Assembly: GCF_030717995.2 (NCBI RefSeq)
Contig: NZ_CP157743.1
Coordinates: 3,250,501 to 3,314,500, forward strand
Direction: 5' to 3'
Source: Methylomarinum sp. Ch1-1
Lineage (GTDB): Bacteria > Pseudomonadota > Gammaproteobacteria > Methylococcales > Methylomonadaceae
DNA: 64,000 nt
Position numbers and translations under genes: made by a program. This document shows positions 1 through 64,000 of the stretch, piece by piece. Position 1 is the stretch's first letter, and each line of letters begins with the position of its first letter. The notes beneath the pieces were generated by a model. It was not told the origin of the DNA and ran no database searches. It saw nothing but the letters and a program-made list of their open reading frames with translations.

Positions 1-600
1 ATTGCTCCTGTCAGGCTGATCTCAGACCCTCAGTTTATAATCAACGGCCATGGCCGCTTACGTGTTCCACCCTTCACCTCCAACTTCCTGTCACTGGTTC
101 GATGTTTTTCCCTCAGCTATGTCACCATAACCTCATCGGCATCGAACTTTACGATTACTACGGCTTCATCTGCAGACCCTCGGTTCATCACGTCAGCATT
201 ACTGCTGCGCTTAGGGCTTAAGGTGTCGCAGTTACACCGACCCGAAGCCGACGGCCCTTCACTGGGTAAGATAGTCAACTTTATCTCGGTCCACCTACCT
301 TCAATACAACAGCAAGTTACGGTGAGAATATCGGACTTCGGTGGACGCGGGCACCTCATCCTCTTGCTGCCGCCTTACGAAGGTTCACTCTCGTTTAGGT
401 GACCGATTCGGCTAGAGCTTCTTTCAGATTCCGCATTGGCTCTCGGTAACCGTGCTTCCCTGTTGGGTAGCTACCGGGAGTTTCTTTGGACACCCTTGCT
501 TTCGCCTACTTCTTCCCTTCTCACAGGGCAAAGGCTGGACTTTCACCAGCTAGCTGACTACCATGCCAGTCACACCGCTCCGTTTCCAAGATTTTCAGCG
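1..600 (-). mobile_element. 5' part of a group II intron-like RNA (runs off the left edge)
   Basis: Read on the minus strand, this stretch has no convincing protein but resembles domain I of a bacterial group II intron: GTGTG near 575, then GTAGTCAGCTAGCTGGTGAA and AGTCCAGC, then GGCGAAAGCAAGGGTGT. The sequence continues past position 1, where domains II-VI and any reverse transcriptase would lie. The edge with the downstream repeat is near 600, because homology to the repeat at 54443-54504 starts at about 601. The exact 5' splice point (575 or nearer 600) is unclear. Family assignment is from remembered motifs, not from a covariance model. Confidence 0.5.
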
Positions 601-758
601 AACGAAGATGATTTATCGCAGCCATTAGCCTATGGAATTTAGGTGCTGGGTGAATATATCCCTATAGGCTCGGATGCGACATCCCTGTCGCATACACTTC
701 TTCCGCAAGCAATTGATAGTAAAAGACATATTTTCTCATTATCAAGCTGAATAATTAC
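601..758. repeat. Right half of an IS66-ended non-autonomous element, cut by the intron-like sequence
   Basis: Positions 601-654 match the right half of the 69-bp palindromic element (ending GGTGCTGGGTGAA). Positions 655-758 match the right part of the element at 54285-54608, including the GATGCGACATCCCTGTCGCA hairpin, and end in CTGAATAATTAC, a variant of the shared CTGAATAGTTAC end. The left half is missing, replaced by the intron-like sequence. Confidence 0.7.
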
Positions 759-760
759 TC

Positions 761-972
761 GTATCTATTCAATCATCATAAACAAGGCTGCAACAGGCAG
801 ATTTTTGCTCTGACCGCCCAGGAAGGCGGAAATGTAGAATCTACCTGCAAAATCTGTATTCCCATCGTCCCTGATGATCAGACGTTGCAGCCATAACTTA
901 CGCCGCACAGGGAAGTGCAAGTGCCGCGTAAGATAGGACATCGCTAGCGGCCGCCACACACAGAATAGTTAT
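761..972. repeat. Degenerate short repeat element
   Basis: It starts GTATCTATTCAA and ends CAGAATAGTTATC, diverged versions of the GTAACTATTCAG terminal inverted repeat. The inside shares blocks with other repeats here: CTGCAACAGGCAGATTTTT also occurs near 54342, and a CCGCACA(A/G)GGA block also near 57590. No flanking duplication was found. No gene is seen between 601 and 980. Confidence 0.45.
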
Positions 973-980
973 CATTTAAT

Positions 981-1298
981 CTACTTTGATGATTTAGCGA
1001 ATAATTTTCTTAAATCATAATGGTATATAAAGCCCGGCAATGCGAATACGCCAAACAGGCATAAGGTCGTGACATAAAACTCCCAATCCTGGGACTGATG
1101 CATGCCGGTCAATTTAAATTCAAGCCCCCAGGCCAGCAGGCCGGTCAAAAGATAATAGACCAGCCATTCCAACCATCGCCACCAGGCATTTTTGTCAAAA
1201 GCAATAAACAACAAAAATCGCCCACTCAACCAAGGCAGGTTGGCCGTTATCAACGCGGTGACAATAAAAGCTTGATATAGCGCCGTCAGAGTCATCAA
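981..1298 (-). CDS. DUF2818 family membrane protein
   Basis: This 105-residue protein has about three hydrophobic helices (roughly residues 8-32, 42-60 and 75-92) and the small-protein layout of the DUF2818 family, including an early ANLPWL motif and a [15 protein letters not shown] helix. Function is unknown; it should lie in the inner membrane. Its start overlaps the stop of lysS (ATGA type), so it is probably translationally coupled and is the last gene of prfB-lysS-DUF2818. Family assignment is by memory of the pattern. Confidence 0.7.
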
Positions 1299-2791
1299 CC
1301 TTTGGGACGCATATGCGGGAATAACAACACATCGCGAATGCTGGGCGCATCGGTAAACAACATCACCAAACGGTCGATGCCGATGCCCTCACCCGCCGTT
1401 GGCGGCATGCCGTGTTCCAGCGCGGTAATATAATCGGCATCGAAATGCATCGCTTCATCGTCGCCGGCTTCTTTTTCCTCGACCTGTTTTCTGAAACGCT
1501 CGGCCTGGTCTTCGGCGTCGTTCAATTCGGTAAAACCATTGGCGATTTCGCGGCCGCCGACAAAAAATTCGAACCGGTCGGTGACATGAGGGTCGTCGTC
1601 GTTGCGCCTGGCCAATGGGGAAACTTCTACCGGATAGGCCGTGATAAAGGTCGGATTCATTAACCGGTGCTCGACGGTTTTTTCGAAAATCTCGATCTGC
1701 ACCTTACCTAAACCATAACTGTCTTTAATCGGTATACCGAGTTTTTCCGCGACTTTGACCGCCGACTCACGGTTAGCGATATCAGCCAGCGTCAGTTCCG
1801 GGTTGAAATGCAGTATCGATTCGAGCACGGTCATGCGCTCGAACGGTTTTCCGAAGTCATACTGCTCCCCTTGATAGTCGATCACCGTTTGACCGACCAC
1901 ATCTTCAGCCAAGCCCTTCAGCATCGCCTCGGTCAGGTCCATCAGGTCGCCGTATTCGGCATAGGCCTGGTAGAATTCCAGCATCGTGAATTCAGGATTA
2001 TGGCGAGTGGACAAACCTTCGTTACGGAAATTGCGGTTGACTTCGAACACTCGTTCAAGGCCCCCGACCACCAGGCGTTTCAGATAAAGCTCCGGGGCGA
2101 TGCGCAAATACAAGCCCATATCCAACGCGTTATGATGGGTGGTAAACGGTCTGGCCGTTGCCCCGCCGGGGATCGTCTGCATCATCGGCGTTTCGACTTC
2201 GAGAAAATCACGCCGGGTTAAAAAATCACGAATGTAGGCGACAATTTTCGAGCGCATCAGGAAGGTCTTGCGCGACTCATCGCTCATGATCAAATCGAGA
2301 TAACGCTGGCGATATTTGATTTCCTGGTCGGCGATGCCATGAAATTTTTCCGGCAACGGACGCAAGGCCTTAGTCAATAAACGAATATCGTCGACTCGCA
2401 CGCTCAGTTCACCGACCTTGGTTTTAAACAGCGTGCCTTCGGCGCCGATAATATCGCCGATATCCCACTTCTTGAACTGTTCGTTGTAAAATCCCTCCGG
2501 CAGGGTATCCCGGGTCACATAAAGCTGAATCTTGCCGGACATGTCCTGAATATGACAGAAACTGGCCTTGCCCATGATCCGTCGTGTCATCATGCGTCCG
2601 GCGAGTTTTACCCGAACCGGCTGTTCTTCAAGTTCTTCCTTGCTTTTTTCACCGTATTCGGCCAGCAATTCCCCGCTGACGACATTGCGGCGAAAGTCCG
2701 TTGGAAAGGCAATACCTTCCTCTCGCAGAGCACTCAGTTTACTGCGTCGTTGTTTAATCTGTTCCTGTTCGTCTAATTCGATTTCTGACAT
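1295..2791 (-). CDS. lysS: Lysyl-tRNA synthetase, class II
   Basis: LysS charges tRNA-Lys with lysine using ATP in the cytoplasm. The 498-residue length fits the bacterial class II enzyme. An N-terminal OB-fold anticodon-binding region (about residues 60-170) precedes the catalytic core with motif 2 ([11 protein letters not shown], then RHNPEFT) and motif 3 ([11 protein letters not shown]); the protein ends PHMRPKG, as expected. It lies 87 bp downstream of prfB on the same strand, the same order as in Escherichia coli. No strong ribosome-binding site precedes the ATG at 2791. Confidence 0.97.
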
Positions 2792-2878
2792 GTTGGTTTT
2801 AATTTCTAATGGGATTAAGCAAAACCCGCTATGTTAATGATGCCGGATCCGTTAGTGCTGATCCAGCCGATTATAATG

Positions 2879-3976
2879 TTACAGACCGCTTTTCAGGCTG
2901 GCTTCGATGAACTGATCGAGATCGCCGTCCAACACCGCCTGGGTATTGCCAGTCTCGACACTGGTACGCAAATCCTTGATCCGCGATTGGTCGAGGACAT
3001 AGGAGCGAATCTGACTTCCCCAACCGATATCGGATTTGGAGTCCTCAACCGCCTGCTGACTTTCATTGCGCCTCATGATTTCCAGCTCATACAATTTAGC
3101 CTTCAACTGCTTCATCGCCGTATCCTTGTTTTTGTGCTGGGAACGGTCATTCTGACATTGCACGACGATGCCGGTCGGATTATGGGTAATCCTGACTGCC
3201 GACTCGGTTCTGTTAACGTGCTGGCCGCCGGCGCCGCTGGCCCGATACACATCGATGCGCAAGTCGGCCGGATTGATATCGATCTCGATATCGTCGTCGA
3301 TTTCCGGGGAAACAAACACCGCGGCAAATGAGGTATGGCGACGATTGCCGGAATCGAACGGCGACTTTCGAACCAGACGGTGCACGCCGGTCTCGGTGCG
3401 CAACCAGCCGAACGCATATTCCCCTTCAAATTTGATTGTTGCGCTTTTGATGCCGGCCACATCACCGGGCGATTCTTCGATCAGTTCGGTTTTAAAGCCC
3501 TTGCGTTCGCCCCAGCGCAGATACATGCGCTCGATCATCGAAGCCCAATCCTGAGCCTCGGTGCCACCGGAACCGGACTGTATGTCCAGGAAGGCATTGT
3601 TGGCGTCCATTTCGCCGGAAAACATCCTGCGAAACTCAAGGCCTTCGACTTTTTTTTCAAATTCATCAAGATCCGCGGCGACCGTTTCGACCGTTTCCTC
3701 ATCGCCTTCGTCGATGGCCATGTCGAGCAGCTCGCCGGCATCGGTCAGCCCTTGCTCCAATTCCTTGATGGTATCGACGACGGCTTCCAGCATGCCGCGC
3801 TCCTTCCCCAAGGCCTGCGCCTGTTCCGGATTATTCCACACCGACGGATCTTCGAGCTCTCTGAGCACCTCAACCAAGCGCTCACTTTTCACTTCAAAAT
3901 CAAGATAGCTCTTCAGCGCCTGGGCGCGTTGATGCAAATCGGCAATCTTGTTTTTTATCGGGTTAATTTCTTGCAT
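2879..3976 (-). CDS. prfB: Peptide chain release factor 2, without the programmed frameshift
   Basis: RF2 recognises UGA and UAA stop codons and triggers release of the finished peptide. The 365-residue protein has the SPF tripeptide that reads the stop codon (RKSPFDSG) and the GGQ catalytic loop ([10 protein letters not shown]). In many bacteria prfB carries an in-frame UGA near codon 25 bypassed by +1 frameshifting (CTT TGA C). Here the same place, about 3905, reads TAT CTT GAT TTT in one open frame and the upstream Shine-Dalgarno-like AGGGGG is absent. The gene is therefore uninterrupted and lacks this self-regulation. It is first in prfB-lysS-DUF2818. Confidence 0.97.
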
Positions 3977-4086
3977 GAATTTTTTTATCCATTCATCATA
4001 GGCCGAAAAGCGCTGACGCCTCTTCGGTGTAAAAACGAACCTTATATTATAATCCGATAAGCGGCTGATTTACAGGACTGTATTTG

Positions 4087-4199
4087 TAACCTCAGTTCGG
4101 GATAACAGAATCATATATTGCAAAGGGTTAAGACCGCATCAGGTCGCTCTGGAAGCGCTATCTGATACAGGCTGATTTGTTAACCCGAACTCAGGTTAT
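4087..4199. repeat. Short element with 20-bp terminal inverted repeats
   Basis: The left end TAACCTCAGTTCGGGATAAC and the reverse complement of the right end, TAACCTGAGTTCGGGTTAAC, match at 17 of 20 positions. The right part (TCTGGAAGCGCTATCTGATA onward) recurs near 57728-57780. The right end supplies the stop codon and last few codons of lgt. No flanking duplication was identified. Confidence 0.6.
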
Positions 4200-4983
4200 T
4201 CGTACGATAGTTGCGCAGCGACCAAATGATGAAGGCGACGCCGATCAGAAAGAATGGAATGCTCAAAAATTGGCCGGTCGTTAAACTAAGCTCGTTGGCA
4301 TAGGCGGCCTGTTCGGTTTTAACAAATTCGAGCAGAAAGCGCAGCAAAAACACCAACGTGGTAAACAAACCGGTGAGCAAGCCTTTTATCGGCAGATAGG
4401 CGGTTTTTTTGTAGGCGAAAATCAAGACAAGAAAAACCAAGGCATAGCCGGCCGATTCGTACAATTGCACCGGATGCCTGGGTAAATAATCGATCCTGGA
4501 AAATATCACCGCCCAAGGCACATCGGTGGGTATGCCGAGAATCTCGGAATTGAAGAAGTTGCCGATTCGAATCAGACTGGCGCCCAAGATGCAGGACACT
4601 GCAACCCTGTCCATCAACCAGATGTAACTGTCGTCGGTTTTCAATTTATAAAGATACAGGCTGATTAAGATGCCGATAAAAGCGCCATGGCTGGCCAACC
4701 CGCCTTCCCAGATAGCTAATATTTTCAACGGATGACTGAAATAATAAGCCGGATCATAAAACAAACAATGCCCCAATCGGGCGCCGACCACGGTGCCAAT
4801 CGCCAGATACCACAGCATCCGGTCCAAGTCCTCGACATTTTTCTGTTCGCGCTTATAAATCCAGTACATAAAACCGTAACTGGTCATAAAAGCGGAGGCG
4901 AACATTAAGCCATACCAACGGATTTTCAATGGCCCCAGAGCCAGTAGAATCGGATCGATGTCCCAGACAAAATAATTCATCAT
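4180..4983 (-). CDS. lgt: Prolipoprotein diacylglyceryl transferase
   Basis: Lgt moves a diacylglyceryl group from phosphatidylglycerol to the lipobox cysteine of prolipoproteins, the first step of lipoprotein maturation in the inner membrane. About 267 residues with seven hydrophobic helices fit the family. Visible motifs are GLASHGAFIG (with the catalytic histidine), RIGNFFNSE and RHPVQLYE. The frame stays open to 5166, but that extension is encoded by a repeat element, and family members start near YFVWDIDPI, so ATG 4983 or 4980 is chosen. The last residues (NLSSG) and the stop come from another repeat. Confidence 0.95.
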   Translation of the reverse strand: MMNYFVWDIDPILLALGPLKIRWYGLMFASAFMTSYGFMYWIYKREQKNVEDLDRMLWYLAIGTVVGARLGHCLFYDPAYYFSHPLKILAIWEGGLASHGAFIGILISLYLYKLKTDDSYIWLMDRVAVSCILGASLIRIGNFFNSEILGIPTDVPWAVIFSRIDYLPRHPVQLYESAGYALVFLVLIFAYKKTAYLPIKGLLTGLFTTLVFLLRFLLEFVKTEQAAYANELSLTTGQFLSIPFFLIGVAFIIWSLRNYRTNNLSSG

Positions 4984-5057
4984 GATTAGGTACAGGTTGT
5001 GCAAATCGGGTAATTTACCACAAATAACAGCGAACGCTGACAGCGCAAAAACATCCC

Positions 5058-5296
5058 CAGCAATTCCCACTTTGGCATTCAAAAAAGGGCATGGGGTGTG
5101 TTTGGCGTGGATGTCGGCAGCAAGGATGCTGCCGTCAAGCCCCCCAGGGATGGGTTTACCCAGCACCTAAATTCCATGGCTACTGGACTATATTTTACAT
5201 TCCAGCATAATTTAGGTGCTGGGTGAACGGCGCTCCTCGACAGACACACCCCATGCCCTAACCCCGCAAAAATACTCAAACTGATGGGAATTGCTG
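5058..5296. repeat. MITE-like element with CAGCAATTCCC ends and 9-bp target duplication
   Basis: The ends CAGCAATTCCCA and TGGGAATTGCTG are inverted repeats, as are the subterminal GGGCATGGGGTGTGT and ACACACCCCATGCCC. The direct repeat AAACATCCC lies at 5049-5057 and again at 5297-5305, so the whole unit looks transposed. A 69-bp palindromic element sits inside at 5159-5227. The right end is also found near 57786-57813. It separates lgt from the Rieske gene and provides an in-frame extension upstream of lgt. Confidence 0.75.
5159..5227. repeat. 69-bp palindromic element, copy 1
   Basis: Arms CCCAGCACCTAAAT and ATTTAGGTGCTGGG flank a loop of about 37 bp that starts TCCATGGCTACTGGAC. The element is preceded by TTTA (TTCA in other copies) and ends TGAA. 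The loop is close to that of the copy at 57653-57720. Confidence 0.85.
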
Positions 5297-5372
5297 AAAC
5301 ATCCCTAGACAAATCATTGTCGATCTTTTCTCAGGATGCCGGCCAGGACAGGCTGCCGTCGTTAGCCTTCTA

Positions 5373-5693
5373 TCAATCCCAGCGATCGTCCCTGACTTGC
5401 ACACGACCGTCGACGATCTGTACTGGAAAAGTCTCGATATCTTCGTAAGCGGGCGCGCATTTCACCTCGCCGGTTTTAACACAAAAACGGGCGCCGTGGC
5501 GCGGACAGACGATTTCATCCCCCACGAGCTCGCCGCTGGCGATTTCTGCGCCATCATGGCTGCACACATCCTCGATTGCGTAAAATTTCCCGCCGATTTT
5601 AAACACGGCGACATCGGCGCCATCGACATCAACGATCACAGATTCACCTTCGGCCACCGCATCCACGGCAGCGACATCGATCCAATCGCTCAT
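5373..5693 (-). CDS. Rieske-type [2Fe-2S] ferredoxin
   Basis: This 106-residue soluble protein has both Rieske cluster boxes, CSHDGAEI (Cys-X-His) and CPRHGARF (Cys-X2-His), and no membrane anchor. Such small Rieske proteins serve as electron carriers for oxygenases or reductases and often sit near SUF genes. Here it starts 16 bp downstream of the end of rsmJ on the same strand, below the suf operon, so a role linked to iron-sulfur assembly or electron supply is possible. The partner enzyme cannot be told from the sequence. Confidence 0.88.
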   Translation of the reverse strand: MSDWIDVAAVDAVAEGESVIVDVDGADVAVFKIGGKFYAIEDVCSHDGAEIASGELVGDEIVCPRHGARFCVKTGEVKCAPAYEDIETFPVQIVDGRVQVRDDRWD

Positions 5694-5709
5694 TATCTTC
5701 CTCTCTAAC

Positions 5710-6498
5710 TCAACAACTTTTCAAATACACATCGTAGCGCAGCAACTTGCCCTGAAAACTTTGCGTCGGTTTGCCGCCCAGGGGTTCGGCATAATCGGGA
5801 CTCTTGACGACCACCCGTTTACCGGTCGCCTCCATTGCCGCCACGAACAATGCGTCACGGTCTAAATCGTCGCCCAAGATATCGCGCAATATCGTCATCG
5901 ACTTCTTAGCCAAGGCCGACTTTTTGCGCTTAGGAGGAAACATCGGATCCAGGTAGATGCAATCAGGCTGTTCGGGCAAATGCCTCAGTATCTCGATCGC
6001 GTCGCCGACTAGCAATTGCGGCGGCGTTAACGAGCGCCGCCGCACCCAGTCTTTCCCAGCCAGGCGGGCAAAGCCATCGGCGACCAGCTCGGCCATCAGC
6101 GGTGATCGCTCGATGCAAGTGACCGCATACCCCATCCGAAACAAAGCGAGGCTGTCCTGAGCCCAACCGGTCGTCGCATCGACGACGGTACGGGTTTTCT
6201 TGCCTATGGCCTGGGCAAATAGACTTTTCTTCGGCGCCGGCCAAGAATGCTGTTCGCCGCTGCGCGGTTCGATATCGACCGCTAAGCCGCCTTTCTTAAG
6301 CGCCTGCCGGTCTAACAATTTCAGGCAACCATCACGATAAATCAGGCAAAATTGGAGCTCGGCGTTGCCAACGATATCGGCCAGCGGCATTAAGGGAAGC
6401 GCCAACCTATCCGCCAATTTCTGCTGATCCAGTTTGTCGTCATCGGTTTGATAAGCAAGAGCGATCCGCGCATCTCGCGGAGAGCTATGATCGGTCAT
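5710..6498 (-). CDS. rsmJ: 16S rRNA (guanine-1516-N2)-methyltransferase
   Basis: RsmJ methylates G1516 of 16S rRNA using S-adenosylmethionine. The 262-residue protein has the SAM-binding region VVDATTGWAQDS with the acidic CIERSP strand, and a catalytic CIYLDPMFPPKRK motif, which matches the RsmJ/YhiQ family well. It follows sufU on the minus strand with a 77-bp gap, so it may be read through from the suf operon. Confidence 0.92.
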   Translation of the reverse strand: MTDHSSPRDARIALAYQTDDDKLDQQKLADRLALPLMPLADIVGNAELQFCLIYRDGCLKLLDRQALKKGGLAVDIEPRSGEQHSWPAPKKSLFAQAIGKKTRTVVDATTGWAQDSLALFRMGYAVTCIERSPLMAELVADGFARLAGKDWVRRRSLTPPQLLVGDAIEILRHLPEQPDCIYLDPMFPPKRKKSALAKKSMTILRDILGDDLDRDALFVAAMEATGKRVVVKSPDYAEPLGGKPTQSFQGKLLRYDVYLKSC

Positions 6499-6575
6499 GT
6501 ATCGCTAATTGATAGAAAATTGGCCCGCGCTTCTCGGTCGAGCCGAGACAGCAATTCAAGCTCGCCATCGCCCCA

Positions 6576-7028
6576 TCACTCGGTGGAAACCGATTTTTCC
6601 TTGTTCTGAATCGCCGCGTCCAAGGTATGCCAGGCGAGTGAGGCGCACTTGACCCGCGCCGGATAATCGCGTACGCCGGCCAGCACGGCCAGTTTACCGA
6701 CCGCTTCCAGATTGACCTCTTCGTCTTTACCGGTCACCATTTCATGAACCTGCTTAAACAGCTGTTCGGCTTCAGCTACGGTCTTGCCCTTGATGATTTC
6801 GGTCATCAACGACACCGATGCCGTGGAAATCGCGCAGCCGGAGCCCTGGAAGCTGGCGTCGGTAATCACATCGCCATCCAGTTTCAAGTATAGCGTCAAA
6901 CGATCGCCGCATAAGGGGTTGAAGCCTTCCACCTTGCGATCCGCATCTTCCATCGCGCGAAAATTACGCGGGTTTCTATTGTGATCAAAGATTACCTCTT
7001 GATAAAGATCACGCAAATCATCAAACAT
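6576..7028 (-). CDS. sufU: SUF-type iron-sulfur scaffold or sulfur acceptor SufU
   Basis: SufU accepts sulfur from SufS and helps build iron-sulfur clusters. Its 150 residues contain three conserved cysteines: NPLCGD (about residue 40), GSGCAIS (about 67) and RVKCASLAWHT (about 127). The 1-bp start/stop overlap with sufS indicates coupled translation. The final KSVSTE tail is variable. Using SufU rather than SufE with SufBCD is common outside the enterobacteria. Confidence 0.93.
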   Translation of the reverse strand: MFDDLRDLYQEVIFDHNRNPRNFRAMEDADRKVEGFNPLCGDRLTLYLKLDGDVITDASFQGSGCAISTASVSLMTEIIKGKTVAEAEQLFKQVHEMVTGKDEEVNLEAVGKLAVLAGVRDYPARVKCASLAWHTLDAAIQNKEKSVSTE

Positions 7029-8251
7029 TAGCCAAATACCTCTATCAGCGATTTTATTCCGTCTATTAACACATCAATTTCTGCTTTGCTGTTATATAGC
7101 GCAAAGGAGGCGCGCGCCGTCGCCGGAACCTCAAAAAAATCCATCACCGGCATCGCGCAATGATGGCCCGCCCTGACCGCGATTCCAAGGCTATCCAGCA
7201 TCGTGCCTATATCATGCGGGTGTATTTTATCCAAGACAAAGGACAATATCGCCCCTTTCTCGGCAGCCTCGCCGATAATGCGCAATCCCGGTATCTGTTT
7301 GGCGTGCTCGGTCGCATAACTGAGCAATTCGGCCTCATAGGCCGCCACCTTGTCCATGCCGATTGCGCTCAGATAATCGATTGCAGCGCCCAAACCGATG
7401 GCATCGGCGATGCTGGGCGTGCCGGCTTCGAATTTATAGGGCAGAGTATTATATTCGGTTTCTTCGAACGTGACCTTGCGGATCATGTCCCCGCCGCCCT
7501 GATAAGGAGGCATTTCTTCCAATAAGGCCTGCTTGCCGTACAAAACACCGATGCCGGAAGGCGCATACAGTTTATGGCCGGAAAACGCGTAAAAGTCGCA
7601 ATCGAGTTCCTGCACATCGGCAGGCATGTGCGGAATCGCCTGGGCGCCATCCAATAACACCGGCACATTTCTGGCGTGGGCGGCGGCAACGATTTGTTTC
7701 ACCGGATTGATCGTTCCCAAGGCATTCGACATATGGGCCACCGACACCAGCCGGGTTTTATCGCTAAACAACTTTTCGAACTCATCATAGATCAATTCGC
7801 CCTGTAGATTGATCGGCGCCACTTTCAACACCGCACCGGTTTGTTCGGATAGTAATTGCCATGGGACGATATTGGAATGATGCTCCATCGCGGTGATCAG
7901 GATTTCGTCACCGGCCTGTATATTCGTCCTGCCGAAGGTCTGCGCGACCAAATTGATCGCTTCGGTGGTGCCTTTAACGAAAATAATTTCTTTCGTGCTG
8001 GCGGCATTGATAAAATTTTTCACTTTCTCTCGCGCGCCTTCATAACGATCCGTCGACTTGACGCTCAAGGTATGTACGCCTCGATGCACATTGGCGTATT
8101 CGTGGCGGTACAGATGCGAAATACTGTCGATCACCGTTTCCGGCTTTTGGCTGGTCGCTGCATTGTCCAAGTAAACCAACGGCTTATTACGGATTTTCTC
8201 CTGCAAAATCGGAAAATCCGCACGAATTTTTTCTATCGGGAAGTCTGTCAT
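7028..8251 (-). CDS. sufS: Cysteine desulfurase SufS
   Basis: SufS is a PLP enzyme that takes sulfur from L-cysteine and passes it to SufU. The 407-residue protein is a full-length class V aminotransferase fold. Visible are the PLP lysine in FSGHKLYAPSG, the MEHHSN motif, and the active-site cysteine loop RAGHHCAMP near the C-terminus. It lies between sufD (122-bp gap) and sufU (1-bp overlap) in the order sufB-C-D-S-U. Confidence 0.97.
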   Translation of the reverse strand: MTDFPIEKIRADFPILQEKIRNKPLVYLDNAATSQKPETVIDSISHLYRHEYANVHRGVHTLSVKSTDRYEGAREKVKNFINAASTKEIIFVKGTTEAINLVAQTFGRTNIQAGDEILITAMEHHSNIVPWQLLSEQTGAVLKVAPINLQGELIYDEFEKLFSDKTRLVSVAHMSNALGTINPVKQIVAAAHARNVPVLLDGAQAIPHMPADVQELDCDFYAFSGHKLYAPSGIGVLYGKQALLEEMPPYQGGGDMIRKVTFEETEYNTLPYKFEAGTPSIADAIGLGAAIDYLSAIGMDKVAAYEAELLSYATEHAKQIPGLRIIGEAAEKGAILSFVLDKIHPHDIGTMLDSLGIAVRAGHHCAMPVMDFFEVPATARASFALYNSKAEIDVLIDGIKSLIEVFG

Positions 8252-8373
8252 GTTTATGTTGTTCCTAACGTTACCGAATGTTTTCTTGCTAAACGGCGAC
8301 GTTTTATTACTTATGATGAGGATTTTAGAATCCTATCCTTAAACGATGGTAACTATTCAGCATAAGAATTACC

Positions 8374-9699
8374 TTATAGCCAGTTCATGTCGATGCCCTG
8401 TTGCGGAAAACGCCGCAGCAAATGAGCCAAGACCAAATCATGTAAGCTTTTGATTTTAATCTTATTGACCATCTCGTTGGCGAATGCGAAAGTAAGCATG
8501 TTGCGAGCCGTCTCTACATCGATGCTGCGCGATTGCAGATAAAAAATCGATTTTTCATCCAATTGCCCTACCGTCACACCGTGAGCGCATTTTACATCAT
8601 CGGCATAAATTTCCAGCTGCGGCTTGGTATCCGCTTCCGCATCATCGGATAGCAATAAATTCCGATTATTCATTTCCGAATCGGTTTTCTGCGCATCCTC
8701 GGCGACAACCACCCTACCTTGAAACACGCCTCTAGACCGCTGAGCCAATACACCTTTATATTGCTCACGGCTGATACCATGAGGTTTTAAGTGATTGATG
8801 CGGGTATGATTGTCCAGATGCTGACGCTTGCCGCCCAGATACAGGCCGTTCAAATCGCATTCCGATGCGACGTCCAGATCGCTGTGTATGTCATTTCGAG
8901 CCAACAAGCCGCCAAAGGCAAAGTTGTCGTGGCGAAAACGACTGTCACGGGCCTGCTTCACATAAGTACCGCCAAAGTGATAAGCCTTGTCTGATTCGGT
9001 CTGCATCTTATACAGGGTCAGGCCGGCATTCTCGGCGACAAACACCTCGCTCACCGTCGCGGTCAAATAGGCTTGGTCGGCGCCGACATAGGTTTCGATG
9101 ACTTGCGCTTCCGCCATGGCGTCGACAACCAGCAAATTTCGCGTCGTCGCCAACAATTCCGGCTGACTCACCACATGCAATATCTGCAACGATTTAGTCA
9201 ACGTTGTTTTCGCCGGCACATGAATGAAGATCCCGTCGCTGAACCAGGCGCCGTTAAAGGCGACAAAACCATGTTCGGTATGCGCGACCGCTTGCCCAAG
9301 ATATTTCCTAACCCGTTCAGCATCGGTCTCCAGCGCGTCGGCCATGCCGATCACCGTCACCTCGTCGGCCATGCCTTCCAAATCGGACAACTGCGGCGCG
9401 AAACGCCCATTGACCAACACGACCGTCCAGGCATCTTGCAAACGATGCTTTTCTATCTCGCTGGCATCGATTTCGGCTGAATCCGCGGTAAGCACCGACG
9501 TAAAACGTTTTTTCTCGATGGCCGAAACATTGGTATAGCGCCATTCTTCCTCATGTATCGAGGGAAAACCGCGTCCGGAAAACTCCGTCAATGCCTCGGC
9601 GCGAAAATCCCGCAGCCAGGACAGCGATTGTCCCGGGAGTTGTTCGACAATGTCTTGAAAGTCCGCCGTATAACGGTTGATTGCTTGCTCCACGCTCAT
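8374..9699 (-). CDS. sufD: FeS assembly scaffold subunit SufD
   Basis: SufD pairs with SufB and the SufC ATPase to form the SufBC2D scaffold on which iron-sulfur clusters are made. The 441-residue protein has the SufB/SufD beta-helix region and the family C-terminal block, including DDVKCAHGVTVGQLD and FYLQSRSID. Its start overlaps the end of sufC by 1 bp, which supports tight coupling. Confidence 0.96.
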   Translation of the reverse strand: MSVEQAINRYTADFQDIVEQLPGQSLSWLRDFRAEALTEFSGRGFPSIHEEEWRYTNVSAIEKKRFTSVLTADSAEIDASEIEKHRLQDAWTVVLVNGRFAPQLSDLEGMADEVTVIGMADALETDAERVRKYLGQAVAHTEHGFVAFNGAWFSDGIFIHVPAKTTLTKSLQILHVVSQPELLATTRNLLVVDAMAEAQVIETYVGADQAYLTATVSEVFVAENAGLTLYKMQTESDKAYHFGGTYVKQARDSRFRHDNFAFGGLLARNDIHSDLDVASECDLNGLYLGGKRQHLDNHTRINHLKPHGISREQYKGVLAQRSRGVFQGRVVVAEDAQKTDSEMNNRNLLLSDDAEADTKPQLEIYADDVKCAHGVTVGQLDEKSIFYLQSRSIDVETARNMLTFAFANEMVNKIKIKSLHDLVLAHLLRRFPQQGIDMNWL

Positions 9700-10448
9700 T
9701 ATGCCGCCCGCTCTTCAATCCAGCTATAACCTTTTTCTTCCAGCTCCAGCGCCAGTTCCGCTCCACCGGACTTGACGATTTGACCATGCGCCAGAACATG
9801 GACGAAATCCGGCTTGATATAGTCCAATAAACGCTGATAATGGGTAATCATCAAGAACGAGCGCTCTGCCGAACGCAGCGAATTAACACCGTCGGCGACG
9901 ATCTTCATCGCATCGATATCGAGACCGGAATCGGTTTCATCTAGTATGCAAAGCCTGGGCTCCAACACCGCCGCCTGCAGGATTTCATTACGTTTTTTCT
10001 CGCCGCCGGAGAAACCTTCATTGACGGCGCGGTATAAAAACTTTTCATCCATCTGCAGCAATTCAACCTTGTCTTTGACCAAGGCCAGGAAATCCATCGC
10101 ATCCACTTCACTCAAACCACGATATTTGCGGATCGAATTCAAGGCCGCTTTAAGCAGATAAATATTGCTGACACCAGGAATCTCGACCGGATATTGAAAG
10201 GCGAGAAAAATGCCTTCCCGAGCACGTATTTCCGGGTCTAGTTCCAGCAAATTCTTACCTTGATAGCTAACCGAACCCTCGGTCACCGTGTAACCGGATT
10301 TTCCCGTCAGGACATGAGATAACGTGCTTTTTCCGGCCCCATTAGGTCCCATGATGGCATGCACCTCGCCCGGATTGATCTGTAAGTTCAAGCCCTTCAG
10401 AATGGCTTTATCATCGACATTAACGTGAAGATTTTCTATGCTGAGCAT
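9699..10448 (-). CDS. sufC: SUF ATPase SufC
   Basis: SufC is an ABC-type ATPase that powers conformational change in SufBC2D; it is cytoplasmic and not a transporter. The 249 residues carry Walker A (GPNGAGKST), the ABC signature in its SufC form (GFSGGEKKRNEI), and Walker B (LCILDETDSGLDID). It lies between sufB (91-bp gap) and sufD (1-bp overlap). Confidence 0.98.
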   Translation of the reverse strand: MLSIENLHVNVDDKAILKGLNLQINPGEVHAIMGPNGAGKSTLSHVLTGKSGYTVTEGSVSYQGKNLLELDPEIRAREGIFLAFQYPVEIPGVSNIYLLKAALNSIRKYRGLSEVDAMDFLALVKDKVELLQMDEKFLYRAVNEGFSGGEKKRNEILQAAVLEPRLCILDETDSGLDIDAMKIVADGVNSLRSAERSFLMITHYQRLLDYIKPDFVHVLAHGQIVKSGGAELALELEEKGYSWIEERAA

Positions 10449-10539
10449 TTGTTTACCTGTTTGTTAGTGTGTCGGGTCATATCCACGCGGCCAATTCTTG
10501 CCTTAGGGTAAACCCGAGCTAAATAATCGTTGCAATAAG

Positions 10540-11988
10540 TTAACCGACAGCCCCTTCCAGGCTGATGCCTAACAAGGCCTGCGCCTCAACGGCGAATTCC
10601 ATCGGCAGTTCCTTGAAGACTTCCTTACAGAAGCCATTGACGATCATCGACACGGCATCTTCGGCGGACAAACCGCGCTGCTGACAGAAGAACAACTGGT
10701 CTTCACTGATCTTCGACGTGGACGCCTCATGCTCGACCTGGGCCGAAGGCTGCTTGACCTCGACATAAGGAAAAGTATGCGCACCGCAGCGATCGCCTAC
10801 CAGCAACGAGTCGCACTGGGTATAGTTGCGGGCGTGCCTGGCGTTTTTACCGACTTTGACCAGGCCGCGATAGGTGTTTTGCGCCTTGCCGGCGGAAATA
10901 CCCTTGGATACGATGGTGCTGCGAGTATTTTCTCCGATATGAATCATCTTGGTTCCGGTATCGGCCTGCTGCAGATTATTGGTCAACGCGACCGAATAAA
11001 ATTCACCCACCGAATTGTCGCCTAACAGCACACAGCTGGGATATTTCCAGGTAATCGCCGAACCGGTTTCAACCTGGGTCCAGGAAACCTTGGAATTAAC
11101 GCCCCGGCATTCCGCCCGCTTGGTCACAAAGTTGTATATACCGCCTTTGCCGTCTTTATCGCCCGGATACCAATTTTGTACCGTGGAATATTTGATCTCG
11201 GCATTGTCCAAGGCCACCAATTCAACCACCGCGGCATGCAACTGATTTTCATCACGCATCGGTGCGGTACAGCCTTCCAGATAACTGACATAACTGCCTT
11301 CGTCGGCAATGATCAAGGTGCGCTCAAACTGGCCGGTATTGGCGGCATTGATGCGAAAATAGGTGGACAGCTCCATCGGACAGCGTACGCCTTTGGGTAT
11401 GTATACGAACGAGCCGTCGGTAAACACCGCCGAATTCAGTGCGGCAAAGAAATTATCGCCCGGCGGCACGACGGTGCCCAAATATTGTTTGACCAGCTCA
11501 GGATATTTAATCAAGGCTTCGGATATCGGACAGAAAATCACTCCCGCCTCGCTAAGCTTGCCTTTGAACGTCGTCGCCACTGATACGCTGTCAAAAACGG
11601 CGTCCACGGCAACACCGGCCAAGCGTTCCTGTTCATCCAACGGAATGCCTAGTTTCTTATAGGTCTCCAGCAGCTCAGGGTCAACTTCATCGAGACTTTT
11701 CGGTCCATCATCTTTTCTCTTCGGCGCCGAATAATAACTGATCGCCTGATAATCGATCGGATCGATATTCAGCTGCGCCCAATCCGGTGACGTCATCTCC
11801 TGCCAATGCCGAAACGCCTGCAATCGATATTCCAGCATGAACTCCGGTTCTTTTTTGACCAAAGATAGTCGACGGATAACCTCCTCATCCAAGCCAGGCG
11901 GAAAAGTATCCACTTCCAGTTCGGTCACAAAACCCTGTTTGTACTCCCGATCGATCAGTTGCTCGATTTCTTGTGTACTTGATGACAT
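10540..11988 (-). CDS. sufB: FeS assembly scaffold subunit SufB
   Basis: SufB is the main scaffold subunit for nascent iron-sulfur clusters. About 482 residues cover the full family, with blocks such as [26 protein letters not shown] and [12 protein letters not shown]. An upstream GTG at 11994 is in frame, but the ATG at 11988 is preceded by TAAGAG at a reasonable distance and gives the usual N-terminus. It is the first structural gene of the suf operon, 17 bp after the Rrf2 regulator. Confidence 0.97.
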
Positions 11989-12005
11989 AAACACTCTTAC
12001 GGTTA

Positions 12006-12455
12006 TTAACGATATAAACTGGTAACGGGAATCGCCACTTCCTGCGGCGACCTGACCGGCAGGATCATATCCGCCAGCGTCACCGACTCCAACGCATTAA
12101 AAATTTTCTGGTTGACCAAATTCCAGTGCCCCTGAATGTGGCAACCGCTGGCCTGCTCGCAGCTCCTGTGCGATTGACTGCATTCAGTCAATGCGATAGG
12201 GCCTTCCACGGCGCTAATGACCGTCGCTACGGTAATTTTTTCCGGAGTCCTGGTCAGCGCATAACCGCCCTTGGCCCCGCGCACCGAACTTAGCACCCCC
12301 GCTTTAACCAACATTTTCAATACCTTGCTGACTGTAGGCTGAGCGATACCGGTCGCCTCGGAAATTTCCAGAGCGGCATGCACCCTGCTGTCATCCCTCG
12401 CCATACAACTCAGAATGACGGTGGCGTAATCAGTTAACTTACTCAGCTTCAACAT
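12006..12455 (-). CDS. Rrf2-family SUF operon regulator
   Basis: The 149-residue protein belongs to the Rrf2/IscR group and resembles the SUF-associated subgroup. It has an N-terminal winged helix (residues 1-65, with [15 protein letters not shown] as recognition helix) and three cysteines ([14 protein letters not shown], about residues 92-105) suited to bind an iron-sulfur cluster. It heads the suf operon and probably represses it when clusters are plentiful. A palindrome overlapping the operon -10 box is a likely binding site. This is inferred from family and position. Confidence 0.93.
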
Positions 12456-12474
12456 AGCCTCTCCACATGATTGT

Positions 12475-12508
12475 GGACCATTTTAGTCCCATTTAATTCC
12501 AGAGTAAA
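12475..12508 (-). promoter_or_regulatory. suf operon promoter with Rrf2/IscR-like operator
   Basis: On the minus strand TTTACT (12503-12508) and TAAAAT (12480-12485) are 17 bp apart, a good sigma-70 pair about 25 bp upstream of the regulator ATG. The inverted repeat GGACTAAAATGGTCC (12475-12489) covers the -10 box and resembles IscR-type sites. This suits autorepression by the Rrf2 protein. Confidence 0.5.
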
Positions 12509-12526
12509 GTACTAGGGAATTTTATT

Positions 12527-12949
12527 TTATCTTGGTTTGATCGAAAATGCGCCGATCGCCACGCCCAGATCGAAGCCGCGCCCGAATCCTGATAAAGCCA
12601 GCGAGACCAGACCTTTAGTCATCACCCGCCCCTCGGCGGAGCGAGTCGCACCGGCATGACCATTGAGATACACATAGGTCCCAAAGACCTCCTCTATGCT
12701 TCTGACATCGGAAATGACGCCCTTGCCGTTATCGATCTCTGATTTACCGAGGGTCGCTCCACCCCCTCGGCTGACGATGGCAACACTGGCGCGTTGACCA
12801 TTGCGGCAACTGACCACGCCACTGCCTCTATATTCCTGATAGAAAAATGACCAGCCCTGCAGACTATAAGTCAACGTGCAGCGAGTCATTTGCGCACTGG
12901 CCGGTAGGGATAACAAGATCAAAGAAATGAAGGAAAAAATTCGAAACAT
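12527..12949 (-). CDS. Secreted protein of unknown function
   Basis: The first about 19 residues form a typical Sec signal peptide ending ASA-Q, so the mature protein of about 120 residues should be periplasmic. It has two cysteines (RCTLTY and VSCRNG) that could form a disulfide, and a glycine-rich C-terminal part (GFGRGFDLGVAIGAFS). The pattern weakly recalls DUF992-like or SYLF-like proteins, but I do not recognise it securely. It is a single gene between suf and the UbiB-like gene. Confidence 0.65.
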   Translation of the reverse strand: MFRIFSFISLILLSLPASAQMTRCTLTYSLQGWSFFYQEYRGSGVVSCRNGQRASVAIVSRGGGATLGKSEIDNGKGVISDVRSIEEVFGTYVYLNGHAGATRSAEGRVMTKGLVSLALSGFGRGFDLGVAIGAFSIKPR

Positions 12950-13151
12950 GATTAAGGCGAGAAAATAATGACAAAACCTTCAATCTAGCAAGCGACCATT
13001 AAGCGCCCCTGAAGGCACTCGCATATACTCTGTAAAATGCTTCATCCATTCGGAAGACCTTTAGCATTAAATCAGAGGAGTCATAACTTGCCTGGATACT
13101 TCACAACCATAGAGTTGATGGATTATTCCGCAAAAATCACTGCTGCCTATG

Positions 13152-14834
13152 CTAACGACTTCTGCCGCTGCGCCAAATGGAAAACAACAGCCAAATACCG
13201 CCAAAGGTCGCAAACATATAGCCAAAAAAACCGAACACCGGCAAGCCCATGATTTCCGGCCCTCCTCTGATTGTCATAATAATCGATGTGCCGATAATTA
13301 AGGCCGCCGTCACGATCCCCATCGTCAAACGGCTGATCGCACGGTCGGTTTTATCGACATACTGGTCCAAGCGGCGCACATTGATTTCGACCTGAATCGC
13401 TCCCTTCCTCGATGCGCGCAACAAGTGATGCAACTCCTTCGGAAAGCTGGACATCAAGTCGACGACGCTGACCAAGTTCCGCCACCCTCGTTTGGCGATC
13501 GCATCCGGCTGATAGCGGGCGACCATCAATTCCTTGATATAGGGCGTGGCGAAAGCCAGTGTCTGAAATTCCGGATCGAGATGACGACCCAAGCCGTCCA
13601 ATGTGATATAGGCTTTAATCAGCAAGGCCAAATCGGCCGGCAACGACAAATTATGGTCGCGTAAGATAGCCATCAGGTCCCCCATCATCATCGGCAGGCT
13701 GAGATCCTTCAGCGGCAGCGAACTGTATTGATCGACAAAAGATTCGATTTCGATCGCCAACGCCTGTTCATCGGTTTGAATCACATCCGACCAGTCCTCG
13801 AGTATTTCCACGACCTTGGTCGGAGTCTGATTAATCATGCCATACAAAAAACTGATGACCTGTTCACGCCGATCTTCGGTCAAACGTCCAACCATGCCGA
13901 AGTCAATGAAGGCAAGCTTATTATCGGGTAGGTAGAAGACATTGCCCGGATGAGGGTCGGCATGAAAAAAACCGTCTTCCATGATCATCTTGATGACCGC
14001 CTTGGTGCCGCGTTCGGCCAACTGCCTCCTATCCAAGCCGGCTTCATCGACTTCCTGCAGATTTTTTCCAGGAATGCCGCGAATATATTCCTGCACATTC
14101 AAACGCTCGCCGGTCCATTCCCAATAAACCCTGGGAATGATGATATTACTATCTTCGAGCAGATTCGCCGCCACCCTCTCCGCGCTGCGACATTCGGCGG
14201 CAAAGTCCATCTCCCTGCGCAGGGACTGGGTAATCTGGCGCACCACTTCTTTTGGATGATAGCGCCTGAATTCAGGCGTATCCGCCTCAACGATTTCCAC
14301 CAAGCGGGACAGCAAACGCAAATCCGCTTCGACGATCTTGCGTATGCCTGGCCGACGAATCTTTAATACGACCAGCGTGCCGTCCAATAAGACCGCTCTA
14401 TGCACCTGAGCCAGCGACGCCGCCGCCAGCGGCTCTCTGTCGACTTGCAGAAAGATGTCATCGACACTCCCACCCAGATCATCTTCCAGCTGCGGTCGCA
14501 ACGCCTCAAAATCCATCGGCGGCGCCTGATCCTGTAATTTCCCGAACTCGGTGATGAAGGCCGGCGAAAACAAATCGACCCGAGTCGCCAGGATTTGCCC
14601 GACTTTGATAAAGGTCGGCCCCAGTTCTTCCAGCACCTTGCGCAGACGCTGGGCGGTATCCATACGACTGTAATCTTCGACATGATGCCAATGCAGTGTC
14701 CGTCCTACTTTTTCCAGCGCATGAGCTATACCAATGACATGGACAAAACTGCCGAAGCCGTAGCGAATCAAAACCCCGGCAATTTCCTGCATGCGCCCAA
14801 GGTCGCGGGCGGCATTAAGCATTTCCCATAACAT
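13152..14834 (-). CDS. UbiB/ABC1-family protein kinase-like ATPase
   Basis: UbiB-family proteins are atypical kinase-fold ATPases needed for ubiquinone synthesis or membrane lipid handling. The 560-residue protein has the KVGQ signature (FIKVGQILATR), an alanine-rich loop (AAASLAQVHRA), a nucleotide-binding lysine (VVLKIRRPG), HADPHPGN and DFGMVG, then two C-terminal membrane helices (about 500-550). It follows the DUF6781 gene by 14 bp in the same direction. The canonical ubiB lies with ubiE/ubiJ in most Gammaproteobacteria, so this may be a paralogue. Confidence 0.88.
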   Translation of the reverse strand: MLWEMLNAARDLGRMQEIAGVLIRYGFGSFVHVIGIAHALEKVGRTLHWHHVEDYSRMDTAQRLRKVLEELGPTFIKVGQILATRVDLFSPAFITEFGKLQDQAPPMDFEALRPQLEDDLGGSVDDIFLQVDREPLAAASLAQVHRAVLLDGTLVVLKIRRPGIRKIVEADLRLLSRLVEIVEADTPEFRRYHPKEVVRQITQSLRREMDFAAECRSAERVAANLLEDSNIIIPRVYWEWTGERLNVQEYIRGIPGKNLQEVDEAGLDRRQLAERGTKAVIKMIMEDGFFHADPHPGNVFYLPDNKLAFIDFGMVGRLTEDRREQVISFLYGMINQTPTKVVEILEDWSDVIQTDEQALAIEIESFVDQYSSLPLKDLSLPMMMGDLMAILRDHNLSLPADLALLIKAYITLDGLGRHLDPEFQTLAFATPYIKELMVARYQPDAIAKRGWRNLVSVVDLMSSFPKELHHLLRASRKGAIQVEINVRRLDQYVDKTDRAISRLTMGIVTAALIIGTSIIMTIRGGPEIMGLPVFGFFGYMFATFGGIWLLFSIWRSGRSR

Positions 14835-14848
14835 AGATTATCCTTGCG

Positions 14849-15481
14849 TTATTTTTTGCCAGACTCGCTCTGCAAACTTTCGGCAATGCCGGCCAAAAAG
14901 CCGCTACCAATCCTGGCTAGCGTCGATGTCGTTTCCCGGGCGGAGGACAACGCCGAATGCTCGCCACTTAACACCACATGCTTAATCCGGTCCAACACCA
15001 ATTCCGCCTGTTTTCCCACCGCCGTGCCCTTGGTCTGGGCATGGCTAATAAAATCCCGGACAACATCGGACATAACCCCTTGACTGTCTTTGGCGATATT
15101 CCCCATCGTTTCCAGAAATAACTCTTCCAATCCTTTCAAATCATCCGTCGTTCTCTTTAGGTCCGTCCTGGAAAACTCATCCATTCTCGAAGCGGCTTCC
15201 TCCACCGCCAGCTTGGTCGCCTCGGCGGTGCTGGCCAAGGCATCGTCGAGGGCCTGCGTCGATTCTTGAAACGCCGTTCGAGATGTTTCATATTGTGCGC
15301 CCATACCGGTTCTGATACCCTCGCCAACCGCTTGCACAACATCGGCGATATTATCCCGGTCGAGCTCTCGCTCAGTTAAGGCCTTCAAGGTAATCGACCG
15401 GACTTTTTGATAAATATCCTCGCCTGATTCAACCGCTTCACGGACCGTGTTTTCAACTTGCTGTGTAGTCGTATCGTTCAT
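14849..15481 (-). CDS. DUF6781-like helical protein
   Basis: This 210-residue, almost fully helical, Ala/Thr/Glu-rich protein has no signal peptide or membrane span. Long amphipathic helices (about 60-150) resemble phasin or coiled-coil proteins. I believe it belongs to DUF6781, common in methanotrophs; the function is unknown. It sits 14 bp upstream of the UbiB-like gene, so the two are probably co-transcribed and may act together at the membrane, which is inference. Confidence 0.6.
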   Translation of the reverse strand: MNDTTTQQVENTVREAVESGEDIYQKVRSITLKALTERELDRDNIADVVQAVGEGIRTGMGAQYETSRTAFQESTQALDDALASTAEATKLAVEEAASRMDEFSRTDLKRTTDDLKGLEELFLETMGNIAKDSQGVMSDVVRDFISHAQTKGTAVGKQAELVLDRIKHVVLSGEHSALSSARETTSTLARIGSGFLAGIAESLQSESGKK

Positions 15482-15858
15482 TTTGCAACTCCGGGTTAAT
15501 GGATGATAGAGGGGTCTGCTGGATTGATCATAACACTGATTTGTATCGCCCTCCTCCCCCCTCGGCAGGAGAGCAGACCTTGCTATATGACGAGCACCAA
15601 TTCATTAGAAAATTCTATGTTAAAGCAAAGACATTGCCTAGGAAAATCCACACTTTTCCTCACCTGGATGGAAGAAACCTTGGACGATTTCATTACTTAC
15701 CCCGGCTTTAATGCCATTGCCAGTTATCGCACCCAGTTAAGTAATGAAATTTTGCCGATTTGACTACTCACAACACAGATCATTTGTGAGATAATTTCCG
15801 ATTTAAAAATTTTTACCGCTATTAAACGGCTATAGGCTGCTGATACAGGAGATTGTGC
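15482..15858. other. Intergenic region before purE
   Basis: This 377-bp gap separates divergent genes. It has only weak open frames of 60-86 codons without family resemblance. The one clear structure is an inverted repeat at 15767-15790. Confidence 0.5.
15767..15790. promoter_or_regulatory. Inverted repeat upstream of purE, possible operator
   Basis: CTCACAA and TTGTGAG are perfect 7-bp arms separated by 10 bp, about 70 bp upstream of the purE start. The sequence does not match the classical PurR box. A role in purEK control is only a possibility. Confidence 0.25.
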
Positions 15859-16356
15859 ATGACCGCATTGATTGGCATTATCATGGGTTCGACTTCCGAC
15901 TGGGAGACCATGCAACATGCCGCGCAAACGCTGCAACAACTGAACATACCGCATGAAGTGGAAGTGGTGTCTGCGCACCGGACCCCTGATAAACTATTTC
16001 AGTATGCCGAAGGCGCCGAAGACAAAGGCCTTGAAGTTATCATAGCCGGCGCCGGCGGCGCCGCCCACCTGCCCGGCATGACCGCCGCCAAAACCCTATT
16101 ACCGGTGCTGGGCGTACCGGTGCAATCGAAAGCGCTGAATGGCATGGACTCATTATTATCGATCGTGCAAATGCCCGCCGGCATTCCGGTCGGCACCCTG
16201 GCCATCGGTCGCGCTGGCGCCATCAACGCCGCCCTGATGGCCGCCGCCATCATCAGCAACAAGCACACGGAATACCGTCAAGCGCTGACCGATTACCGGC
16301 AACGTCAAACCGATAGCGTAACAGCCACCCCCGACCCCCGTAAGGTGACCCAATGA
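15859..16356 (+). CDS. purE: N5-carboxyaminoimidazole ribonucleotide mutase
   Basis: PurE rearranges N5-CAIR to CAIR in purine synthesis. The 165-residue protein has [16 protein letters not shown] and [11 protein letters not shown], all class I PurE motifs. The start at ATG 15859 is chosen because AGGAG lies 7 bp upstream; an earlier TTG has no such site. The stop overlaps the purK start by 4 bp, so the two are coupled. Confidence 0.97.
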
Positions 16357-17447
16357 ACATAGGAATTTTAGGCGGCGGCCAGTTGGCCCGCATGATTGCC
16401 CTGGCCGGCTATCCATTGGCGCAGCATTTCACCATCCTCGACCCGGGCGCCGATGCCGGCGCCGTCGGACTAGGCAAACATTTGCACGGCGCTTATGACG
16501 ACATGAAGCTGCTCGGCGAATTGGCCGAAACCGCCGATATCGTGACCTATGAATTCGAAAATGTGCCAGCCGACGTCGCCAAGTTTCTTAGCGATCACAC
16601 CTGCATCTATCCGCCGGCCAAGGCCCTTGAGGTTTCTCAGGATCGCCTGACCGAAAAAAACTTCTTCCATCAACTCGATATTCCCACTGCACCGTTTGCA
16701 CCGATCAATAGCCTGGAAGACCTGGAAAAGGCCATGCTTGAAATCGGCTATCCCGCCATTATAAAAAGCCGACGCTTGGGCTATGACGGCAAGGGGCAGG
16801 TCGTGTTGAAATCGGCCGAACAACTGGCCTATGCCTGGGCGTCCATGCAGGATGCGCCATCGATCGTCGAGGGCTTTATCCCCTTCCAGCGCGAGGTTTC
16901 GATCATTGCCGCCCGGCGCCCGGGTGGAGAGGTGGCCTTTTATCCATTGTCTGAAAACAGCCACAGCGGCGGTATCTTACGTGTCGCGGAATGCCGCGAA
17001 GTCGATCCCCTGCAGGAAGCCGCCGAAAGCCATGTGACTCGACTACTGGAGGCGCTAAATTATGTCGGCGTCATTACTTTGGAGCTGTTCGACGTCAACG
17101 GCCAATTATTGGCCAACGAGTTCGCCCCGCGCGTCCACAACTCCGGCCACTGGACGATCGAGGGCGCCGAAACCAGCCAGTTTGAAAATCATCTGCGCGC
17201 GATACTCGATTTACCGTTGGGTTCGACCCAGGCGCGCGGTCATACCGCGATGGTCAATTTCATCGGCGGTATGCCGGATACCGAACAGGTATTAAAGATA
17301 CCGCATGCTCATTTACATCTTTATGACAAAACCGCCCGCAAAGGCCGCAAAGTCGCCCATGCGACGATCCGTTCGGATGACGCCGAACAATACAAGGAAT
17401 CCTTGCAACAACTGATCATCCTGGCCGAAGCCAGCGACGATTCCTGA
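16353..17447 (+). CDS. purK: N5-carboxyaminoimidazole ribonucleotide synthetase
   Basis: PurK uses ATP and bicarbonate to carboxylate AIR to N5-CAIR, the substrate of PurE. The 364-residue ATP-grasp protein starts [11 protein letters not shown] and carries [12 protein letters not shown] and the [14 protein letters not shown] metal and phosphate loop typical of PurK. It overlaps purE by 4 bp. No hairpin terminator is obvious behind it. Confidence 0.97.
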
Positions 17448-17492
17448 TCAATCACTTCCAGCCACAAGGAACATGACGAGCAGTATTAGAGC

Positions 17493-17885
17493 TTACGTTC
17501 CGTATAAGGCTTCAATTCTATCGAAAGCACGATTAATCATGGCGTTCGAAACGTAATAAGCCATTCTGACATGATGCTCGCCGGCACTGCCCTGTGTGAC
17601 GGTAACCTTGGCGTCGTTTAACAGTCGTAGCGAAAATTCATGGGAATCTTGATGTTTGGCCACAATTTTAGGGATTACAATAAGCTCCTTCCGGTTTGTT
17701 GTATGTGAAGACGTGTGACACTGCATCGAGGCGTTCGCAGATCAATTCCCGGTGTTCTAAATGAGGGCGCCCCCATGCCAAGGAGGCAGCGTCTTCCACC
17801 TTGGCGCTTAACATAACCATTTCTTTGATGGCGGAGATTTTAATCCCTCTAGTGTTTTCAGAAACATGGTTGTCCAGACGACCGA
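17493..17885 (-). pseudogene. Remnant of a class I/II aminotransferase with an internal deletion
   Basis: Minus-strand translation shows an N-terminal aminotransferase piece (GIKISAIKEMVMLSAKV, then a frame change to GAPSFRTP) joined directly to a C-terminal piece (RELICERLDAVSHVFTYNKPEGAY, another frame change, then PKIVAKHQDSHEFSLRLL and the family end). The middle of the enzyme, including the PLP lysine region, is missing. At least two frameshifts and a large deletion show decay. The surviving C-terminal frame is open from 17726 to 17493. Confidence 0.7.
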
Positions 17886-18169
17886 ATCATGTTAGCACAA
17901 TCTCCGGGGTTAAGCATAACCACAAAGATGGCGAGTTCTTTCCACAGTTAAATCTGTAAAATCCATTTCTCCGGTTATTATCAATAAGAACATTCAGTGT
18001 TAGCGCGGTGACGACAGCTGGTTGAGAATGGATACCCGATTTTGACATCCCGATTGAGCCAGCTAGCGCTTTATGCTTTTCTTCTGATGCAACAGAAATT
18101 ACTATAACTCACAAGACGGGTAGTATATTGAGTGGGATAGCCTTGCCCGGAAGGGTAAACAAATGGGTC
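17886..18169. other. Intergenic region without recognised content
   Basis: No gene, hairpin or strong promoter was recognised between the aminotransferase remnant and the binding-protein gene. Upstream control of the damaged signalling locus would lie here. Confidence 0.4.
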
Positions 18170-19195
18170 ATGAGTAAAATGTCATCTAAGAGTTACCCTC
18201 AAATATGGAGTGATTCAATCTCCGCCGTGATGTACCTTTTCATTTTTTGGGCTATTGCATTTCCTGTTGACGCAACCGAGATGCCACTCAAGAAAGCTTC
18301 CCTGATGCCGCTTTGGGAGCCATAGGCGCAGTTCGCCGGTTATTATGTGGCGCTCGACAAAGGCATCTATGCCAGGCATGGCATTGATCTAACGATTCTC
18401 AGGGCTGGCCCCGGCCATTCTCCCGTTGACGCGCTGCAGAAAGGCGTCGCCGACTTTGCCATTTTGTGGTTGACGTCCGCCCTACGGCATCGTACTGCAG
18501 GGACTTTACTGGTGAACTTGGCTCAAACCAATCAACGTTCGTCGATGCTGCTGATTGCAAAGAAGACATCCGGAATCAACGCCATTGCCGACATGGACGG
18601 CAAAAAGGTAGGGCTATGGGAAGGAGAAGTATCTATTCCGCCTCGCGCCTTGTTCGCCAAACACCACATTAAGATTCACGCAGTGCGTCAGTCGCATACC
18701 GTCAATCTGTTTCTGCGCGGCGGCATCGATGTGACCTCCGCGATGTGGTTCAACGAGTATCATACGATTATTAATTCCGGCATCGATCCTGAGGAGTTAA
18801 ACGTCTTTTTCCTCAGAGACCAAGGCATGAACCTTCTGGAGGATGGGATTTACGCGCTGGAAAACACAGTTTCTCTTGACCCCGAGCTGGCGACGGCATT
18901 CGTCGAAGCTTCGTTGCAGGGATGGCGCTATGCCTTTGATCATTCCGACGAAGCGCTGGATATCGTCATCGATTACATGCAAAAAGCTCATTTACCCGCC
19001 AACCGAGTTCACCAGCGATGGATGCTCGACCGAATGCGGGATCTGATGATGCCTGCCGACACACAAACCAGACTCGGCGAATTGCGGGAGCAGGATTACG
19101 AGGCCGTAGGCCGCACCATGCAAGAACAAGGCCTGATCGGCGACTATCCCGATTACAATGCCTTTGTCTGGAGGACCGATGCCGAGGAAAAGTAG
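18170..19195 (+). pseudogene. NMT1/TauA-like ABC substrate-binding protein, interrupted by one amber codon
   Basis: The frame encodes a signal peptide (hydrophobic YLFIFWAIAFPVDA) followed by a periplasmic binding protein of the NMT1/THI5/TauA type: LMPLWEP, then AQFAGYYVALDKGIYARHG and a full second lobe. A single TAG at 18323-18325, codon 52, replaces what is normally glutamine (PQAQFAGYY), a one-base change from CAG. Everything after it stays in the same frame for about 290 codons without other damage, so the mutation is recent, suppressed, or a sequencing error. Such proteins bind small organic ligands. The gene overlaps the next by 17 bp and probably supplies ligand input to it. Confidence 0.8.
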
Positions 19196-21137
19196 CATCG
19201 CCGCCAGACTCGTTCTGGTCATCACGCTGTTCAGCGCTATCATCTTTTCTGTGACGCTCGGCTACAACTATTATCGATCCCGTACCATCCTGCAGCAAGA
19301 GTTGGAAAGCAACGCTCGCAATCTCGCCATGTCAATAGTCTATCGTATAGAGACTCAGCTAACGGCGGTTGCCAAAGTGGCGGAAGGGATGGCGCGCTCA
19401 TTGGAAGTTAACGAGCATAAGAAACAGCAGCTACTGACGCTGCTCAAAACCACTGTCGCAGACAATCCCGAGATATATGGCTCGGCCGTCGCCTTCGAAC
19501 CCTATGCCTTCAGCACCAATGAGCGTCTCTATGCGCCCTATTATTACCGGAAAAACGGGACAATTAGCTTTGAACGGTTGGAAGTTTCCTACCAACACTT
19601 GCCATACCTATACTGGGATTGGTATCAGATACCCCGTGAGTTAGGCGAACTCGAATGGAGCGAACCTTATTTCGATGAAGGCGCCGGCAACATTCTGATG
19701 TCGACCTGTTCGGTTCCGTTTTATAAGCACGGCGATGACGAGAAACAACTCCAGGGTATCGTAACTGCGGACATTTCTCTCGAAGCCCTGACCGAATACA
19801 TTAGTTCGGTCAAAATCCTCAGGACCGGCTACGCGGCCCTGCTTTCCCGCAACGGCATGGTGCTGGCTCACCCGATGAAGGACGCCATCATGAACGAAAC
19901 CTTTTTCAGCATTGCGGAGGGACGCCATGACACTTCGCTGCGGGAACTCGGCAAAAAAATGGTCAGGGGCGAGTCCGGTTTCGTCCATTACACCAGCTTG
20001 GTCGGCATTAACAGCTGGTTGTATTACACGCCGATCCCTTCGACCGGCTGGTCGTTGGCCGTCGTCTTCCCGGAGACAGAGCTACTGGAAAATGTTCGCA
20101 AATTGAGCATGACCATGGCGTCGATGGGATTCGTCGGGATATTGCTATTGATTCTGGCAGTCATTTACATTGCCAAGACGATCGTCAAACCTTTGCAATT
20201 ATTGACCGCGGCGACCGATCAGATCGCGACTGGAAACTTCGAGGTTGCATTGCCGATGCCGAAGTCGAATGACGAAGTGAGCGTATTGACTCACGATTTC
20301 CAGGTCATGGAGCAATCTTTGAAGGAATACATCAAAAACTTGACCGAGACCACGGCGGCCAAAGAACGCATTCAGAGCGAGCTCAAGGTTACGACCGATA
20401 TTCAGGCGAGTCTGTTGCCACGCATCTTTCCGCCCTTCCCCGATCATCCCGAATTTGAAATCTACGCATCGATGGTTCCCGCCAAAGAAGTCGGCGGCGA
20501 TTTCTATGACTTCTTTTTCATCGACGAGAACAATCTCTGCTTTCTGATTGCCGACGTTTCCGACAAGGGCGTTCCCGCCGCCCTGTATATGATGGTGGCA
20601 AAAACCCTGCTGAAGACCGAAGGGCAGCGTCTAGGGGAACCGGACAAGATTTTATCTTCCGTCAACACCATTCTTGCGGCGGACAATGAAAGCTGCATGT
20701 TTACGACGGTATTCTGCGCTATCCTCGACATAACCAGCGGATACGTTCGCTTCGCCAATGCCGGCCACAACCCGCCGCTGATTACCGATTCACGGGGCGC
20801 ACGATACCTGAAGCCGAAGCCGGGCTTGATGCTGGGGGCGATGGACGACACGGTCTTTGTAACCGAACAACTCCAATTAGAACAGGAAGGCCTCCTGTTT
20901 CTCTATACCGACGGTGTGACCGAGGCAAAAAATCCATCAGAGGAACTTTTGGGTGAAGAGCGCTTGCTGAATGCGTTGCAATCCGCCCCTGATACAAACG
21001 TGATGCACATGGTCCATTACATAGGTTCGGAAGTCGCTCGTCATGCCGACGGGGCTTCCCAGTCGGACGACATCACGATGTTAGCGATAAAAATGGCAAA
21101 GAAGCCGCCGGCTACTATACGCAAGGAGAATAGATGA
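19179..21137 (+). CDS. Membrane-bound sensor phosphatase: Cache-like, HAMP and SpoIIE/PP2C domains
   Basis: The 652-residue protein has an N-terminal membrane helix (about 7-32), a periplasmic sensor of about 270 residues of Cache type, a second helix (about 310-335), a HAMP linker (about 336-390), a short coiled coil and a SpoIIE-type PP2C phosphatase (about 415-645) with VGGDFYDFF, DVSDKGVPAAL, FANAGHNPP, YTDGVTEAKN and SDDIT. Such enzymes dephosphorylate STAS anti-anti-sigma proteins. The start at 19179 follows GGAGG by 4 bp, so the upstream in-frame start is not used. It overlaps the binding-protein gene and the next gene (ATGA type). A STAS gene lies 6 kb downstream. Confidence 0.9.
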   Translation: MPRKSSIAARLVLVITLFSAIIFSVTLGYNYYRSRTILQQELESNARNLAMSIVYRIETQLTAVAKVAEGMARSLEVNEHKKQQLLTLLKTTVADNPEIYGSAVAFEPYAFSTNERLYAPYYYRKNGTISFERLEVSYQHLPYLYWDWYQIPRELGELEWSEPYFDEGAGNILMSTCSVPFYKHGDDEKQLQGIVTADISLEALTEYISSVKILRTGYAALLSRNGMVLAHPMKDAIMNETFFSIAEGRHDTSLRELGKKMVRGESGFVHYTSLVGINSWLYYTPIPSTGWSLAVVFPETELLENVRKLSMTMASMGFVGILLLILAVIYIAKTIVKPLQLLTAATDQIATGNFEVALPMPKSNDEVSVLTHDFQVMEQSLKEYIKNLTETTAAKERIQSELKVTTDIQASLLPRIFPPFPDHPEFEIYASMVPAKEVGGDFYDFFFIDENNLCFLIADVSDKGVPAALYMMVAKTLLKTEGQRLGEPDKILSSVNTILAADNESCMFTTVFCAILDITSGYVRFANAGHNPPLITDSRGARYLKPKPGLMLGAMDDTVFVTEQLQLEQEGLLFLYTDGVTEAKNPSEELLGEERLLNALQSAPDTNVMHMVHYIGSEVARHADGASQSDDITMLAIKMAKKPPATIRKENR

Positions 21138-22612
21138 AAAAGGCAATACCGATCTTGATGATCTTGCTGGCGACCGTTGTGTTTTTCAGCGGATGCAGAA
21201 AAAACGAAATCGTCATCAGCCGTTTCGATGATGCAAAACAAGCAAGAATCGGGGTTATGACCGGATCCACCGGTGAAGCCATCACGCTCGTAAGATTTCC
21301 TCAGGCTCAGGTCAAAAGCTTCGACGACATCATGGATGCCGTCGCTGCAATGAAATCCGGACAATTGGATGCCATCGTGACGGCATTTCCCGCTGCGCTT
21401 CAGGTGTCGAAAAAGAACCCGGAATTCACCGTGTTGTCCGAACCGCTAGCTCACGAAAATACCGCGATTGCGGTCAGGAAAGGCAATGACGAGTTACTCG
21501 CCACGTTGAACCGACTCATCGATGAACTGAAAAATGACGGCACGCTCGCTTCGATGAAAAAGCGCTGGTTCAAACCGGATTTAAGCCCTTATATAGAATT
21601 AAACATTACCCTGCCGAGCGAAGGGAAGCCGCTCAAAATAGGGGTCAGCGCGACACGGGAACCGTTCAGTTTTGTCGACAAAAACGGCAGGGTCAGCGGT
21701 CATGACGGTGAATTTGCCCGAATTATCGGCGCCAAACTGCAGCGTCCGGTCGAATTTTACAACATGAAATTCATGGCGCTAATCCCTGCCCTGCAATCGG
21801 GCAAGGTCGACATCATCGTCACCGGCAAGACGGCAACCCAGGAACGCAGTCAGTTTGTCGATTTTACCCAGCCGTATTACGCCAACGCTCAAGTGATGCT
21901 GGTTAAACGAGCGCCATCAACCGGGTTCGCCGACGACCCGAAAACAACGCTCAAGCAATCGGTAAAACTTTCCTCCGTCGCAAACCTGGAAAACAAGCGC
22001 ATCGGCGTGCTGCTGGGCTCGGCTCACGACACCTATGCTACCGAACACTATCCCGATGCGACGATTCTTCAATACAAGTCCCCGGCCGATGTCGCGTTAG
22101 CGGTCAAGACCGGCAAGGTCGACGCCGCATTGTACGATGCCGAGCCGCTACGCGAAATCATGCGTCATGACGAAAGTTTGGCTTTGCTGGGCGGCTCCTT
22201 GTTCGACTTTGACGTAGCAGCCGGATTCAACAAAAACAATCCGCAACTCAGGAATCGGTTCAATGAATTTCTGGCACAGATCAAGCAAAACGGCGTTTAC
22301 GCCGACATGCTGCGGCGCTGGATGGAAAGACGCGATACCCAAATGCCTGTTATCGAAAACAGCAAAAACAATGGCGTTCTGGTCGTCGGTGTCAGCGACG
22401 CGGGGATGCCGTTTGTCGCGCTTCAAGACAACCAATGGGTGGGCTTCGACATCGAGTTATCGAAACGATTCGCGGCCTATCTCGGCAAAAAAGTAAAATT
22501 CAACAACATGGATTTCGGCAGCTTGATCGCCGCCGTCTCCACCGGCAAGGCCGACATCATTATCAGCTCAATCTATGTCACCGAAGAAAGAAAAAAACAA
22601 ATCGAGTTGTAA
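21134..22612 (+). pseudogene. 5' part of a giant multi-binding-domain ABC transporter fusion, split by IS66
   Basis: This part has a lipoprotein signal (lipobox FFSGC), an incomplete amino-acid-type solute-binding module (about 35-160), a complete SBP_bac_3 module (about 165-420) and the first half of a third (about 425-490). It stops at a codon formed by the IS66 insertion. Joining 21134-22608 to 24287-25796, which removes the IS and one 8-bp repeat, gives an uninterrupted frame of 995 codons and rebuilds QIEFSNPYF, matching RIDFSEPYF of the next module. Without the permease this fragment could at most act as a free binding protein. Confidence 0.88.
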
Positions 22613-24278
22613 TTATTCAGACACCCTAACAATTGGCAAGGCCGGTACCGGCAAGCCTGACCGCTGACTTGCGATCACTTGTGCCAAATAAATCCACGGT
22701 GACTGATTTCTTTTGCGGCAGGTTTCAATGACGCTGATTAAAATAGCGAACACACGCGTCCCATTTTCCGAGCGCGTGCCATAGCAAATGCCGCGTAAAA
22801 TAACCCAGTGGCGCAACGCTCGCTCCGCTTCATTATTCGTTAAGGGCTGATGCGGTTGATCCAGAACTTGAAAAATAGCTGTCCAGTCATTTAGCATTTC
22901 CGTGGCTAATGCTGCTGTTTTCTTATGTTCATGGGTTTTCATTTGTATACACATCTGCTGATAGAGCAGTAATTGCAGGCGATAAGTTTCAGAAAGTGGC
23001 GTATCAGGTGGTGTTATTCGCGCTTTGCGTACCGCACCTATCAACACAGCCAGTAAATCGTGCGTTTGTTGACCAAAAGCTGGGCGTCTCTGTTTAAGCT
23101 TTCATTGAGCCCTTTCGCTTTACGCAGAAGATGAGCCCAGCAACGTAACCGACTCAGATATTTGCGATAAACCGTGTAGCCATCGCTCATTAACCAACCA
23201 TTAAAGTCGTCGCCTAAAAGATTTTCCAATAATTCAGCGCTACGCGTAGCAATCCAATAGGCTGTGACGCGATTCGTACTGAACACCCATAACCAAAGAA
23301 AAGTCGTGTGCTCCATCCAGGAGGTTTCGTCTACATGCAGCAATTCGCTGTTAATGATTTCTTGTGCAAACTCATCTTCAAGCGGCATAGCCGCTGCGCC
23401 ACTTTCATGCAGGGTATTATTGATGGTGCCAACACTTAATTTAATACCTAACCAGTCATATAAAAATTCCTGAATACGCTCACGCGATAGGCGCATACGG
23501 TAGGCAAGACAAACAATCATTGCTGCCAGTCCAGGCCCCACTAAACGCCATTCAGTTCGGCTAATACCCGGCAATTGAGCATGACTGCTACGACTGACTT
23601 CTTTGCGCGTGATATGTCCATTGGCGCACACTACTTCATAGAGTGTGCTTGGTATGGGTGACTAGAATGCCTGGATGCTCAACATCGCCCCATTCGACAT
23701 TGATTGTTTCATACGCGGCATAGGCGATAGCATGACGCGGCTCTAATGTTTGATGGCAGCAGGCACATATTTCAGGGTAATGATCTTGATAGTGGGTAAT
23801 GGCTAGCTTTTGTGTCCGGCCAAAGCCTTGTGCGCCTGGTTGTTTGCCGGGTTTGCGGGGTTCTTGATGTTCATTGTTAGGATCAGCGGACTGTTGCTGA
23901 TCTTTTTTAGAAGGCGACGGGGGGGTGACGGTGTCTTCCGTTTCAGCAGACTTATCGATCTCCGTTTGTTCTTGATCGTTTGTATTATCTGTAGCTGCTT
24001 TATCCCAAGGCGCTTCGCTGCTAGGTGGACGAGAGCTGTTGCGCGAATTTTGGCTTAAGCGCTCACGCGCTTCTTTTAGGTCGTTAAGTAACTTAATCGA
24101 TAGGTAACGTAATTCCTCTTCCGGTAAATTGAGAAGCTCGTCTTCATCGATTTGGCTTAGGTCCTGGTTACTGAGTTGCATGGGATAAATACTAAGGCTT
24201 CTTAATGGATTTGTACAATGTTCTTGTGTCGGTTTGTCAATTATTTTGTATTTTCAGCTAGGGTGTGTGAATACTTAC
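22609..24278 (-). mobile_element. IS66-family insertion sequence, transposase-only type
   Basis: The element is 1670 bp. The left end GTAATTATTCAGACACCCTA and the inverted right end GTAAGTATTCACACACCCTA agree at 18 of 20 positions. It is flanked by a perfect 8-bp direct repeat ATCGAGTT (22601-22608 and 24279-24286), the duplication size of IS66. Only the tnpC-type transposase is encoded, with no tnpA or tnpB, as in the ISBst12 subgroup. Its end sequence resembles the ends of the short repeats at 27854, 28333, 30103 and 54285. Confidence 0.93.
22613..24181 (-). pseudogene. IS66 transposase (TnpC), two frameshifts
   Basis: The transposase is read in three pieces: 24181-23636 (N-terminal coiled coil, a proline-rich stretch and a zinc-binding CACC region), 23631-23041 (DDE core including LLHVDETSW and the MSDGY motif) and 23047-22613 (PLTNNEAERALR and the C-terminal block). 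The first shift is near 23635, where HTKHTL stops but the next frame continues YEVVCANGH. The second is near 23085, where AFGQQTHDLLAV continues in another frame. IS66 tnpC is not known to need frameshifting, so this copy is probably inactive, or the sequence has errors. Confidence 0.85.
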
Positions 24279-24286
24279 ATCGAGTT

Positions 24287-25796
24287 TTCCAATCCCTATT
24301 TCAAGATGGGCACCCGCGTCTTTGGGCTGAAGAGAAACGTCGCCACCGACAAACTGATGACGGTCGCCGATCTCAACGACAAGCGCATCGGTGTGTTGTT
24401 GGGATCGGTCTATGATACCTATGCGACCGAGCATTACCCAGAAGCCGAGATTCTGCAGTACAAATCGCCGTCCGATCTGATATTGGCGGTCCGATCCGGC
24501 AAGATCGATGCCGGTATTTATAACCGAGCGAATTTGATTCAAATCTTCCACAAAGACAAGGAATTAGCTTTATTGGGAGACCCCGTGCTGTCCATTCCGG
24601 TCGGCATGGGCTTCAACCGGGACAATGACGGCTTGCGGGAGCAATTCAATGCCTTCCTGAAACAAATACAAGCGAACGGCGTGTTGGATGACGTGGTGAA
24701 TCGCTGGATCGAACAAGGCGATAGCGTGATGCCTGAGATCGCCAATGCGGGTAGCAATGGCGTACTGGTGGTAGGGACCGTCAGCGACAAAGGGCTACCC
24801 TTCGCCGTCATTCAAAACAACGAATTGATCGGTTTCGATATCGAATTGGCCGAGCGCTTCGGCGCCTATCTCGACAAAAAAGTCGTATACGCCGACATGG
24901 AATTCGGCAATCTGATCGCCGCCGTCTCTTCCGGTAAGATCGACATGATCGACAGCACACTGATGATCACCGACGAGCGCAAGACCCGAATCGATTTTTC
25001 CGAGCCTTACTTTGACCTAAAGGCCAGCGTCTTCACTCTAAAGAAAAACCTGGCCGCCTACGACAGCTCGTCTAATATAGCGACGATATCCCCAGCCTTC
25101 CTTACCCGCGTCGCCGACAGTTTTTACAGCAACATCATCCACGAGCAACGCTACTTATTGATCTGGGACGGACTGAAGACCACTGTGGTCATTTCGATCT
25201 TTGCGACGCTGTTCGGGACCCTGGTCGGCGCCTTGGTCTGTTTCATGCGAATGTCGAAACGCACGGTTTTGAACTTGCCCGCTAGAATCTATATCAACCT
25301 CCTGCGCGGCATGCCGGTATTGGTTCTGTTGATGCTGATCTTCTATGTCGTGTTCGCGTCGGTCAATATCAGTCCGGTGCTGGTCGCCATCATCGCCTTC
25401 GGCCTGAATTTCGGCGCCTATGTCTCGGAAATGTTCCGCACCGGCATCGAAAGCGTCGACAAAGGCCAGACCGAAGCCGGCATGGCAATGGGGTTCACGA
25501 AGCTACAAACCTTTATCTTCATCGTGCTGCCGCAGGCCGTGCAGCGTATTTTACCGGTTTACAAGGGGGAATTCATTTCCTTAGTCAAGATGACGTCTAT
25601 CGTCGGCTACATCGCAGTGCAGGATTTGACCAAGGCCAGCGATATCATTCGCGCCCGCACCTTCGACGCTTTTTTTCCGCTGATCATGGTGGCGATCCTG
25701 TACTTCGTGATTGCCTGGGTGCTGATGCTGTCTTTGGAATATCTGGAACGGATTACCGATCCCAAATATAAGCGGCTTAAAGGAAGCAAGGCATGA
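24287..25796 (+). pseudogene. 3' part of the multi-binding-domain ABC transporter fusion: binding modules plus permease
   Basis: After the IS66 end the frame resumes with the second half of the third binding module, a short fourth module (VLVVGTVSDKGLPF to about FTLKKNL) and a polar amino-acid type permease (about 230 residues). The permease has the conserved inner-membrane loop (GIESVDKGQTEAGMAMGF) and several helices. The frame opens at 24234 inside the IS, but that start lacks a signal peptide, so correct membrane insertion of the binding modules is doubtful. The stop overlaps the ATPase gene by 4 bp. Fusions of binding domains to a permease are known for glutamine and histidine family importers; this many modules is unusual. 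Confidence 0.88.
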
Positions 25797-26881
25797 TCAA
25801 GGTAGAACATCTGTCCAAAAAATTCGGCGATCTTGTCGTGCTGAAGGACATTACCACCGAAATAAAAACCGGGGAAGTCGTCTCGATCATCGGTCCTTCC
25901 GGCACCGGCAAAAGCACCCTGCTGCGCTGCCTGAACTTGCTAGAAACACCTAGCGGCGGCACTATTCAAATTAATGGCCAGGATATGTTGGATAAGAAGA
26001 CCAATGTCGCCAAAATACGCCAGAAGATGAACATGGTGTTCCAATCGTTCAATCTGTTTTCCCACCTGACGGTGCTGGAAAACCTCACCATCGCGCCGAT
26101 CAGGCTTAAAGGGATAAGCAAGCAAGACGCCCGGATAAAAGCGCTCGAACTGTTGCGCCTGGTCGGATTGGCCGAAAAAGCCGGCAGTTATCCGGACGAA
26201 CTTTCCGGCGGCCAGCAACAACGCGTGGCCATTGCCCGCTGTCTCGCTATGGAGCCGGAAATCATCCTGTTCGACGAGCCGACTTCGGCGCTGGATCCGA
26301 CCATGGTCAGAGAAGTGCTGTCGGTCATCCGTCGCCTCGCCAAGGAGGGCATGACGATGGCGATCGTCACCCATGAAATGGATTTTGCCCGTGACGTATC
26401 GAACCGGATCTTGTACATGGACGAGGGGATCATCTACGAAGACGGACCGCCGGAACAGATTTTCGATAGCCCGTTAAGGGAAAAAACCCGGGCTTTCATC
26501 AACAGGGTCCGCAGCTACAGCTGCCAGATCAGTTCGCCCGATTACGATCTGTATGCAATGAATGCCGAAATCGAGGCCTTTTGTGAAAAGCAGATCCTGC
26601 CCAAGAAAAGCCGATACAATTTGCTGCTATTGGTGGAGGAATTGCTGCAAATCTATAATCCTTATCTGCGCACGATCATTCTGGATATGACCATAGCCTA
26701 TTCGGAAAAGAACGAACGCCTCGAAATTATCTGTGAAAGTAGCGGAGAGGAAGGTAATCCGCTCGAAAGTTCGAGTTTAACCGATGACCTGGGCCTGATG
26801 ATTATTAAGAATTTGACGGAAAGCATTGAATATAGATGGATCGACGGCAAAAACCGATTACAATTGCTGCTTAAGACCTAA
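25793..26881 (+). CDS. Polar amino-acid type ABC ATPase with a C-terminal RsbW-like ATPase domain
   Basis: Residues 1-240 are a standard importer ATPase: Walker A GPSGTGKST, signature LSGGQQQRVAIARCL, Walker B IILFDEPTSALDP, and the switch THEMDF. Importer ATPases of this group normally end here at about 240-250 residues. The extra about 120 residues resemble an anti-sigma-type histidine-kinase-like ATPase (LLLLVEELLQIYNPY as N-box, DDLGLMIIKNL as a G-box-like turn). The gene overlaps the transporter fusion and lies upstream of a STAS gene, so a link between transport and partner switching is proposed. The second domain is assigned from pattern only. Confidence 0.85.
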   Translation: MIKVEHLSKKFGDLVVLKDITTEIKTGEVVSIIGPSGTGKSTLLRCLNLLETPSGGTIQINGQDMLDKKTNVAKIRQKMNMVFQSFNLFSHLTVLENLTIAPIRLKGISKQDARIKALELLRLVGLAEKAGSYPDELSGGQQQRVAIARCLAMEPEIILFDEPTSALDPTMVREVLSVIRRLAKEGMTMAIVTHEMDFARDVSNRILYMDEGIIYEDGPPEQIFDSPLREKTRAFINRVRSYSCQISSPDYDLYAMNAEIEAFCEKQILPKKSRYNLLLLVEELLQIYNPYLRTIILDMTIAYSEKNERLEIICESSGEEGNPLESSSLTDDLGLMIIKNLTESIEYRWIDGKNRLQLLLKT

Positions 26882-26928
26882 CGATCATGGCGCTTGAGCG
26901 CCACCCTAGCATCAAGTGCCTGATCGTT

Positions 26929-26955
26929 CCCTGGCCCTCTCCCAGAGGGCCAGGG
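26929..26955. terminator. GC-rich hairpin after the ABC ATPase gene
   Basis: CCCTGGCCCTCT and AGAGGGCCAGGG form a perfect 12-bp stem with a 3-base loop. No T-run follows, so it may be a processing or REP-like structure rather than a rho-independent terminator. A weaker nested hairpin (AACGATCA with TGATCGTT) precedes it at 26880-26928. Confidence 0.4.
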
Positions 26956-27010
26956 AGATTAAGGGGCCGCTTCGCGACTTTCATAGTAAACACGCATAAG
27001 AACAACGTCC

Positions 27011-27346
27011 ATGGATTTGCAGACCACCATAGAAAATAACGCCACCATCGTAACAATCAGTGGCAGGCTGGATGCGGTAACAGCCCCTGAGTATGAAAAA
27101 AGAATCCGAGAAATGATTACCAGCGGCACTACCGACTTTGTCGTGGACTTTGCACGACTCGATTACATCAGCAGCGCAGGCCTTCGGGCTCTGCTGCTGA
27201 TGGCCAAGCTGCTGAAGGAAAAAAACGGCAATGTCTGCTTTGCCAACGTCAATGGCAACGTCCGCTCGGTCTTCGAGATGTCCGGCTTCGCGTCCCTTTT
27301 CAAGATGGAAAATTCCGTCGCCGAAGCGCTGGCGACACTCACCTAA
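27011..27346 (+). CDS. STAS-domain anti-sigma factor antagonist
   Basis: The 111-residue protein is a single STAS domain of the SpoIIAA/RsbV type. The phosphorylation motif DYISSAGLR has the likely regulatory serine at residue 54 or 55. In partner switching, the RsbW-like kinase phosphorylates this serine and a SpoIIE-type phosphatase removes the phosphate; both kinds of partner are encoded nearby. It ends 19 bp from the convergent RsbW-like gene. Whether the final target is a sigma factor or another protein cannot be seen here. Confidence 0.93.
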   Translation: MDLQTTIENNATIVTISGRLDAVTAPEYEKRIREMITSGTTDFVVDFARLDYISSAGLRALLLMAKLLKEKNGNVCFANVNGNVRSVFEMSGFASLFKMENSVAEALATLT

Positions 27347-27365
27347 CTTAAGGTCTTCTTGGGCT

Positions 27366-27797
27366 TTATACCTTACTTTGATGAGGTAAGCGCTTGTGCA
27401 GCACGATCAAATTTCCAGTGCCGTCATAATACGCGTGGACATCGTCCATAATTTTCTTAACCAAGTGTATACCGAGACCGCCGATCGGGCGATCGTTGAT
27501 ATCCTGGTCCAGCTTAGGCGCCGGGACTTGTACAAACGGGTCAAATGGCGGCGCATCGTCTTTGAGAACAATCTCCAAGCATTCCGCCGTACTGTTTATT
27601 TGCACGTGAATAAACCGGTCCGAGGCTCCGTTTAGGCCGTAAGTGATGGTGTTGGTAATCAACTCTTCCAGGCACAAGTTGACAGAGAACGCCAGATCCC
27701 GATCGCTAAGCACGTTGTTGACAGCATCGGCCAGAGTCTCGATTTCTTCGAGTCTTGAAGGGACCTGGTAATCCAGCAACACTTTCTTAATGTGCAC
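27366..27797 (-). CDS. RsbW-like anti-sigma factor serine kinase
   Basis: The 143-residue protein is a stand-alone GHKL ATPase of the anti-sigma type: N-box EELITNTITYG (about 44-54), G1 DDAPPFDP (about 79-86) and G2 GGLGIHLVKK (about 105-114). It would phosphorylate and bind the STAS protein encoded convergently next door. No sigma factor gene is close, so its output partner is unknown. Confidence 0.92.
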   Translation of the reverse strand: MHIKKVLLDYQVPSRLEEIETLADAVNNVLSDRDLAFSVNLCLEELITNTITYGLNGASDRFIHVQINSTAECLEIVLKDDAPPFDPFVQVPAPKLDQDINDRPIGGLGIHLVKKIMDDVHAYYDGTGNLIVLHKRLPHQSKV

Positions 27798-27853
27798 GTC
27801 AAGAAGAGATTCAGTTAGTTTGAATTCGTCAATCTGGCTAAGTTAATTTTCAC

Positions 27854-28081
27854 GTAACTATTCAGCATAGTTTTTTTTCAGAGGGAGTAGGTTATTGATT
27901 TATCGGGCTGTCTGCAACAGGATGTTGCAGTCAGAGCTTACACGGATGTATTCACCCAGCACCTAAATACCATAGACTATTGGCAATGATTTATAATCGT
28001 CGTTTATTTAGGTGCTGGGTGAACGCGTCCCGAGAAATCAATGACCTGCTCCCTAAAGACTGCAAGACCCTGAATAGTTAC
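27854..28081. repeat. IS66-ended non-autonomous element (type A) with 8-bp target duplication
   Basis: It starts GTAACTATTCAGC and ends CTGAATAGTTAC, with long subterminal inverted repeats (GGGAGTAGGTTATTGATTTA near the left, matched in inverse near the right). The direct repeat ATTTTCAC lies on both sides (27846-27853 and 28082-28089). The 69-bp palindromic element is inside at 27955-28023. No protein is encoded. Confidence 0.9.
27955..28023. repeat. 69-bp palindromic element, copy 2
   Basis: Arms CCCAGCACCTAAAT and ATTTAGGTGCTGGG, preceded by TTCA and ending TGAA. Its loop is the reverse complement of the loop of the copy at 54436, so the element has been found in both orientations. The closely related repeat at 30103 lacks exactly this insert. 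Confidence 0.88.
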
Positions 28082-28089
28082 ATTTTCAC

Positions 28090-28332
28090 ACTATAAACAC
28101 CCGCATCAATGACTATGGCTCTTGAAAGCCTTCTGGATTGGCCGCCATTTCGGCACTCAATAGGCGAATCCAAACTTATTGCGGAGCATTAACGCTCTGA
28201 CGGGCCATAATAATCGGCCATCTGCTGAAAGTCTAGTCGGTAGAACAGCCATCTTGAAGCCTATAGATGCGGTGAGGTAGGAATCGCAACAATGCGCCTC
28301 GCGTTGTGAGACTCATCTATCATCTACAAATC
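28090..28332. other. Intergenic region between two repeats
   Basis: No gene or clear signal was recognised. Together with the two flanking elements it fills a 775-bp gene-free stretch from 27798 to 28572. Confidence 0.4.
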
Positions 28333-28497
28333 ATAACTATTCAGCTTGATACTGAGAAAATATTTCTTTTACTATCAATTGCTTGTGGAAGAAGTGTATG
28401 CGACAGGGATGTCGCATCCAAGCCTATAGGGACATATCCACGGCGTCTTCTGGAGCAAGTAACTGATAGTAAAAGCATTTTTACACTGAATAGTTAC
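28333..28497. repeat. IS66-ended non-autonomous element (type B) with 8-bp target duplication
   Basis: It starts ATAACTATTCAG and ends CTGAATAGTTAC. The subterminal TTTTACTATCA is inverted at the other end, and there is an internal GCGACAGGGATGTCGC hairpin. The direct repeat TACAAATC lies at 28325-28332 and 28498-28505. At 28440/28441 it has an empty site (TCCA then CGGCG) where related repeats carry the 68-69 bp palindromic element. Confidence 0.9.
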
Positions 28498-28572
28498 TAC
28501 AAATCATGCTCATGAGCTTCAATTGTGGTCCGAAGCCTATTGAATTGAGGTAGTCAATGTCTGATTTACAAC

Positions 28573-29643
28573 TTATTTATTGAACCGCCCCAATCTTTTT
28601 AACGCATCCAGCTTTTCGCTGCGATCGACTTTGGCCTTGTGCAACGCCGCATGCAAAATCTCGATGGTTTTGTCGTAGTTTTCACGATCCACCGGAAATG
28701 GCGTACCATCCTTCCCGCCATGGGCGAATGAAAACCGCGCCGGATCTCTGACGCTGGTTTTGGTGCCATAAATCAATTCAGCCGTTAACGCCAGCGCCCG
28801 CAAAGTCTTCGGACCGACCCCCCGTATCGCCAACAGACTGGCGAAATCGGCCGGCGCTTGCTCATAAGTCTTCAATAAGATTTTGTGCAGATATTTCGGA
28901 TTGATATCTTCGCTACGGACCCAGTGTCGTTTCGGCATCAATAACTCTTGGCGTCGCAGCATGACATGTTCCACCTCCCGGTCCGGTTGAGCCGCCAATT
29001 GGGTGACCCGCTCACGGGATATTTTGCTTTCTCTGGCGACAAAATTGAGCGCCTTGCCGCGATGATCGCAACAGACGGCGGCATGCGGTTCGTTGACGAA
29101 ATCGGTCTGCTCGTCGCCCAGCCAATGATATCGCCTGGCCATGCCGCTGGCTTCGTTCATGCCTTGCTGGACCACGCACCAGCGCCCCGCTTTGCTAAAA
29201 AAGAAGGCATGATGATAGATCTGATAACCATCCTGCAACGCGGAACTGTCGACCTTGGCCGACAAGCGGCTGGCATTGACCAGCTTTTCGGCATCGTAAC
29301 CGGTTTTCTCGCAGGTCTGTTGAATCTCTTCCGGAGTTTTGCGCGACACCCTGCCTTTTCCGCCGGCGACATAAAAACCCAACTCATGCTCTAAGCCCTT
29401 AATACCCTCCTTAACGGCGCCACAAGTTGTCGTCGTCACACCGCTGGAATGCCAATCGAAGCCCAACACACAGCCGAAAGCCTGAAACCAAAAAGGATCG
29501 GCCAGCCGTCGTAAGGCCCCTTCGGCGCCATATTCACTGACCAGATGACAGATAATCTCGCGGGCCAGACGCGTCATTCGTTCGAATAACCAGCGCGGCG
29601 CCCTGCCGCTATGCAACGGTAATTGACTGAATCCGGTTCTCAT
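28573..29643 (-). CDS. DUF763 family protein
   Basis: The 356-residue protein starts with RTGFSQLPLHSGRAPRWLFERM, the typical N-terminus of DUF763, a family found in archaea and scattered bacteria. It has a helix-hairpin-helix-like stretch (LLAIRGVGPKTLRALAL, about 268-285), which suggests contact with DNA or RNA. No catalytic motif is evident, and the function is not known. Its start lies inside the end of the upstream lipoprotein gene. Confidence 0.85.
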   Translation of the reverse strand: MRTGFSQLPLHSGRAPRWLFERMTRLAREIICHLVSEYGAEGALRRLADPFWFQAFGCVLGFDWHSSGVTTTTCGAVKEGIKGLEHELGFYVAGGKGRVSRKTPEEIQQTCEKTGYDAEKLVNASRLSAKVDSSALQDGYQIYHHAFFFSKAGRWCVVQQGMNEASGMARRYHWLGDEQTDFVNEPHAAVCCDHRGKALNFVARESKISRERVTQLAAQPDREVEHVMLRRQELLMPKRHWVRSEDINPKYLHKILLKTYEQAPADFASLLAIRGVGPKTLRALALTAELIYGTKTSVRDPARFSFAHGGKDGTPFPVDRENYDKTIEILHAALHKAKVDRSEKLDALKRLGRFNK

Positions 29644-29971
29644 TAAATTTCAATTCGATAGCAAAACAAAGCGGGCTCTTCTTGAATTCAGCCGATATAC
29701 GCTCCATCAGATCCATCTTTTCCTGTTCGCTCAATCGGCTATCCATCAATCCGGCCTTCGATTCCGGCACAAAAGCAATGCCTACCTGGAGCGGCAAAAG
29801 AAGATGTGGAATTTCAGGAGTTTCAATAGACTCCTTGTTCGGATACAAATAATCGACAACTCCGCTGGCGTAACGAGCCGTTCTATGTCTAAACAATTCC
29901 GCACACCCAGACGCAGTGGCAAAAAGCAATAAAACTAAAACGACGCGCCATAATAACTTCATCGGTTTCAT
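29609..29971 (-). pseudogene. Truncated rhombotarget-type lipoprotein
   Basis: The 120-residue frame has a lipoprotein signal (lipobox ASGC), then VVDYLYPN and LLLPLQVGIAFVP, which match the N-terminal half of rhombotarget lipoproteins as I remember them. Full-length members are roughly twice as long. Here homology stops after AEFKKS and the frame ends 35 bp inside the DUF763 gene. The C-terminal half and its sorting region are therefore lost. It could also be a short functional variant. Confidence 0.6.
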
Positions 29972-30102
29972 CCATTCTCGCCTTCGGCTTGTTCTATGCC
30001 CAACGAATAAGCCTATACGTTATACATTAATATTGACCAGCAGCACCCGGCTCATGGCCGATGCGATGAGAAAGTTTAAAACCAGCTTGGCATCTTAAAA
30101 TT

Positions 30103-30260
30103 GTAATTATTCAGCGTAGTTTTACTAAGAGGGAGTAGGTTATTGATTTATCGGGCTGTCTGCAACAGGACGTTGCAGTCAGAGCTTACAGGGATGTATT
30201 CACGCGTCCCGAGAAATCAATGACCTACTGCCTAAAACTCGAAAGATACTGAATAGTTAC
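30103..30260. repeat. IS66-ended non-autonomous element (type A, empty) with 8-bp target duplication
   Basis: It starts GTAATTATTCAG, identical to the first 12 bases of the IS66 element at 22609, and ends CTGAATAGTTAC. The direct repeat TTAAAATT flanks it (30095-30102 and 30261-30268). It is very close to the element at 27854 but without the palindromic insert: GTATTCACGCGTCCCGAG is continuous here at about 30197-30214. Confidence 0.92.
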
Positions 30261-30330
30261 TTAAAATTTAAGATCTCCTGACAAAAAGACTATCTCGACG
30301 CCGCCCAGGCCGAATCCATAAATGCGCATG

Positions 30331-31905
30331 CTAATCGATCAGCATGCGGTCGAGTTGAGGATCGTGCTTCATCGACTTGGCCTTGGAAGCCTTTTGACAG
30401 GATTCGAGTATATCGTTAAGTTGCTGATTAAGCTGTTGATGTTGTTGCTGTTCGTTCTCCAGCGCCTGTTTGATCTGCGTCTCGATCTGCACGAATGCGG
30501 CCTCCAGGCCTTTACGCAGCCCAGCAATCGCCGCCTTTTCCAGCGACGGTTGCATCTTCTTATGCAGGAAATAAGGAACTAACCAGCTGAGGACGACTAA
30601 CAGCACGCTATGTATCGCGAAGTTGGTTCCCAGATAGGGGTGGTTGCCAGTCAACGCGCTCTGGTAAAAACCGGTCACGACCTTATAGCCGACCAGGCCC
30701 ATCGCCGTCAGCGGCAATAAAAATTCCGAAACACGCATCAGCTTGATGAAAAAACGTTGCAAAGCGTTTCCCGGCCTGATCAAAGCCTGCCTGCAGGCCA
30801 GTTCCGTTTGGGTGCTGATGATTTTGTCCGCATTTTCCCGCAGCGGTAATAAAGATTGCTTCAGCGGCTTAACCGGCAGCTGTAATTGAGAAGCCTTTAC
30901 GATCACATCATCCAACAGATCATTCAAGCGACTTTGCGCCCAATCGTCCCATAATTTGATATCGGGCTTAGCCCCTCCTTTTCCCGCATAAGCCAACGCC
31001 AACTGTCGTAAAGGCCAGTTAAATCCGTCGCCTAGCAAGCTCTCGGTTTTTTGCCATTGCTGACGACAATGCTCCTTCAATTGCTGATAATCCTGACCGA
31101 CAAACAGATGCCGGTAAGGCTGCAAGGTCTCGCTTAGTTGTTGAATGCGCACCTCTCTCCCGCGTTGCTCCAATTCCTGTACGCTATGCCCGGTCGACAA
31201 TGCCTCCAACTGCGTCAGTAAATCGTCAAATTCATCCTCCGACGAGCCATTGCATATGGTGCGAAACACCAAGGGGTCCTCGAAGCCGGCCTTGGCCAAT
31301 TGCCTCTTCAAATCATCATATTGCGAAAGCTGGCCGCGATCCCATTGATTCAGCACAAACAACCAGGCGTGTCTGGCGCCTTCCGCCAACAATAATTTCC
31401 AGGCCTTGCTGTCGCGATAACGTTCCGGACTGACGACATAAAGCAAGACATCGATATGCGGCAACCAATCCAATACCAACTGCTTGTTGCTGAGTTCGAC
31501 GCTATCAAAATCGGGCATGTCGACCCAGATGATATTGCTTTTGCTGTCATCCTGATGCTGGCTGATATTGACCTTGTCCACCGGCAAACCGGCCGGCAAT
31601 TGTTGTATCGTCACCGAATGATGATGGTAGAGCGTGACCTCTCTGGACGTCGGCCTTTCTATACCGGTCTTGGCGATCGCCTGGCCGGCCAGGCGATTCA
31701 ATAGAGAGCTCTTACCGACCCCGGTGCCGCCCATGAAGGCGACGATCAGAGGTCTGGCATCGAGTTGTGCGAATAAATTGTCTGGCGTGCGAGCATCGAC
31801 GGCCATGATTGCCTGAGCCTGTTCCTGGTCCAGACGCTGGTCGGCAATGGCCTGTTCCGCCCAGTGTTGGGCGCGGGCCACTAAATCAGAGTATTCGTAA
31901 GCCAT
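30331..31905 (-). CDS. Dynamin-like membrane GTPase, partner 1
   Basis: The 524-residue protein has an N-terminal GTPase domain: P-loop GGTGVGKSS (59-67), a conserved threonine region PTSREVT as G2, G3 DMPDFDS and G4 NQWD. A helical region follows, then two membrane helices (about 393-412 and 428-447) and a glutamine-rich coiled coil (about 478-505). This layout fits bacterial dynamin-like or YeeP-type GTPases. It overlaps the second GTPase gene by 20 bp, so the two probably form a pair. Function is inferred as membrane remodelling or stress protection; no substrate is visible. Confidence 0.75.
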   Translation of the reverse strand: MAYEYSDLVARAQHWAEQAIADQRLDQEQAQAIMAVDARTPDNLFAQLDARPLIVAFMGGTGVGKSSLLNRLAGQAIAKTGIERPTSREVTLYHHHSVTIQQLPAGLPVDKVNISQHQDDSKSNIIWVDMPDFDSVELSNKQLVLDWLPHIDVLLYVVSPERYRDSKAWKLLLAEGARHAWLFVLNQWDRGQLSQYDDLKRQLAKAGFEDPLVFRTICNGSSEDEFDDLLTQLEALSTGHSVQELEQRGREVRIQQLSETLQPYRHLFVGQDYQQLKEHCRQQWQKTESLLGDGFNWPLRQLALAYAGKGGAKPDIKLWDDWAQSRLNDLLDDVIVKASQLQLPVKPLKQSLLPLRENADKIISTQTELACRQALIRPGNALQRFFIKLMRVSEFLLPLTAMGLVGYKVVTGFYQSALTGNHPYLGTNFAIHSVLLVVLSWLVPYFLHKKMQPSLEKAAIAGLRKGLEAAFVQIETQIKQALENEQQQHQQLNQQLNDILESCQKASKAKSMKHDPQLDRMLID

Positions 31906-33628
31906 GTTTTTTCTCTTTTAAATCGTGTTCGGCCTGTTGTAGTTGTTCCGCTGATATGTTGAATCGTTTGGGTCCCGGCAAATGATCCGGTAATTGGTAG
32001 AGCGTCTGCTTTAGAGTGTCATCGAATAATAGCGTCGTCACGGTATTCAGCTGATGCCGCTTCAATTCGGCTTCCTGCCTGTTCATGTAGCCGCCTAGGG
32101 CGCTTTCGGTCAGTAACGACGTCACCGACAGCATCGCCGGCGTGATAATCAAATCATGCAAGCCGATACCGCCGGTCTTGATCGCAAGGGCCAGGGCCGT
32201 GGCGTCGGTCGTTACCCGGGTCGCCCGTAGCGCATTCAGGGTCATCGGCTGTTCAAGCAATTTGTTATAGAGACGATGGGCGGTGGCCTCGATATCCTGC
32301 TGAAAATTTTCATGATAAAGCGCCACTTCCCTATCGTAGCGCTTCAGAATGGCTTCCTTGCGCTGTCTGAGTACGCCACAGGCATCCTTCCACCAACCAC
32401 TATTCATCGTTTCCGTCTCGGTTTTTTCCAGCAGCCGGTCCGACAACTGAATCATGACGTGCTCGCCGATTTGCTCTAACAAACTGACCTCATGACTGAT
32501 ATTGGCCAATGACTTGTTTTTCCCCAGTGACATCAGCTTTCTGTATGGCCAGGTCATGACCCGGCGGGTTTTTCCCAGTACTTTGGCCATGCCGGGAATT
32601 TCCAGCAGATTAAGTAATTCTATCAAGGCGTTCTGGAAGGTTTCGTAATGATGGGGATGATCCAGATAATCACGCCGATATTCCTTCAGCGCATTTTGCA
32701 AACATTGATCGACCAGGTTCCGCCAGTTTTCCAGCGCCTCCTGTTCCGCATAAACCGGTTCCAGCCAAGAAGACCAATACTTATTCAGCAATTGTTGCTG
32801 ATAAAGCGCATGTTTTTTAGGGGCGAGCTTTTTTTGCAGCGCGGTAAAAACATCAACCCTATCTTCCGGCCAGCTCGGCGCGCCGGTCTGTTTGTCGTAA
32901 AATAATGCCGCCGCATCCGGAAACGCGTCACTGCGCACCTGCAGCCATTTCTGTTTTAGCGAAGGAAGGATGAACTGTTCGCTGCCTTCGGTCAGCTTAT
33001 TGACACAAATCAGCGTCGGTTGATTGAACGGCTCGATCATAGCCATGATTTCCCAAACCGACTGATCGGCGTATTTTTCCTTGCTGACCACCAAGACGAT
33101 GATATCGGCCAAGGCGATGGTTCTGATCACGCCTTCCTGGTAATCTCCTGCATCGATGGAATCAAAATCCGGGGTATCCCATAGCACACAGGCCGGCAAT
33201 AACGACGAAGTCGGCACACTGTCGGCCAGCGAATAACAGTCATAGCGGGTATGGGACAGTTGCTGTTCCGCCAACTGTTGAAAACGACCGAAATAAGTCT
33301 GCAAGCCGCCGCAATCGGCGATTCGAATATCATGACAATAGCCGTGCGGATGGACGGTATACCCGGCCAATGGGCTAACGCCCGCGACATCGCTGGCTAG
33401 CAACAGGTTGACAATGGAACTTTTGCCAGCCTGAGTGGGCCCAATAACCGCTATTTGCAGTGGGAATTGTTTTTCCGCCTCCAACAACTGACCTTTTCGG
33501 ATAAAGGCCTCGGCATAGATCAACTGTTCAATACGTTGCTGGTATTCATGAACCTGCAGATCTCTTTTATCCAGTTGGGAAATGACAGTCTGATAACGCT
33601 GTTTTAGGATTTGGATAAATTCCAACAT
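31886..33628 (-). CDS. Dynamin-like GTPase, partner 2
   Basis: The 580-residue protein has a coiled N-terminus (1-50), P-loop GPTQAGKSS (63-71), G3 DTPDFDS and G4 NKLT, then a long helical stalk and a weakly hydrophobic segment (about 475-510, including TPAMLSVTSLL) that may touch membrane. It is upstream of, and overlaps, the partner GTPase. Side-by-side pairs of unlike dynamin-like GTPases are known in bacteria and often work as hetero-oligomers. The G4 motif differs from the classic NKxD. Confidence 0.72.
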   Translation of the reverse strand: MLEFIQILKQRYQTVISQLDKRDLQVHEYQQRIEQLIYAEAFIRKGQLLEAEKQFPLQIAVIGPTQAGKSSIVNLLLASDVAGVSPLAGYTVHPHGYCHDIRIADCGGLQTYFGRFQQLAEQQLSHTRYDCYSLADSVPTSSLLPACVLWDTPDFDSIDAGDYQEGVIRTIALADIIVLVVSKEKYADQSVWEIMAMIEPFNQPTLICVNKLTEGSEQFILPSLKQKWLQVRSDAFPDAAALFYDKQTGAPSWPEDRVDVFTALQKKLAPKKHALYQQQLLNKYWSSWLEPVYAEQEALENWRNLVDQCLQNALKEYRRDYLDHPHHYETFQNALIELLNLLEIPGMAKVLGKTRRVMTWPYRKLMSLGKNKSLANISHEVSLLEQIGEHVMIQLSDRLLEKTETETMNSGWWKDACGVLRQRKEAILKRYDREVALYHENFQQDIEATAHRLYNKLLEQPMTLNALRATRVTTDATALALAIKTGGIGLHDLIITPAMLSVTSLLTESALGGYMNRQEAELKRHQLNTVTTLLFDDTLKQTLYQLPDHLPGPKRFNISAEQLQQAEHDLKEKKHGLRIL

Positions 33629-33746
33629 AAATTGTGAGCTTGGGTTTATAATAACCGAGTGTTTTACTTTGTTTAAAGCCTGAAGTAGCTGTTCATTATA
33701 ATTATAAATTTCAGGTTTGTTTATTTATATCAGCGAGGTTTGGTTC

Positions 33747-34166
33747 ATGAGAGTCTCTACAAGTATTTTTATCGTTTTTGTTTGCGCCTCATTGCTTGGT
33801 TGTACGAAAGGAAATGAGATTAACGGCCGCAGTTTACGCACTGCCAACCGATCGGTCAGTTACATCAAAGATCGCTTGCCCGTCGAGCAACGTGTCGCAT
33901 TTGAAGTCTCTTTCTGGTCGTTACGCGATGACATCCGAAACAACGAAGAATTTCTCGACACCATTGACGGCAAAACGCCGGAAGAATTGATAGTCCTGGG
34001 CAAGGAATTGTTTCAAAAGCGAAAAAATGCCGGCTTCAAAGATTATGAGCAATTCGACACCTGGGAACAAATGATCGCTCAGTACACCCAGGAAAGAATC
34101 GACCAGAACAGGAGAAAAAAAGCGGATCCGCGCGACAAACAAAATAGCGTTTTATACAAACTCTAA
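33747..34166 (+). CDS. Small lipoprotein, DUF6694-like
   Basis: The protein has about 139 residues from ATG 33747, which has GAGG 9 bp upstream; an upstream in-frame start lacks such a site. A lipoprotein signal with lipobox LLGC is followed by a charged helical domain. The pattern recalls DUF6694 lipoproteins of unknown function. It is a single gene divergent from the GTPase pair. Confidence 0.6.
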   Translation: MRVSTSIFIVFVCASLLGCTKGNEINGRSLRTANRSVSYIKDRLPVEQRVAFEVSFWSLRDDIRNNEEFLDTIDGKTPEELIVLGKELFQKRKNAGFKDYEQFDTWEQMIAQYTQERIDQNRRKKADPRDKQNSVLYKL

Positions 34167-34307
34167 TGTCCGCCGAAATCCACAGATAAGGTCGATTTAA
34201 TCGACAAGTACGCAGTGCAAGGATGCACTCCCGACATCCGTGCTCGCGGGATGTTATCGGTTCTGAACGACGAACTTGTCTAACCCCGCGTAACTCTCCT
34301 TCCCGCC

Positions 34308-34964
34308 TCAACGTCCCGGCCCCGGCAAGGCCTGTTGCTCAACCAGCGTCGAGACAAACTGACTAGCCTCGTTAATGGTTTTTTCCATGATTGCGATCAA
34401 CTTGCTAATATCGATACTGATCTCGACAAATTCGTGTTGCAGCGCAGCGATGGCTTGAGCATTCAGGTTATGCTTCAGGAACAGCACTTGGTCCTGAAAC
34501 GCCCCCAACACCGGATGAATGCGTGATTCCGCCTTGTTTAAGGCCATGATCAATTTCTTATACTGGCGTCGCGCCTTATCCAATTGCTGCCGGCTGCGCG
34601 AACGTAGCGTACGGTTGCGATAAAGCGCCAGTTCAGTCTCCCATTCATTGAACAACGCTTCGCTGACGTCCTCGATTAACTGGATACGATGGCTTACCTC
34701 ATCGGTCTTGATGCGGCAAAATTCATACTGTTTCTTTAATTGCTGATAACGGTAGTCCAGCGACAAATCCGGCAAACTGAGGATCGTTTTGAATTTGCCC
34801 AAGGCGTCTTCAAATTGATCTCGACTATCCTGCAGGCTTTCACAGGCCTGGTCGACATGAACCACGACGATATCCCGCTTATGATGCCCCAGTAGCGACT
34901 CCCTGCTCTTGTAATAAACCTGACGCATACCTTTACGGAAAAAAGCTCTTAATGACGTGTACAT
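34308..34964 (-). CDS. DUF2959 family helical protein
   Basis: The 218-residue protein is nearly all helical with long coiled-coil stretches (about 35-80 and 110-200) and ends in a short proline/glycine tail. It fits DUF2959, a gammaproteobacterial family of unknown function. No signal peptide is evident. It starts 5 bp after the amino-acid kinase gene ends, so it may be transcribed with the cofactor genes, but a biosynthetic role is not implied. Confidence 0.7.
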   Translation of the reverse strand: MYTSLRAFFRKGMRQVYYKSRESLLGHHKRDIVVVHVDQACESLQDSRDQFEDALGKFKTILSLPDLSLDYRYQQLKKQYEFCRIKTDEVSHRIQLIEDVSEALFNEWETELALYRNRTLRSRSRQQLDKARRQYKKLIMALNKAESRIHPVLGAFQDQVLFLKHNLNAQAIAALQHEFVEISIDISKLIAIMEKTINEASQFVSTLVEQQALPGPGR

Positions 34965-34969
34965 GGAAG

Positions 34970-35524
34970 TTAAAACTGCTGTTGATTTTTAATGCTTAAC
35001 GTGAAATCGCCTGATTCACGATAATGATGAAAGGCCGGATCAATAATATGTTGAGCTTGTAACTCCTCAATGGTGACCGACGCCGGAATTGACGCGGACT
35101 TGACTAAGATCAACTCCTTTGCCGGCAGTCGCGCCGCCAACCAGGCGGCCAGACTATCCGAGGTGACATCCCAACTCGCCGCTATCCCGGCCCGATCCAA
35201 TTCGCTGATTTGCGGCGACCAGATGGTCGCCAAGCCCGGCGCGGCGCTAACAGCGATATCGGCGACCGAATCCGCTAACCTCCAGTCTGGCTGCAAGGCC
35301 TTAAACATGCGCGCCATTTGCTGCATCGCCAGGACAGCCATGTCGTGGGCGGTGCGCTCATCGAACCGCCAATGACGCTGCGCCATCCTGACCTGATCGG
35401 CAAACGCCCCGCCGCCCGGCACGATGACCACCGCATGCTCCCGGTAATCGCGATTCACCGACTCCATACAACGGGTCAGGGCCGACGAATGGCTCAGGCT
35501 GCCGCCCAGCTTAATGACTCTCAT
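34970..35524 (-). CDS. Amino-acid kinase family protein, MfnE-like
   Basis: The 184-residue protein is a compact amino-acid kinase fold: VIKLGGSL at the start, VPGGGAFAD, and TSDSLAAWLA near the middle. In archaea MfnE, of this fold, phosphorylates a furan alcohol intermediate during methanofuran synthesis, and methylotrophs carry a homologue with the H4MPT genes. The 4-bp overlap with pabB and the nearby MfnF- and MfnD-like genes support that role. The exact substrate in bacteria is inferred. Confidence 0.78.
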   Translation of the reverse strand: MRVIKLGGSLSHSSALTRCMESVNRDYREHAVVIVPGGGAFADQVRMAQRHWRFDERTAHDMAVLAMQQMARMFKALQPDWRLADSVADIAVSAAPGLATIWSPQISELDRAGIAASWDVTSDSLAAWLAARLPAKELILVKSASIPASVTIEELQAQHIIDPAFHHYRESGDFTLSIKNQQQF

Positions 35525-36897
35525 CGACGACGGAAATGTTCCAGCACCTTCAACAAGGCCGCCGCCTTGTCAAAACTTTCTTGATATTCTTCTTCCAGAT
35601 CCGAATCGTTAACGATGCCGCCTCCGGCCCAGAAGCGAATCGTATGCTGAGAATGCACCAGAGTGCGTATCGCGATATTGGTATCCATATTGCCGTCAAA
35701 ACCGATATAACCGATCGCGCCGCAATAAACGCCGCGCCGGTTAGGCTCCAACTCTTCGATGATTTCCATCGAACGAATCTTCGGCGCCCCGGTAATCGAA
35801 CCGCCCGGGAAGCAGCTCCGCAATAAATCCAAGGCATGCCGGCCTTCAGCAAGCTCGCCCTTCACCGTGCTGACCAGGTGATGAACGGTCGCGTAACTTT
35901 CTACATCGAACAGTTTAGGCACCGTGACCGAGCCTTCACGACATTCTTTGCTGATGTCGTTGCGCAATAAATCGACAATCATGACATTTTCCGCCCGGTC
36001 TTTCAAACTGGAAGACAAGGCGCTGATTTGCTGTTGATCGCGATTCTGCAACAGCTTTCTAGGGCGGGTGCCTTTAATCGGCTTGGTCTCCACCTCGCCA
36101 TCGGTCACCTTCAGAAAACGCTCCGGCGACGAACTCAATATCTGCACCTCTGGAAAATCAAGATAGGCGCTGTAAGGCGCGGCATTGATTTTTCGCAGCT
36201 GTCGGTAGGCGGGCCAGGGATCGCCTTGACAGGGACAGACGAAACGCTGAGCCAGATTGACCTGGTAACTATCCCCTTCTTTAAGATAATGCTTAATTTT
36301 GGCGAAGGCCTTCGCATAATAGGTCTTATCCATATTCGAACGCGGTCCGGCCAGCACCTCAAAAGCGGGGATTACAGGCTCAGCTGGCAATAGGCTGAAT
36401 TGATCGATCAGGGTTTCCCAGTCATCTTCGGCCGTTTCATGACCGACCAGCCAGCTCTCCTGTTCCTGATGATCGACAATGACCGCCCATGAATAAATGC
36501 CGACAGCCATTTCGGCGATATGCTCGGCATCGTCGGCCAGTTCCGGCAGTTTTTCCAGCCGGCGGACCAGGTCGTAGGAAAAATATCCCAGCGCACCGCC
36601 GTTAAACGGCAGATGGTCGATCGACGCCGACTGATCGCCGAGTTGCTGCTTGATCAACTCGAACGGATCATCTTCAGACCAATGGCGCTCGCCGTCCCGG
36701 TTAATTTCCGTCTGTTTGCCTCGTGTCACCAGCGTGCAAACAGGATCGGCGGCGATGATGTCGAAACGCCCCTGATGACTATAAGGGTAACCACTGTCCA
36801 GAAAAACCGACCATGGCTTGCCGGCCAACGGTGCGTACAATTGCGCACTGTCGGGGAAATAAGGCAAAGGATGTTTAAACTGTTTCGGTATAGACAT
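35521..36897 (-). CDS. pabB: Aminodeoxychorismate synthase component I
   Basis: PabB converts chorismate to 4-amino-4-deoxychorismate, leading to p-aminobenzoate for folate and for H4MPT, whose precursor beta-RFA-P is built on it. The 458-residue protein has the chorismate-binding core with PIKGTRPR, HHLVSTVKGEL and CFPGGSITGAPK. ATG 36897 is chosen; the frame extends to a TTG at 36909 with no better site. Its place between MfnE- and MfnF-like genes fits supply of p-aminobenzoate to the pterin cofactor. Confidence 0.93.
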   Translation of the reverse strand: MSIPKQFKHPLPYFPDSAQLYAPLAGKPWSVFLDSGYPYSHQGRFDIIAADPVCTLVTRGKQTEINRDGERHWSEDDPFELIKQQLGDQSASIDHLPFNGGALGYFSYDLVRRLEKLPELADDAEHIAEMAVGIYSWAVIVDHQEQESWLVGHETAEDDWETLIDQFSLLPAEPVIPAFEVLAGPRSNMDKTYYAKAFAKIKHYLKEGDSYQVNLAQRFVCPCQGDPWPAYRQLRKINAAPYSAYLDFPEVQILSSSPERFLKVTDGEVETKPIKGTRPRKLLQNRDQQQISALSSSLKDRAENVMIVDLLRNDISKECREGSVTVPKLFDVESYATVHHLVSTVKGELAEGRHALDLLRSCFPGGSITGAPKIRSMEIIEELEPNRRGVYCGAIGYIGFDGNMDTNIAIRTLVHSQHTIRFWAGGGIVNDSDLEEEYQESFDKAAALLKVLEHFRRR

Positions 36898-37003
36898 TAA
36901 CCAGGGCAACTCCGGTCAGTTGAACAGAAATGATGATAGCGCTGCAAATGATGAGTACGATGTTATTAGATAAAGAATGACAATTTTATAACAGTCCCAC
37001 CGA

Positions 37004-38050
37004 TTAACAAAACTCGGCTGCCAGACTGGCGACGGCGACCGCCGGCGCACAATCGGCGCTATCGATGCCTGCTTTGCTTTGGTCCTGTTTGGTCAGTTGA
37101 TTAAAGTCCAGATAGCTAGCGCCTAATTGTTCGGCGATTTCCTGAACCAAAAAGCGTCCGATGCCGGCCCCGACAAAACAGAAGTCATCGCCAGGCGTCG
37201 TTCGCTGCATCTGGCGCCGGCAAGCGGCGGCGATTTGCTGTTTCTGCACCGCTTTTATCTGCCGGGCAAACTCCAGCCAGATTGGCCAGTCCTTGCTTTC
37301 GAACTCATAGCCGGTCATACGCGACAAACGCCGGGCGCTGGCTTCGGCGGTTTTCGCACCGCCATCGGCGGTATCGCTGAGATCATGATCCTCATTCAAC
37401 TCGCCGGTAATGCGATAGACATCGGCCATCGTGGCAAAATACTCGGCCATCAAGCCCATGTTTTGCCCGTTGAATAACGCCTGTTGGGCCACCGCCATCA
37501 CCGCAGTCCTGACGATGCCGGTATAAACCAATTCCGCCGACACCAAGCGTTGATAATCGGTCAAGCCTATTGCCGAGACGCTCCCACGCTCCAGCAACAA
37601 CACATCGGTCGTGGTGCTGCCGATGTCGACAAACAGCCCGGCATCGATAGTCCGCGCCGCCAACGACGCGCTGGCCAACCAGTTCATCGAGGCGATGTCT
37701 AAACAATCCTGCTCAGACAAGTTAGCCGGCGACAAAAAACCCCGCCGACCGGCATAAACCGCCAGCTCTTTCCCTTGCAGATAGTCCAGCATGGCCTCAA
37801 TGATCCGCCTGACGCCTTGTTCGCGACTGTCGAATAAATCGACCAGTTCACCGGTCATCGTCAAGGCATGGCGACAATCAGGCTCGGAAAAGTGAGCGAG
37901 CACCGTTTGCACCGCCTCTGCTAAATAGGCCATACCTTGCCACAAAGGGCAAGGCAGCAAAAGCACATCGACGACGCTTCCTTCACCGTCCAATAACGCG
38001 GCCTTCACATGCGCCCCGCCTATATCCCAACCGATTATATGTTGTTGCAT
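37004..38050 (-). CDS. Hydantoinase/oxoprolinase-like protein of the H4MPT/methanofuran pathway (MfnF-like)
   Basis: The protein has about 348 residues with an actin/ASKHA-type start (IIGWDIGGAHVKAALLD) and a second phosphate loop (FVDIGSTTTDVLLL). It matches the H4MPT-linked family typical of methylotroph clusters, related to archaeal MfnF, which joins the furan and tyramine-glutamate parts of methanofuran. ATG 38050 is preferred: it overlaps the upstream stop (TGATG) and has AAGGA 9 bp before it. The role in bacteria is inferred from family and context. Confidence 0.82.
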   Translation of the reverse strand: MQQHIIGWDIGGAHVKAALLDGEGSVVDVLLLPCPLWQGMAYLAEAVQTVLAHFSEPDCRHALTMTGELVDLFDSREQGVRRIIEAMLDYLQGKELAVYAGRRGFLSPANLSEQDCLDIASMNWLASASLAARTIDAGLFVDIGSTTTDVLLLERGSVSAIGLTDYQRLVSAELVYTGIVRTAVMAVAQQALFNGQNMGLMAEYFATMADVYRITGELNEDHDLSDTADGGAKTAEASARRLSRMTGYEFESKDWPIWLEFARQIKAVQKQQIAAACRRQMQRTTPGDDFCFVGAGIGRFLVQEIAEQLGASYLDFNQLTKQDQSKAGIDSADCAPAVAVASLAAEFC

Positions 38051-39060
38051 CAATTGCATTCCTTATCAAGAGTGATCATAACCGTTGTATCCCGCGTTTT
38101 TCGCAGCACCGGCTCGCCATCCAGCAAACGCAAGACCTGCTCGGCAACATTGATTCCGCTCGCCTCAACGATGCCGTCGTAAGAGCTGGTCAGGCGGGGA
38201 TTGATTTCCAGGATCACCGCCTCCCGCTCTGTCTCGATCAGATCGATGCCGACATAGCCCCATAGCCCCGGAATCGCGCGGGCGACCTGTTCGATAAGCC
38301 GCGCATAATCGATTGCCGTTCGCGAGCGAATGTTAACCTGACAGGCCATTAATCGAAATTGACCGTTACTGACGCTGAGTTGCTGTCCATTGCAGCATAA
38401 TAACCAAGCACGCCCCTGCTTGAATAGACAGGACAAACTGATCGCTCGTCCCGGCCTGTAGGGCTGCATGACATAGCGCTCTATTGCTTGCAGACGTCCA
38501 ACGACCCGTCGATAGTCTTCAAGGCTGGATACGATGAAACTGTCCTCCGCCCCAGCCCCGTCATCCGGCTTGATCACCATTTTACCCGCTAAACGCGGCG
38601 GAACTTCAGCAGTTAATCGCTCAGTCTCAATCGCATTAATATTATGCCGGCGCAAATAGCGACTGGTTGCCAGCTTGCTGCCGCACAGCGCGATCGCCGC
38701 CGGCGATGACGCCAAGGTAGTCATGCTCTGCGCTTCGGCCAACTCGACGAGCGCAAGCAATGCGCCGTCGGTTTCCGGCGCGATTGGCCAAAACAGCCGA
38801 CATTGCCGCATCAGCTTCAATAAGACCGGCCGATAATCCTGATCTTTGTCTATGCGGTGCACTATCGTCCGCTCCGGTAAATCGGCCAATTCGCATCGCC
38901 AATCCAACAAGATAACCGGTTCGATATCGTCTATAGACTTCAATTCAGCCAACAAAGTCTGTAACATCATCGCTCCTTCGTTAGCTAGAGCCTTAGGCAA
39001 TGGCTGACGAGCGAAACCGCCACCACTAATAAACTCGAAAAGCAACACCCTCAAATGCAA
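38050..39060 (-). CDS. ATP-grasp ligase, MfnD-like (tyramine-glutamate ligase type)
   Basis: The protein has up to 336 residues with an N-terminal FEFISGGGF motif, ATP-grasp nucleotide binding (MVIKPDDGAGAEDS) and the metal site VILEINPRLTSSYDG. MfnD-type enzymes join glutamate to tyramine in methanofuran synthesis. The start is uncertain: TTG 39060, TTG 39054 and GTG 39048 are possible, and the first overlaps the divergent HisA-like gene. The downstream end is coupled to the MfnF-like gene. Confidence 0.8.
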   Translation of the reverse strand: MHLRVLLFEFISGGGFARQPLPKALANEGAMMLQTLLAELKSIDDIEPVILLDWRCELADLPERTIVHRIDKDQDYRPVLLKLMRQCRLFWPIAPETDGALLALVELAEAQSMTTLASSPAAIALCGSKLATSRYLRRHNINAIETERLTAEVPPRLAGKMVIKPDDGAGAEDSFIVSSLEDYRRVVGRLQAIERYVMQPYRPGRAISLSCLFKQGRAWLLCCNGQQLSVSNGQFRLMACQVNIRSRTAIDYARLIEQVARAIPGLWGYVGIDLIETEREAVILEINPRLTSSYDGIVEASGINVAEQVLRLLDGEPVLRKTRDTTVMITLDKECN

Positions 39061-39747
39061 ATCATTCCCGTGCTGGATTTAAAAGATGGCTGTGTCGTTA
39101 ACGCCCGTCATGGAGACCGGGATCATTATCGACCGTTGAGCAGCCCGCTATGCTCTTCATCATCACTCTTTGCCGTCATCGAGGCCTTTCTCGACCTACA
39201 TGACTTCGGCACCTTCTATATCGCCGATCTTAACGCGATCACCGCGAGCGGCGATAATCAATCGCTGATTGATCGCTTAATCAAGCATTATCGCGATATC
39301 GAATTTTGGCTAGACAACGGCAGTCGCATGTCGGCATTGCAAAACAACACCTCTAATTTGAAGACGGTGATCGGCAGCGAATCGCAACATCAGGTCACGA
39401 CAAAACCGGAAACAGACTTCATACTTTCTCTGGATTTCAAAGCCGAGCAGAAACTCGGCAACCGGGAACTTTTCAGCGCGCCACAGCTATGGCCGCAACA
39501 GATCATCATCATGACGCTGAACAAGGTCGGCAGCCACTCGGGACCTGATTTTGCAAAACTCCACGAATACAGGCAACGCCATCCCGACAAAAATTTTATC
39601 GCCGCCGGCGGCATCCGCAATGCCGCCGACCTTGTGCGCCTGGAAAGCATCGGCATCGATAAGGCTTTAGTCGCCAGCGCCCTGCATTCGGGGGCCCTAG
39701 ATTCCGTCGAAATCAAAAACCTTCAGGCAAAAAAATACCCCGGATAA
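39055..39747 (+). CDS. HisA/HisF-like TIM-barrel protein of the C1 cluster
   Basis: The 230-residue protein starts IIPVLDLKDGCVVNARHG as in HisA-like barrels and keeps the phosphate-binding end (FIAAGGIRNAADL). Conserved neighbours in methylotroph clusters suggest a role in cofactor synthesis rather than histidine biosynthesis; archaeal MfnB is a TIM-barrel phosphate enzyme but I cannot equate them. It is transcribed toward fae and head-to-head with the MfnD-like gene, with start codons that touch or overlap. Confidence 0.7.
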   Translation: MQIIPVLDLKDGCVVNARHGDRDHYRPLSSPLCSSSSLFAVIEAFLDLHDFGTFYIADLNAITASGDNQSLIDRLIKHYRDIEFWLDNGSRMSALQNNTSNLKTVIGSESQHQVTTKPETDFILSLDFKAEQKLGNRELFSAPQLWPQQIIIMTLNKVGSHSGPDFAKLHEYRQRHPDKNFIAAGGIRNAADLVRLESIGIDKALVASALHSGALDSVEIKNLQAKKYPG

Positions 39748-39762
39748 CCGAGGTATTTTTTC
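39729..39762. terminator. Bidirectional rho-independent terminator between the HisA-like gene and fae
   Basis: A stem AAATACCCCGG / CCGAGGTATTT with loop ATAA has an A-run before and a T-run after, so it can stop transcription from both convergent genes. The stem has one mismatch. Confidence 0.88.
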
Positions 39763-39784
39763 TTCATTGCAACTTAAGTAAAAC

Positions 39785-40294
39785 TTAGTTTGCAGCGAAT
39801 GGGTGCTCAGCAGTCGCTTTAGCCGCAACCACTTCAGAAGCAGTTGGAGTACCGGCGACAGCGCGCTCGATCGCTTCTTTAGTTGCTTTGTAGTTGTATT
39901 CTTGGATTTTAGCGTCGTCATCGGCTAACCAATGAATGAATACACCCACGCAAACGAACAGATCGTCAGCTTCGTCAGCTGGGATAGTGCCTTCTTCAAC
40001 CGCATCGGCAACAGCCATAGCAACGCCGCGTTGAGCAGGTCCGAACATTTGTACGGCTTGTTTAGAACCTTTGATAGTTACTTTGTTGAACATAACAGTC
40101 GCTGGTTTAACCATCAGGTTAGGAGCAACAACAGCTAACAGGCTAGAAAAGCCGTCTTTGTTGTTTGTCAAGCAGTTCGCGAATGCTGACTCCGCGGCAG
40201 AACCGCGAGGTCCTAAGATTAAATCGATGTGAGCGACTTCGTTACCATCACCAACCAAAGACTCGCCAACGCGTACGTTGTTGATTTTAGCCAT
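39785..40294 (-). CDS. fae: Formaldehyde-activating enzyme
   Basis: Fae condenses formaldehyde with H4MPT to methylene-H4MPT, the entry point of the main formaldehyde oxidation route in methylotrophs. The 169-residue protein has the conserved start ([17 protein letters not shown], with the catalytic histidine at residue 22) and the GPAQRGVA block. It is a stand-alone gene with a strong terminator behind it and a gene density suited to high expression. It lies last in the minus-strand mch cluster, after a 73-bp gap. Confidence 0.98.
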
Positions 40295-40367
40295 ATTACC
40301 TATCTCTCCAAATAATGAATTAAGAATGAATCAAAAAACCGACATTACAAATGTCTTAAAATTTCGG

Positions 40368-41246
40368 CTAATTCCTTGTAGCCCGATCAACGGACGCGCC
40401 ATTGATCAACTGCTCCAATAATACTACCAGCACTGTCGCCACGGTTATATCCGCAGTCGTGCCGGGATTGATGCCTTTTTCCTTAAAGCCTGCATCAATG
40501 CCTTCCAACATCGATACCAACGATTCAGGATGGCGGGTCGTCAGCAAAGCCTGATGGACTTTCTCCATTTCAGACGCCACCCAAGCGGAATATCGTGGGC
40601 CATATTTTCGTTCGATATGACTATCGGCGTGTCGCGTCAGCATCCCCGCATAAACCGCCAATGCCGCCCAGTTTTGATCGCCGAATTTCGCAAAGTTGTT
40701 ATTATACAACAAAACGGTGAAATCAAAAATATCTTTGTAATTTGAGATATATTGATAAGCAATTCTATCTTTACTACTGGCAATTTCCATCGCTTCGGTC
40801 AGCGTGACGGAAGCTTCTTGCTTGACGTCAGCTTCGTCTGAATCGCCCAAACCGCCCGGCGCGGCGAGCGTGATCGCCTTGAACACCCAATCGGCATCCT
40901 GCCGCGTCGTCGAGGCCAACAAATTCGACAACTTGTTACGCAACGACTGCCCTTGCGTCAAGCTAGCGGCAACCTGCAACAACGGCGCGCACAACAAGAT
41001 GATGCCCAAGTTAGTGTTACACCCCACCGCGTCGCGCGTCTGCTTGACGGCATAATAGATTTTTTCACCCAATGTATAGGCGGGATTAGTAATCGGCCCC
41101 GAACTAACGCGGAAGCTTATTCTAAAATCCTCAACCTCCATGTCATGGCCGGCGCTGTAGACGCTGACATTGCCGGGCTTGAAGGCCTGCAGCTCGGCCT
41201 CGCAGGCCTGCCGGTAAACATCGATCAGTTGTTGCCGACTAATCAT
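40368..41246 (-). CDS. CitG/MdcB-like triphosphoribosyl transferase family protein of the H4MPT cluster
   Basis: The 292-residue protein resembles the triphosphoribosyl-dephospho-CoA synthase family (FKPGNVSVYSAGHDM near the start, LAAPGGLGDSDEADV in the middle). A member of this family is regularly found in bacterial H4MPT clusters; a role in ribosyl or phosphoribosyl transfer during cofactor synthesis is possible but unproven. It overlaps the upstream ATP-grasp gene by 4 bp. Confidence 0.82.
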   Translation of the reverse strand: MISRQQLIDVYRQACEAELQAFKPGNVSVYSAGHDMEVEDFRISFRVSSGPITNPAYTLGEKIYYAVKQTRDAVGCNTNLGIILLCAPLLQVAASLTQGQSLRNKLSNLLASTTRQDADWVFKAITLAAPGGLGDSDEADVKQEASVTLTEAMEIASSKDRIAYQYISNYKDIFDFTVLLYNNNFAKFGDQNWAALAVYAGMLTRHADSHIERKYGPRYSAWVASEMEKVHQALLTTRHPESLVSMLEGIDAGFKEKGINPGTTADITVATVLVVLLEQLINGASVDRATRN

Positions 41247-42163
41247 GAAGCATCGCTATTCAAACCGACTGGTCGCTGCCCTAAATAGCGAACCACCAGA
41301 TCTTCCGCCAGACATTCTGCGACATTGATGCCACAGACGCTCTCCAACCCCTTCCAGGCGGGAATGCTGTTCACCTCGATGACATGATATTGCCCCTGCC
41401 TGTCCTTAATGATGTCGACACCCGCATAATCCATTTGCAACGCGGCAGTGGCCTTGATCGCCAGCGACGCCAATTCGTCGATTAATTCGATCTGTTCGCA
41501 ACTCGCGCCGCGCGCCACATTATTCAGCCAGGATTTTCCGCGCCGCCTCATCGCCGTCAACGCCTGACCATTGATGACAAACACGCGAGTATCCGAATAA
41601 CCATCGCCCTCGCAGTTGACAAAACGTTGCAGATAATAAATGCCATGACTACTGGTCAGCCAGAACAAGTCGGTCATCTTTTCGATACGCCGAATCCCCT
41701 CGCCTTGAGAGCCGAACAATGGTTTGCTGATCAGCATATTTCCCGCCTTCAGTTCACGTTCGGCGATCGCCAAGGCCTCGGCGCGATCGCGCACCACCCA
41801 GGTTGCCGGGGTCGGCAGCCCGGCCCGGTGCAGCAAATAACTGGTCATGCCCTTATCGACACTGCGTTCGACAGCGCGTCCGTCATTGTATACCGGAATC
41901 CCCGCCAGCTTTAATGCATGCAAGATATCCAGATAAAACACCACTTCCTCCAGCGACCCTCCCGGCACGCCGCGCACGAAGACGGCATCCGGCAAGGTTT
42001 GCTCGAACCTCGGAATCAAAATCGGCAAGGCGGCCGATTCCAATTGCAAGCGGCATTCGGTCAGAGAAACATACTCTGCGCTATAGCCTCGGTTAGCGAA
42101 AGCCAGGCGCAGCTGTTTGCCATGCCAGCCCGGGTCATCGGTGAAAATTGCTATGCGGCCCAA
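41243..42163 (-). CDS. RimK-like ATP-grasp ligase of the H4MPT cluster (MptN-like)
   Basis: The 306-residue protein is an ATP-grasp ligase of the RimK group with MLISKPLFGSQGEGI and the metal site VIEVNSIPAWKGL. In archaea MptN adds glutamate to the H4MPT side chain; bacterial H4MPT clusters carry this homologue. It ends in a 4-bp overlap with the CitG-like gene and starts 95 bp after mch. The substrate is inferred. Confidence 0.8.
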   Translation of the reverse strand: MGRIAIFTDDPGWHGKQLRLAFANRGYSAEYVSLTECRLQLESAALPILIPRFEQTLPDAVFVRGVPGGSLEEVVFYLDILHALKLAGIPVYNDGRAVERSVDKGMTSYLLHRAGLPTPATWVVRDRAEALAIAERELKAGNMLISKPLFGSQGEGIRRIEKMTDLFWLTSSHGIYYLQRFVNCEGDGYSDTRVFVINGQALTAMRRRGKSWLNNVARGASCEQIELIDELASLAIKATAALQMDYAGVDIIKDRQGQYHVIEVNSIPAWKGLESVCGINVAECLAEDLVVRYLGQRPVGLNSDAS

Positions 42164-42258
42164 TCGTGTTTTCTAGTAGATAATGTTGATAAGGAAATCA
42201 CCAAGATCTCGGTTGAGATCTTTGATGCGCTAATCGGCTTGCTTTGCCCAAAACGGAC

Positions 42259-43242
42259 TCAAGCGCCGAATGACTGATCGAGCAAGGCGTTATCCAGCTT
42301 GCCGGCCCGGAAACTGTTGCCGCTTTCCACTGCCGTGACGATGACGCTGGCCGGACTGAACAACATGCCGTCAATCTTGAAGAAGTCGTAGTTACAGTCC
42401 TTGAAGATGTCGGCAAACGGTTTGCCATAATCCTTGGATGTGGAGCTTGGCAATTGTTTAGCCAGTTTCTCGGCCTCTTCGTCTTCGCCTTTGACGTAGA
42501 TTTGCACTTGTCCGGCGAACAGAATGGCGTCATTGGTGCGTCCCATCGCCTTCACGAAATCCGGATGCGGCGGACAAATCGGCGCGCTGCCGCTGCCATC
42601 GATGATATTTTCCAACGGAAAATGTAACTCATGGGCCTTATGCATAGCCACTTCCAGCACTCTGCCGACCACCTGGACACAACCGGCCAAGCTGCTGGTC
42701 GGAGTGACGATGATCGTCAACTGGTCGGCGGCGACGCCACAGGCGCCAGCTATTTTTTCGACGATTGCCAACGGAGGAATCGCATCGTTTTCGATCACCA
42801 GCACGGTGCTTTCGGCACTGTCGCGATAATCCAACTCCTTGTACAACTCTTCGACCGGCTCGACCACACCTTCTTTGACTTTGGTCGCCATCGCCCGAGC
42901 AGGGCCCGACCCCAGGGCATAATATTTTTCATGCGACAAGCTCCAGCCGGCGTATTGACTTCCCAAACAAGCCAAAACAGGATTGGCGCTATGCACATTG
43001 ACCGTCAACGGCCAATTCGTCGTATAAGGACTATGGGACAGCGTCACACTGCCCATGCCGCCCATGCAAATTTCGGTAATGATGCGACCGGCTTCCAAGC
43101 CGCCCGGAACATTGATGCCGGCATCGATAATCGTGCCGCCATTTTCCAGCTTCTGCACATCGATTCTTAATTTATCCGCATTATCAACCAGTTCCTGAAC
43201 CAGTGGCCGTGTCAGTTTATTAACGCTTGCTGTGTATTGCAT
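42259..43242 (-). CDS. mch: Methenyl-H4MPT cyclohydrolase
   Basis: Mch converts methenyl-H4MPT to formyl-H4MPT in the cytoplasmic formaldehyde oxidation pathway. The 327-residue protein starts [16 protein letters not shown] and has [13 protein letters not shown] and [13 protein letters not shown], as in bacterial and archaeal Mch. It is 4 bp from the upstream ATP-grasp gene, so the two are co-transcribed. Confidence 0.97.
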
Positions 43243-43246
43243 GAGA

Positions 43247-44368
43247 TTAAAGTACCTTTGATAAAATTTTTTCCAGAGTCTGTTGTTTGCGTTGCAGACG
43301 ATTCATCAGCTGCTGATGAGTTTTCCCGCGGGCAATGATACTGCAAACCGGCCCGCCTTGACCAATAATCGAACCTTGCCGGGGCCTGTCCACCACCCAC
43401 GGCGGCCAGTCGACCGAACCGGCGATCCGCGTCTCTTTCGCGGCATAAACGATCTTGTAGGCGCGATAAGCGTTCGCATCCAACGCGCTCACAAACGAAC
43501 CTGACGAAACTGCCTGCATATGCGCGGCGATGGCGTAGACCCCGTATAGCTGCAAGCTCGCCGGAGGCCGGGCATTGACTTCCAGCACATAGCAGTCCCG
43601 GCCCTGCAAAATGAAGTCGAGACTGTTCAAGCCTCTTAGCCCCAATTCTCGCGACAGTCTAGACACCCAGTCCGTCAGCATAGCCTTGACTGGGCCCGGC
43701 AAATCCGGCTCGCTCACCACGCCGGCGAACAAAAACGCCGAGTCCTCTTGCTCGGTTAGCAACTGACGCTGATAACCGATGATATTGACCCGCTCTCTAA
43801 CCGCGATGAATAAAACCGACATCGGCTCGCCATCGATATAGCACTGCCAAAAAACCGCTGCGTCCGGCGGGCCGAGCTGCGGGCGATAGCGACGGATGCC
43901 GAGTCCGCCCTCGCCTCGCAAAGGCTTCTCCAGCCATGATTGTTCATCGCCGGGCGGCGTGTAGGACGCCGCTGGATGATTGATGCCCAACCGATCCAGC
44001 CTTTGAAAAAACGACGGTTTATCCTGGACGGCGGCAAAAACGGCGGGCGAATTACCCAAAACATTGAAATGTTGTTGCAGAAAAGCCACGCTGTCCAAAT
44101 GCTTCTCGAAGCCGCTGCCGTATATGACATGATCGATTCGCTGGCGACGCTTCATCTGTAGGACCGGCTGCTCGATATCGGCGAGCGCCAGCCCCGCCGC
44201 TTGGCTATAATCGAATGCCCATTGCCGGGTGTCGTCGTCGCCGAAGCAATCGATGGCCGCCACATGGTGGCCCGCTGCTGAGAGCAGCTGAACCAGCATG
44301 CGCGCCGACTTGGCGACGACCAGTATTTTCTCGGGCGCCGGCGTCAAGGCATCAATTAACCATGACAT
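43247..44368 (-). CDS. ATP-grasp protein of the H4MPT cluster
   Basis: The 373-residue protein has an N-terminal pre-ATP-grasp domain and an ATP-grasp core ([17 protein letters not shown], then [17 protein letters not shown]). This type of gene lies between beta-RFAP synthase and mch in methylotrophs and is required for the H4MPT pathway in those studied, but its reaction is not settled. It overlaps the beta-RFAP synthase gene by 17 bp and ends 4 bp before mch. Confidence 0.82.
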
Positions 44369-45314
44369 TGGCGCTGCTGTTGCGCGCGCTGGTCACGATA
44401 AAACTTAAATGCGGCATATCGGCATGTTTGAGTTGCAATTGTCGCACCAGTTCATCGGCTTTATCGGCATCATCGAGCGCACAGAAACCGGTCGGCCCCC
44501 AGGATGTCTGTCCGATCGCGACGGCGCCTTGTTTCTCCAACCACGCCATCGCCATCGCCACTTCCGGACTGGTGAAAATACCGCCTTGCACCGAGGCGAA
44601 ATGCTCGCCAACCGAGCGTTGCAATTCGGTGATGACCTCGCCGAATTTAACGATGTCCTGCTCGGCGACCGCCGGCAGTCCTTGCATCAATAGCAAATAA
44701 CACAGGCGAGCCGCCTCCTGTTGCGAAAACGGCGGCAACTCCCGGAAAGCCGCGACTTCCTGCTTACCGTGCAAGCCCTGCCCCCTTTCATCGAAGGCCA
44801 AAATAAAGCGCCAGTGCTCCGGCACATCCATATGCACAATCATCGGCGGCGTCGTCGTCGCTGCGCCGCGACCGCCGTCTACCACGAGCCCGCCCTGTTC
44901 AAACACGCCGATGCCGATGCCGGAGCGCGCGCCCCGGTCGGTCAATTGGGCAATCTCTCTGACACTGAGCCCCAAACCATAATATGCGTTTAACGCGGCG
45001 CCGATCGCCAGCGACAATTGAGTGCCGGAACCCAGCCCTATGTGTTCGGGAATGGCCGAGACGATATCGATAGCGACCGACTCCGGCACCTTTAAGGTTT
45101 GACACAGATTGCGCGTGCACTTGACGGCCCGCTCAGAGACGGGACCGGACGCCGTTAATGAATCGGCCGCGGAGATGGTCAGACGGGTACTGATCTCATT
45201 CAGCGCCATTCCGATACTGCCAAAATGACGCCCCAAAGCCCCGCTCAAATCGATGAACCCCATGTGCAACCTAGCCGGAGCGATTACCGAGACTTGTTTA
45301 TACTGAACTTTCAA
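44352..45314 (-). CDS. mptG: Beta-ribofuranosylaminobenzene 5'-phosphate synthase
   Basis: The enzyme joins p-aminobenzoate with phosphoribosyl pyrophosphate, releasing CO2, the first committed step of H4MPT synthesis. The 320-residue GHMP-type protein has RLHMGFIDLSG, EHIGLGSGTQLSLAIG and SSWGPTGF near the end (as TSWGPTGF). It overlaps the downstream ATP-grasp gene. The nearby pabB would supply its substrate. Confidence 0.92.
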   Translation of the reverse strand: MKVQYKQVSVIAPARLHMGFIDLSGALGRHFGSIGMALNEISTRLTISAADSLTASGPVSERAVKCTRNLCQTLKVPESVAIDIVSAIPEHIGLGSGTQLSLAIGAALNAYYGLGLSVREIAQLTDRGARSGIGIGVFEQGGLVVDGGRGAATTTPPMIVHMDVPEHWRFILAFDERGQGLHGKQEVAAFRELPPFSQQEAARLCYLLLMQGLPAVAEQDIVKFGEVITELQRSVGEHFASVQGGIFTSPEVAMAMAWLEKQGAVAIGQTSWGPTGFCALDDADKADELVRQLQLKHADMPHLSFIVTSARNSSANVMVN

Positions 45315-45374
45315 AACCTACCTATATTGCTTGCCGCGCCAATCCGATGGCCCGGCAATTTGTTCAAAAAAGGA

Positions 45375-46067
45375 TCAATTATACCCGATCACGCCCGCTA
45401 ATTGGACAATTTCCGCCAGTTGTTTCAAGTCGGCAACGACAAAATCCGCCAATGCGCTGCTGTCGGCATCGGCCGGCGACACAGAGGGGACAAATACCGA
45501 CTGCGCCGAGGTTTGACTAGCGGCAGCGATGCCGGTCGGCGAATCTTCGACGATCAGACAGACCGATATCGGGTGGTTCATCATCGTTGCCGCGCGATAA
45601 AAAATGGCCGGCGACGGCTTGCCTTCAGCGACCGCCTCTCGCCCGACTAGCAATGGAAACACCGCTTCCAGGCCGGCATAGCGCAAACACTGCAACGCAT
45701 TTTGCTGCAGACTGTTGGTGGCCAAACAATAGGACAGATTTTTTTCGCGTATCACTCGCAGTAAGTCAAAAAAGCCTTTTTTGATAGCAATACCATGCAC
45801 GGCGACATGTTCCCGCCAACAATGCCCGCTCAAGCGATTGAATTCCGACAAATCCAGGCGAGTTCCGCAGTAATCCTGAATACGTCGTTCCACATCCTGG
45901 TATTGCAAGCCCGACAACGTTAAGCAAAAGCGATCGGTCAAATGATGCCCCATTTTTTCCGCCGCCATTTGCCAGGCCTTGAAATAACTGCTTTCGGTAT
46001 CCAACACCAAGCCATCCATGTCCAGAATAACGGCTTTGATATCCGCCAAAACCCGGTCAGTGCGCAT
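45375..46067 (-). CDS. HAD-superfamily hydrolase
   Basis: A phosphatase-like protein of about 230 residues with the HAD nucleophile motif ILDMDGLVLDTES, the cap domain, and the motif IV region VEDSPTGIAAA. ATG 46067 is chosen because the open frame upstream encodes no HAD sequence and overlaps the nucleotidyltransferase gene; this start overlaps it by only 11 bp. Placed at the head of the H4MPT cluster, it may act on a phosphorylated intermediate, or be a general phosphoglycolate or sugar phosphatase. Confidence 0.88.
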   Translation of the reverse strand: MRTDRVLADIKAVILDMDGLVLDTESSYFKAWQMAAEKMGHHLTDRFCLTLSGLQYQDVERRIQDYCGTRLDLSEFNRLSGHCWREHVAVHGIAIKKGFFDLLRVIREKNLSYCLATNSLQQNALQCLRYAGLEAVFPLLVGREAVAEGKPSPAIFYRAATMMNHPISVCLIVEDSPTGIAAASQTSAQSVFVPSVSPADADSSALADFVVADLKQLAEIVQLAGVIGYN

Positions 46068-46986
46068 GCAAGACCTTGATGTATTCGCCCTGGGCCTCGC
46101 GGCTGGAACCAACCACGATGCGTCGGCTGCCATCAGCCGCCTGCTCCAGTTGACCGGCCACGTCGATCCGCTCACCGCGTTTAGCCTGGCCGGTGTAGGT
46201 CGCGGTAAAACAGACGACAGAGGCAATTCGCTCATTATCAATGACGAATTCGGCCGGATAATCGAAGGCTCGCTCATCATCGATGACTTGGGTTTGAAGA
46301 TTGATCCGCCCCAGCTTACTGTATTCGATTGATGCTTGTGGACTGTTGACGATCATATTCAGATCGACTTTGCGCCCGCTTATCATCGTTTTGTTAAATT
46401 TACGCCGCTCGTGCCAAACATATTCCTGCAAGCTCAAATCACAGTCGCGGCGCCGATAAGATTCCTGCCAATCCTGGTCAGACAAGGCCTGGCAAGTTCC
46501 CTGTTCGACCAGGCGTTGCATCGCTGTCCGGGCCTGATGAAACACATCCCTGCCATAAAACACCAGGTCGATATCTGAAGTTAAACCTTGAAAGCCCGGC
46601 AATAACGATCCGGTGACGCCGACCGCCTGCAATGATACCCCCCGTTCACTGAGCAGTCCGCATAACCGCCGACAATCGCGCTCTACCGGGTCCGCTGCCG
46701 GAGCAGCCATCATCTCCGCCAATCGCTGTCTGGGCTGATAATGCCTGACGATATCGCCTATCGCTACGGCATGCAGGTCGGCATCCAAGGTATCGGAATG
46801 AAATAACAAGTGAGGATGATGTTGTGCCAATAATTCGTTGGCAGCATGTGTGTTTACCTTGCGCCAGCGTCCCTGGCTTTGCACATAACGTAGAAAACAC
46901 AACACTCTGTCGTCTTCGATGACATCGCTGACGACTGCGAACACCAAGCCATCGGCGGTGCTAATAAAGTCTTTCGGGTAAAACAT
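46057..46986 (-). CDS. Archaeal-type predicted nucleotidyltransferase
   Basis: The protein has about 309 residues from ATG 46986, a start favoured because the following sequence (FYPKDFISTADGLVFAVVS) is the family-like N-terminus. A nucleotidyltransferase motif GVTGSLLPGFQGLTSDIDLVFYG carries the GS and D-X-D residues. Proteins like this (COG1665 type) are otherwise mostly archaeal and often near H4MPT genes. It is the first gene of the block and coupled to the HAD gene. Its substrate is unknown. Confidence 0.75.
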   Translation of the reverse strand: MFYPKDFISTADGLVFAVVSDVIEDDRVLCFLRYVQSQGRWRKVNTHAANELLAQHHPHLLFHSDTLDADLHAVAIGDIVRHYQPRQRLAEMMAAPAADPVERDCRRLCGLLSERGVSLQAVGVTGSLLPGFQGLTSDIDLVFYGRDVFHQARTAMQRLVEQGTCQALSDQDWQESYRRRDCDLSLQEYVWHERRKFNKTMISGRKVDLNMIVNSPQASIEYSKLGRINLQTQVIDDERAFDYPAEFVIDNERIASVVCFTATYTGQAKRGERIDVAGQLEQAADGSRRIVVGSSREAQGEYIKVLHAH

Positions 46987-47487
46987 CGGATAATTAATAA
47001 TCAATCTTGGCGCTATTTTACTGCAAAAGTCACGATTCGACGAAATTTCAGTAATCGCTGGCCACATTGCCGCACTAGCGCTTACGTGACCACTCAAGGT
47101 CAAAGATCGCTATCTCCTCACCATGTCAATGACTAATACTCAATCATATTATAATGACGGGTACTCGGTAGGCGCGAATTTATTCCCATTGCGCGGCTAA
47201 ATCTGCACCTACATTCACAACTACCGACAGAATAATATTGACCATGTACTAGCCGGCAACGACTTCCTGCCTCAAAACAGGAAAAGCGCCGAACAAATAG
47301 AGGCAAAACTCACCGCAGGACAGAAAAGCATTGAAAAAACCAAAGCGATCTCCTATGCTCGGACTAGGATATAGCTCCTATCACGCAATAAAGCTAGGCA
47401 TCCTGTCTGTCCGACATCAACAATAAAATAGCGTGAAACACAACTTGCTGTTCTCACTCTAAAACCTCTACCAATGCAGGAGAGCGT
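46987..47487. other. Intergenic region upstream of pntA
   Basis: This 501-bp gap separates divergent operons and should hold promoters of both the H4MPT block and pntAB; none is strong enough to name. A 20-bp stretch at 47156-47175 is the exact reverse complement of 57814-57833. The AGGAGA at 47479-47484 before pntA is a good ribosome-binding site. Confidence 0.45.
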
Positions 47488-49050
47488 ATGAAGATCGGTA
47501 TACCTAAAGAAATACACGACGGTGAAAAGCGTGTCGCCGCCACCCCCGAGGCGGCGGAAAAAATCATTAAACTCGGATTTGAAGTCAGCGTCGAAACGGG
47601 CGCAGGTTTAGGCGCTAACATTACCGATGACGCCTACCAGGAAGTCGGGGTCAAGATTATCGAAAACGCCAAATCATTATGGAAAAACGCCGACATCATC
47701 ATGAAGGTCAGGGCCCCGGAAAGACACCCGGAGCTGGCGACCGACGAAGTTGAATTGATGCATGAAGGCCAGGTTCTGATCAGCTTCATCTGGCCAGCCC
47801 AAAACGAAGCGTTGATGCAAAAACTGGCCGACAAAAAGGTGACGGTGTTGGCGATGGACAGCGTACCGCGCATGTCCAGGGCGCAAAAGATGGACGCGCT
47901 CAGCTCGATGGCCAACATCGCCGGTTATCGCGCCGTCGTCGAGGCTTCCCAGCATTTCGGCCGTTTCTTTACCGGTCAGATCACCGCAGCCGGCAAGATT
48001 CCGCCGGCCAAGGTTTTGGTCATCGGCGCCGGCGTCGCCGGACTCGCCGCCATCGGCGCGGCCAAGAGCATGGGTGCGATTGTCAGAGCCTTCGACACCC
48101 GCCCCGAAGTGAAAGAACAAATCGAAAGCATGGATGCCGAATTCCTGATGCTCGATTTCGAGGAAGAAGGCGCCGGAACCGGCGGTTACGCCAAGACCAT
48201 GTCCAAAGAATTCATCGAAGCGGAAATGGCCTTATTCGCCCGACAAGCGATGGATGTCGACATCATCATCACGACCGCGCTGATTCCGGGCAAACCGGCG
48301 CCTAAACTGGTCACCGCAGGAATGGTGGAATCGATGAAAAACGGCAGCGTCATCGTCGACCTGGCCGCCGAACAAGGCGGAAACTGCGCGCTGACCGAAA
48401 AAGACAAGGTGGCGGTCAAACACGGCGTCACCATTATAGGCTACACCAACCTTCCCAGCCGTCTGGCCAACCAGTCCAGCCAACTCTACGCAACCAATCT
48501 GCGCCATTTACTGGCCGAGCTATGCCCGCAAAAAGACGGCAATCTGCAAATCGATATGGAGGACGAAGTGATACGCGGCGCAACCGTCATTCATGACGGC
48601 AACATCACCTGGCCGCCGCCACCGCCGAAAATATCAGCGGCTCCGGCGCCGCAAACCGAAGCGCCGGCCGTTAAGAGCGAAGAAGCAGAACCAACTGCCG
48701 GTCCGCTTGCCGCGATCAAACCGTTTTTACCGTTGTTGATAGGCGCTTTAGCGTTATTCGGGATCGGCTCGGTGGCGCCGCCTTCGTTCATGTCGCATTT
48801 CACCGTCTTCGTGCTGGCCTGCTTCATCGGCTATCAAGTCATCTGGAACGTCACGCCATCGCTGCATACCCCACTGATGAGCGTCACCAACGCCATCAGC
48901 GGCATCATCGTGATCGGCGCCTTGGTGCAGATTTCGGCGCCGGGCGCGATGATCGCCATCCTTTCGGGACTGGCCATCCTGATCGCCTCGATCAACATTG
49001 CCGGCGGCTTTTTGGTCACCCGCCGCATGCTTGAAATGTTCAGAAAATAG
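47488..49050 (+). CDS. pntA: NAD(P) transhydrogenase subunit alpha
   Basis: PntAB moves hydride between NADH and NADP+ using the proton gradient, here likely to balance NADPH for biosynthesis. The 520-residue alpha subunit has the NAD domain ([19 protein letters not shown]), the mobile loop ([11 protein letters not shown]), a proline/alanine-rich linker (about 370-405) and four membrane helices at the C-terminus. It starts after AGGAG and is followed 12 bp later by pntB. Confidence 0.97.
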
Positions 49051-49062
49051 GAGATTAAGCAT

Positions 49063-50451
49063 ATGTCACAAGGTCTAGTTGCAATGTCGTATATCGCGGC
49101 ATCCATACTGTTCATTTTAAGCCTGGGCGGCCTGAGCCATCAGGAAACGGCCCGGCGCGGCAATTATTACGGCATGATCGGCATGGCCATCGCCATCATC
49201 GCCACCGTCCTCAGCGACGCTGTCACGGCCTATACGGTGCTGATTGTCGCCTTGCTGATCGGCGGCTTCATCGGCGTCAAGGCTGCGTTGAAGGTGGAAA
49301 TGACGCAGATGCCGGAACTGGTTGCATTGATGCACAGTTTGGTCGGCATGGCCGCCGTGCTGGTCGGTTACGCCAATTTCATGGAAAGCTCGTCCGTCCT
49401 TAGCGGCGTTGAAAAAACCATCCATGAAGTGGAAATCTATGTCGGCATCCTGATCGGCGCGGTCACCTTTTCCGGCTCGGTGATCGCATTCGGCAAGTTA
49501 TGCGGCAAAATCAGCGGCAAACCTGTGCTGCTACCGGCGCGCCACTGGCTGAACTTGGGCCTGCTGCTGGTCGCCATTTGGCTGGGCGACTGGTTTCTGC
49601 AAGCCGCGGAAACGGGAGGCGGCGCCTTGCCGCTGATTCTGATGACGGTGATCGCCCTGGCCTTCGGCGTACACATGGTCATGGCCATCGGCGGCGCCGA
49701 CATGCCGGTCGTGGTATCGATGCTGAACAGCTATTCCGGTTGGGCCGCGGCGGCGACCGGCTTCATGCTCAGCAATGACCTGCTGATCGTGACCGGCGCC
49801 CTGGTCGGCAGTAGCGGCGCCATCCTCAGCTACATCATGTGTCGTGCGATGAACCGCAATTTCATCAGCGTCATCGCCGGCGGTTTCGGCAATGCCGGCG
49901 GCGAAGCGGCCGAGGTGGAAGGCGAAGTCCAACCGATTGATGTCGATGAAACCGTGCAAATGCTGCGCGACGCCAGAAACATCATCATCATTCCCGGCTA
50001 CGGCATGGCGGTCGCCCAAGCTCAGCACACCGTCAACGAAATCACCAAACTGCTGAAAAAACAGGGTAAAAATGTCCGCTTCGGCATCCATCCTGTGGCC
50101 GGGCGCATGCCCGGCCACATGAATGTGCTGCTGGCCGAAGCCAAGGTGCCGTATGACATCGTCTATGAAATGGATGAAATCAATGACGATTTTCCCGAGA
50201 CCGACGTGTCCATCGTCATCGGCGCCAACGACATCGTCAATCCATCGGCGGCGGAGGACCCCAACAGTCCGATTGCCGGCATGCCGGTGTTGGAATGCTG
50301 GAAAGGCCACGCCACCATCGTGCTGAAACGGAGCATGGCCTCGGGCTATGCCGGCGTCGGCAATCCGCTGTTCGTCCATGAAAACACCCGCATGCTGTTC
50401 GGCGACGCCAATGACAGCCTGCAGGCCGTTTTGAAAGGCTTACAAAGCTGA
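49063..50451 (+). CDS. pntB: NAD(P) transhydrogenase subunit beta
   Basis: The beta subunit carries most membrane helices and the NADP(H) domain. In 462 residues there are about nine helices (1-260) and then the NADP site ([41 protein letters not shown]). The Shine-Dalgarno AGGAGA overlaps the end of pntA. It makes a two-gene operon with the single-chain alpha subunit. Confidence 0.97.
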
Positions 50452-50459
50452 TCGCTACC

Positions 50460-50488
50460 GGGAGCGACATTCGGTTAACGTCGCTCCC
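50460..50488. terminator. Hairpin after pntB
   Basis: GGGAGCGAC and GTCGCTCCC form a perfect 9-bp stem with an 11-base loop, 8 bp after the pntB stop and before the convergent G3E GTPase gene. There is no T-run, so termination may be weak or factor-assisted. Confidence 0.55.
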
Positions 50489-50515
50489 GCGCACTTAATA
50501 TCGGTCGCGATTGAC

Positions 50516-51523
50516 TCACTGATCATTCAGACGGGCATTCAATAACCCGGCTTGCAAGTCTTCCCAATCCTCACGATTTCGACTGATGACCTCGATTCGA
50601 CTGTCCTCGGCATGCTCCAACATCGACTGAGTCAGTACCCCATCGACGCTGTTAAAGACATAACAGCCCCGGTCGGTTCGCATAATAGCCTTAACGCGTT
50701 CCGCATCGATCACCGACAACAGCGCATGAAGCGTCACATAATCAAATACGACCTGCCGGCCAAATAACCAGCCGCTGCTGTAAAATCCGCCGCCATGATT
50801 ATCGATGCGGCGATAATCGTTTTCCGCTAACGACAAGGGTTGATCGAGCAAAGACGGCGCATGCTGGTGTACTGGCTCATCAATGTTGTCGGCATGGCGC
50901 GGCAGCAGCAACCAGTCATAACGCAGCTGTCCCTGGATCACAGTCTCGACCGGTAAATGGCCTAAATTCAAGTCCTGCAGATAATCAAGTAGGCGGCGTT
51001 CATCGTCATCTCGATATAAGTCCCGTTTGTTGGCGATGATCCGGTCGGCCACCCGCAGCTGCTGCCTAAAGATGTCATGTTCGGCATAACGCGGATCTAT
51101 GACTTTGCGGGCATCAACCAATGTCAGCGTGGCTTTCAAGTCGATGACCTCGGTGTATGGCGGCGATGTCAGCATCGCGATCACTTCGCGAGGATGACCT
51201 AGGCCGGTCGGCTCAATCAGCAATCGGTCGGGACGACTGGCCTTGATCAACTGATTCAGGGCCACTTGGAACGGAACGCCAGCAGTGCAGCACAAACAGC
51301 CGCCCGGAAGTTCACGAATGAAGATACCCTGATTTTCGCCATTGTCGCCATGCAGCCGGCTGCCGTCTATGCCGATCTCGCCGAATTCATTGACCAGCAC
51401 CGCCCAGGTTTGATCAGCCGGCTTACTATCCAACAGCGCTTGTATCGCGGTGGTTTTGCCGACACCGAGAAAGCCGGTGATGAGATTGGCCGCAATCGCT
51501 GTATCAATTATCTTGTTCATCAT
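50516..51523 (-). CDS. G3E-family (COG0523) GTPase, probable zinc metallochaperone
   Basis: The 335-residue protein has P-loop TGFLGVGKTT, the metal motif GCLCC (in ELPGGCLCCTAG), G4 NKRD and a CobW C-terminal domain. COG0523 proteins with GCLCC linked to Zur handle zinc, passing it to client proteins under shortage. It overlaps zur by 20 bp and is third in a receptor-zur-GTPase unit, so zinc rather than cobalt is the likely metal. Confidence 0.88.
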   Translation of the reverse strand: MMNKIIDTAIAANLITGFLGVGKTTAIQALLDSKPADQTWAVLVNEFGEIGIDGSRLHGDNGENQGIFIRELPGGCLCCTAGVPFQVALNQLIKASRPDRLLIEPTGLGHPREVIAMLTSPPYTEVIDLKATLTLVDARKVIDPRYAEHDIFRQQLRVADRIIANKRDLYRDDDERRLLDYLQDLNLGHLPVETVIQGQLRYDWLLLPRHADNIDEPVHQHAPSLLDQPLSLAENDYRRIDNHGGGFYSSGWLFGRQVVFDYVTLHALLSVIDAERVKAIMRTDRGCYVFNSVDGVLTQSMLEHAEDSRIEVISRNREDWEDLQAGLLNARLNDQ

Positions 51524-52004
51524 CTAGTTGATGCCGACATTGTTCGCACAGACCATGCAACTCGAGCTGTTGACTGGATAGCGTAAATCCGGTGTTTTCG
51601 ATACTGGCCTTAAGCTCATTGAGCAACTGCTTACGCAGGCCAACTTCCTTAACCGTATGGCAACGATCGCAAATCAGGAATTGCGGGACCTGATGTTCAT
51701 GCTCGCAGGTAATATGAGAACAGGCGACATATTGATTTGTGGTCTCCAGTTTATGAGCCAGACCGGCCTGTAACAAAAAATCCAACATCCGATAGGCAGA
51801 CATTGCCGATAAGGACTCTCCGATGGCCACCCTGTAACGATCGGCGATATCGTAAGCCGACAAGGGTTCGGCTTCCTGCAACAGTATTTTCAACACGTTG
51901 CAGCGCTTGTCGGTCAGACGCATGCCGCTGCGACTGCACTCGCTCTGGGCTATATCTAAGGCCTGATTAATATTGTTAGGCATAAGCATTACTCTCCGGC
52001 CCAT
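51504..52004 (-). CDS. zur: Fur-family zinc uptake regulator
   Basis: The 166-residue protein is a Fur-family repressor. An N-terminal winged helix (RLTDKRCNVLKILL, SAYRMLDFLLQAGL) precedes a metal domain with CDRCH and HGLCEQCRH, the structural zinc site of Zur. With a zinc-type receptor and a COG0523 GTPase around it, and a Zur-like box upstream, it is Zur rather than Fur. The start at 52004 overlaps the receptor stop (TAATG). Confidence 0.9.
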   Translation of the reverse strand: MGRRVMLMPNNINQALDIAQSECSRSGMRLTDKRCNVLKILLQEAEPLSAYDIADRYRVAIGESLSAMSAYRMLDFLLQAGLAHKLETTNQYVACSHITCEHEHQVPQFLICDRCHTVKEVGLRKQLLNELKASIENTGFTLSSQQLELHGLCEQCRHQLDDEQDN

Positions 52005-54076
52005 TAAAATTCGATGCGCACACCCATTTCCGCGCCCCGACCGGCTTCGGGCGCCACATTACGCAGATAAGACACGGCGTTACGGATGTCGTCATCCAGC
52101 AAGTTGTTAGCCTTGACGAACAACAACATGTCCGCATGCTCGGTCACCGACAAACGATAATTGGCGCCGGCATTCAGCGACCAGTAACCGTCCGTTTCGG
52201 CTTCATTCAGCCCAGGATTGTCCTGCCGTTCCGCCCGGGTCATGCGTATGTTAGCGGTCCAGTCGCTATTTTTCCAGGCCAATTCCATGCCGTAACGCAA
52301 TGGCGGCATGCGGGGAATGTCACTGCCGTCGCTGAAGCGTCCACGCACATAGTCGCCAAAAAACTGGCTGTCCAGCTGGCCGTAATCGCTGCGCCACAAC
52401 GGAATCGTCACTTGGGCCTCGAAGCCTTGAAATTCGGCATCCTTCTGTTGCGACTGAAAAACCGGCAAACAATCACCGCCGCACACGGCGCTTATGGTCT
52501 CGGCATCATGATCGAAAAACAAGCCGTTGTTGATTTGGGTAATATAATCCTGCACCCAATTTTGATACAGATTGAAATCGGCCTGCAGCCATTCACGATC
52601 GATATGTATGCCCAATTCCAGGTTATGCGAAGTTTCTTCGATTAAACCGGCGTCGCCTATTTCATAACTGGCAGTCGCCAAATGCGGGCCGTTGGAAAAC
52701 AGCTCCTGGATATCCGGGGCCCGCTGCGAACGGGAAAACGTCAGCTTGATCGAATCCTGATCGGTCACGCTCCAGATCGCCGAGGTGGAAAAACTGACCG
52801 GGGTATGCGAGCTCTCGGCTCTATCGACCGGATCGATCCATTGTTGTTCCACCCTCATACCCATTTCGTAGGTCACATGCTCGGTATGTATATCCTGCAC
52901 GGTAAAAATACCGAATGAATCGATATCCGATTTCGGCACGACGGCTTCATCCCCCAACGCCGAAAATTCGCTGTTTTTGCTCTGCACACCGAATACGCCG
53001 TGATCAAAGAAGGCCCAGGGTTTCTGTACCAGCTCCACCCGGCTTTCGAAGCCTTCGTTGCTGTAGATGGTGCCGGCTTCGCCGTTTTCCAGTTCGATAT
53101 GCTGATAGTCGTTGTAGCCCAGACGCACGCGCAAGCTTTCCGCGAACTCCAGCGGATTATCAATTTCCGCCTTCATGTCGTAACGGGTCTGCTTCATATC
53201 GATGCGCACCTGCTCGGCGCCCTCTTCTTCCTCATGTTCATGCGCGCCCGGCGGCACGCCGTAATTATTGTCCAGATGATTGATCGAGAATCCGACAAAG
53301 CCGCGGTCGCCGATCAGCGAAAAACCGGCCGTGCCGCTGCGCGCCCGCGTGTTGGAATTGAGCAAACGACCCTCGCTGCTTTCCTCGTGCTCGTCATGCT
53401 CTTCTTCGACGATGGCTTCGTCTACCGCGCTCCCCGGAATCTGCAGATTGATGCTGTCGCGGTAAAAACCGTCCAAATGCCAAGCCAATATGCCTTTGCC
53501 GCCATCGAGCTTGAATGCCGTCGATTTGCCTTCGTTGACCGTGTTATAGCGCTGTTCGACGGCGCCCTCGACCATTGCTTCCGGCACAGCATCGGGAATG
53601 CGATTATCCAATACATTGACGACACCGCCGATCGCCCCGCTCCCATACAGCAAGGTTGCCGGCCCCCTGAGCACTTCGATGCGCTCCGCCCATAAGGATT
53701 CGGTGCTGTTGCCGTGATCGGGACTCAGCGACGACACATCAAGGCTGCCCAGGCCGTTCTGTAAGACATGCACCCGCGAGCCAGACTGTCCTCGTATCAC
53801 CGGCTGACCGACACCGGGTCCGAACGACTGACTAGTGATGCCAGGTTCATTTTTCAAAGTTTCGCCGATCGTCGAAGCCGCCTTCATGCGGAGTTCATCG
53901 CCGCTCAGTATCGAAACAGGCAATGCGGTATTGGCCGTCGACTGGCTCAATGGCATGCTGATAATCAGATTATCGAGCTCCTGCACATGCTCGGATTCAG
54001 CATACCCCGGGTGACTTATTAATAAAGACAAACAAGCAAAAGAAGTTAAAGAAGTTAAAGAAGTTAAACGCAACAT
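52004..54076 (-). CDS. TonB-dependent outer-membrane receptor, zinc-type (ZnuD-like)
   Basis: About 690 residues: signal peptide ending YAES, plug domain (about 45-160, with PVIRGQSGSRVHVLQNG) and a beta-barrel ending with phenylalanine (GVRIEF). Histidine/glutamate-rich loops (EEEHDEHEES about 225-240, HEHEEEEG about 280) are typical of zinc receptors such as ZnuD. ATG 54076 is chosen over an upstream TTG because it gives a normal signal peptide. It heads a receptor-zur-G3E unit under a Zur box. Confidence 0.88.
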   Translation of the reverse strand: MLRLTSLTSLTSFACLSLLISHPGYAESEHVQELDNLIISMPLSQSTANTALPVSILSGDELRMKAASTIGETLKNEPGITSQSFGPGVGQPVIRGQSGSRVHVLQNGLGSLDVSSLSPDHGNSTESLWAERIEVLRGPATLLYGSGAIGGVVNVLDNRIPDAVPEAMVEGAVEQRYNTVNEGKSTAFKLDGGKGILAWHLDGFYRDSINLQIPGSAVDEAIVEEEHDEHEESSEGRLLNSNTRARSGTAGFSLIGDRGFVGFSINHLDNNYGVPPGAHEHEEEEGAEQVRIDMKQTRYDMKAEIDNPLEFAESLRVRLGYNDYQHIELENGEAGTIYSNEGFESRVELVQKPWAFFDHGVFGVQSKNSEFSALGDEAVVPKSDIDSFGIFTVQDIHTEHVTYEMGMRVEQQWIDPVDRAESSHTPVSFSTSAIWSVTDQDSIKLTFSRSQRAPDIQELFSNGPHLATASYEIGDAGLIEETSHNLELGIHIDREWLQADFNLYQNWVQDYITQINNGLFFDHDAETISAVCGGDCLPVFQSQQKDAEFQGFEAQVTIPLWRSDYGQLDSQFFGDYVRGRFSDGSDIPRMPPLRYGMELAWKNSDWTANIRMTRAERQDNPGLNEAETDGYWSLNAGANYRLSVTEHADMLLFVKANNLLDDDIRNAVSYLRNVAPEAGRGAEMGVRIEF

Positions 54077-54112
54077 TGCAACACGACCCAACAATTCAGT
54101 CCATAAAAAAAC

Positions 54113-54135
54113 TTTATGTTACAACATAACATTTA
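54113..54135. promoter_or_regulatory. Zur box upstream of the zinc receptor gene
   Basis: On the minus strand AATGTTATGTTGTAACATAA is a near-perfect palindrome (TGTTAT, centre, GTAACA) matching the gammaproteobacterial Zur consensus, about 40 bp upstream of the receptor ATG. Zur would repress this operon, including its own gene, when zinc is sufficient. Confidence 0.78.
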
Positions 54136-54284
54136 AAAAAGCGACCCAAAAAGGTGTACTCGCGCCGATCTAATTTGAAAGGGAATGGAATTTCTGGGAA
54201 AGCGGACGAAGAAGGTTTGACAAACATCACCAGTGCCCTAGCACTCAGTCATGGGCCGCACTAACTATTCAGTATAAAAATGCT

Positions 54285-54608
54285 GTAATTATTCAGCGTA
54301 GTTTTACTAAGAGGGAGTAGGTTATTGATTTATCGGGCTGTCTGCAACAGGCAGATTTTTTGCTCCTGCAAAATCTGCATTTCCATCGTCCCTGACGGTC
54401 AGACGTTGCAGTCAGAGCTTACATGGATGTATTCACCCAGCACCTAAATAAACGATGATGATTTATCGCAGCCATTAGCCTATGGAATTTAGGTGCTGGG
54501 TCAATATGTCCCTATAGGCTTGGATGCGACATCCCTGCCGCATACACTTCTTCCACAAGCAATTGATAGTAAAAGAAATATTTTCTCAGTATCAAGCTGA
54601 ATAGTTAC
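54285..54608. repeat. Hybrid IS66-ended element: type A left half, type B right half
   Basis: The left part (54285-54435) matches type A elements (GTAATTATTCAG, then AGGGAGTAGGTTATTGATTT) with an extra CTGCAAAATCTGC block. The right part (54505-54608) matches type B (GGATGCGACATCCC, TTGATAGTAAAAG, CTGAATAGTTAC). The two halves meet exactly at the palindromic element 54436-54504. Flanking 8-mers do not match (AAAATGCT and AAAGCATT), unlike in the parents. Another element end (54262-54284) precedes it. Confidence 0.8.
54436..54504. repeat. 69-bp palindromic element, copy 3
   Basis: Arms CCCAGCACCTAAAT and ATTTAGGTGCTGGG, preceded by TTCA and followed by TCAA. The loop AACGATGATGATTTATCGCA is the inverse of copy 2 and the same as the partial copy at 601-654. 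Confidence 0.85.
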
Positions 54609-54782
54609 AAAGCATTTTTAGTTACACTTGATTGTGTTCAATATTCGAAGCCCGATTTTTCAGAAAACCATTCAGGTGCAAACTGTACCCGAAAAATCCC
54701 CCTTATAAACCTTATGCATGGGTTCTTTATACTGCTTTCAAAGACCAAGGCCGTCTTTGTGAAACATCCGGGCCCGCAATAG

Positions 54783-55613
54783 TTACGGCTTCCCCTTCGG
54801 CAGGATCTGCATTAACTTTTTGATATGACGCTCGGTCACAAAAGCCAGAAAGAAGAGTTGGAGGAAATTTTCCGCCTCGATCACATCCAAACCGAGTTTT
54901 TTCGGTATCAAGTCTTTTCTGGTACCGAAAATCCGATCCCAAATCGACAATACGATGCCGTAATTGCTGTCATGCTCGCTGCGTAAGGCCGAATGATGAG
55001 CCCGGTGCAAGTCCGGCGTTATGAAAACCTTCGAAATCTCGGCTTCATGCTTGAAAGCAACATTGGAGTGATGAAAAAAGATGAACAGCATTTCAATCAA
55101 TTCGATCGCGAGCACGAGATACGCCTCCACGCCAACGACGATGACGAACAAACACTTGATCAGAATCTCGATGAACAAATCGAATACATGAAAACGAAAG
55201 CCGGTGGTCACGTTAACGGTTTTATCGCTGTGATGGATCTTATGAAAGCGCCATAACAACTCGTATTTATGCGTGGCGGCATGCCAACCATACATCATCA
55301 GATCAAACAGTAAAAACGTCAGCAACCATTTAACCGGTCCACTCTCCATGCCGTTTAACAAACCGAATTGGGTGAACTGTTGGGCGACAAAAAATAACGA
55401 AGAGGCTCTCAGCGCGGTCAGGATAATATTATTGAAAATGAAAGCCGTGCTATTGGTGACGACCGAAGCCTGTCTGATTCTTTTGTTGATGGGCTGATAA
55501 GGTTTGACAACCTCCATGATCAGCAGCAAGCCAAAAGCGGCAAAGGCTAACAACAGTAAAAATTCATTCAGCAAGAATCCTTCTTGACCATTTTGTAAGG
55601 CTTGTTCAGACAT
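54783..55613 (-). CDS. Sterol desaturase / fatty acid hydroxylase family protein
   Basis: The 276-residue integral membrane protein has about four to five helices and the three histidine clusters of the family: HAATHK, HKIHHSDK and HRAHHSALRSEHD, which bind a di-iron centre for oxygen-dependent hydroxylation or desaturation of lipids. Methanotrophs of this order often make sterols or hopanoids, but the substrate cannot be read here. It is monocistronic as far as seen. Confidence 0.88.
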   Translation of the reverse strand: MSEQALQNGQEGFLLNEFLLLLAFAAFGLLLIMEVVKPYQPINKRIRQASVVTNSTAFIFNNIILTALRASSLFFVAQQFTQFGLLNGMESGPVKWLLTFLLFDLMMYGWHAATHKYELLWRFHKIHHSDKTVNVTTGFRFHVFDLFIEILIKCLFVIVVGVEAYLVLAIELIEMLFIFFHHSNVAFKHEAEISKVFITPDLHRAHHSALRSEHDSNYGIVLSIWDRIFGTRKDLIPKKLGLDVIEAENFLQLFFLAFVTERHIKKLMQILPKGKP

Positions 55614-55812
55614 CGCATGTTACCGAGAGATAGATGTTTCCATAATGCCAATTAAGGCCCATAATGTTGTATTGCTCTGACTCTTTAAAGAATCAGAGTT
55701 CATCAAGGCGCCACAAAAAATATCGGTAATAAAGCAAGTTTGCGCCCTCATCTTCTCAAGTAACACCGGATCAGCTTTGCACCCCGAATCAGCGAGTCAA
55801 GAATAACTATTA

Positions 55813-56259
55813 TCACGATTCTTCAAGCCGCTTGTTCAGCTCTTTTATTTCTTCTTCCGCTTCTATCTGCGTGGTGACGTCATACTGAACACCCAGAAAA
55901 TAAAGCAAATTACCGTTATGATCGAACAACGGCGTCAGTTTTAAACGATTGTAGAAAAGATCGCCATTTTTTTTATAGTTGCGCAAAGTCACTTCTATGG
56001 GTTCGCGATTCTTGATCGCTTCGGCCAACTGATATCTGGCCGGCTGCTCCCGGTCTTTTCCCTGAAGAAAACGACAATTTTGTCCTACAATGTCTTCTTG
56101 CGCATAACCGGTCATTCTTTCAAAAGCCTTGTTGACATAGACGATGGGCATGCCCTCGATATCCGGATCAGCCAATGTCACCCCGTTGACACACTCATCC
56201 AAAATAATCGTCAAAATTTTGGGAATCAAACCAGGGTCTTTTTCAACCACAAACGACAT
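55813..56259 (-). CDS. Short LOV-domain blue-light photoreceptor
   Basis: The 148-residue protein is a single PAS/LOV domain with the flavin-binding signature GQNCRFLQG. Cysteine 62 is the residue that forms the flavin adduct in blue light. It ends in a helical tail (EEEIKELNKRLEES) that can form a coiled coil but has no effector domain. Such short LOV proteins act by dimer changes or partner binding. No obvious partner lies next to it; the SRPBCC gene is upstream in the same direction. Confidence 0.9.
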   Translation of the reverse strand: MSFVVEKDPGLIPKILTIILDECVNGVTLADPDIEGMPIVYVNKAFERMTGYAQEDIVGQNCRFLQGKDREQPARYQLAEAIKNREPIEVTLRNYKKNGDLFYNRLKLTPLFDHNGNLLYFLGVQYDVTTQIEAEEEIKELNKRLEES

Positions 56260-56322
56260 AATCGACCTCTACTATTTTCTGCTACTGACGCTTGAGATTT
56301 CGAATTAAGTAGCTCAATCAAC

Positions 56323-56781
56323 TCAACTCAGCAACTTTTTAATATTGTGAATAGAATTCTGCAAGCCTTCCTCTATGGCTCTGCTAATCAATTTTTCAAA
56401 TGGCCGCATGAAAAGCTCCAGTTCCAGCAATTCGAAACGATCGGTCAACAGGGTTTTGTCTTCGCCCTGGCTAGCAAAATGATAGCTATGGCGAAAGGGT
56501 TCCGATAGACCATTGAGCTCCAATAAGCTATCCGTTTCATAGCGCGAAATTTCAAAGGTTGATTCGACCTTGTGGCCTTGATCGATTCGTGCTTGCCTAG
56601 CCAGAGCGCCTACTTTTAACGGGTTATTATTGATAGGCTTGAATTCGACGACCTCTAGCGCCCATTTAGGATAATTATCAAAAAAATGCTCGGCGACGAA
56701 TGAAAAAACCTGGCGAACGGGCTTATCTATTTCGATACTGGCCGATCCCAAAACCGGTTTTTTTTTATCTAATACAAACAT
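56323..56781 (-). CDS. SRPBCC-family protein
   Basis: The 152-residue protein has the pattern of an SRPBCC (START/polyketide cyclase-like) ligand-binding fold: an early ASIEIDKPVRQVFSFVAE strand-helix and a long C-terminal helix (FEKLISRAIEEGLQNSIHNIKKLL). The ligand and role are unknown. It lies upstream of the LOV gene (63-bp gap), and the two might be co-transcribed. Confidence 0.68.
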   Translation of the reverse strand: MFVLDKKKPVLGSASIEIDKPVRQVFSFVAEHFFDNYPKWALEVVEFKPINNNPLKVGALARQARIDQGHKVESTFEISRYETDSLLELNGLSEPFRHSYHFASQGEDKTLLTDRFELLELELFMRPFEKLISRAIEEGLQNSIHNIKKLLS

Positions 56782-56927
56782 CAGTCTGGCATTATCCGAA
56801 AACGATGGTGCATGCGGCTACATTGGAACTAACTCAATAGTCAATATACTAAAGATTGACTATAACAAAAAAATATTCCGCAAGCATGGATATTTGCAGC
56901 CATTACATCAATAAACAATATAAAAAC

Positions 56928-57533
56928 ATGAAACGCCTAATCGTATTGATCTTAGTAATGTTTTTCAGCTTTATCAATTACGCCCAAGCCGAGCAAAGTC
57001 CGGCCAAAGCCACCTTTGCAGGCGGTTGTTTCTGGTGCATGGAATCCGCCTTCGACAAACTGCCCGGCGTGCTTGAAACGCTCTCCGGCTACACCGGTGG
57101 CCGGAACAAAGATCCAAGTTACGAACAGGTTTCAGGCGGATGGACAGGTCATTACGAGGCACTGCAAATCACATACGATCCGGAAAAAATCAGCTACCGA
57201 CAACTTTTGCAGGTATTCTGGCATAATATCGACCCTACCGATGATGAGGGACAATTCTGCGATAAAGGCCCGCAATACCGCTCCGCCATTTTCTATCACC
57301 ATGACGAACAAAAGCGACTCGCCCTCGAATCAAAAAACAATCTGCAAAATAGTCAAAAATTTCCCGAGCCGATAAAAACCGCCATCAAAGCGGCCGGTCC
57401 TTTTTATCTAGCCGAACCCTATCATCAGAACTATTACCGTAAAAACCCGCTTTCCTATCAATTTTATCGCTATACCTGCGGGCGTGACAGGCGTCTGAAC
57501 GAATTATGGGGCGAATCTAACGATATCAGATAG
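56928..57533 (+). CDS. msrA: Periplasmic peptide-methionine (S)-S-oxide reductase
   Basis: MsrA repairs oxidised methionine. The 201-residue protein starts at ATG 56928, giving a clear signal peptide (RLIVLILVMFFSFINYAQA), so it works in the periplasm. The catalytic motif GGCFWCMESAF has the nucleophile at Cys34; GYTGG, GHYEALQITYDP and EPYHQNYY are also present. A further cysteine (YTCGRD) may recycle the enzyme. An earlier in-frame start would destroy the signal peptide. Confidence 0.94.
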   Translation: MKRLIVLILVMFFSFINYAQAEQSPAKATFAGGCFWCMESAFDKLPGVLETLSGYTGGRNKDPSYEQVSGGWTGHYEALQITYDPEKISYRQLLQVFWHNIDPTDDEGQFCDKGPQYRSAIFYHHDEQKRLALESKNNLQNSQKFPEPIKTAIKAAGPFYLAEPYHQNYYRKNPLSYQFYRYTCGRDRRLNELWGESNDIR

Positions 57534-57547
57534 CTCTGGAAGAACTG

Positions 57548-57813
57548 TGCGCACCATCCCTGGCGGTCAGATTTCGTGCTCAAGCCTACGCCGCACAAGG
57601 ACGTGTAAGTGCAGCGATAAGCAGGAGCTGTTAGCTGCCACGGACGTATTCACCCAGCACCTAAATTCCATGGCTACAGGACTTATTTTACATTCCAGGA
57701 TAATTTAGGTGCTGGGTGAACGGCGTCTTCTGGAAGCGCTACCTGATACAGGCGGATTTCTTAACCTGAACTCAGGTTAAACACAGCAAAAATGCTCAAA
57801 TTGGGAATTGCTG
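57548..57813. repeat. Composite repeat region downstream of msrA
   Basis: Blocks known from other repeats are joined here: CCGCACAAGGA (as at about 873), the palindromic element at 57653-57720, GGCGTCTTCTGGA (as at 28442), TTAACCTGAACTCAGGTTAA (57761-57780, as in the element at 4087) and a right end GGGAATTGCTG like that of the element at 5058. No matching flanking duplication was found, so it looks like a mosaic of several elements. Confidence 0.6.
57653..57720. repeat. 68-bp palindromic element, copy 4
   Basis: Same arms as the other copies, preceded by TTCA and ending TGAA, with the loop TCCATGGCTACAGGACTTAT close to copy 1. The flank CGGCGTCTTCTGG matches the empty site of the type B element at 28441. 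Confidence 0.85.
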
Positions 57814-57884
57814 GCGCCTACCGAGTACCCGTCAAATATAGGCGGCCTCGACAACTTAATATTTGAACCGACAGAAAGCACAAA

Positions 57885-58808
57885 ATGCCGACGCTTAATC
57901 GTATCGACCCAATAAAGCTGACAAGCGAACAACATCGACACAATTTAAATCAAATCGTTAATTCGCATCTCGATGAGGCAAAAAACCGCGTCACACCGGT
58001 CTACGAAAAATATTTCGCCTCCCCCAAAGGGGTCTTGAGTCGCCATTGGAGAAATCGCAGCGATATACCGAAAGAATTAGCGGCGCTGCCCCGTTCTGCA
58101 TGGAGTTTGCTTAAGTCAGCCAAGACTAAAAACAACAAGCAAACGATCGATCACAATAATTTTCTCAGCTTGTCCGGTAAACAACTGGAGTTGCATAACG
58201 CAATTCAAGAGGATTTACTCGATATACAAGGATTGGATCAAAAACTTCAGAATTATGTCCTGCAAAACCAAGCCCATTTTGAAGCAAGGCTTAATGATTT
58301 ACTTGAAGATTTACCTGGCCGCCAACGAGAAAAATTCGAGCAACAACTTCGTCTACATATTGAACGAATGAGTCTTCCAGTCGAAGGCTCAAGAGAGGCA
58401 TTGATGTTTTTACTGACCGGCTTGATTGGCAAGGGCGTTGGAGCGAGTAGTTTTGGCAGCAGCATCGCAACAGGCCAAGCGGCGGCAACAGCCATGTATA
58501 GCGGTCATCTGTCCTGGTGGAGCAGTATCTGGATGAACTTAACCGGCGGCATACCTGCTTGGGTCAGTATTGCCGGCGCGGCAAGTGGATTTGTCGCGGC
58601 TCTGATGATCGCTCCTCTGTTTTCACCATGGTTGGAAATTGGAATTAATCGCTATCGCGGTAAAAAAATGTTATTTGACGTGATTGAGCATGTCCGGACC
58701 CGCGTCATCAAACCTCCAAGCGATACGGTCGATGTCTTAGGTAAACTAGCACTCTATCTGCAGTTGCTGCCCGATATCATTAATATTGCCAAAAAGATAA
58801 AGCGTTAA
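57885..58808 (+). CDS. Membrane protein of unknown function
   Basis: The 307-residue protein has a mainly helical, charged N-terminal half (1-165) and a hydrophobic centre with two to three membrane segments (about 168-195 and 208-245), then a helical tail. The layout recalls the stalk-plus-membrane part of dynamin-like GTPases but there is no P-loop. I do not recognise the family. It is a single gene behind a repeat region. Confidence 0.7.
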   Translation: MPTLNRIDPIKLTSEQHRHNLNQIVNSHLDEAKNRVTPVYEKYFASPKGVLSRHWRNRSDIPKELAALPRSAWSLLKSAKTKNNKQTIDHNNFLSLSGKQLELHNAIQEDLLDIQGLDQKLQNYVLQNQAHFEARLNDLLEDLPGRQREKFEQQLRLHIERMSLPVEGSREALMFLLTGLIGKGVGASSFGSSIATGQAAATAMYSGHLSWWSSIWMNLTGGIPAWVSIAGAASGFVAALMIAPLFSPWLEIGINRYRGKKMLFDVIEHVRTRVIKPPSDTVDVLGKLALYLQLLPDIINIAKKIKR

Positions 58809-58971
58809 TCGCTAATGATTTATCGACATCCACGCCGAAATTCAAGCCGAAAGGCCTAGCGCAAGCAAGCGATTCTAAACCGTCGTCGGAAACCAGTGAC
58901 GAAATAGGCCGGCCATCAGGTTAGGCGCCATTTAGGTCTTTCGATTGTCATCGTAGTGCGAATATTATAGA

Positions 58972-59018
58972 TTGACAGAATATCGTATGTATGATTATAT
59001 CTGAATATCCGTATATCA
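58972..59018 (+). promoter_or_regulatory. arsR promoter and probable ArsR operator
   Basis: TTGACA (58972-58977) is a perfect -35 box, with TTATAT (58995-59000) at 17 bp. The AT-rich imperfect repeat ATATCTGAATATCCGTATAT (58998-59017) overlaps the -10 box, where ArsR repressors bind. It lies just upstream of the arsR ATG at 59033. Confidence 0.55.
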
Positions 59019-59032
59019 ATAAGTAACTTGCC

Positions 59033-59383
59033 ATGCTGACACCGGTACAATTTTTTAAATGCCTTTCCGACGATACGCGTCTTCGCTGCGTGACGCTGTT
59101 GCATCGGGAAGGCAAGCTGTGCGTCTGCGAGTTGACGACTGCGCTGGACTTGTCGCAGCCGAAAATCTCCCGGCATTTGGCTTTGCTGCGTCAATCCGGA
59201 TTGCTGCTCGACAGCCGCGAAGGACAATGGGTTTATTACCGAATCAACCCGGATTTGCCGGGCTGGGCTTATCCGCTGCTCGACGAGGCATTGGCGGCGG
59301 TGCAAGCGAGCGAACCTTTCAGAAACGATCTGGAACGGTTGCAGCGCATGGAAGGTCGTCCGGAACTGGCGGTGTGCTGCTAA
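59033..59383 (+). CDS. arsR: ArsR-family arsenic-responsive repressor
   Basis: The 116-residue winged-helix repressor has the metalloid-binding pair LCVCEL (Cys30 and Cys32) at the start of the DNA-binding region, the classic ArsR site, and a further CC at the C-terminus. The recognition helix is LSQPKISRHLALLRQSG. It probably represses the downstream operon until arsenite binds. Confidence 0.95.
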   Translation: MLTPVQFFKCLSDDTRLRCVTLLHREGKLCVCELTTALDLSQPKISRHLALLRQSGLLLDSREGQWVYYRINPDLPGWAYPLLDEALAAVQASEPFRNDLERLQRMEGRPELAVCC

Positions 59384-59405
59384 TTTTGTGTTTGCAATAT
59401 ATGCT

Positions 59406-59415
59406 TATTCGAATA
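59406..59415. promoter_or_regulatory. Possible second ArsR site before the arsI-like gene
   Basis: TATTCGAATA is a perfect palindrome 25 bp upstream of the arsI-like start and similar to half-sites before arsR. It may allow separate control of the rest of the operon. Confidence 0.35.
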
Positions 59416-59439
59416 TCACTATCAACATGAGGACTTGAA

Positions 59440-59931
59440 ATGAAAAGACTACACATCCATCTATCGGTCGACAATCTGGAAAAAAATATCTCCTTTTACA
59501 GCACGCTATTCGGCTGCGAACCGACCGTAAAACACGACGACTACGCGAAATGGATGCTCGACGATCCGCGCGTCAATTTCGCGATCTCCAACCGCAGTCA
59601 ACAGCTCGGTCTCGATCATTTAGGTCTTCAGGCCGAGAACGAGCAGGAACTGGCGGCGATCAAGCAACAACTCGACGCGACCCAAGCGCCGGTCGAGGCC
59701 CAGCAAGACGCGGCCTGCTGTTATGCGCGCTCCGACAAATACTGGATCACCGACCCGCAAGGCATCGCCTGGGAATCTTTTCATTCGCTGAGCGAGATTC
59801 CGACCTTCAACGATGCAAAAGCCGTTTCCGACGGCGAAAATCCGTTCGCCTGCCGCCCGGCCGAAAAGTCGACGTCGAGCTGCTGCCCCAGTCCTACGCC
59901 TGAAAATACCGATTCATCGTGCTGCGGATAA
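59440..59931 (+). CDS. arsI: ArsI-like C-As lyase (glyoxalase/dioxygenase fold)
   Basis: The 163-residue protein has the vicinal-oxygen-chelate fold with likely iron ligands His5, His60 and Glu112 and the paired cysteines CCYARSDK (93-94) that bind trivalent organoarsenicals. ArsI cleaves methyl or aryl groups from organoarsenicals. The relative CadI (cadmium-induced) cannot be fully excluded. Two further CC pairs at the C-terminal tail (SSCCPS and SSCCG) may help metalloid binding. It is next to an ArsP-like permease. Confidence 0.88.
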   Translation: MKRLHIHLSVDNLEKNISFYSTLFGCEPTVKHDDYAKWMLDDPRVNFAISNRSQQLGLDHLGLQAENEQELAAIKQQLDATQAPVEAQQDAACCYARSDKYWITDPQGIAWESFHSLSEIPTFNDAKAVSDGENPFACRPAEKSTSSCCPSPTPENTDSSCCG

Positions 59932-59974
59932 ACACTATGCCGTAAATTCTACTTTTTGACCGGAGGATGAAGAC

Positions 59975-61297
59975 ATGAATACATTCTGGAAAGACGAATG
60001 GAAACCGCTGACGTTGATCACGGCGGTATTCATCCTGTGTTTTTATCTGCCGGTCGAAACGTTACAGGATTCCAAACGTCTGGCCGATTCGTTCTGGGAG
60101 TCCTTGTATCTGGTGCGCTGGTATGCGCAGGAGCATGTGCTGCTGTGTCTGATTCCGGCGTTCATCATCGCCGGCGCGATTTCGGTGTTCATCAGTCAGG
60201 GCGCGGTGATGAAATACCTGGGCGTCCAAGCCAATAAAGTTTTGGCCTATGGCGTCGCTTCGGTTTCCGGCACCTTGCTGGCGGTGTGTTCTTGCACCGT
60301 GTTGCCGTTGTTCGCTGGCATTTATAAACGGGGCGCCGGTTTAGGACCTGCGATCGCTTTCTTGTATTCGGGGCCCGCGATCAATGTATTGGCGATCGTG
60401 CTGACCGCCAAGGTACTGGGCGCGGAGCTGGGTATCGCGCGGGCGATCGGCGCCATTGTCTTCAGCATCGTGATCGGCTTGCTGATGAGCCTGATTTTCC
60501 GCAAGGAAGAACAGGCCAAGGCAGCCTCAGGTCTGGTCATGCCTACCGAAGATGAAAACCGCCCACTCTGGCAAAACGCCGTGTTCTTTTTCGTGATGGT
60601 TGCGATTCTGGTGTTTGCCAACTGGGGCCAGCCGATGGAAACGAGCGGCCTGTGGTATGGGCTTTATGCCGCTAAATGGTGGCTGACCGGCCTGTTCGGT
60701 TTGCTGTTTGCCGTGTTGCTGACGAGTTGGTTCAACTTGAAATCGGCCTGGGTGACGCTGGTCGCCATCATCGTCGCGGCGCTGGCTTTCGTGTTTCCCG
60801 AGCAGCCGCTGGCGGCGTTCAGCGCCGCAGTGATCGGCTTTACCGTGTTGACGTCTTCGGCGCAGGACGAGGCCGGCGATTGGTTCGCTTCCAGTTGGGA
60901 TTTCGCCAAGTTGATTCTGCCGCTGTTGTTGATTGGCGTGCTGATCGCCGGTTTCCTGCTCGGCCGGCCCGGCCACGAAGCGATGCTTCCGTCGGATTGG
61001 ATTACGCGCGCGGTTGGCGGCAATTCGTTCTCGGCGAACCTCTTGGCGTCCGTGGCCGGCGCTTTCATGTATTTCGCAACCCTGACCGAAGTGCCGATCC
61101 TGCAAGGCCTGATCGGCAACGGCATGGGCCAGGGCCCTTCGTTGGCGTTGTTGTTGGCGGGCCCCGCCTTATCGCTGCCGAATCTGCTGGTGATTCGAAC
61201 CGTGATGGGCAATGCGAAAACCCTGGTGTTCTTATCGCTGGTGGTCGTCATGGCGACGGCCTCCGGCATGTTTTACGGATTTTTGATGGGGAATTGA
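59975..61297 (+). CDS. arsP: ArsP-like permease (organoarsenical efflux)
   Basis: The 440-residue protein has ten or so membrane helices and the CSCTVLPLFAGI motif typical of the UPF0718/ArsP permease family, whose members export trivalent methyl- or aromatic arsenicals. The Shine-Dalgarno GGAGG is 8-9 bp before the ATG at 59975. It is one base from the thioredoxin-like gene. Family members also occur with other substrates, so efflux of organoarsenicals is supported mainly by the arsI neighbour. Confidence 0.82.
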   Translation: MNTFWKDEWKPLTLITAVFILCFYLPVETLQDSKRLADSFWESLYLVRWYAQEHVLLCLIPAFIIAGAISVFISQGAVMKYLGVQANKVLAYGVASVSGTLLAVCSCTVLPLFAGIYKRGAGLGPAIAFLYSGPAINVLAIVLTAKVLGAELGIARAIGAIVFSIVIGLLMSLIFRKEEQAKAASGLVMPTEDENRPLWQNAVFFFVMVAILVFANWGQPMETSGLWYGLYAAKWWLTGLFGLLFAVLLTSWFNLKSAWVTLVAIIVAALAFVFPEQPLAAFSAAVIGFTVLTSSAQDEAGDWFASSWDFAKLILPLLLIGVLIAGFLLGRPGHEAMLPSDWITRAVGGNSFSANLLASVAGAFMYFATLTEVPILQGLIGNGMGQGPSLALLLAGPALSLPNLLVIRTVMGNAKTLVFLSLVVVMATASGMFYGFLMGN

Positions 61298-61298
61298 A

Positions 61299-61541
61299 AT
61301 GAAAAAATTACAAATATTAGGTATGGGCTGTAAAAAATGTCATTTGCTGACCGAGCACGCCGAGGCGGCCGCCAAACAATTGGGCATCGAATACGAAATC
61401 GAAAAAGTGACCGATATCGATACGATCACCGACATGGGGGTGATGGCGACGCCGGCGCTGGCGATCGACGGCGCGGTGGTTCTGTCCGGCAAGACCTCGT
61501 CGCCCGAGGAAATCAAAACGATCTTACAAAATCTAAACTAA
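61299..61541 (+). CDS. Small thioredoxin-like redox protein
   Basis: The 80-residue protein is a short thioredoxin/glutaredoxin fold with CKKC (Cys11-X-X-Cys14) and the cis-proline loop MATPALAIDG. Proteins like this often accompany the UPF0718/ArsP permeases. It could reduce the arsenate reductase or the permease cysteines. It starts 1 bp after the arsP stop. Confidence 0.85.
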   Translation: MKKLQILGMGCKKCHLLTEHAEAAAKQLGIEYEIEKVTDIDTITDMGVMATPALAIDGAVVLSGKTSSPEEIKTILQNLN

Positions 61542-61554
61542 CCAGGAATCCAGC

Positions 61555-62034
61555 ATGTTGAATGTATTTGTGATTTGTACCGGCAATTCCTGCCGCAGTG
61601 TCATAGGCGAAGCCCTGTTCAATCATCACGGCCAGGGCCGCATCCGGGCCTTTTCGGCCGGCAGTCATCCGATCGGCCGGATCAACCAGGGCGCACTGGC
61701 GACGCTGAAACGCCATCGTCTGCCGACCGAAGGCTATCAAAGCCAGTCATGGGAAGACTTCGAGCATCAACCGATGGATATCGTGATTACGGTTTGCGAC
61801 AGTGCGCACGGCGAAACCTGTCCGGTCTATCTGACCAAGGCGGTGCGGGCGCATTGGGGCGTGTCCGATCCGGGCCATGTCGAAGGCAGCGAGGAAGAAA
61901 AAATCGCCGCCTTCGAGCAAACCTTCGCGACGCTGGAATTACGCGTCAAGACCATGCTGGAATTGCCGTTGGAAACGATATCGCGCGATGAATTGACCCG
62001 GAAACTCAACGAAATCGGCCAATTGACGGCTTGA
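61555..62034 (+). CDS. arsC: Arsenate reductase, low-molecular-weight phosphatase fold
   Basis: ArsC reduces arsenate to arsenite. The 159-residue protein has the P-loop CTGNSCRS (Cys8, Cys13, Arg14) and the redox pair in [10 protein letters not shown] (Cys81 and Cys89), matching the thioredoxin-coupled ArsC type. The thioredoxin-like gene directly upstream is a plausible electron donor. The product, arsenite, would leave through the Acr3 pump next door. Confidence 0.94.
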
Positions 62035-62053
62035 GAGCCTACGAGGAGAGGTT

Positions 62054-63379
<1,326 letters not shown>

Positions 63380-63464
63380 CACCCAATGAAAATGGATTTT
63401 ACAAAATCAAAATCATAACAATCAAAGCGGCGCGCGTTAGCCGCTACGGTCGAGGAGATTAACC

Positions 63465-63611
63465 ATGTTTTCCAAAATTATCGTCGGCACCAGCCTTAGC
63501 GAAACTTCCGGTAAAACCTTGTGTTGCCTGAAAGACCTGCGCCAGGCCGGCGCCAAGGAAGTCATACCATCCCATGCGATTGGTTTTTTCAACACGAAGG
63601 AGAAAAAATGA
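63465..63611 (+). pseudogene. Truncated universal stress protein fragment
   Basis: A 48-codon frame with GAGGAG upstream starts MFSKIIVGTSLSETSGKTLCC, the N-terminal strand and helix of a UspA-type protein. It ends after SHAIGFF, where the family continues for another 100 or more residues. The stop overlaps the next start (ATGA), and AAGGAG near its end is the ribosome-binding site of the next gene, so the remnant may persist as a leader for coupled translation. Confidence 0.6.
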
Positions 63612-64000
63612 TTAGTCAAACCGTGACTAACGTCATGCACAGTGATGAGGCAAAAACCAAAGCCGCGATGGCCTACAATGCCGCCGCCGATCATTTCGAC
63701 CATCCGGTCAGTTCGTTTTGGCACCGCTTTGGCCGACGCACTATCGAAAGACTCGATTTACAACCGGGTGAACGCGTACTGGATGTGTGTTCCGGCAGCG
63801 GCGGCTCGGCACTGCCGGCGGCAGTTCGGGTTGGTGCGGACGGCGCCGTGGTGGCGGTCGATCTCGCCGGACGCCTGATCGATCTGGCCAGAGCCAAGGC
63901 CGAAGACCAGCGCCTGAACAACATCGAATTTCGGGTCGACGACATGCTGGCGTTGGGCTATCCCGATCACAGTTTCGATGCGGTTGTTTGCGTATTCGGC
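63608..64000 (+). CDS. Class I SAM-dependent methyltransferase (cut by window end)
   Basis: The first 131 codons show a UbiE-like methyltransferase: motif I VLDVCSGSGGSALPAA, acidic loop VAVDLAGRLI and motif II-III region VDDMLALGYPDHSFDAVVCVFG. No cysteine set typical of ArsM is visible in this part, so an arsenite methyltransferase role is open. It is coupled to the truncated stress protein frame and lies behind the arsenic operon in the same direction. Confidence 0.85.
   Translation, partial: MISQTVTNVMHSDEAKTKAAMAYNAAADHFDHPVSSFWHRFGRRTIERLDLQPGERVLDVCSGSGGSALPAAVRVGADGAVVAVDLAGRLIDLARAKAEDQRLNNIEFRVDDMLALGYPDHSFDAVVCVFG

Follow-up and report, generated by a model that had tools for sequence, protein, structure and literature searches.

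A candidate partner switch joined to an ABC importer through an RsbW-like ATPase extension, at a locus interrupted in Methylomarinum sp. Ch1-1

We propose, with slightly less than even confidence, that a locus in Methylomarinum sp. Ch1-1 joins an ABC importer of the polar-amino-acid type to a complete partner switch whose effector would be the importer and not a sigma factor. The ATPase of this importer has an RsbW-like domain devoid of an ATP site. The NMT1-type binding protein and the Cache domain of a membrane phosphatase would sense a ligand outside the cell, the SpoIIE domain of that phosphatase would dephosphorylate the STAS protein, and a free RsbW-like kinase would phosphorylate it. 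Unphosphorylated STAS would then dock on the pseudokinase domain of the ATPase as it would on a kinase and change the activity of the pump, which the signal may turn up or down. The domains, the absence of ATP-site residues, the conserved switch residues, the recurrence of the locus and the co-occurrence of its parts can be read from the sequences; from these we infer that STAS binds the extension, and likewise the sign of the effect and the ligands. MlaB and MlaF, as described in the available text of PMC7367683, set a precedent for the action of a STAS protein on an ABC ATPase.

The window, that is, the whole stretch of 64,000 nucleotides analysed, contains all six genes reported by the initial annotation at 18170-27797, and their domain calls are upheld by Pfam and profile searches (Table 1). 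Two of the genes are damaged. The frame of the binding protein gene, SBP1, runs for 51 codons from the ATG at 18170 until a TAG at 18323-18325 stops it, just beyond a presumed signal peptide; the part after 18347 matches PF09084 (E 1.6e-30). The lipoprotein-permease gene is split by an IS66-type element of 1,670 bp, whose ends are similar, whose transposase frames run on the minus strand and which is flanked by an 8-bp duplication. The final bases of the frame of the first part lie inside this element, and the open frame of the second part (24234-25796) begins inside it. The genome holds 12 full-length copies of the element including the one at the locus, all 100% identical after rounding. With two genes broken the system is probably non-working as drawn in Methylomarinum sp. 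Ch1-1, and the inferred working system is probably absent from this strain in its present state. The initial annotation had treated the locus as working and missed both lesions; the gene set that it recognized is real and recurrent.

Table 1 Features of the locus (positions in the window)
Feature	Coordinates	Strand	Remarks
SBP1, NMT1-type periplasmic binding protein gene	18170..19195	+	in-frame TAG interrupts; open frame 18347-19195
Membrane phosphatase, dCache sensor + HAMP + SpoIIE/PP2C	19158..21137	+	SpoIIE E 2.7e-48 (Pfam)
Lipoprotein-permease gene, first part	21134..22612	+	half module (lobe 2), one full SBP_bac_3 module, start of next module
Target-site duplication ATCGAGTT, left copy	22601..22608	+	direct reading
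IS66-type element	22609..24278	-	PF03050, DUF6444; three transposase-like frames
Target-site duplication ATCGAGTT, right copy	24279..24286	+	direct reading
Lipoprotein-permease gene, second part	24279..25796	+	module remainder, half module (lobe 1), BPD_transp_1 permease
Importer ATPase, ATPase domain (residues 1-239), GlnQ/ArtP type	25793..26509	+	Walker A, signature, Walker B, H-loop residues
Importer ATPase, C-terminal RsbW-like domain without ATP-site residues (residues 242-362)	26516..26878	+	HATPase_c_2-like profile
STAS protein, conserved ISS(A/V/T)GLR site	27011..27346	+	TIGR00377 above cut-off
Free RsbW-like serine kinase	27366..27797	-	N, G1, G2 boxes intact

The earliest possible start of the phosphatase is 19158, with an alternative in-frame ATG at 19179, and the whole ATPase gene spans 25793-26881. 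The gene overlaps described earlier from the binding protein to the ATPase are real as 4-bp overlaps at the SpoIIE/lipoprotein and permease/ATPase junctions, where they recur in relatives, but the statement that all genes overlap fails across the lipoprotein-permease gene because the IS66-type element lies within it. The reported fusion of lipoprotein modules to a permease likewise holds in that both are present, yet it is split here, and the order of the lobes had been overlooked. In a script-based comparison lobe 2 precedes lobe 1 in all 49 complete binding-protein/permease fusions and also in 27 stand-alone binding proteins, one of which was confirmed against solved structures. L065:7675-8454 is an example of a stand-alone permuted protein. 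Judged by this order, the SBP_bac_3 modules are circularly permuted and depart from the canonical arrangement. The arrays of modules look as if they had grown by whole permuted units.

The importer ATPase appears complete in its motifs and of the polar-amino-acid type: the Walker A residues G39, K40, S41 and T42, the LSGGQ signature, D161-E162 and H194 are invariant in 72 of 72 aligned sequences. Its nearest solved relatives by sequence are ArtP, and the five solved ATPases listed match residues 1-239 only, where the extension starts. On its own, the extension matches Pfam HATPase_c_2 at E <=0.01 in 53 of 75 members (best 7.8e-9), and that of the window scores 25.2 bits, under the curated cut-off of 27.4. 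A profile of the extension aligns with the free RsbW-like kinases over 118 columns (probability 97%, E 6e-11), compared with 1% and E 0.056 for the best of 30 column shuffles and 2.9% and E 0.016 for a reversed profile. These comparisons point to a GHKL-type, RsbW-like (HATPase_c_2) domain, so that the GHKL assignment first made for this C-terminus stands by profile; no solved structure matched the extension convincingly (best E 0.46).

The same initial annotation had considered that the extension might be a kinase, which the missing ATP-site residues oppose. None of the 75 extensions has an Asn at positions 284-288 (N-box) or an Asp at the aligned position 316 (G1), and we therefore judge kinase activity unlikely; in 53 of them D[DE]xG replaces the GGxG of G2. 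Position 315, adjoining the aligned G1 position, is acidic (E or D) in 71 of 75, so part of the ATP pocket could remain, and Asn stands at 289 in 17 of 75.

The three proteins of the switch keep the residues expected of their families. In the phosphatase D448, D466 and D585 are invariant and D637 and D638 are found in at least 90% of 25 aligned sequences; we take these five to be the metal-site Asp residues of a predicted SpoIIE/PP2C enzyme. The STAS protein, with Ser54-Ser55 kept in 31 of 31 aligned sequences, has a putatively phosphorylatable Ser. The free kinase, whose nearest solved relatives are RsbW and SpoIIAB, is predicted to be a GHKL serine kinase with N, G1 and G2 boxes, given that E45, N49, D80, G106, G107 and G109 are invariant in 22 of 22 aligned sequences. 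Across loci the sensor and the kinase vary, whereas STAS and the importer stay constant: 12 of 21 free kinases elsewhere are only 20-27% identical to that of the window, the other nine reaching 64-83%, and two loci (L045 and L060) have a different sensor domain. Dropped from these sets were L030 (a near copy of L018) and L025 (a paralogue) of 33 STAS matches; L025, a 65-residue piece of L079 and a permease of L042 of 25 RsbW-like matches; the SpoIIE matches of L017, L025, L044 and L056 and a second one in L019; and the SBP1 match of L028.

The extension is carried by 75 non-duplicate importers in several phyla (L029, L033, L036 and L047 were dropped as duplicates of L018, L019, L020 and L022), and uninterrupted loci exist elsewhere, for example in Methylobacter marinus A45 (L028) and Nitrosomonas communis (L034). 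A search for the gene set in other genomes, as first suggested for this locus, finds SBP1, SpoIIE, STAS and RsbW all near the importer at 14 of the 75 loci, window included, and its return in other genera and phyla is more than chance. STAS lies within 4 kb of the importer at 32 loci. Among 29 genomes searched, drawn from 43 whose locus has no STAS nearby, six hold it elsewhere (151-171 bits; next best genome 114 bits), accompanied by SBP1 and SpoIIE in two (L098, L101) and adjoining another ATPase with the extension in one (L099).

STAS and the extension also go together in whole orders. In the order of the window, STAS at 174-187 bits is found in 7 of 201 genomes (next best 110 bits; the profile derives partly from these loci), namely in 7 of 9 extension carriers versus 0 of 192 non-carriers. 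In the order of Trichlorobacter thiogenes, chosen because it contains carriers, STAS at E 1e-34 is present in 14 of 16 carriers versus 12 of 125 non-carriers (Fisher p 1.3e-10, kinship ignored), and in 10 of the 14 carriers the genes for STAS and the ATPase lie on separate contigs or at a distance of 17-33 kb. Since the named-genome scan was queried with the extension of the window, it reaches close relatives only and under-counts distant and STAS-less forms. A phylum-wide sample of 398 genomes contained extension and STAS in the window genome only, indicating a rare and patchy trait there, and 18 pattern matches in viral contigs included no relative.

This association even between unlinked genes, together with the membership of the extension in a family that binds STAS, argues against the view that the extension serves as a regulatory or dimerization domain in its own right, with a small ligand or a second copy of itself as binding partner, and that STAS and SpoIIE are merely co-expressed neighbours. 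C-terminal domains of MalK, MetN and ModC are models for such an arrangement. We consider it rather unlikely, and it does account for several observations: 37 of 75 importers for which no STAS of this kind is near or was found keep the extension (23 of these 37 genomes were searched whole), D252, F263, L269 and E305 do not vary across the 72 sequences of alignment A1, and gene content differs between lineages. Pairwise identities had hinted that the extension decays faster where STAS is missing, an idea that we rejected: for tip branches on a fixed tree the extension/ATPase branch-length ratio is 1.73 with STAS and 1.92 without (permutation p 0.24). Over all branches the ratios are, descriptively, 1.57 and 2.02, and this contrast is driven by a Chlorobiaceae clade of 12 (2.63 versus 1.71 for the remaining STAS-less tips). 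The contig-cut rows L022, L043 and L089 were left out of A1 and of the identity and tree work.

STAS must also have a use without the importer, because it stands beside SpoIIE in genomes that lack the importer: SpoIIE adjoins it in 5 of the 7 examined among the 12 non-carriers with STAS, including G748 (largest fetched contig 4.0 Mb). In seven genomes of the Trichlorobacter thiogenes order STAS lies upstream of TolC and PAS-HlyD genes, with a MacB-type ABC pair in six of them (families assigned via single representatives), so its target may differ there. Such another target would suit an importer that acts as a sensor, its pseudokinase extension holding STAS while the pump idles and freeing it during transport, so that flux is reported to a STAS target elsewhere; the missing ATP-site residues would suit it too. 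MalK holding MalT is the model for this, and the direction is that of the initial annotation, with a decoy instead of a kinase. We regard it as unlikely: the locus already has a Cache phosphatase and a binding protein for sensing, and 122 neighbouring proteins yielded 164 Pfam families, of which the 25 commonest include no recurring output gene or sigma factor. Control running from STAS to the importer fits at least as well as importer occupancy setting the phosphorylation of STAS.

The neighbour scan skipped 13 of 75 loci and covered 122 of 193 proteins collected, the enzymes beside L066 and L075 being scanned apart. A metabolic theme was sought among the neighbours and rejected, no family occurring in more than seven proteins. 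Murein-recycling-like genes beside L066 and L075 are a lead only.

That the extension works like RsbT on RsbU, binding and activating the SpoIIE phosphatase so that the state of the pump sets STAS dephosphorylation, is highly improbable: a GHKL protein switching on a PP2C phosphatase is known (available text of PMC12143880) and SpoIIE lies within 9 kb at 25 of 75 loci, but none is in reach at the other 50, in some because the contig ends, and STAS is near more often (32 versus 25).

Control of the importer by STAS, the reading that we prefer, is favoured by the profile-based place of the extension in the STAS-kinase family, its missing ATP-site residues and the co-occurrence of STAS even when unlinked; against it stand the importers without known STAS (37/75), the non-carriers that hold STAS (12/125) and the acidic residue 315 (71/75). 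With the RsbU-RsbV-RsbW and SpoIIE-SpoIIAA-SpoIIAB systems the locus shares a PP2C phosphatase, a STAS protein with a conserved Ser and a GHKL serine kinase with intact boxes; unlike them, it adds a kinase-like domain without ATP site on an importer ATPase, and the commonest neighbour families include no sigma factor. MlaF-MlaB is alike in that a STAS protein is tied to an ABC ATPase extended at its C-terminus (available text of PMC7367683), a tie that is predicted here. In that text the MlaFB authors leave phosphorylation control of MlaB open. Here, in contrast, a kinase and a phosphatase accompany the importer, its ATPase belongs to the GlnQ/ArtP type, an entire RsbW-like domain forms the extension, and the window STAS falls outside the MlaB family (18.7 bits, cut-off 90). 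The best NCBIfam match of the window phosphatase is SiaA, a HAMP-SpoIIE membrane phosphatase of biofilms, yet at 75.2 bits versus a cut-off of 700.

The ATPase, permease and SBP_bac_3 modules resemble those of GlnPQ and ArtP importers, and GlnPQ too has tandem binding domains joined to its permease (available text of PMC8025302), but the modules here are permuted. Among periplasmic binding proteins, circular permutation occurs naturally in TpMglB-2, a glucose-binding lipoprotein; unlike the SBP_bac_3 arrays fused to a permease, this protein is, in the available text of PMC4990184, a single binding protein of the type I sugar-binding class. Neither the gene set nor circularly permuted SBP_bac_3 proteins had an earlier description among the full-text literature matches listed, a coverage with subscription journals mostly outside it, and the gene set was not found in the available parts of PMC8256260, PMC3223731 and PMC1262709.

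More tentatively, we suggest a kind of partner switch with transport as its direct output, in which the phosphorylation state of STAS would gate ABC transporters through a pseudokinase captured by the ATPase, in an importer class that also has permuted SBP_bac_3 modules. Sigma factors and some further regulators are known targets of partner switches. If true, the pseudokinase of the importer ATPase would extend such switches to the direct control of membrane transport. Loci of this type offer a natural system for testing phosphorylation control of an ABC ATPase by STAS, and the permuted modules a further test bed for the docking of binding proteins on permeases.

All six genes described in the initial annotation were found in the window, with the same domain calls: an NMT1-type binding protein (SBP1), a dCache-HAMP-SpoIIE phosphatase, a lipoprotein-permease (SBP_bac_3 and BPD_transp_1), a GlnQ/ArtP-type importer ATPase with a C-terminal RsbW-like extension (residues 242-362), a STAS protein and a free RsbW-like kinase. 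The set is present but not intact, given that the SBP1 and lipoprotein-permease genes are broken. The SBP1 frame (ATG 18170) runs for 51 codons before it is stopped by a TAG at 18323-18325, and the open frame downstream has a possible start at 18347, in which case the product would lack a signal peptide. An IS66-type element with similar ends and an 8-bp target-site duplication interrupts the lipoprotein-permease gene. The nearest relative, a congener (locus L017, genome G157), has both of these frames open, but its SpoIIE gene forms two frames and a 545-residue transposase-like frame (judged by eye) lies between ATPase and STAS. Two further congeners, among the genomes of the order searched, gave no hit for the extension. 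Because of the broken window genes, the split phosphatase and transposase-like frame of L017, and the two congeners without the extension, the locus appears to be in decay within the genus. All six frames are open in other loci, for example L026, L028 (Methylobacter marinus A45) and L034 (Nitrosomonas communis). The window genome also has a second STAS-RsbW pair, on the same stretch as a PAS-SpoIIE phosphatase and without an extension-bearing ATPase.

Positions of features at the importer and partner-switch loci
Feature	Locus and position	Description
IS66-type element	window 22609-24278	12 full-length copies (1,670-1,673 bp) in genome, window copy included; transposase in three frames
Double hairpin	window 26882-27010	ATPase-STAS gap
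Nearest relative	L017 3321-4958 and 9146-11118	transposase-like frame separating ATPase and STAS; SpoIIE gene split in two
Second STAS-RsbW pair	L025 328-7774 (G000:C2 from 1350000)	window genome
Stand-alone permuted module	L065 7675-8454	
NagZ-like hexosaminidase region	L104 8511-16081	
Distant STAS	L098	beside SBP1, SpoIIE and RsbW
Distant STAS	L101	beside SBP1 and SpoIIE
Distant STAS	L097, L100	beside RsbW
Distant STAS	L099	adjoins second extension-bearing ATPase
Distant STAS	L096 3777-5495	Geobacter genome; fused to ATP-grasp ligase resembling dapdiamide synthase
STAS at exporter genes	L097, L100, L107, L109, L110, L118, L120	upstream of TolC and PAS-HlyD genes; RsbW in 6/7, MacB-type ABC pair in 6/7

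At their N-termini the lipoprotein-permease fusions match the latter half of an SBP_bac_3 module; zero to three full modules come next, and the stretch just ahead of the membrane domain matches the first half. A scripted check found this permuted order in 49 of 49 complete fusions, counted apart from four that are cut, broken or unclear and from 23 permease frames without a module, and found lobe 2 ahead of lobe 1 in 27 stand-alone binding proteins of 242-283 residues. One of the latter aligns to 4zv1 (AncQR) with residues 166-259 on 10-103 and 27-147 on 107-231, and similarly to 6svf. Canonical order was seen once, in L055 (477 aa), part of a different transporter that lacks the extension. 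A natural permutant is already described for the sugar-binding class (PMC4990184). Another way to read the array is as a series of permuted units; permuted modules occur both as stand-alone proteins and in permease-fused arrays, which hold one to four units. In 14 of the loci, a motif search of the binding modules found a conserved Arg and a varying partner residue which, with the roles that we presume for these residues, suggest amino-acid-like ligands that differ between modules. Some importers of the Trichlorobacter thiogenes order (Geobacterales) have a NagZ-like hexosaminidase gene close by (L104, L105 and L106), joined at L104 and L106 by genes for a DUF819 protein and an enzyme resembling L-Ala-D/L-Glu epimerase. 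All these proteins fall under the curated NCBIfam cut-offs; the genes hint at cell-wall peptide uptake.

Of 201 genomes in the window's order, 9 carry the extension, as does 1 of 398 sampled across the phylum (the window genome itself); a scan of named genomes found it at 70 loci spread over several phyla. After removal of duplicates, 75 ATPases were compared. SBP_bac_3 or permease genes are close to the ATPase at every locus that is not truncated by the end of a contig. SBP1 and SpoIIE were found within 9 kb at 19 and 25 of the 75, STAS and RsbW within 4 kb at 32 and 23, and SpoIIE accompanies SBP1 in 19/19 loci having the latter. Where the sequence extends 7 kb or more upstream of the ATPase and 4 kb or more downstream (40 loci), STAS occurs in 16 loci, and 22 lack all four genes. 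Where all four are present (14 loci), the permease and ATPase genes share a 4-bp overlap in 11, and the ATPase-STAS gap (stop codon subtracted) is 1-54 bp in 12, 129 bp in the window and about 1.9 kb in L017. The window gap holds a very stable double hairpin (-60 kcal/mol, z -7.4), whose 27-base core is found once in the genome with at most one mismatch allowed, whereas most relatives have only the short spacer.

The five solved ATPases among the matches listed cover residues 1-239 only. Taken singly, 53/75 extensions match HATPase_c_2, and an alignment of the extension profile to that of the free RsbW-like kinases spans 118 columns (E 6e-11), compared with a best E of 0.056 for 30 column-shuffled profiles and 0.016 for the reversed profile; against the STAS profile, E is 0.08. 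In all 75 extensions the N-box Asn is missing at 284-288, with a gap opposite the kinase Asn, and the G1 Asp is absent from aligned position 316; at G2, D[DE]xG replaces GGxG in 53. Counter to loss of the ATP site, Glu or Asp stands at 315 in 71 and Asn at 289 in 17. The N-box Glu is retained in 73. Glu, Asn, Asp and three Gly are retained in the free kinases (22/22 aligned). With its ATP-site residues missing, the extension is in all likelihood a pseudokinase.

Of the 201 genomes in the window's order, 7 contain a STAS match scoring 174-187 bits, and every one of these carries the extension; the STAS profile was partly built from these loci, so their scores run high, but this does not account for the lack of matches in other genomes. 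The remaining two carriers lack such a STAS, and their extensions are divergent (40 and 42% identity). In the Trichlorobacter thiogenes order, STAS is present at E 1e-34 in 14/16 carriers versus 12/125 non-carriers (Fisher values ignore kinship), and one of the two STAS-negative carriers (G224) has a match at 8.5e-33. The two genes lie within 1.2 kb in 4 of the 14. Among the 43 genomes whose locus has no STAS nearby, 29 were searched and 6 have one above 150 bits elsewhere in the genome (listed in the table as distant STAS). Against the link, 37 of the 75 ATPases have no known such STAS (23 of these 37 genomes were searched), and STAS also exists without the extension; five of seven such cases inspected have SpoIIE, three of them SBP1 too. 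STAS also adjoins exporter genes in seven genomes of the Trichlorobacter thiogenes order, six being carriers.

MlaB-MlaF provides a case of a STAS protein able to act on an ABC ATPase (PMC7367683). Given that catalytic sites are conserved in the phosphatase, STAS protein and kinase, that the kinase domain of the ATPase lacks an ATP site and that no recurring output gene was found among the commonest neighbours, our data point to an output in which the STAS protein would dock on the importer ATPase, with the docking, its sign and the ligands all inferred.
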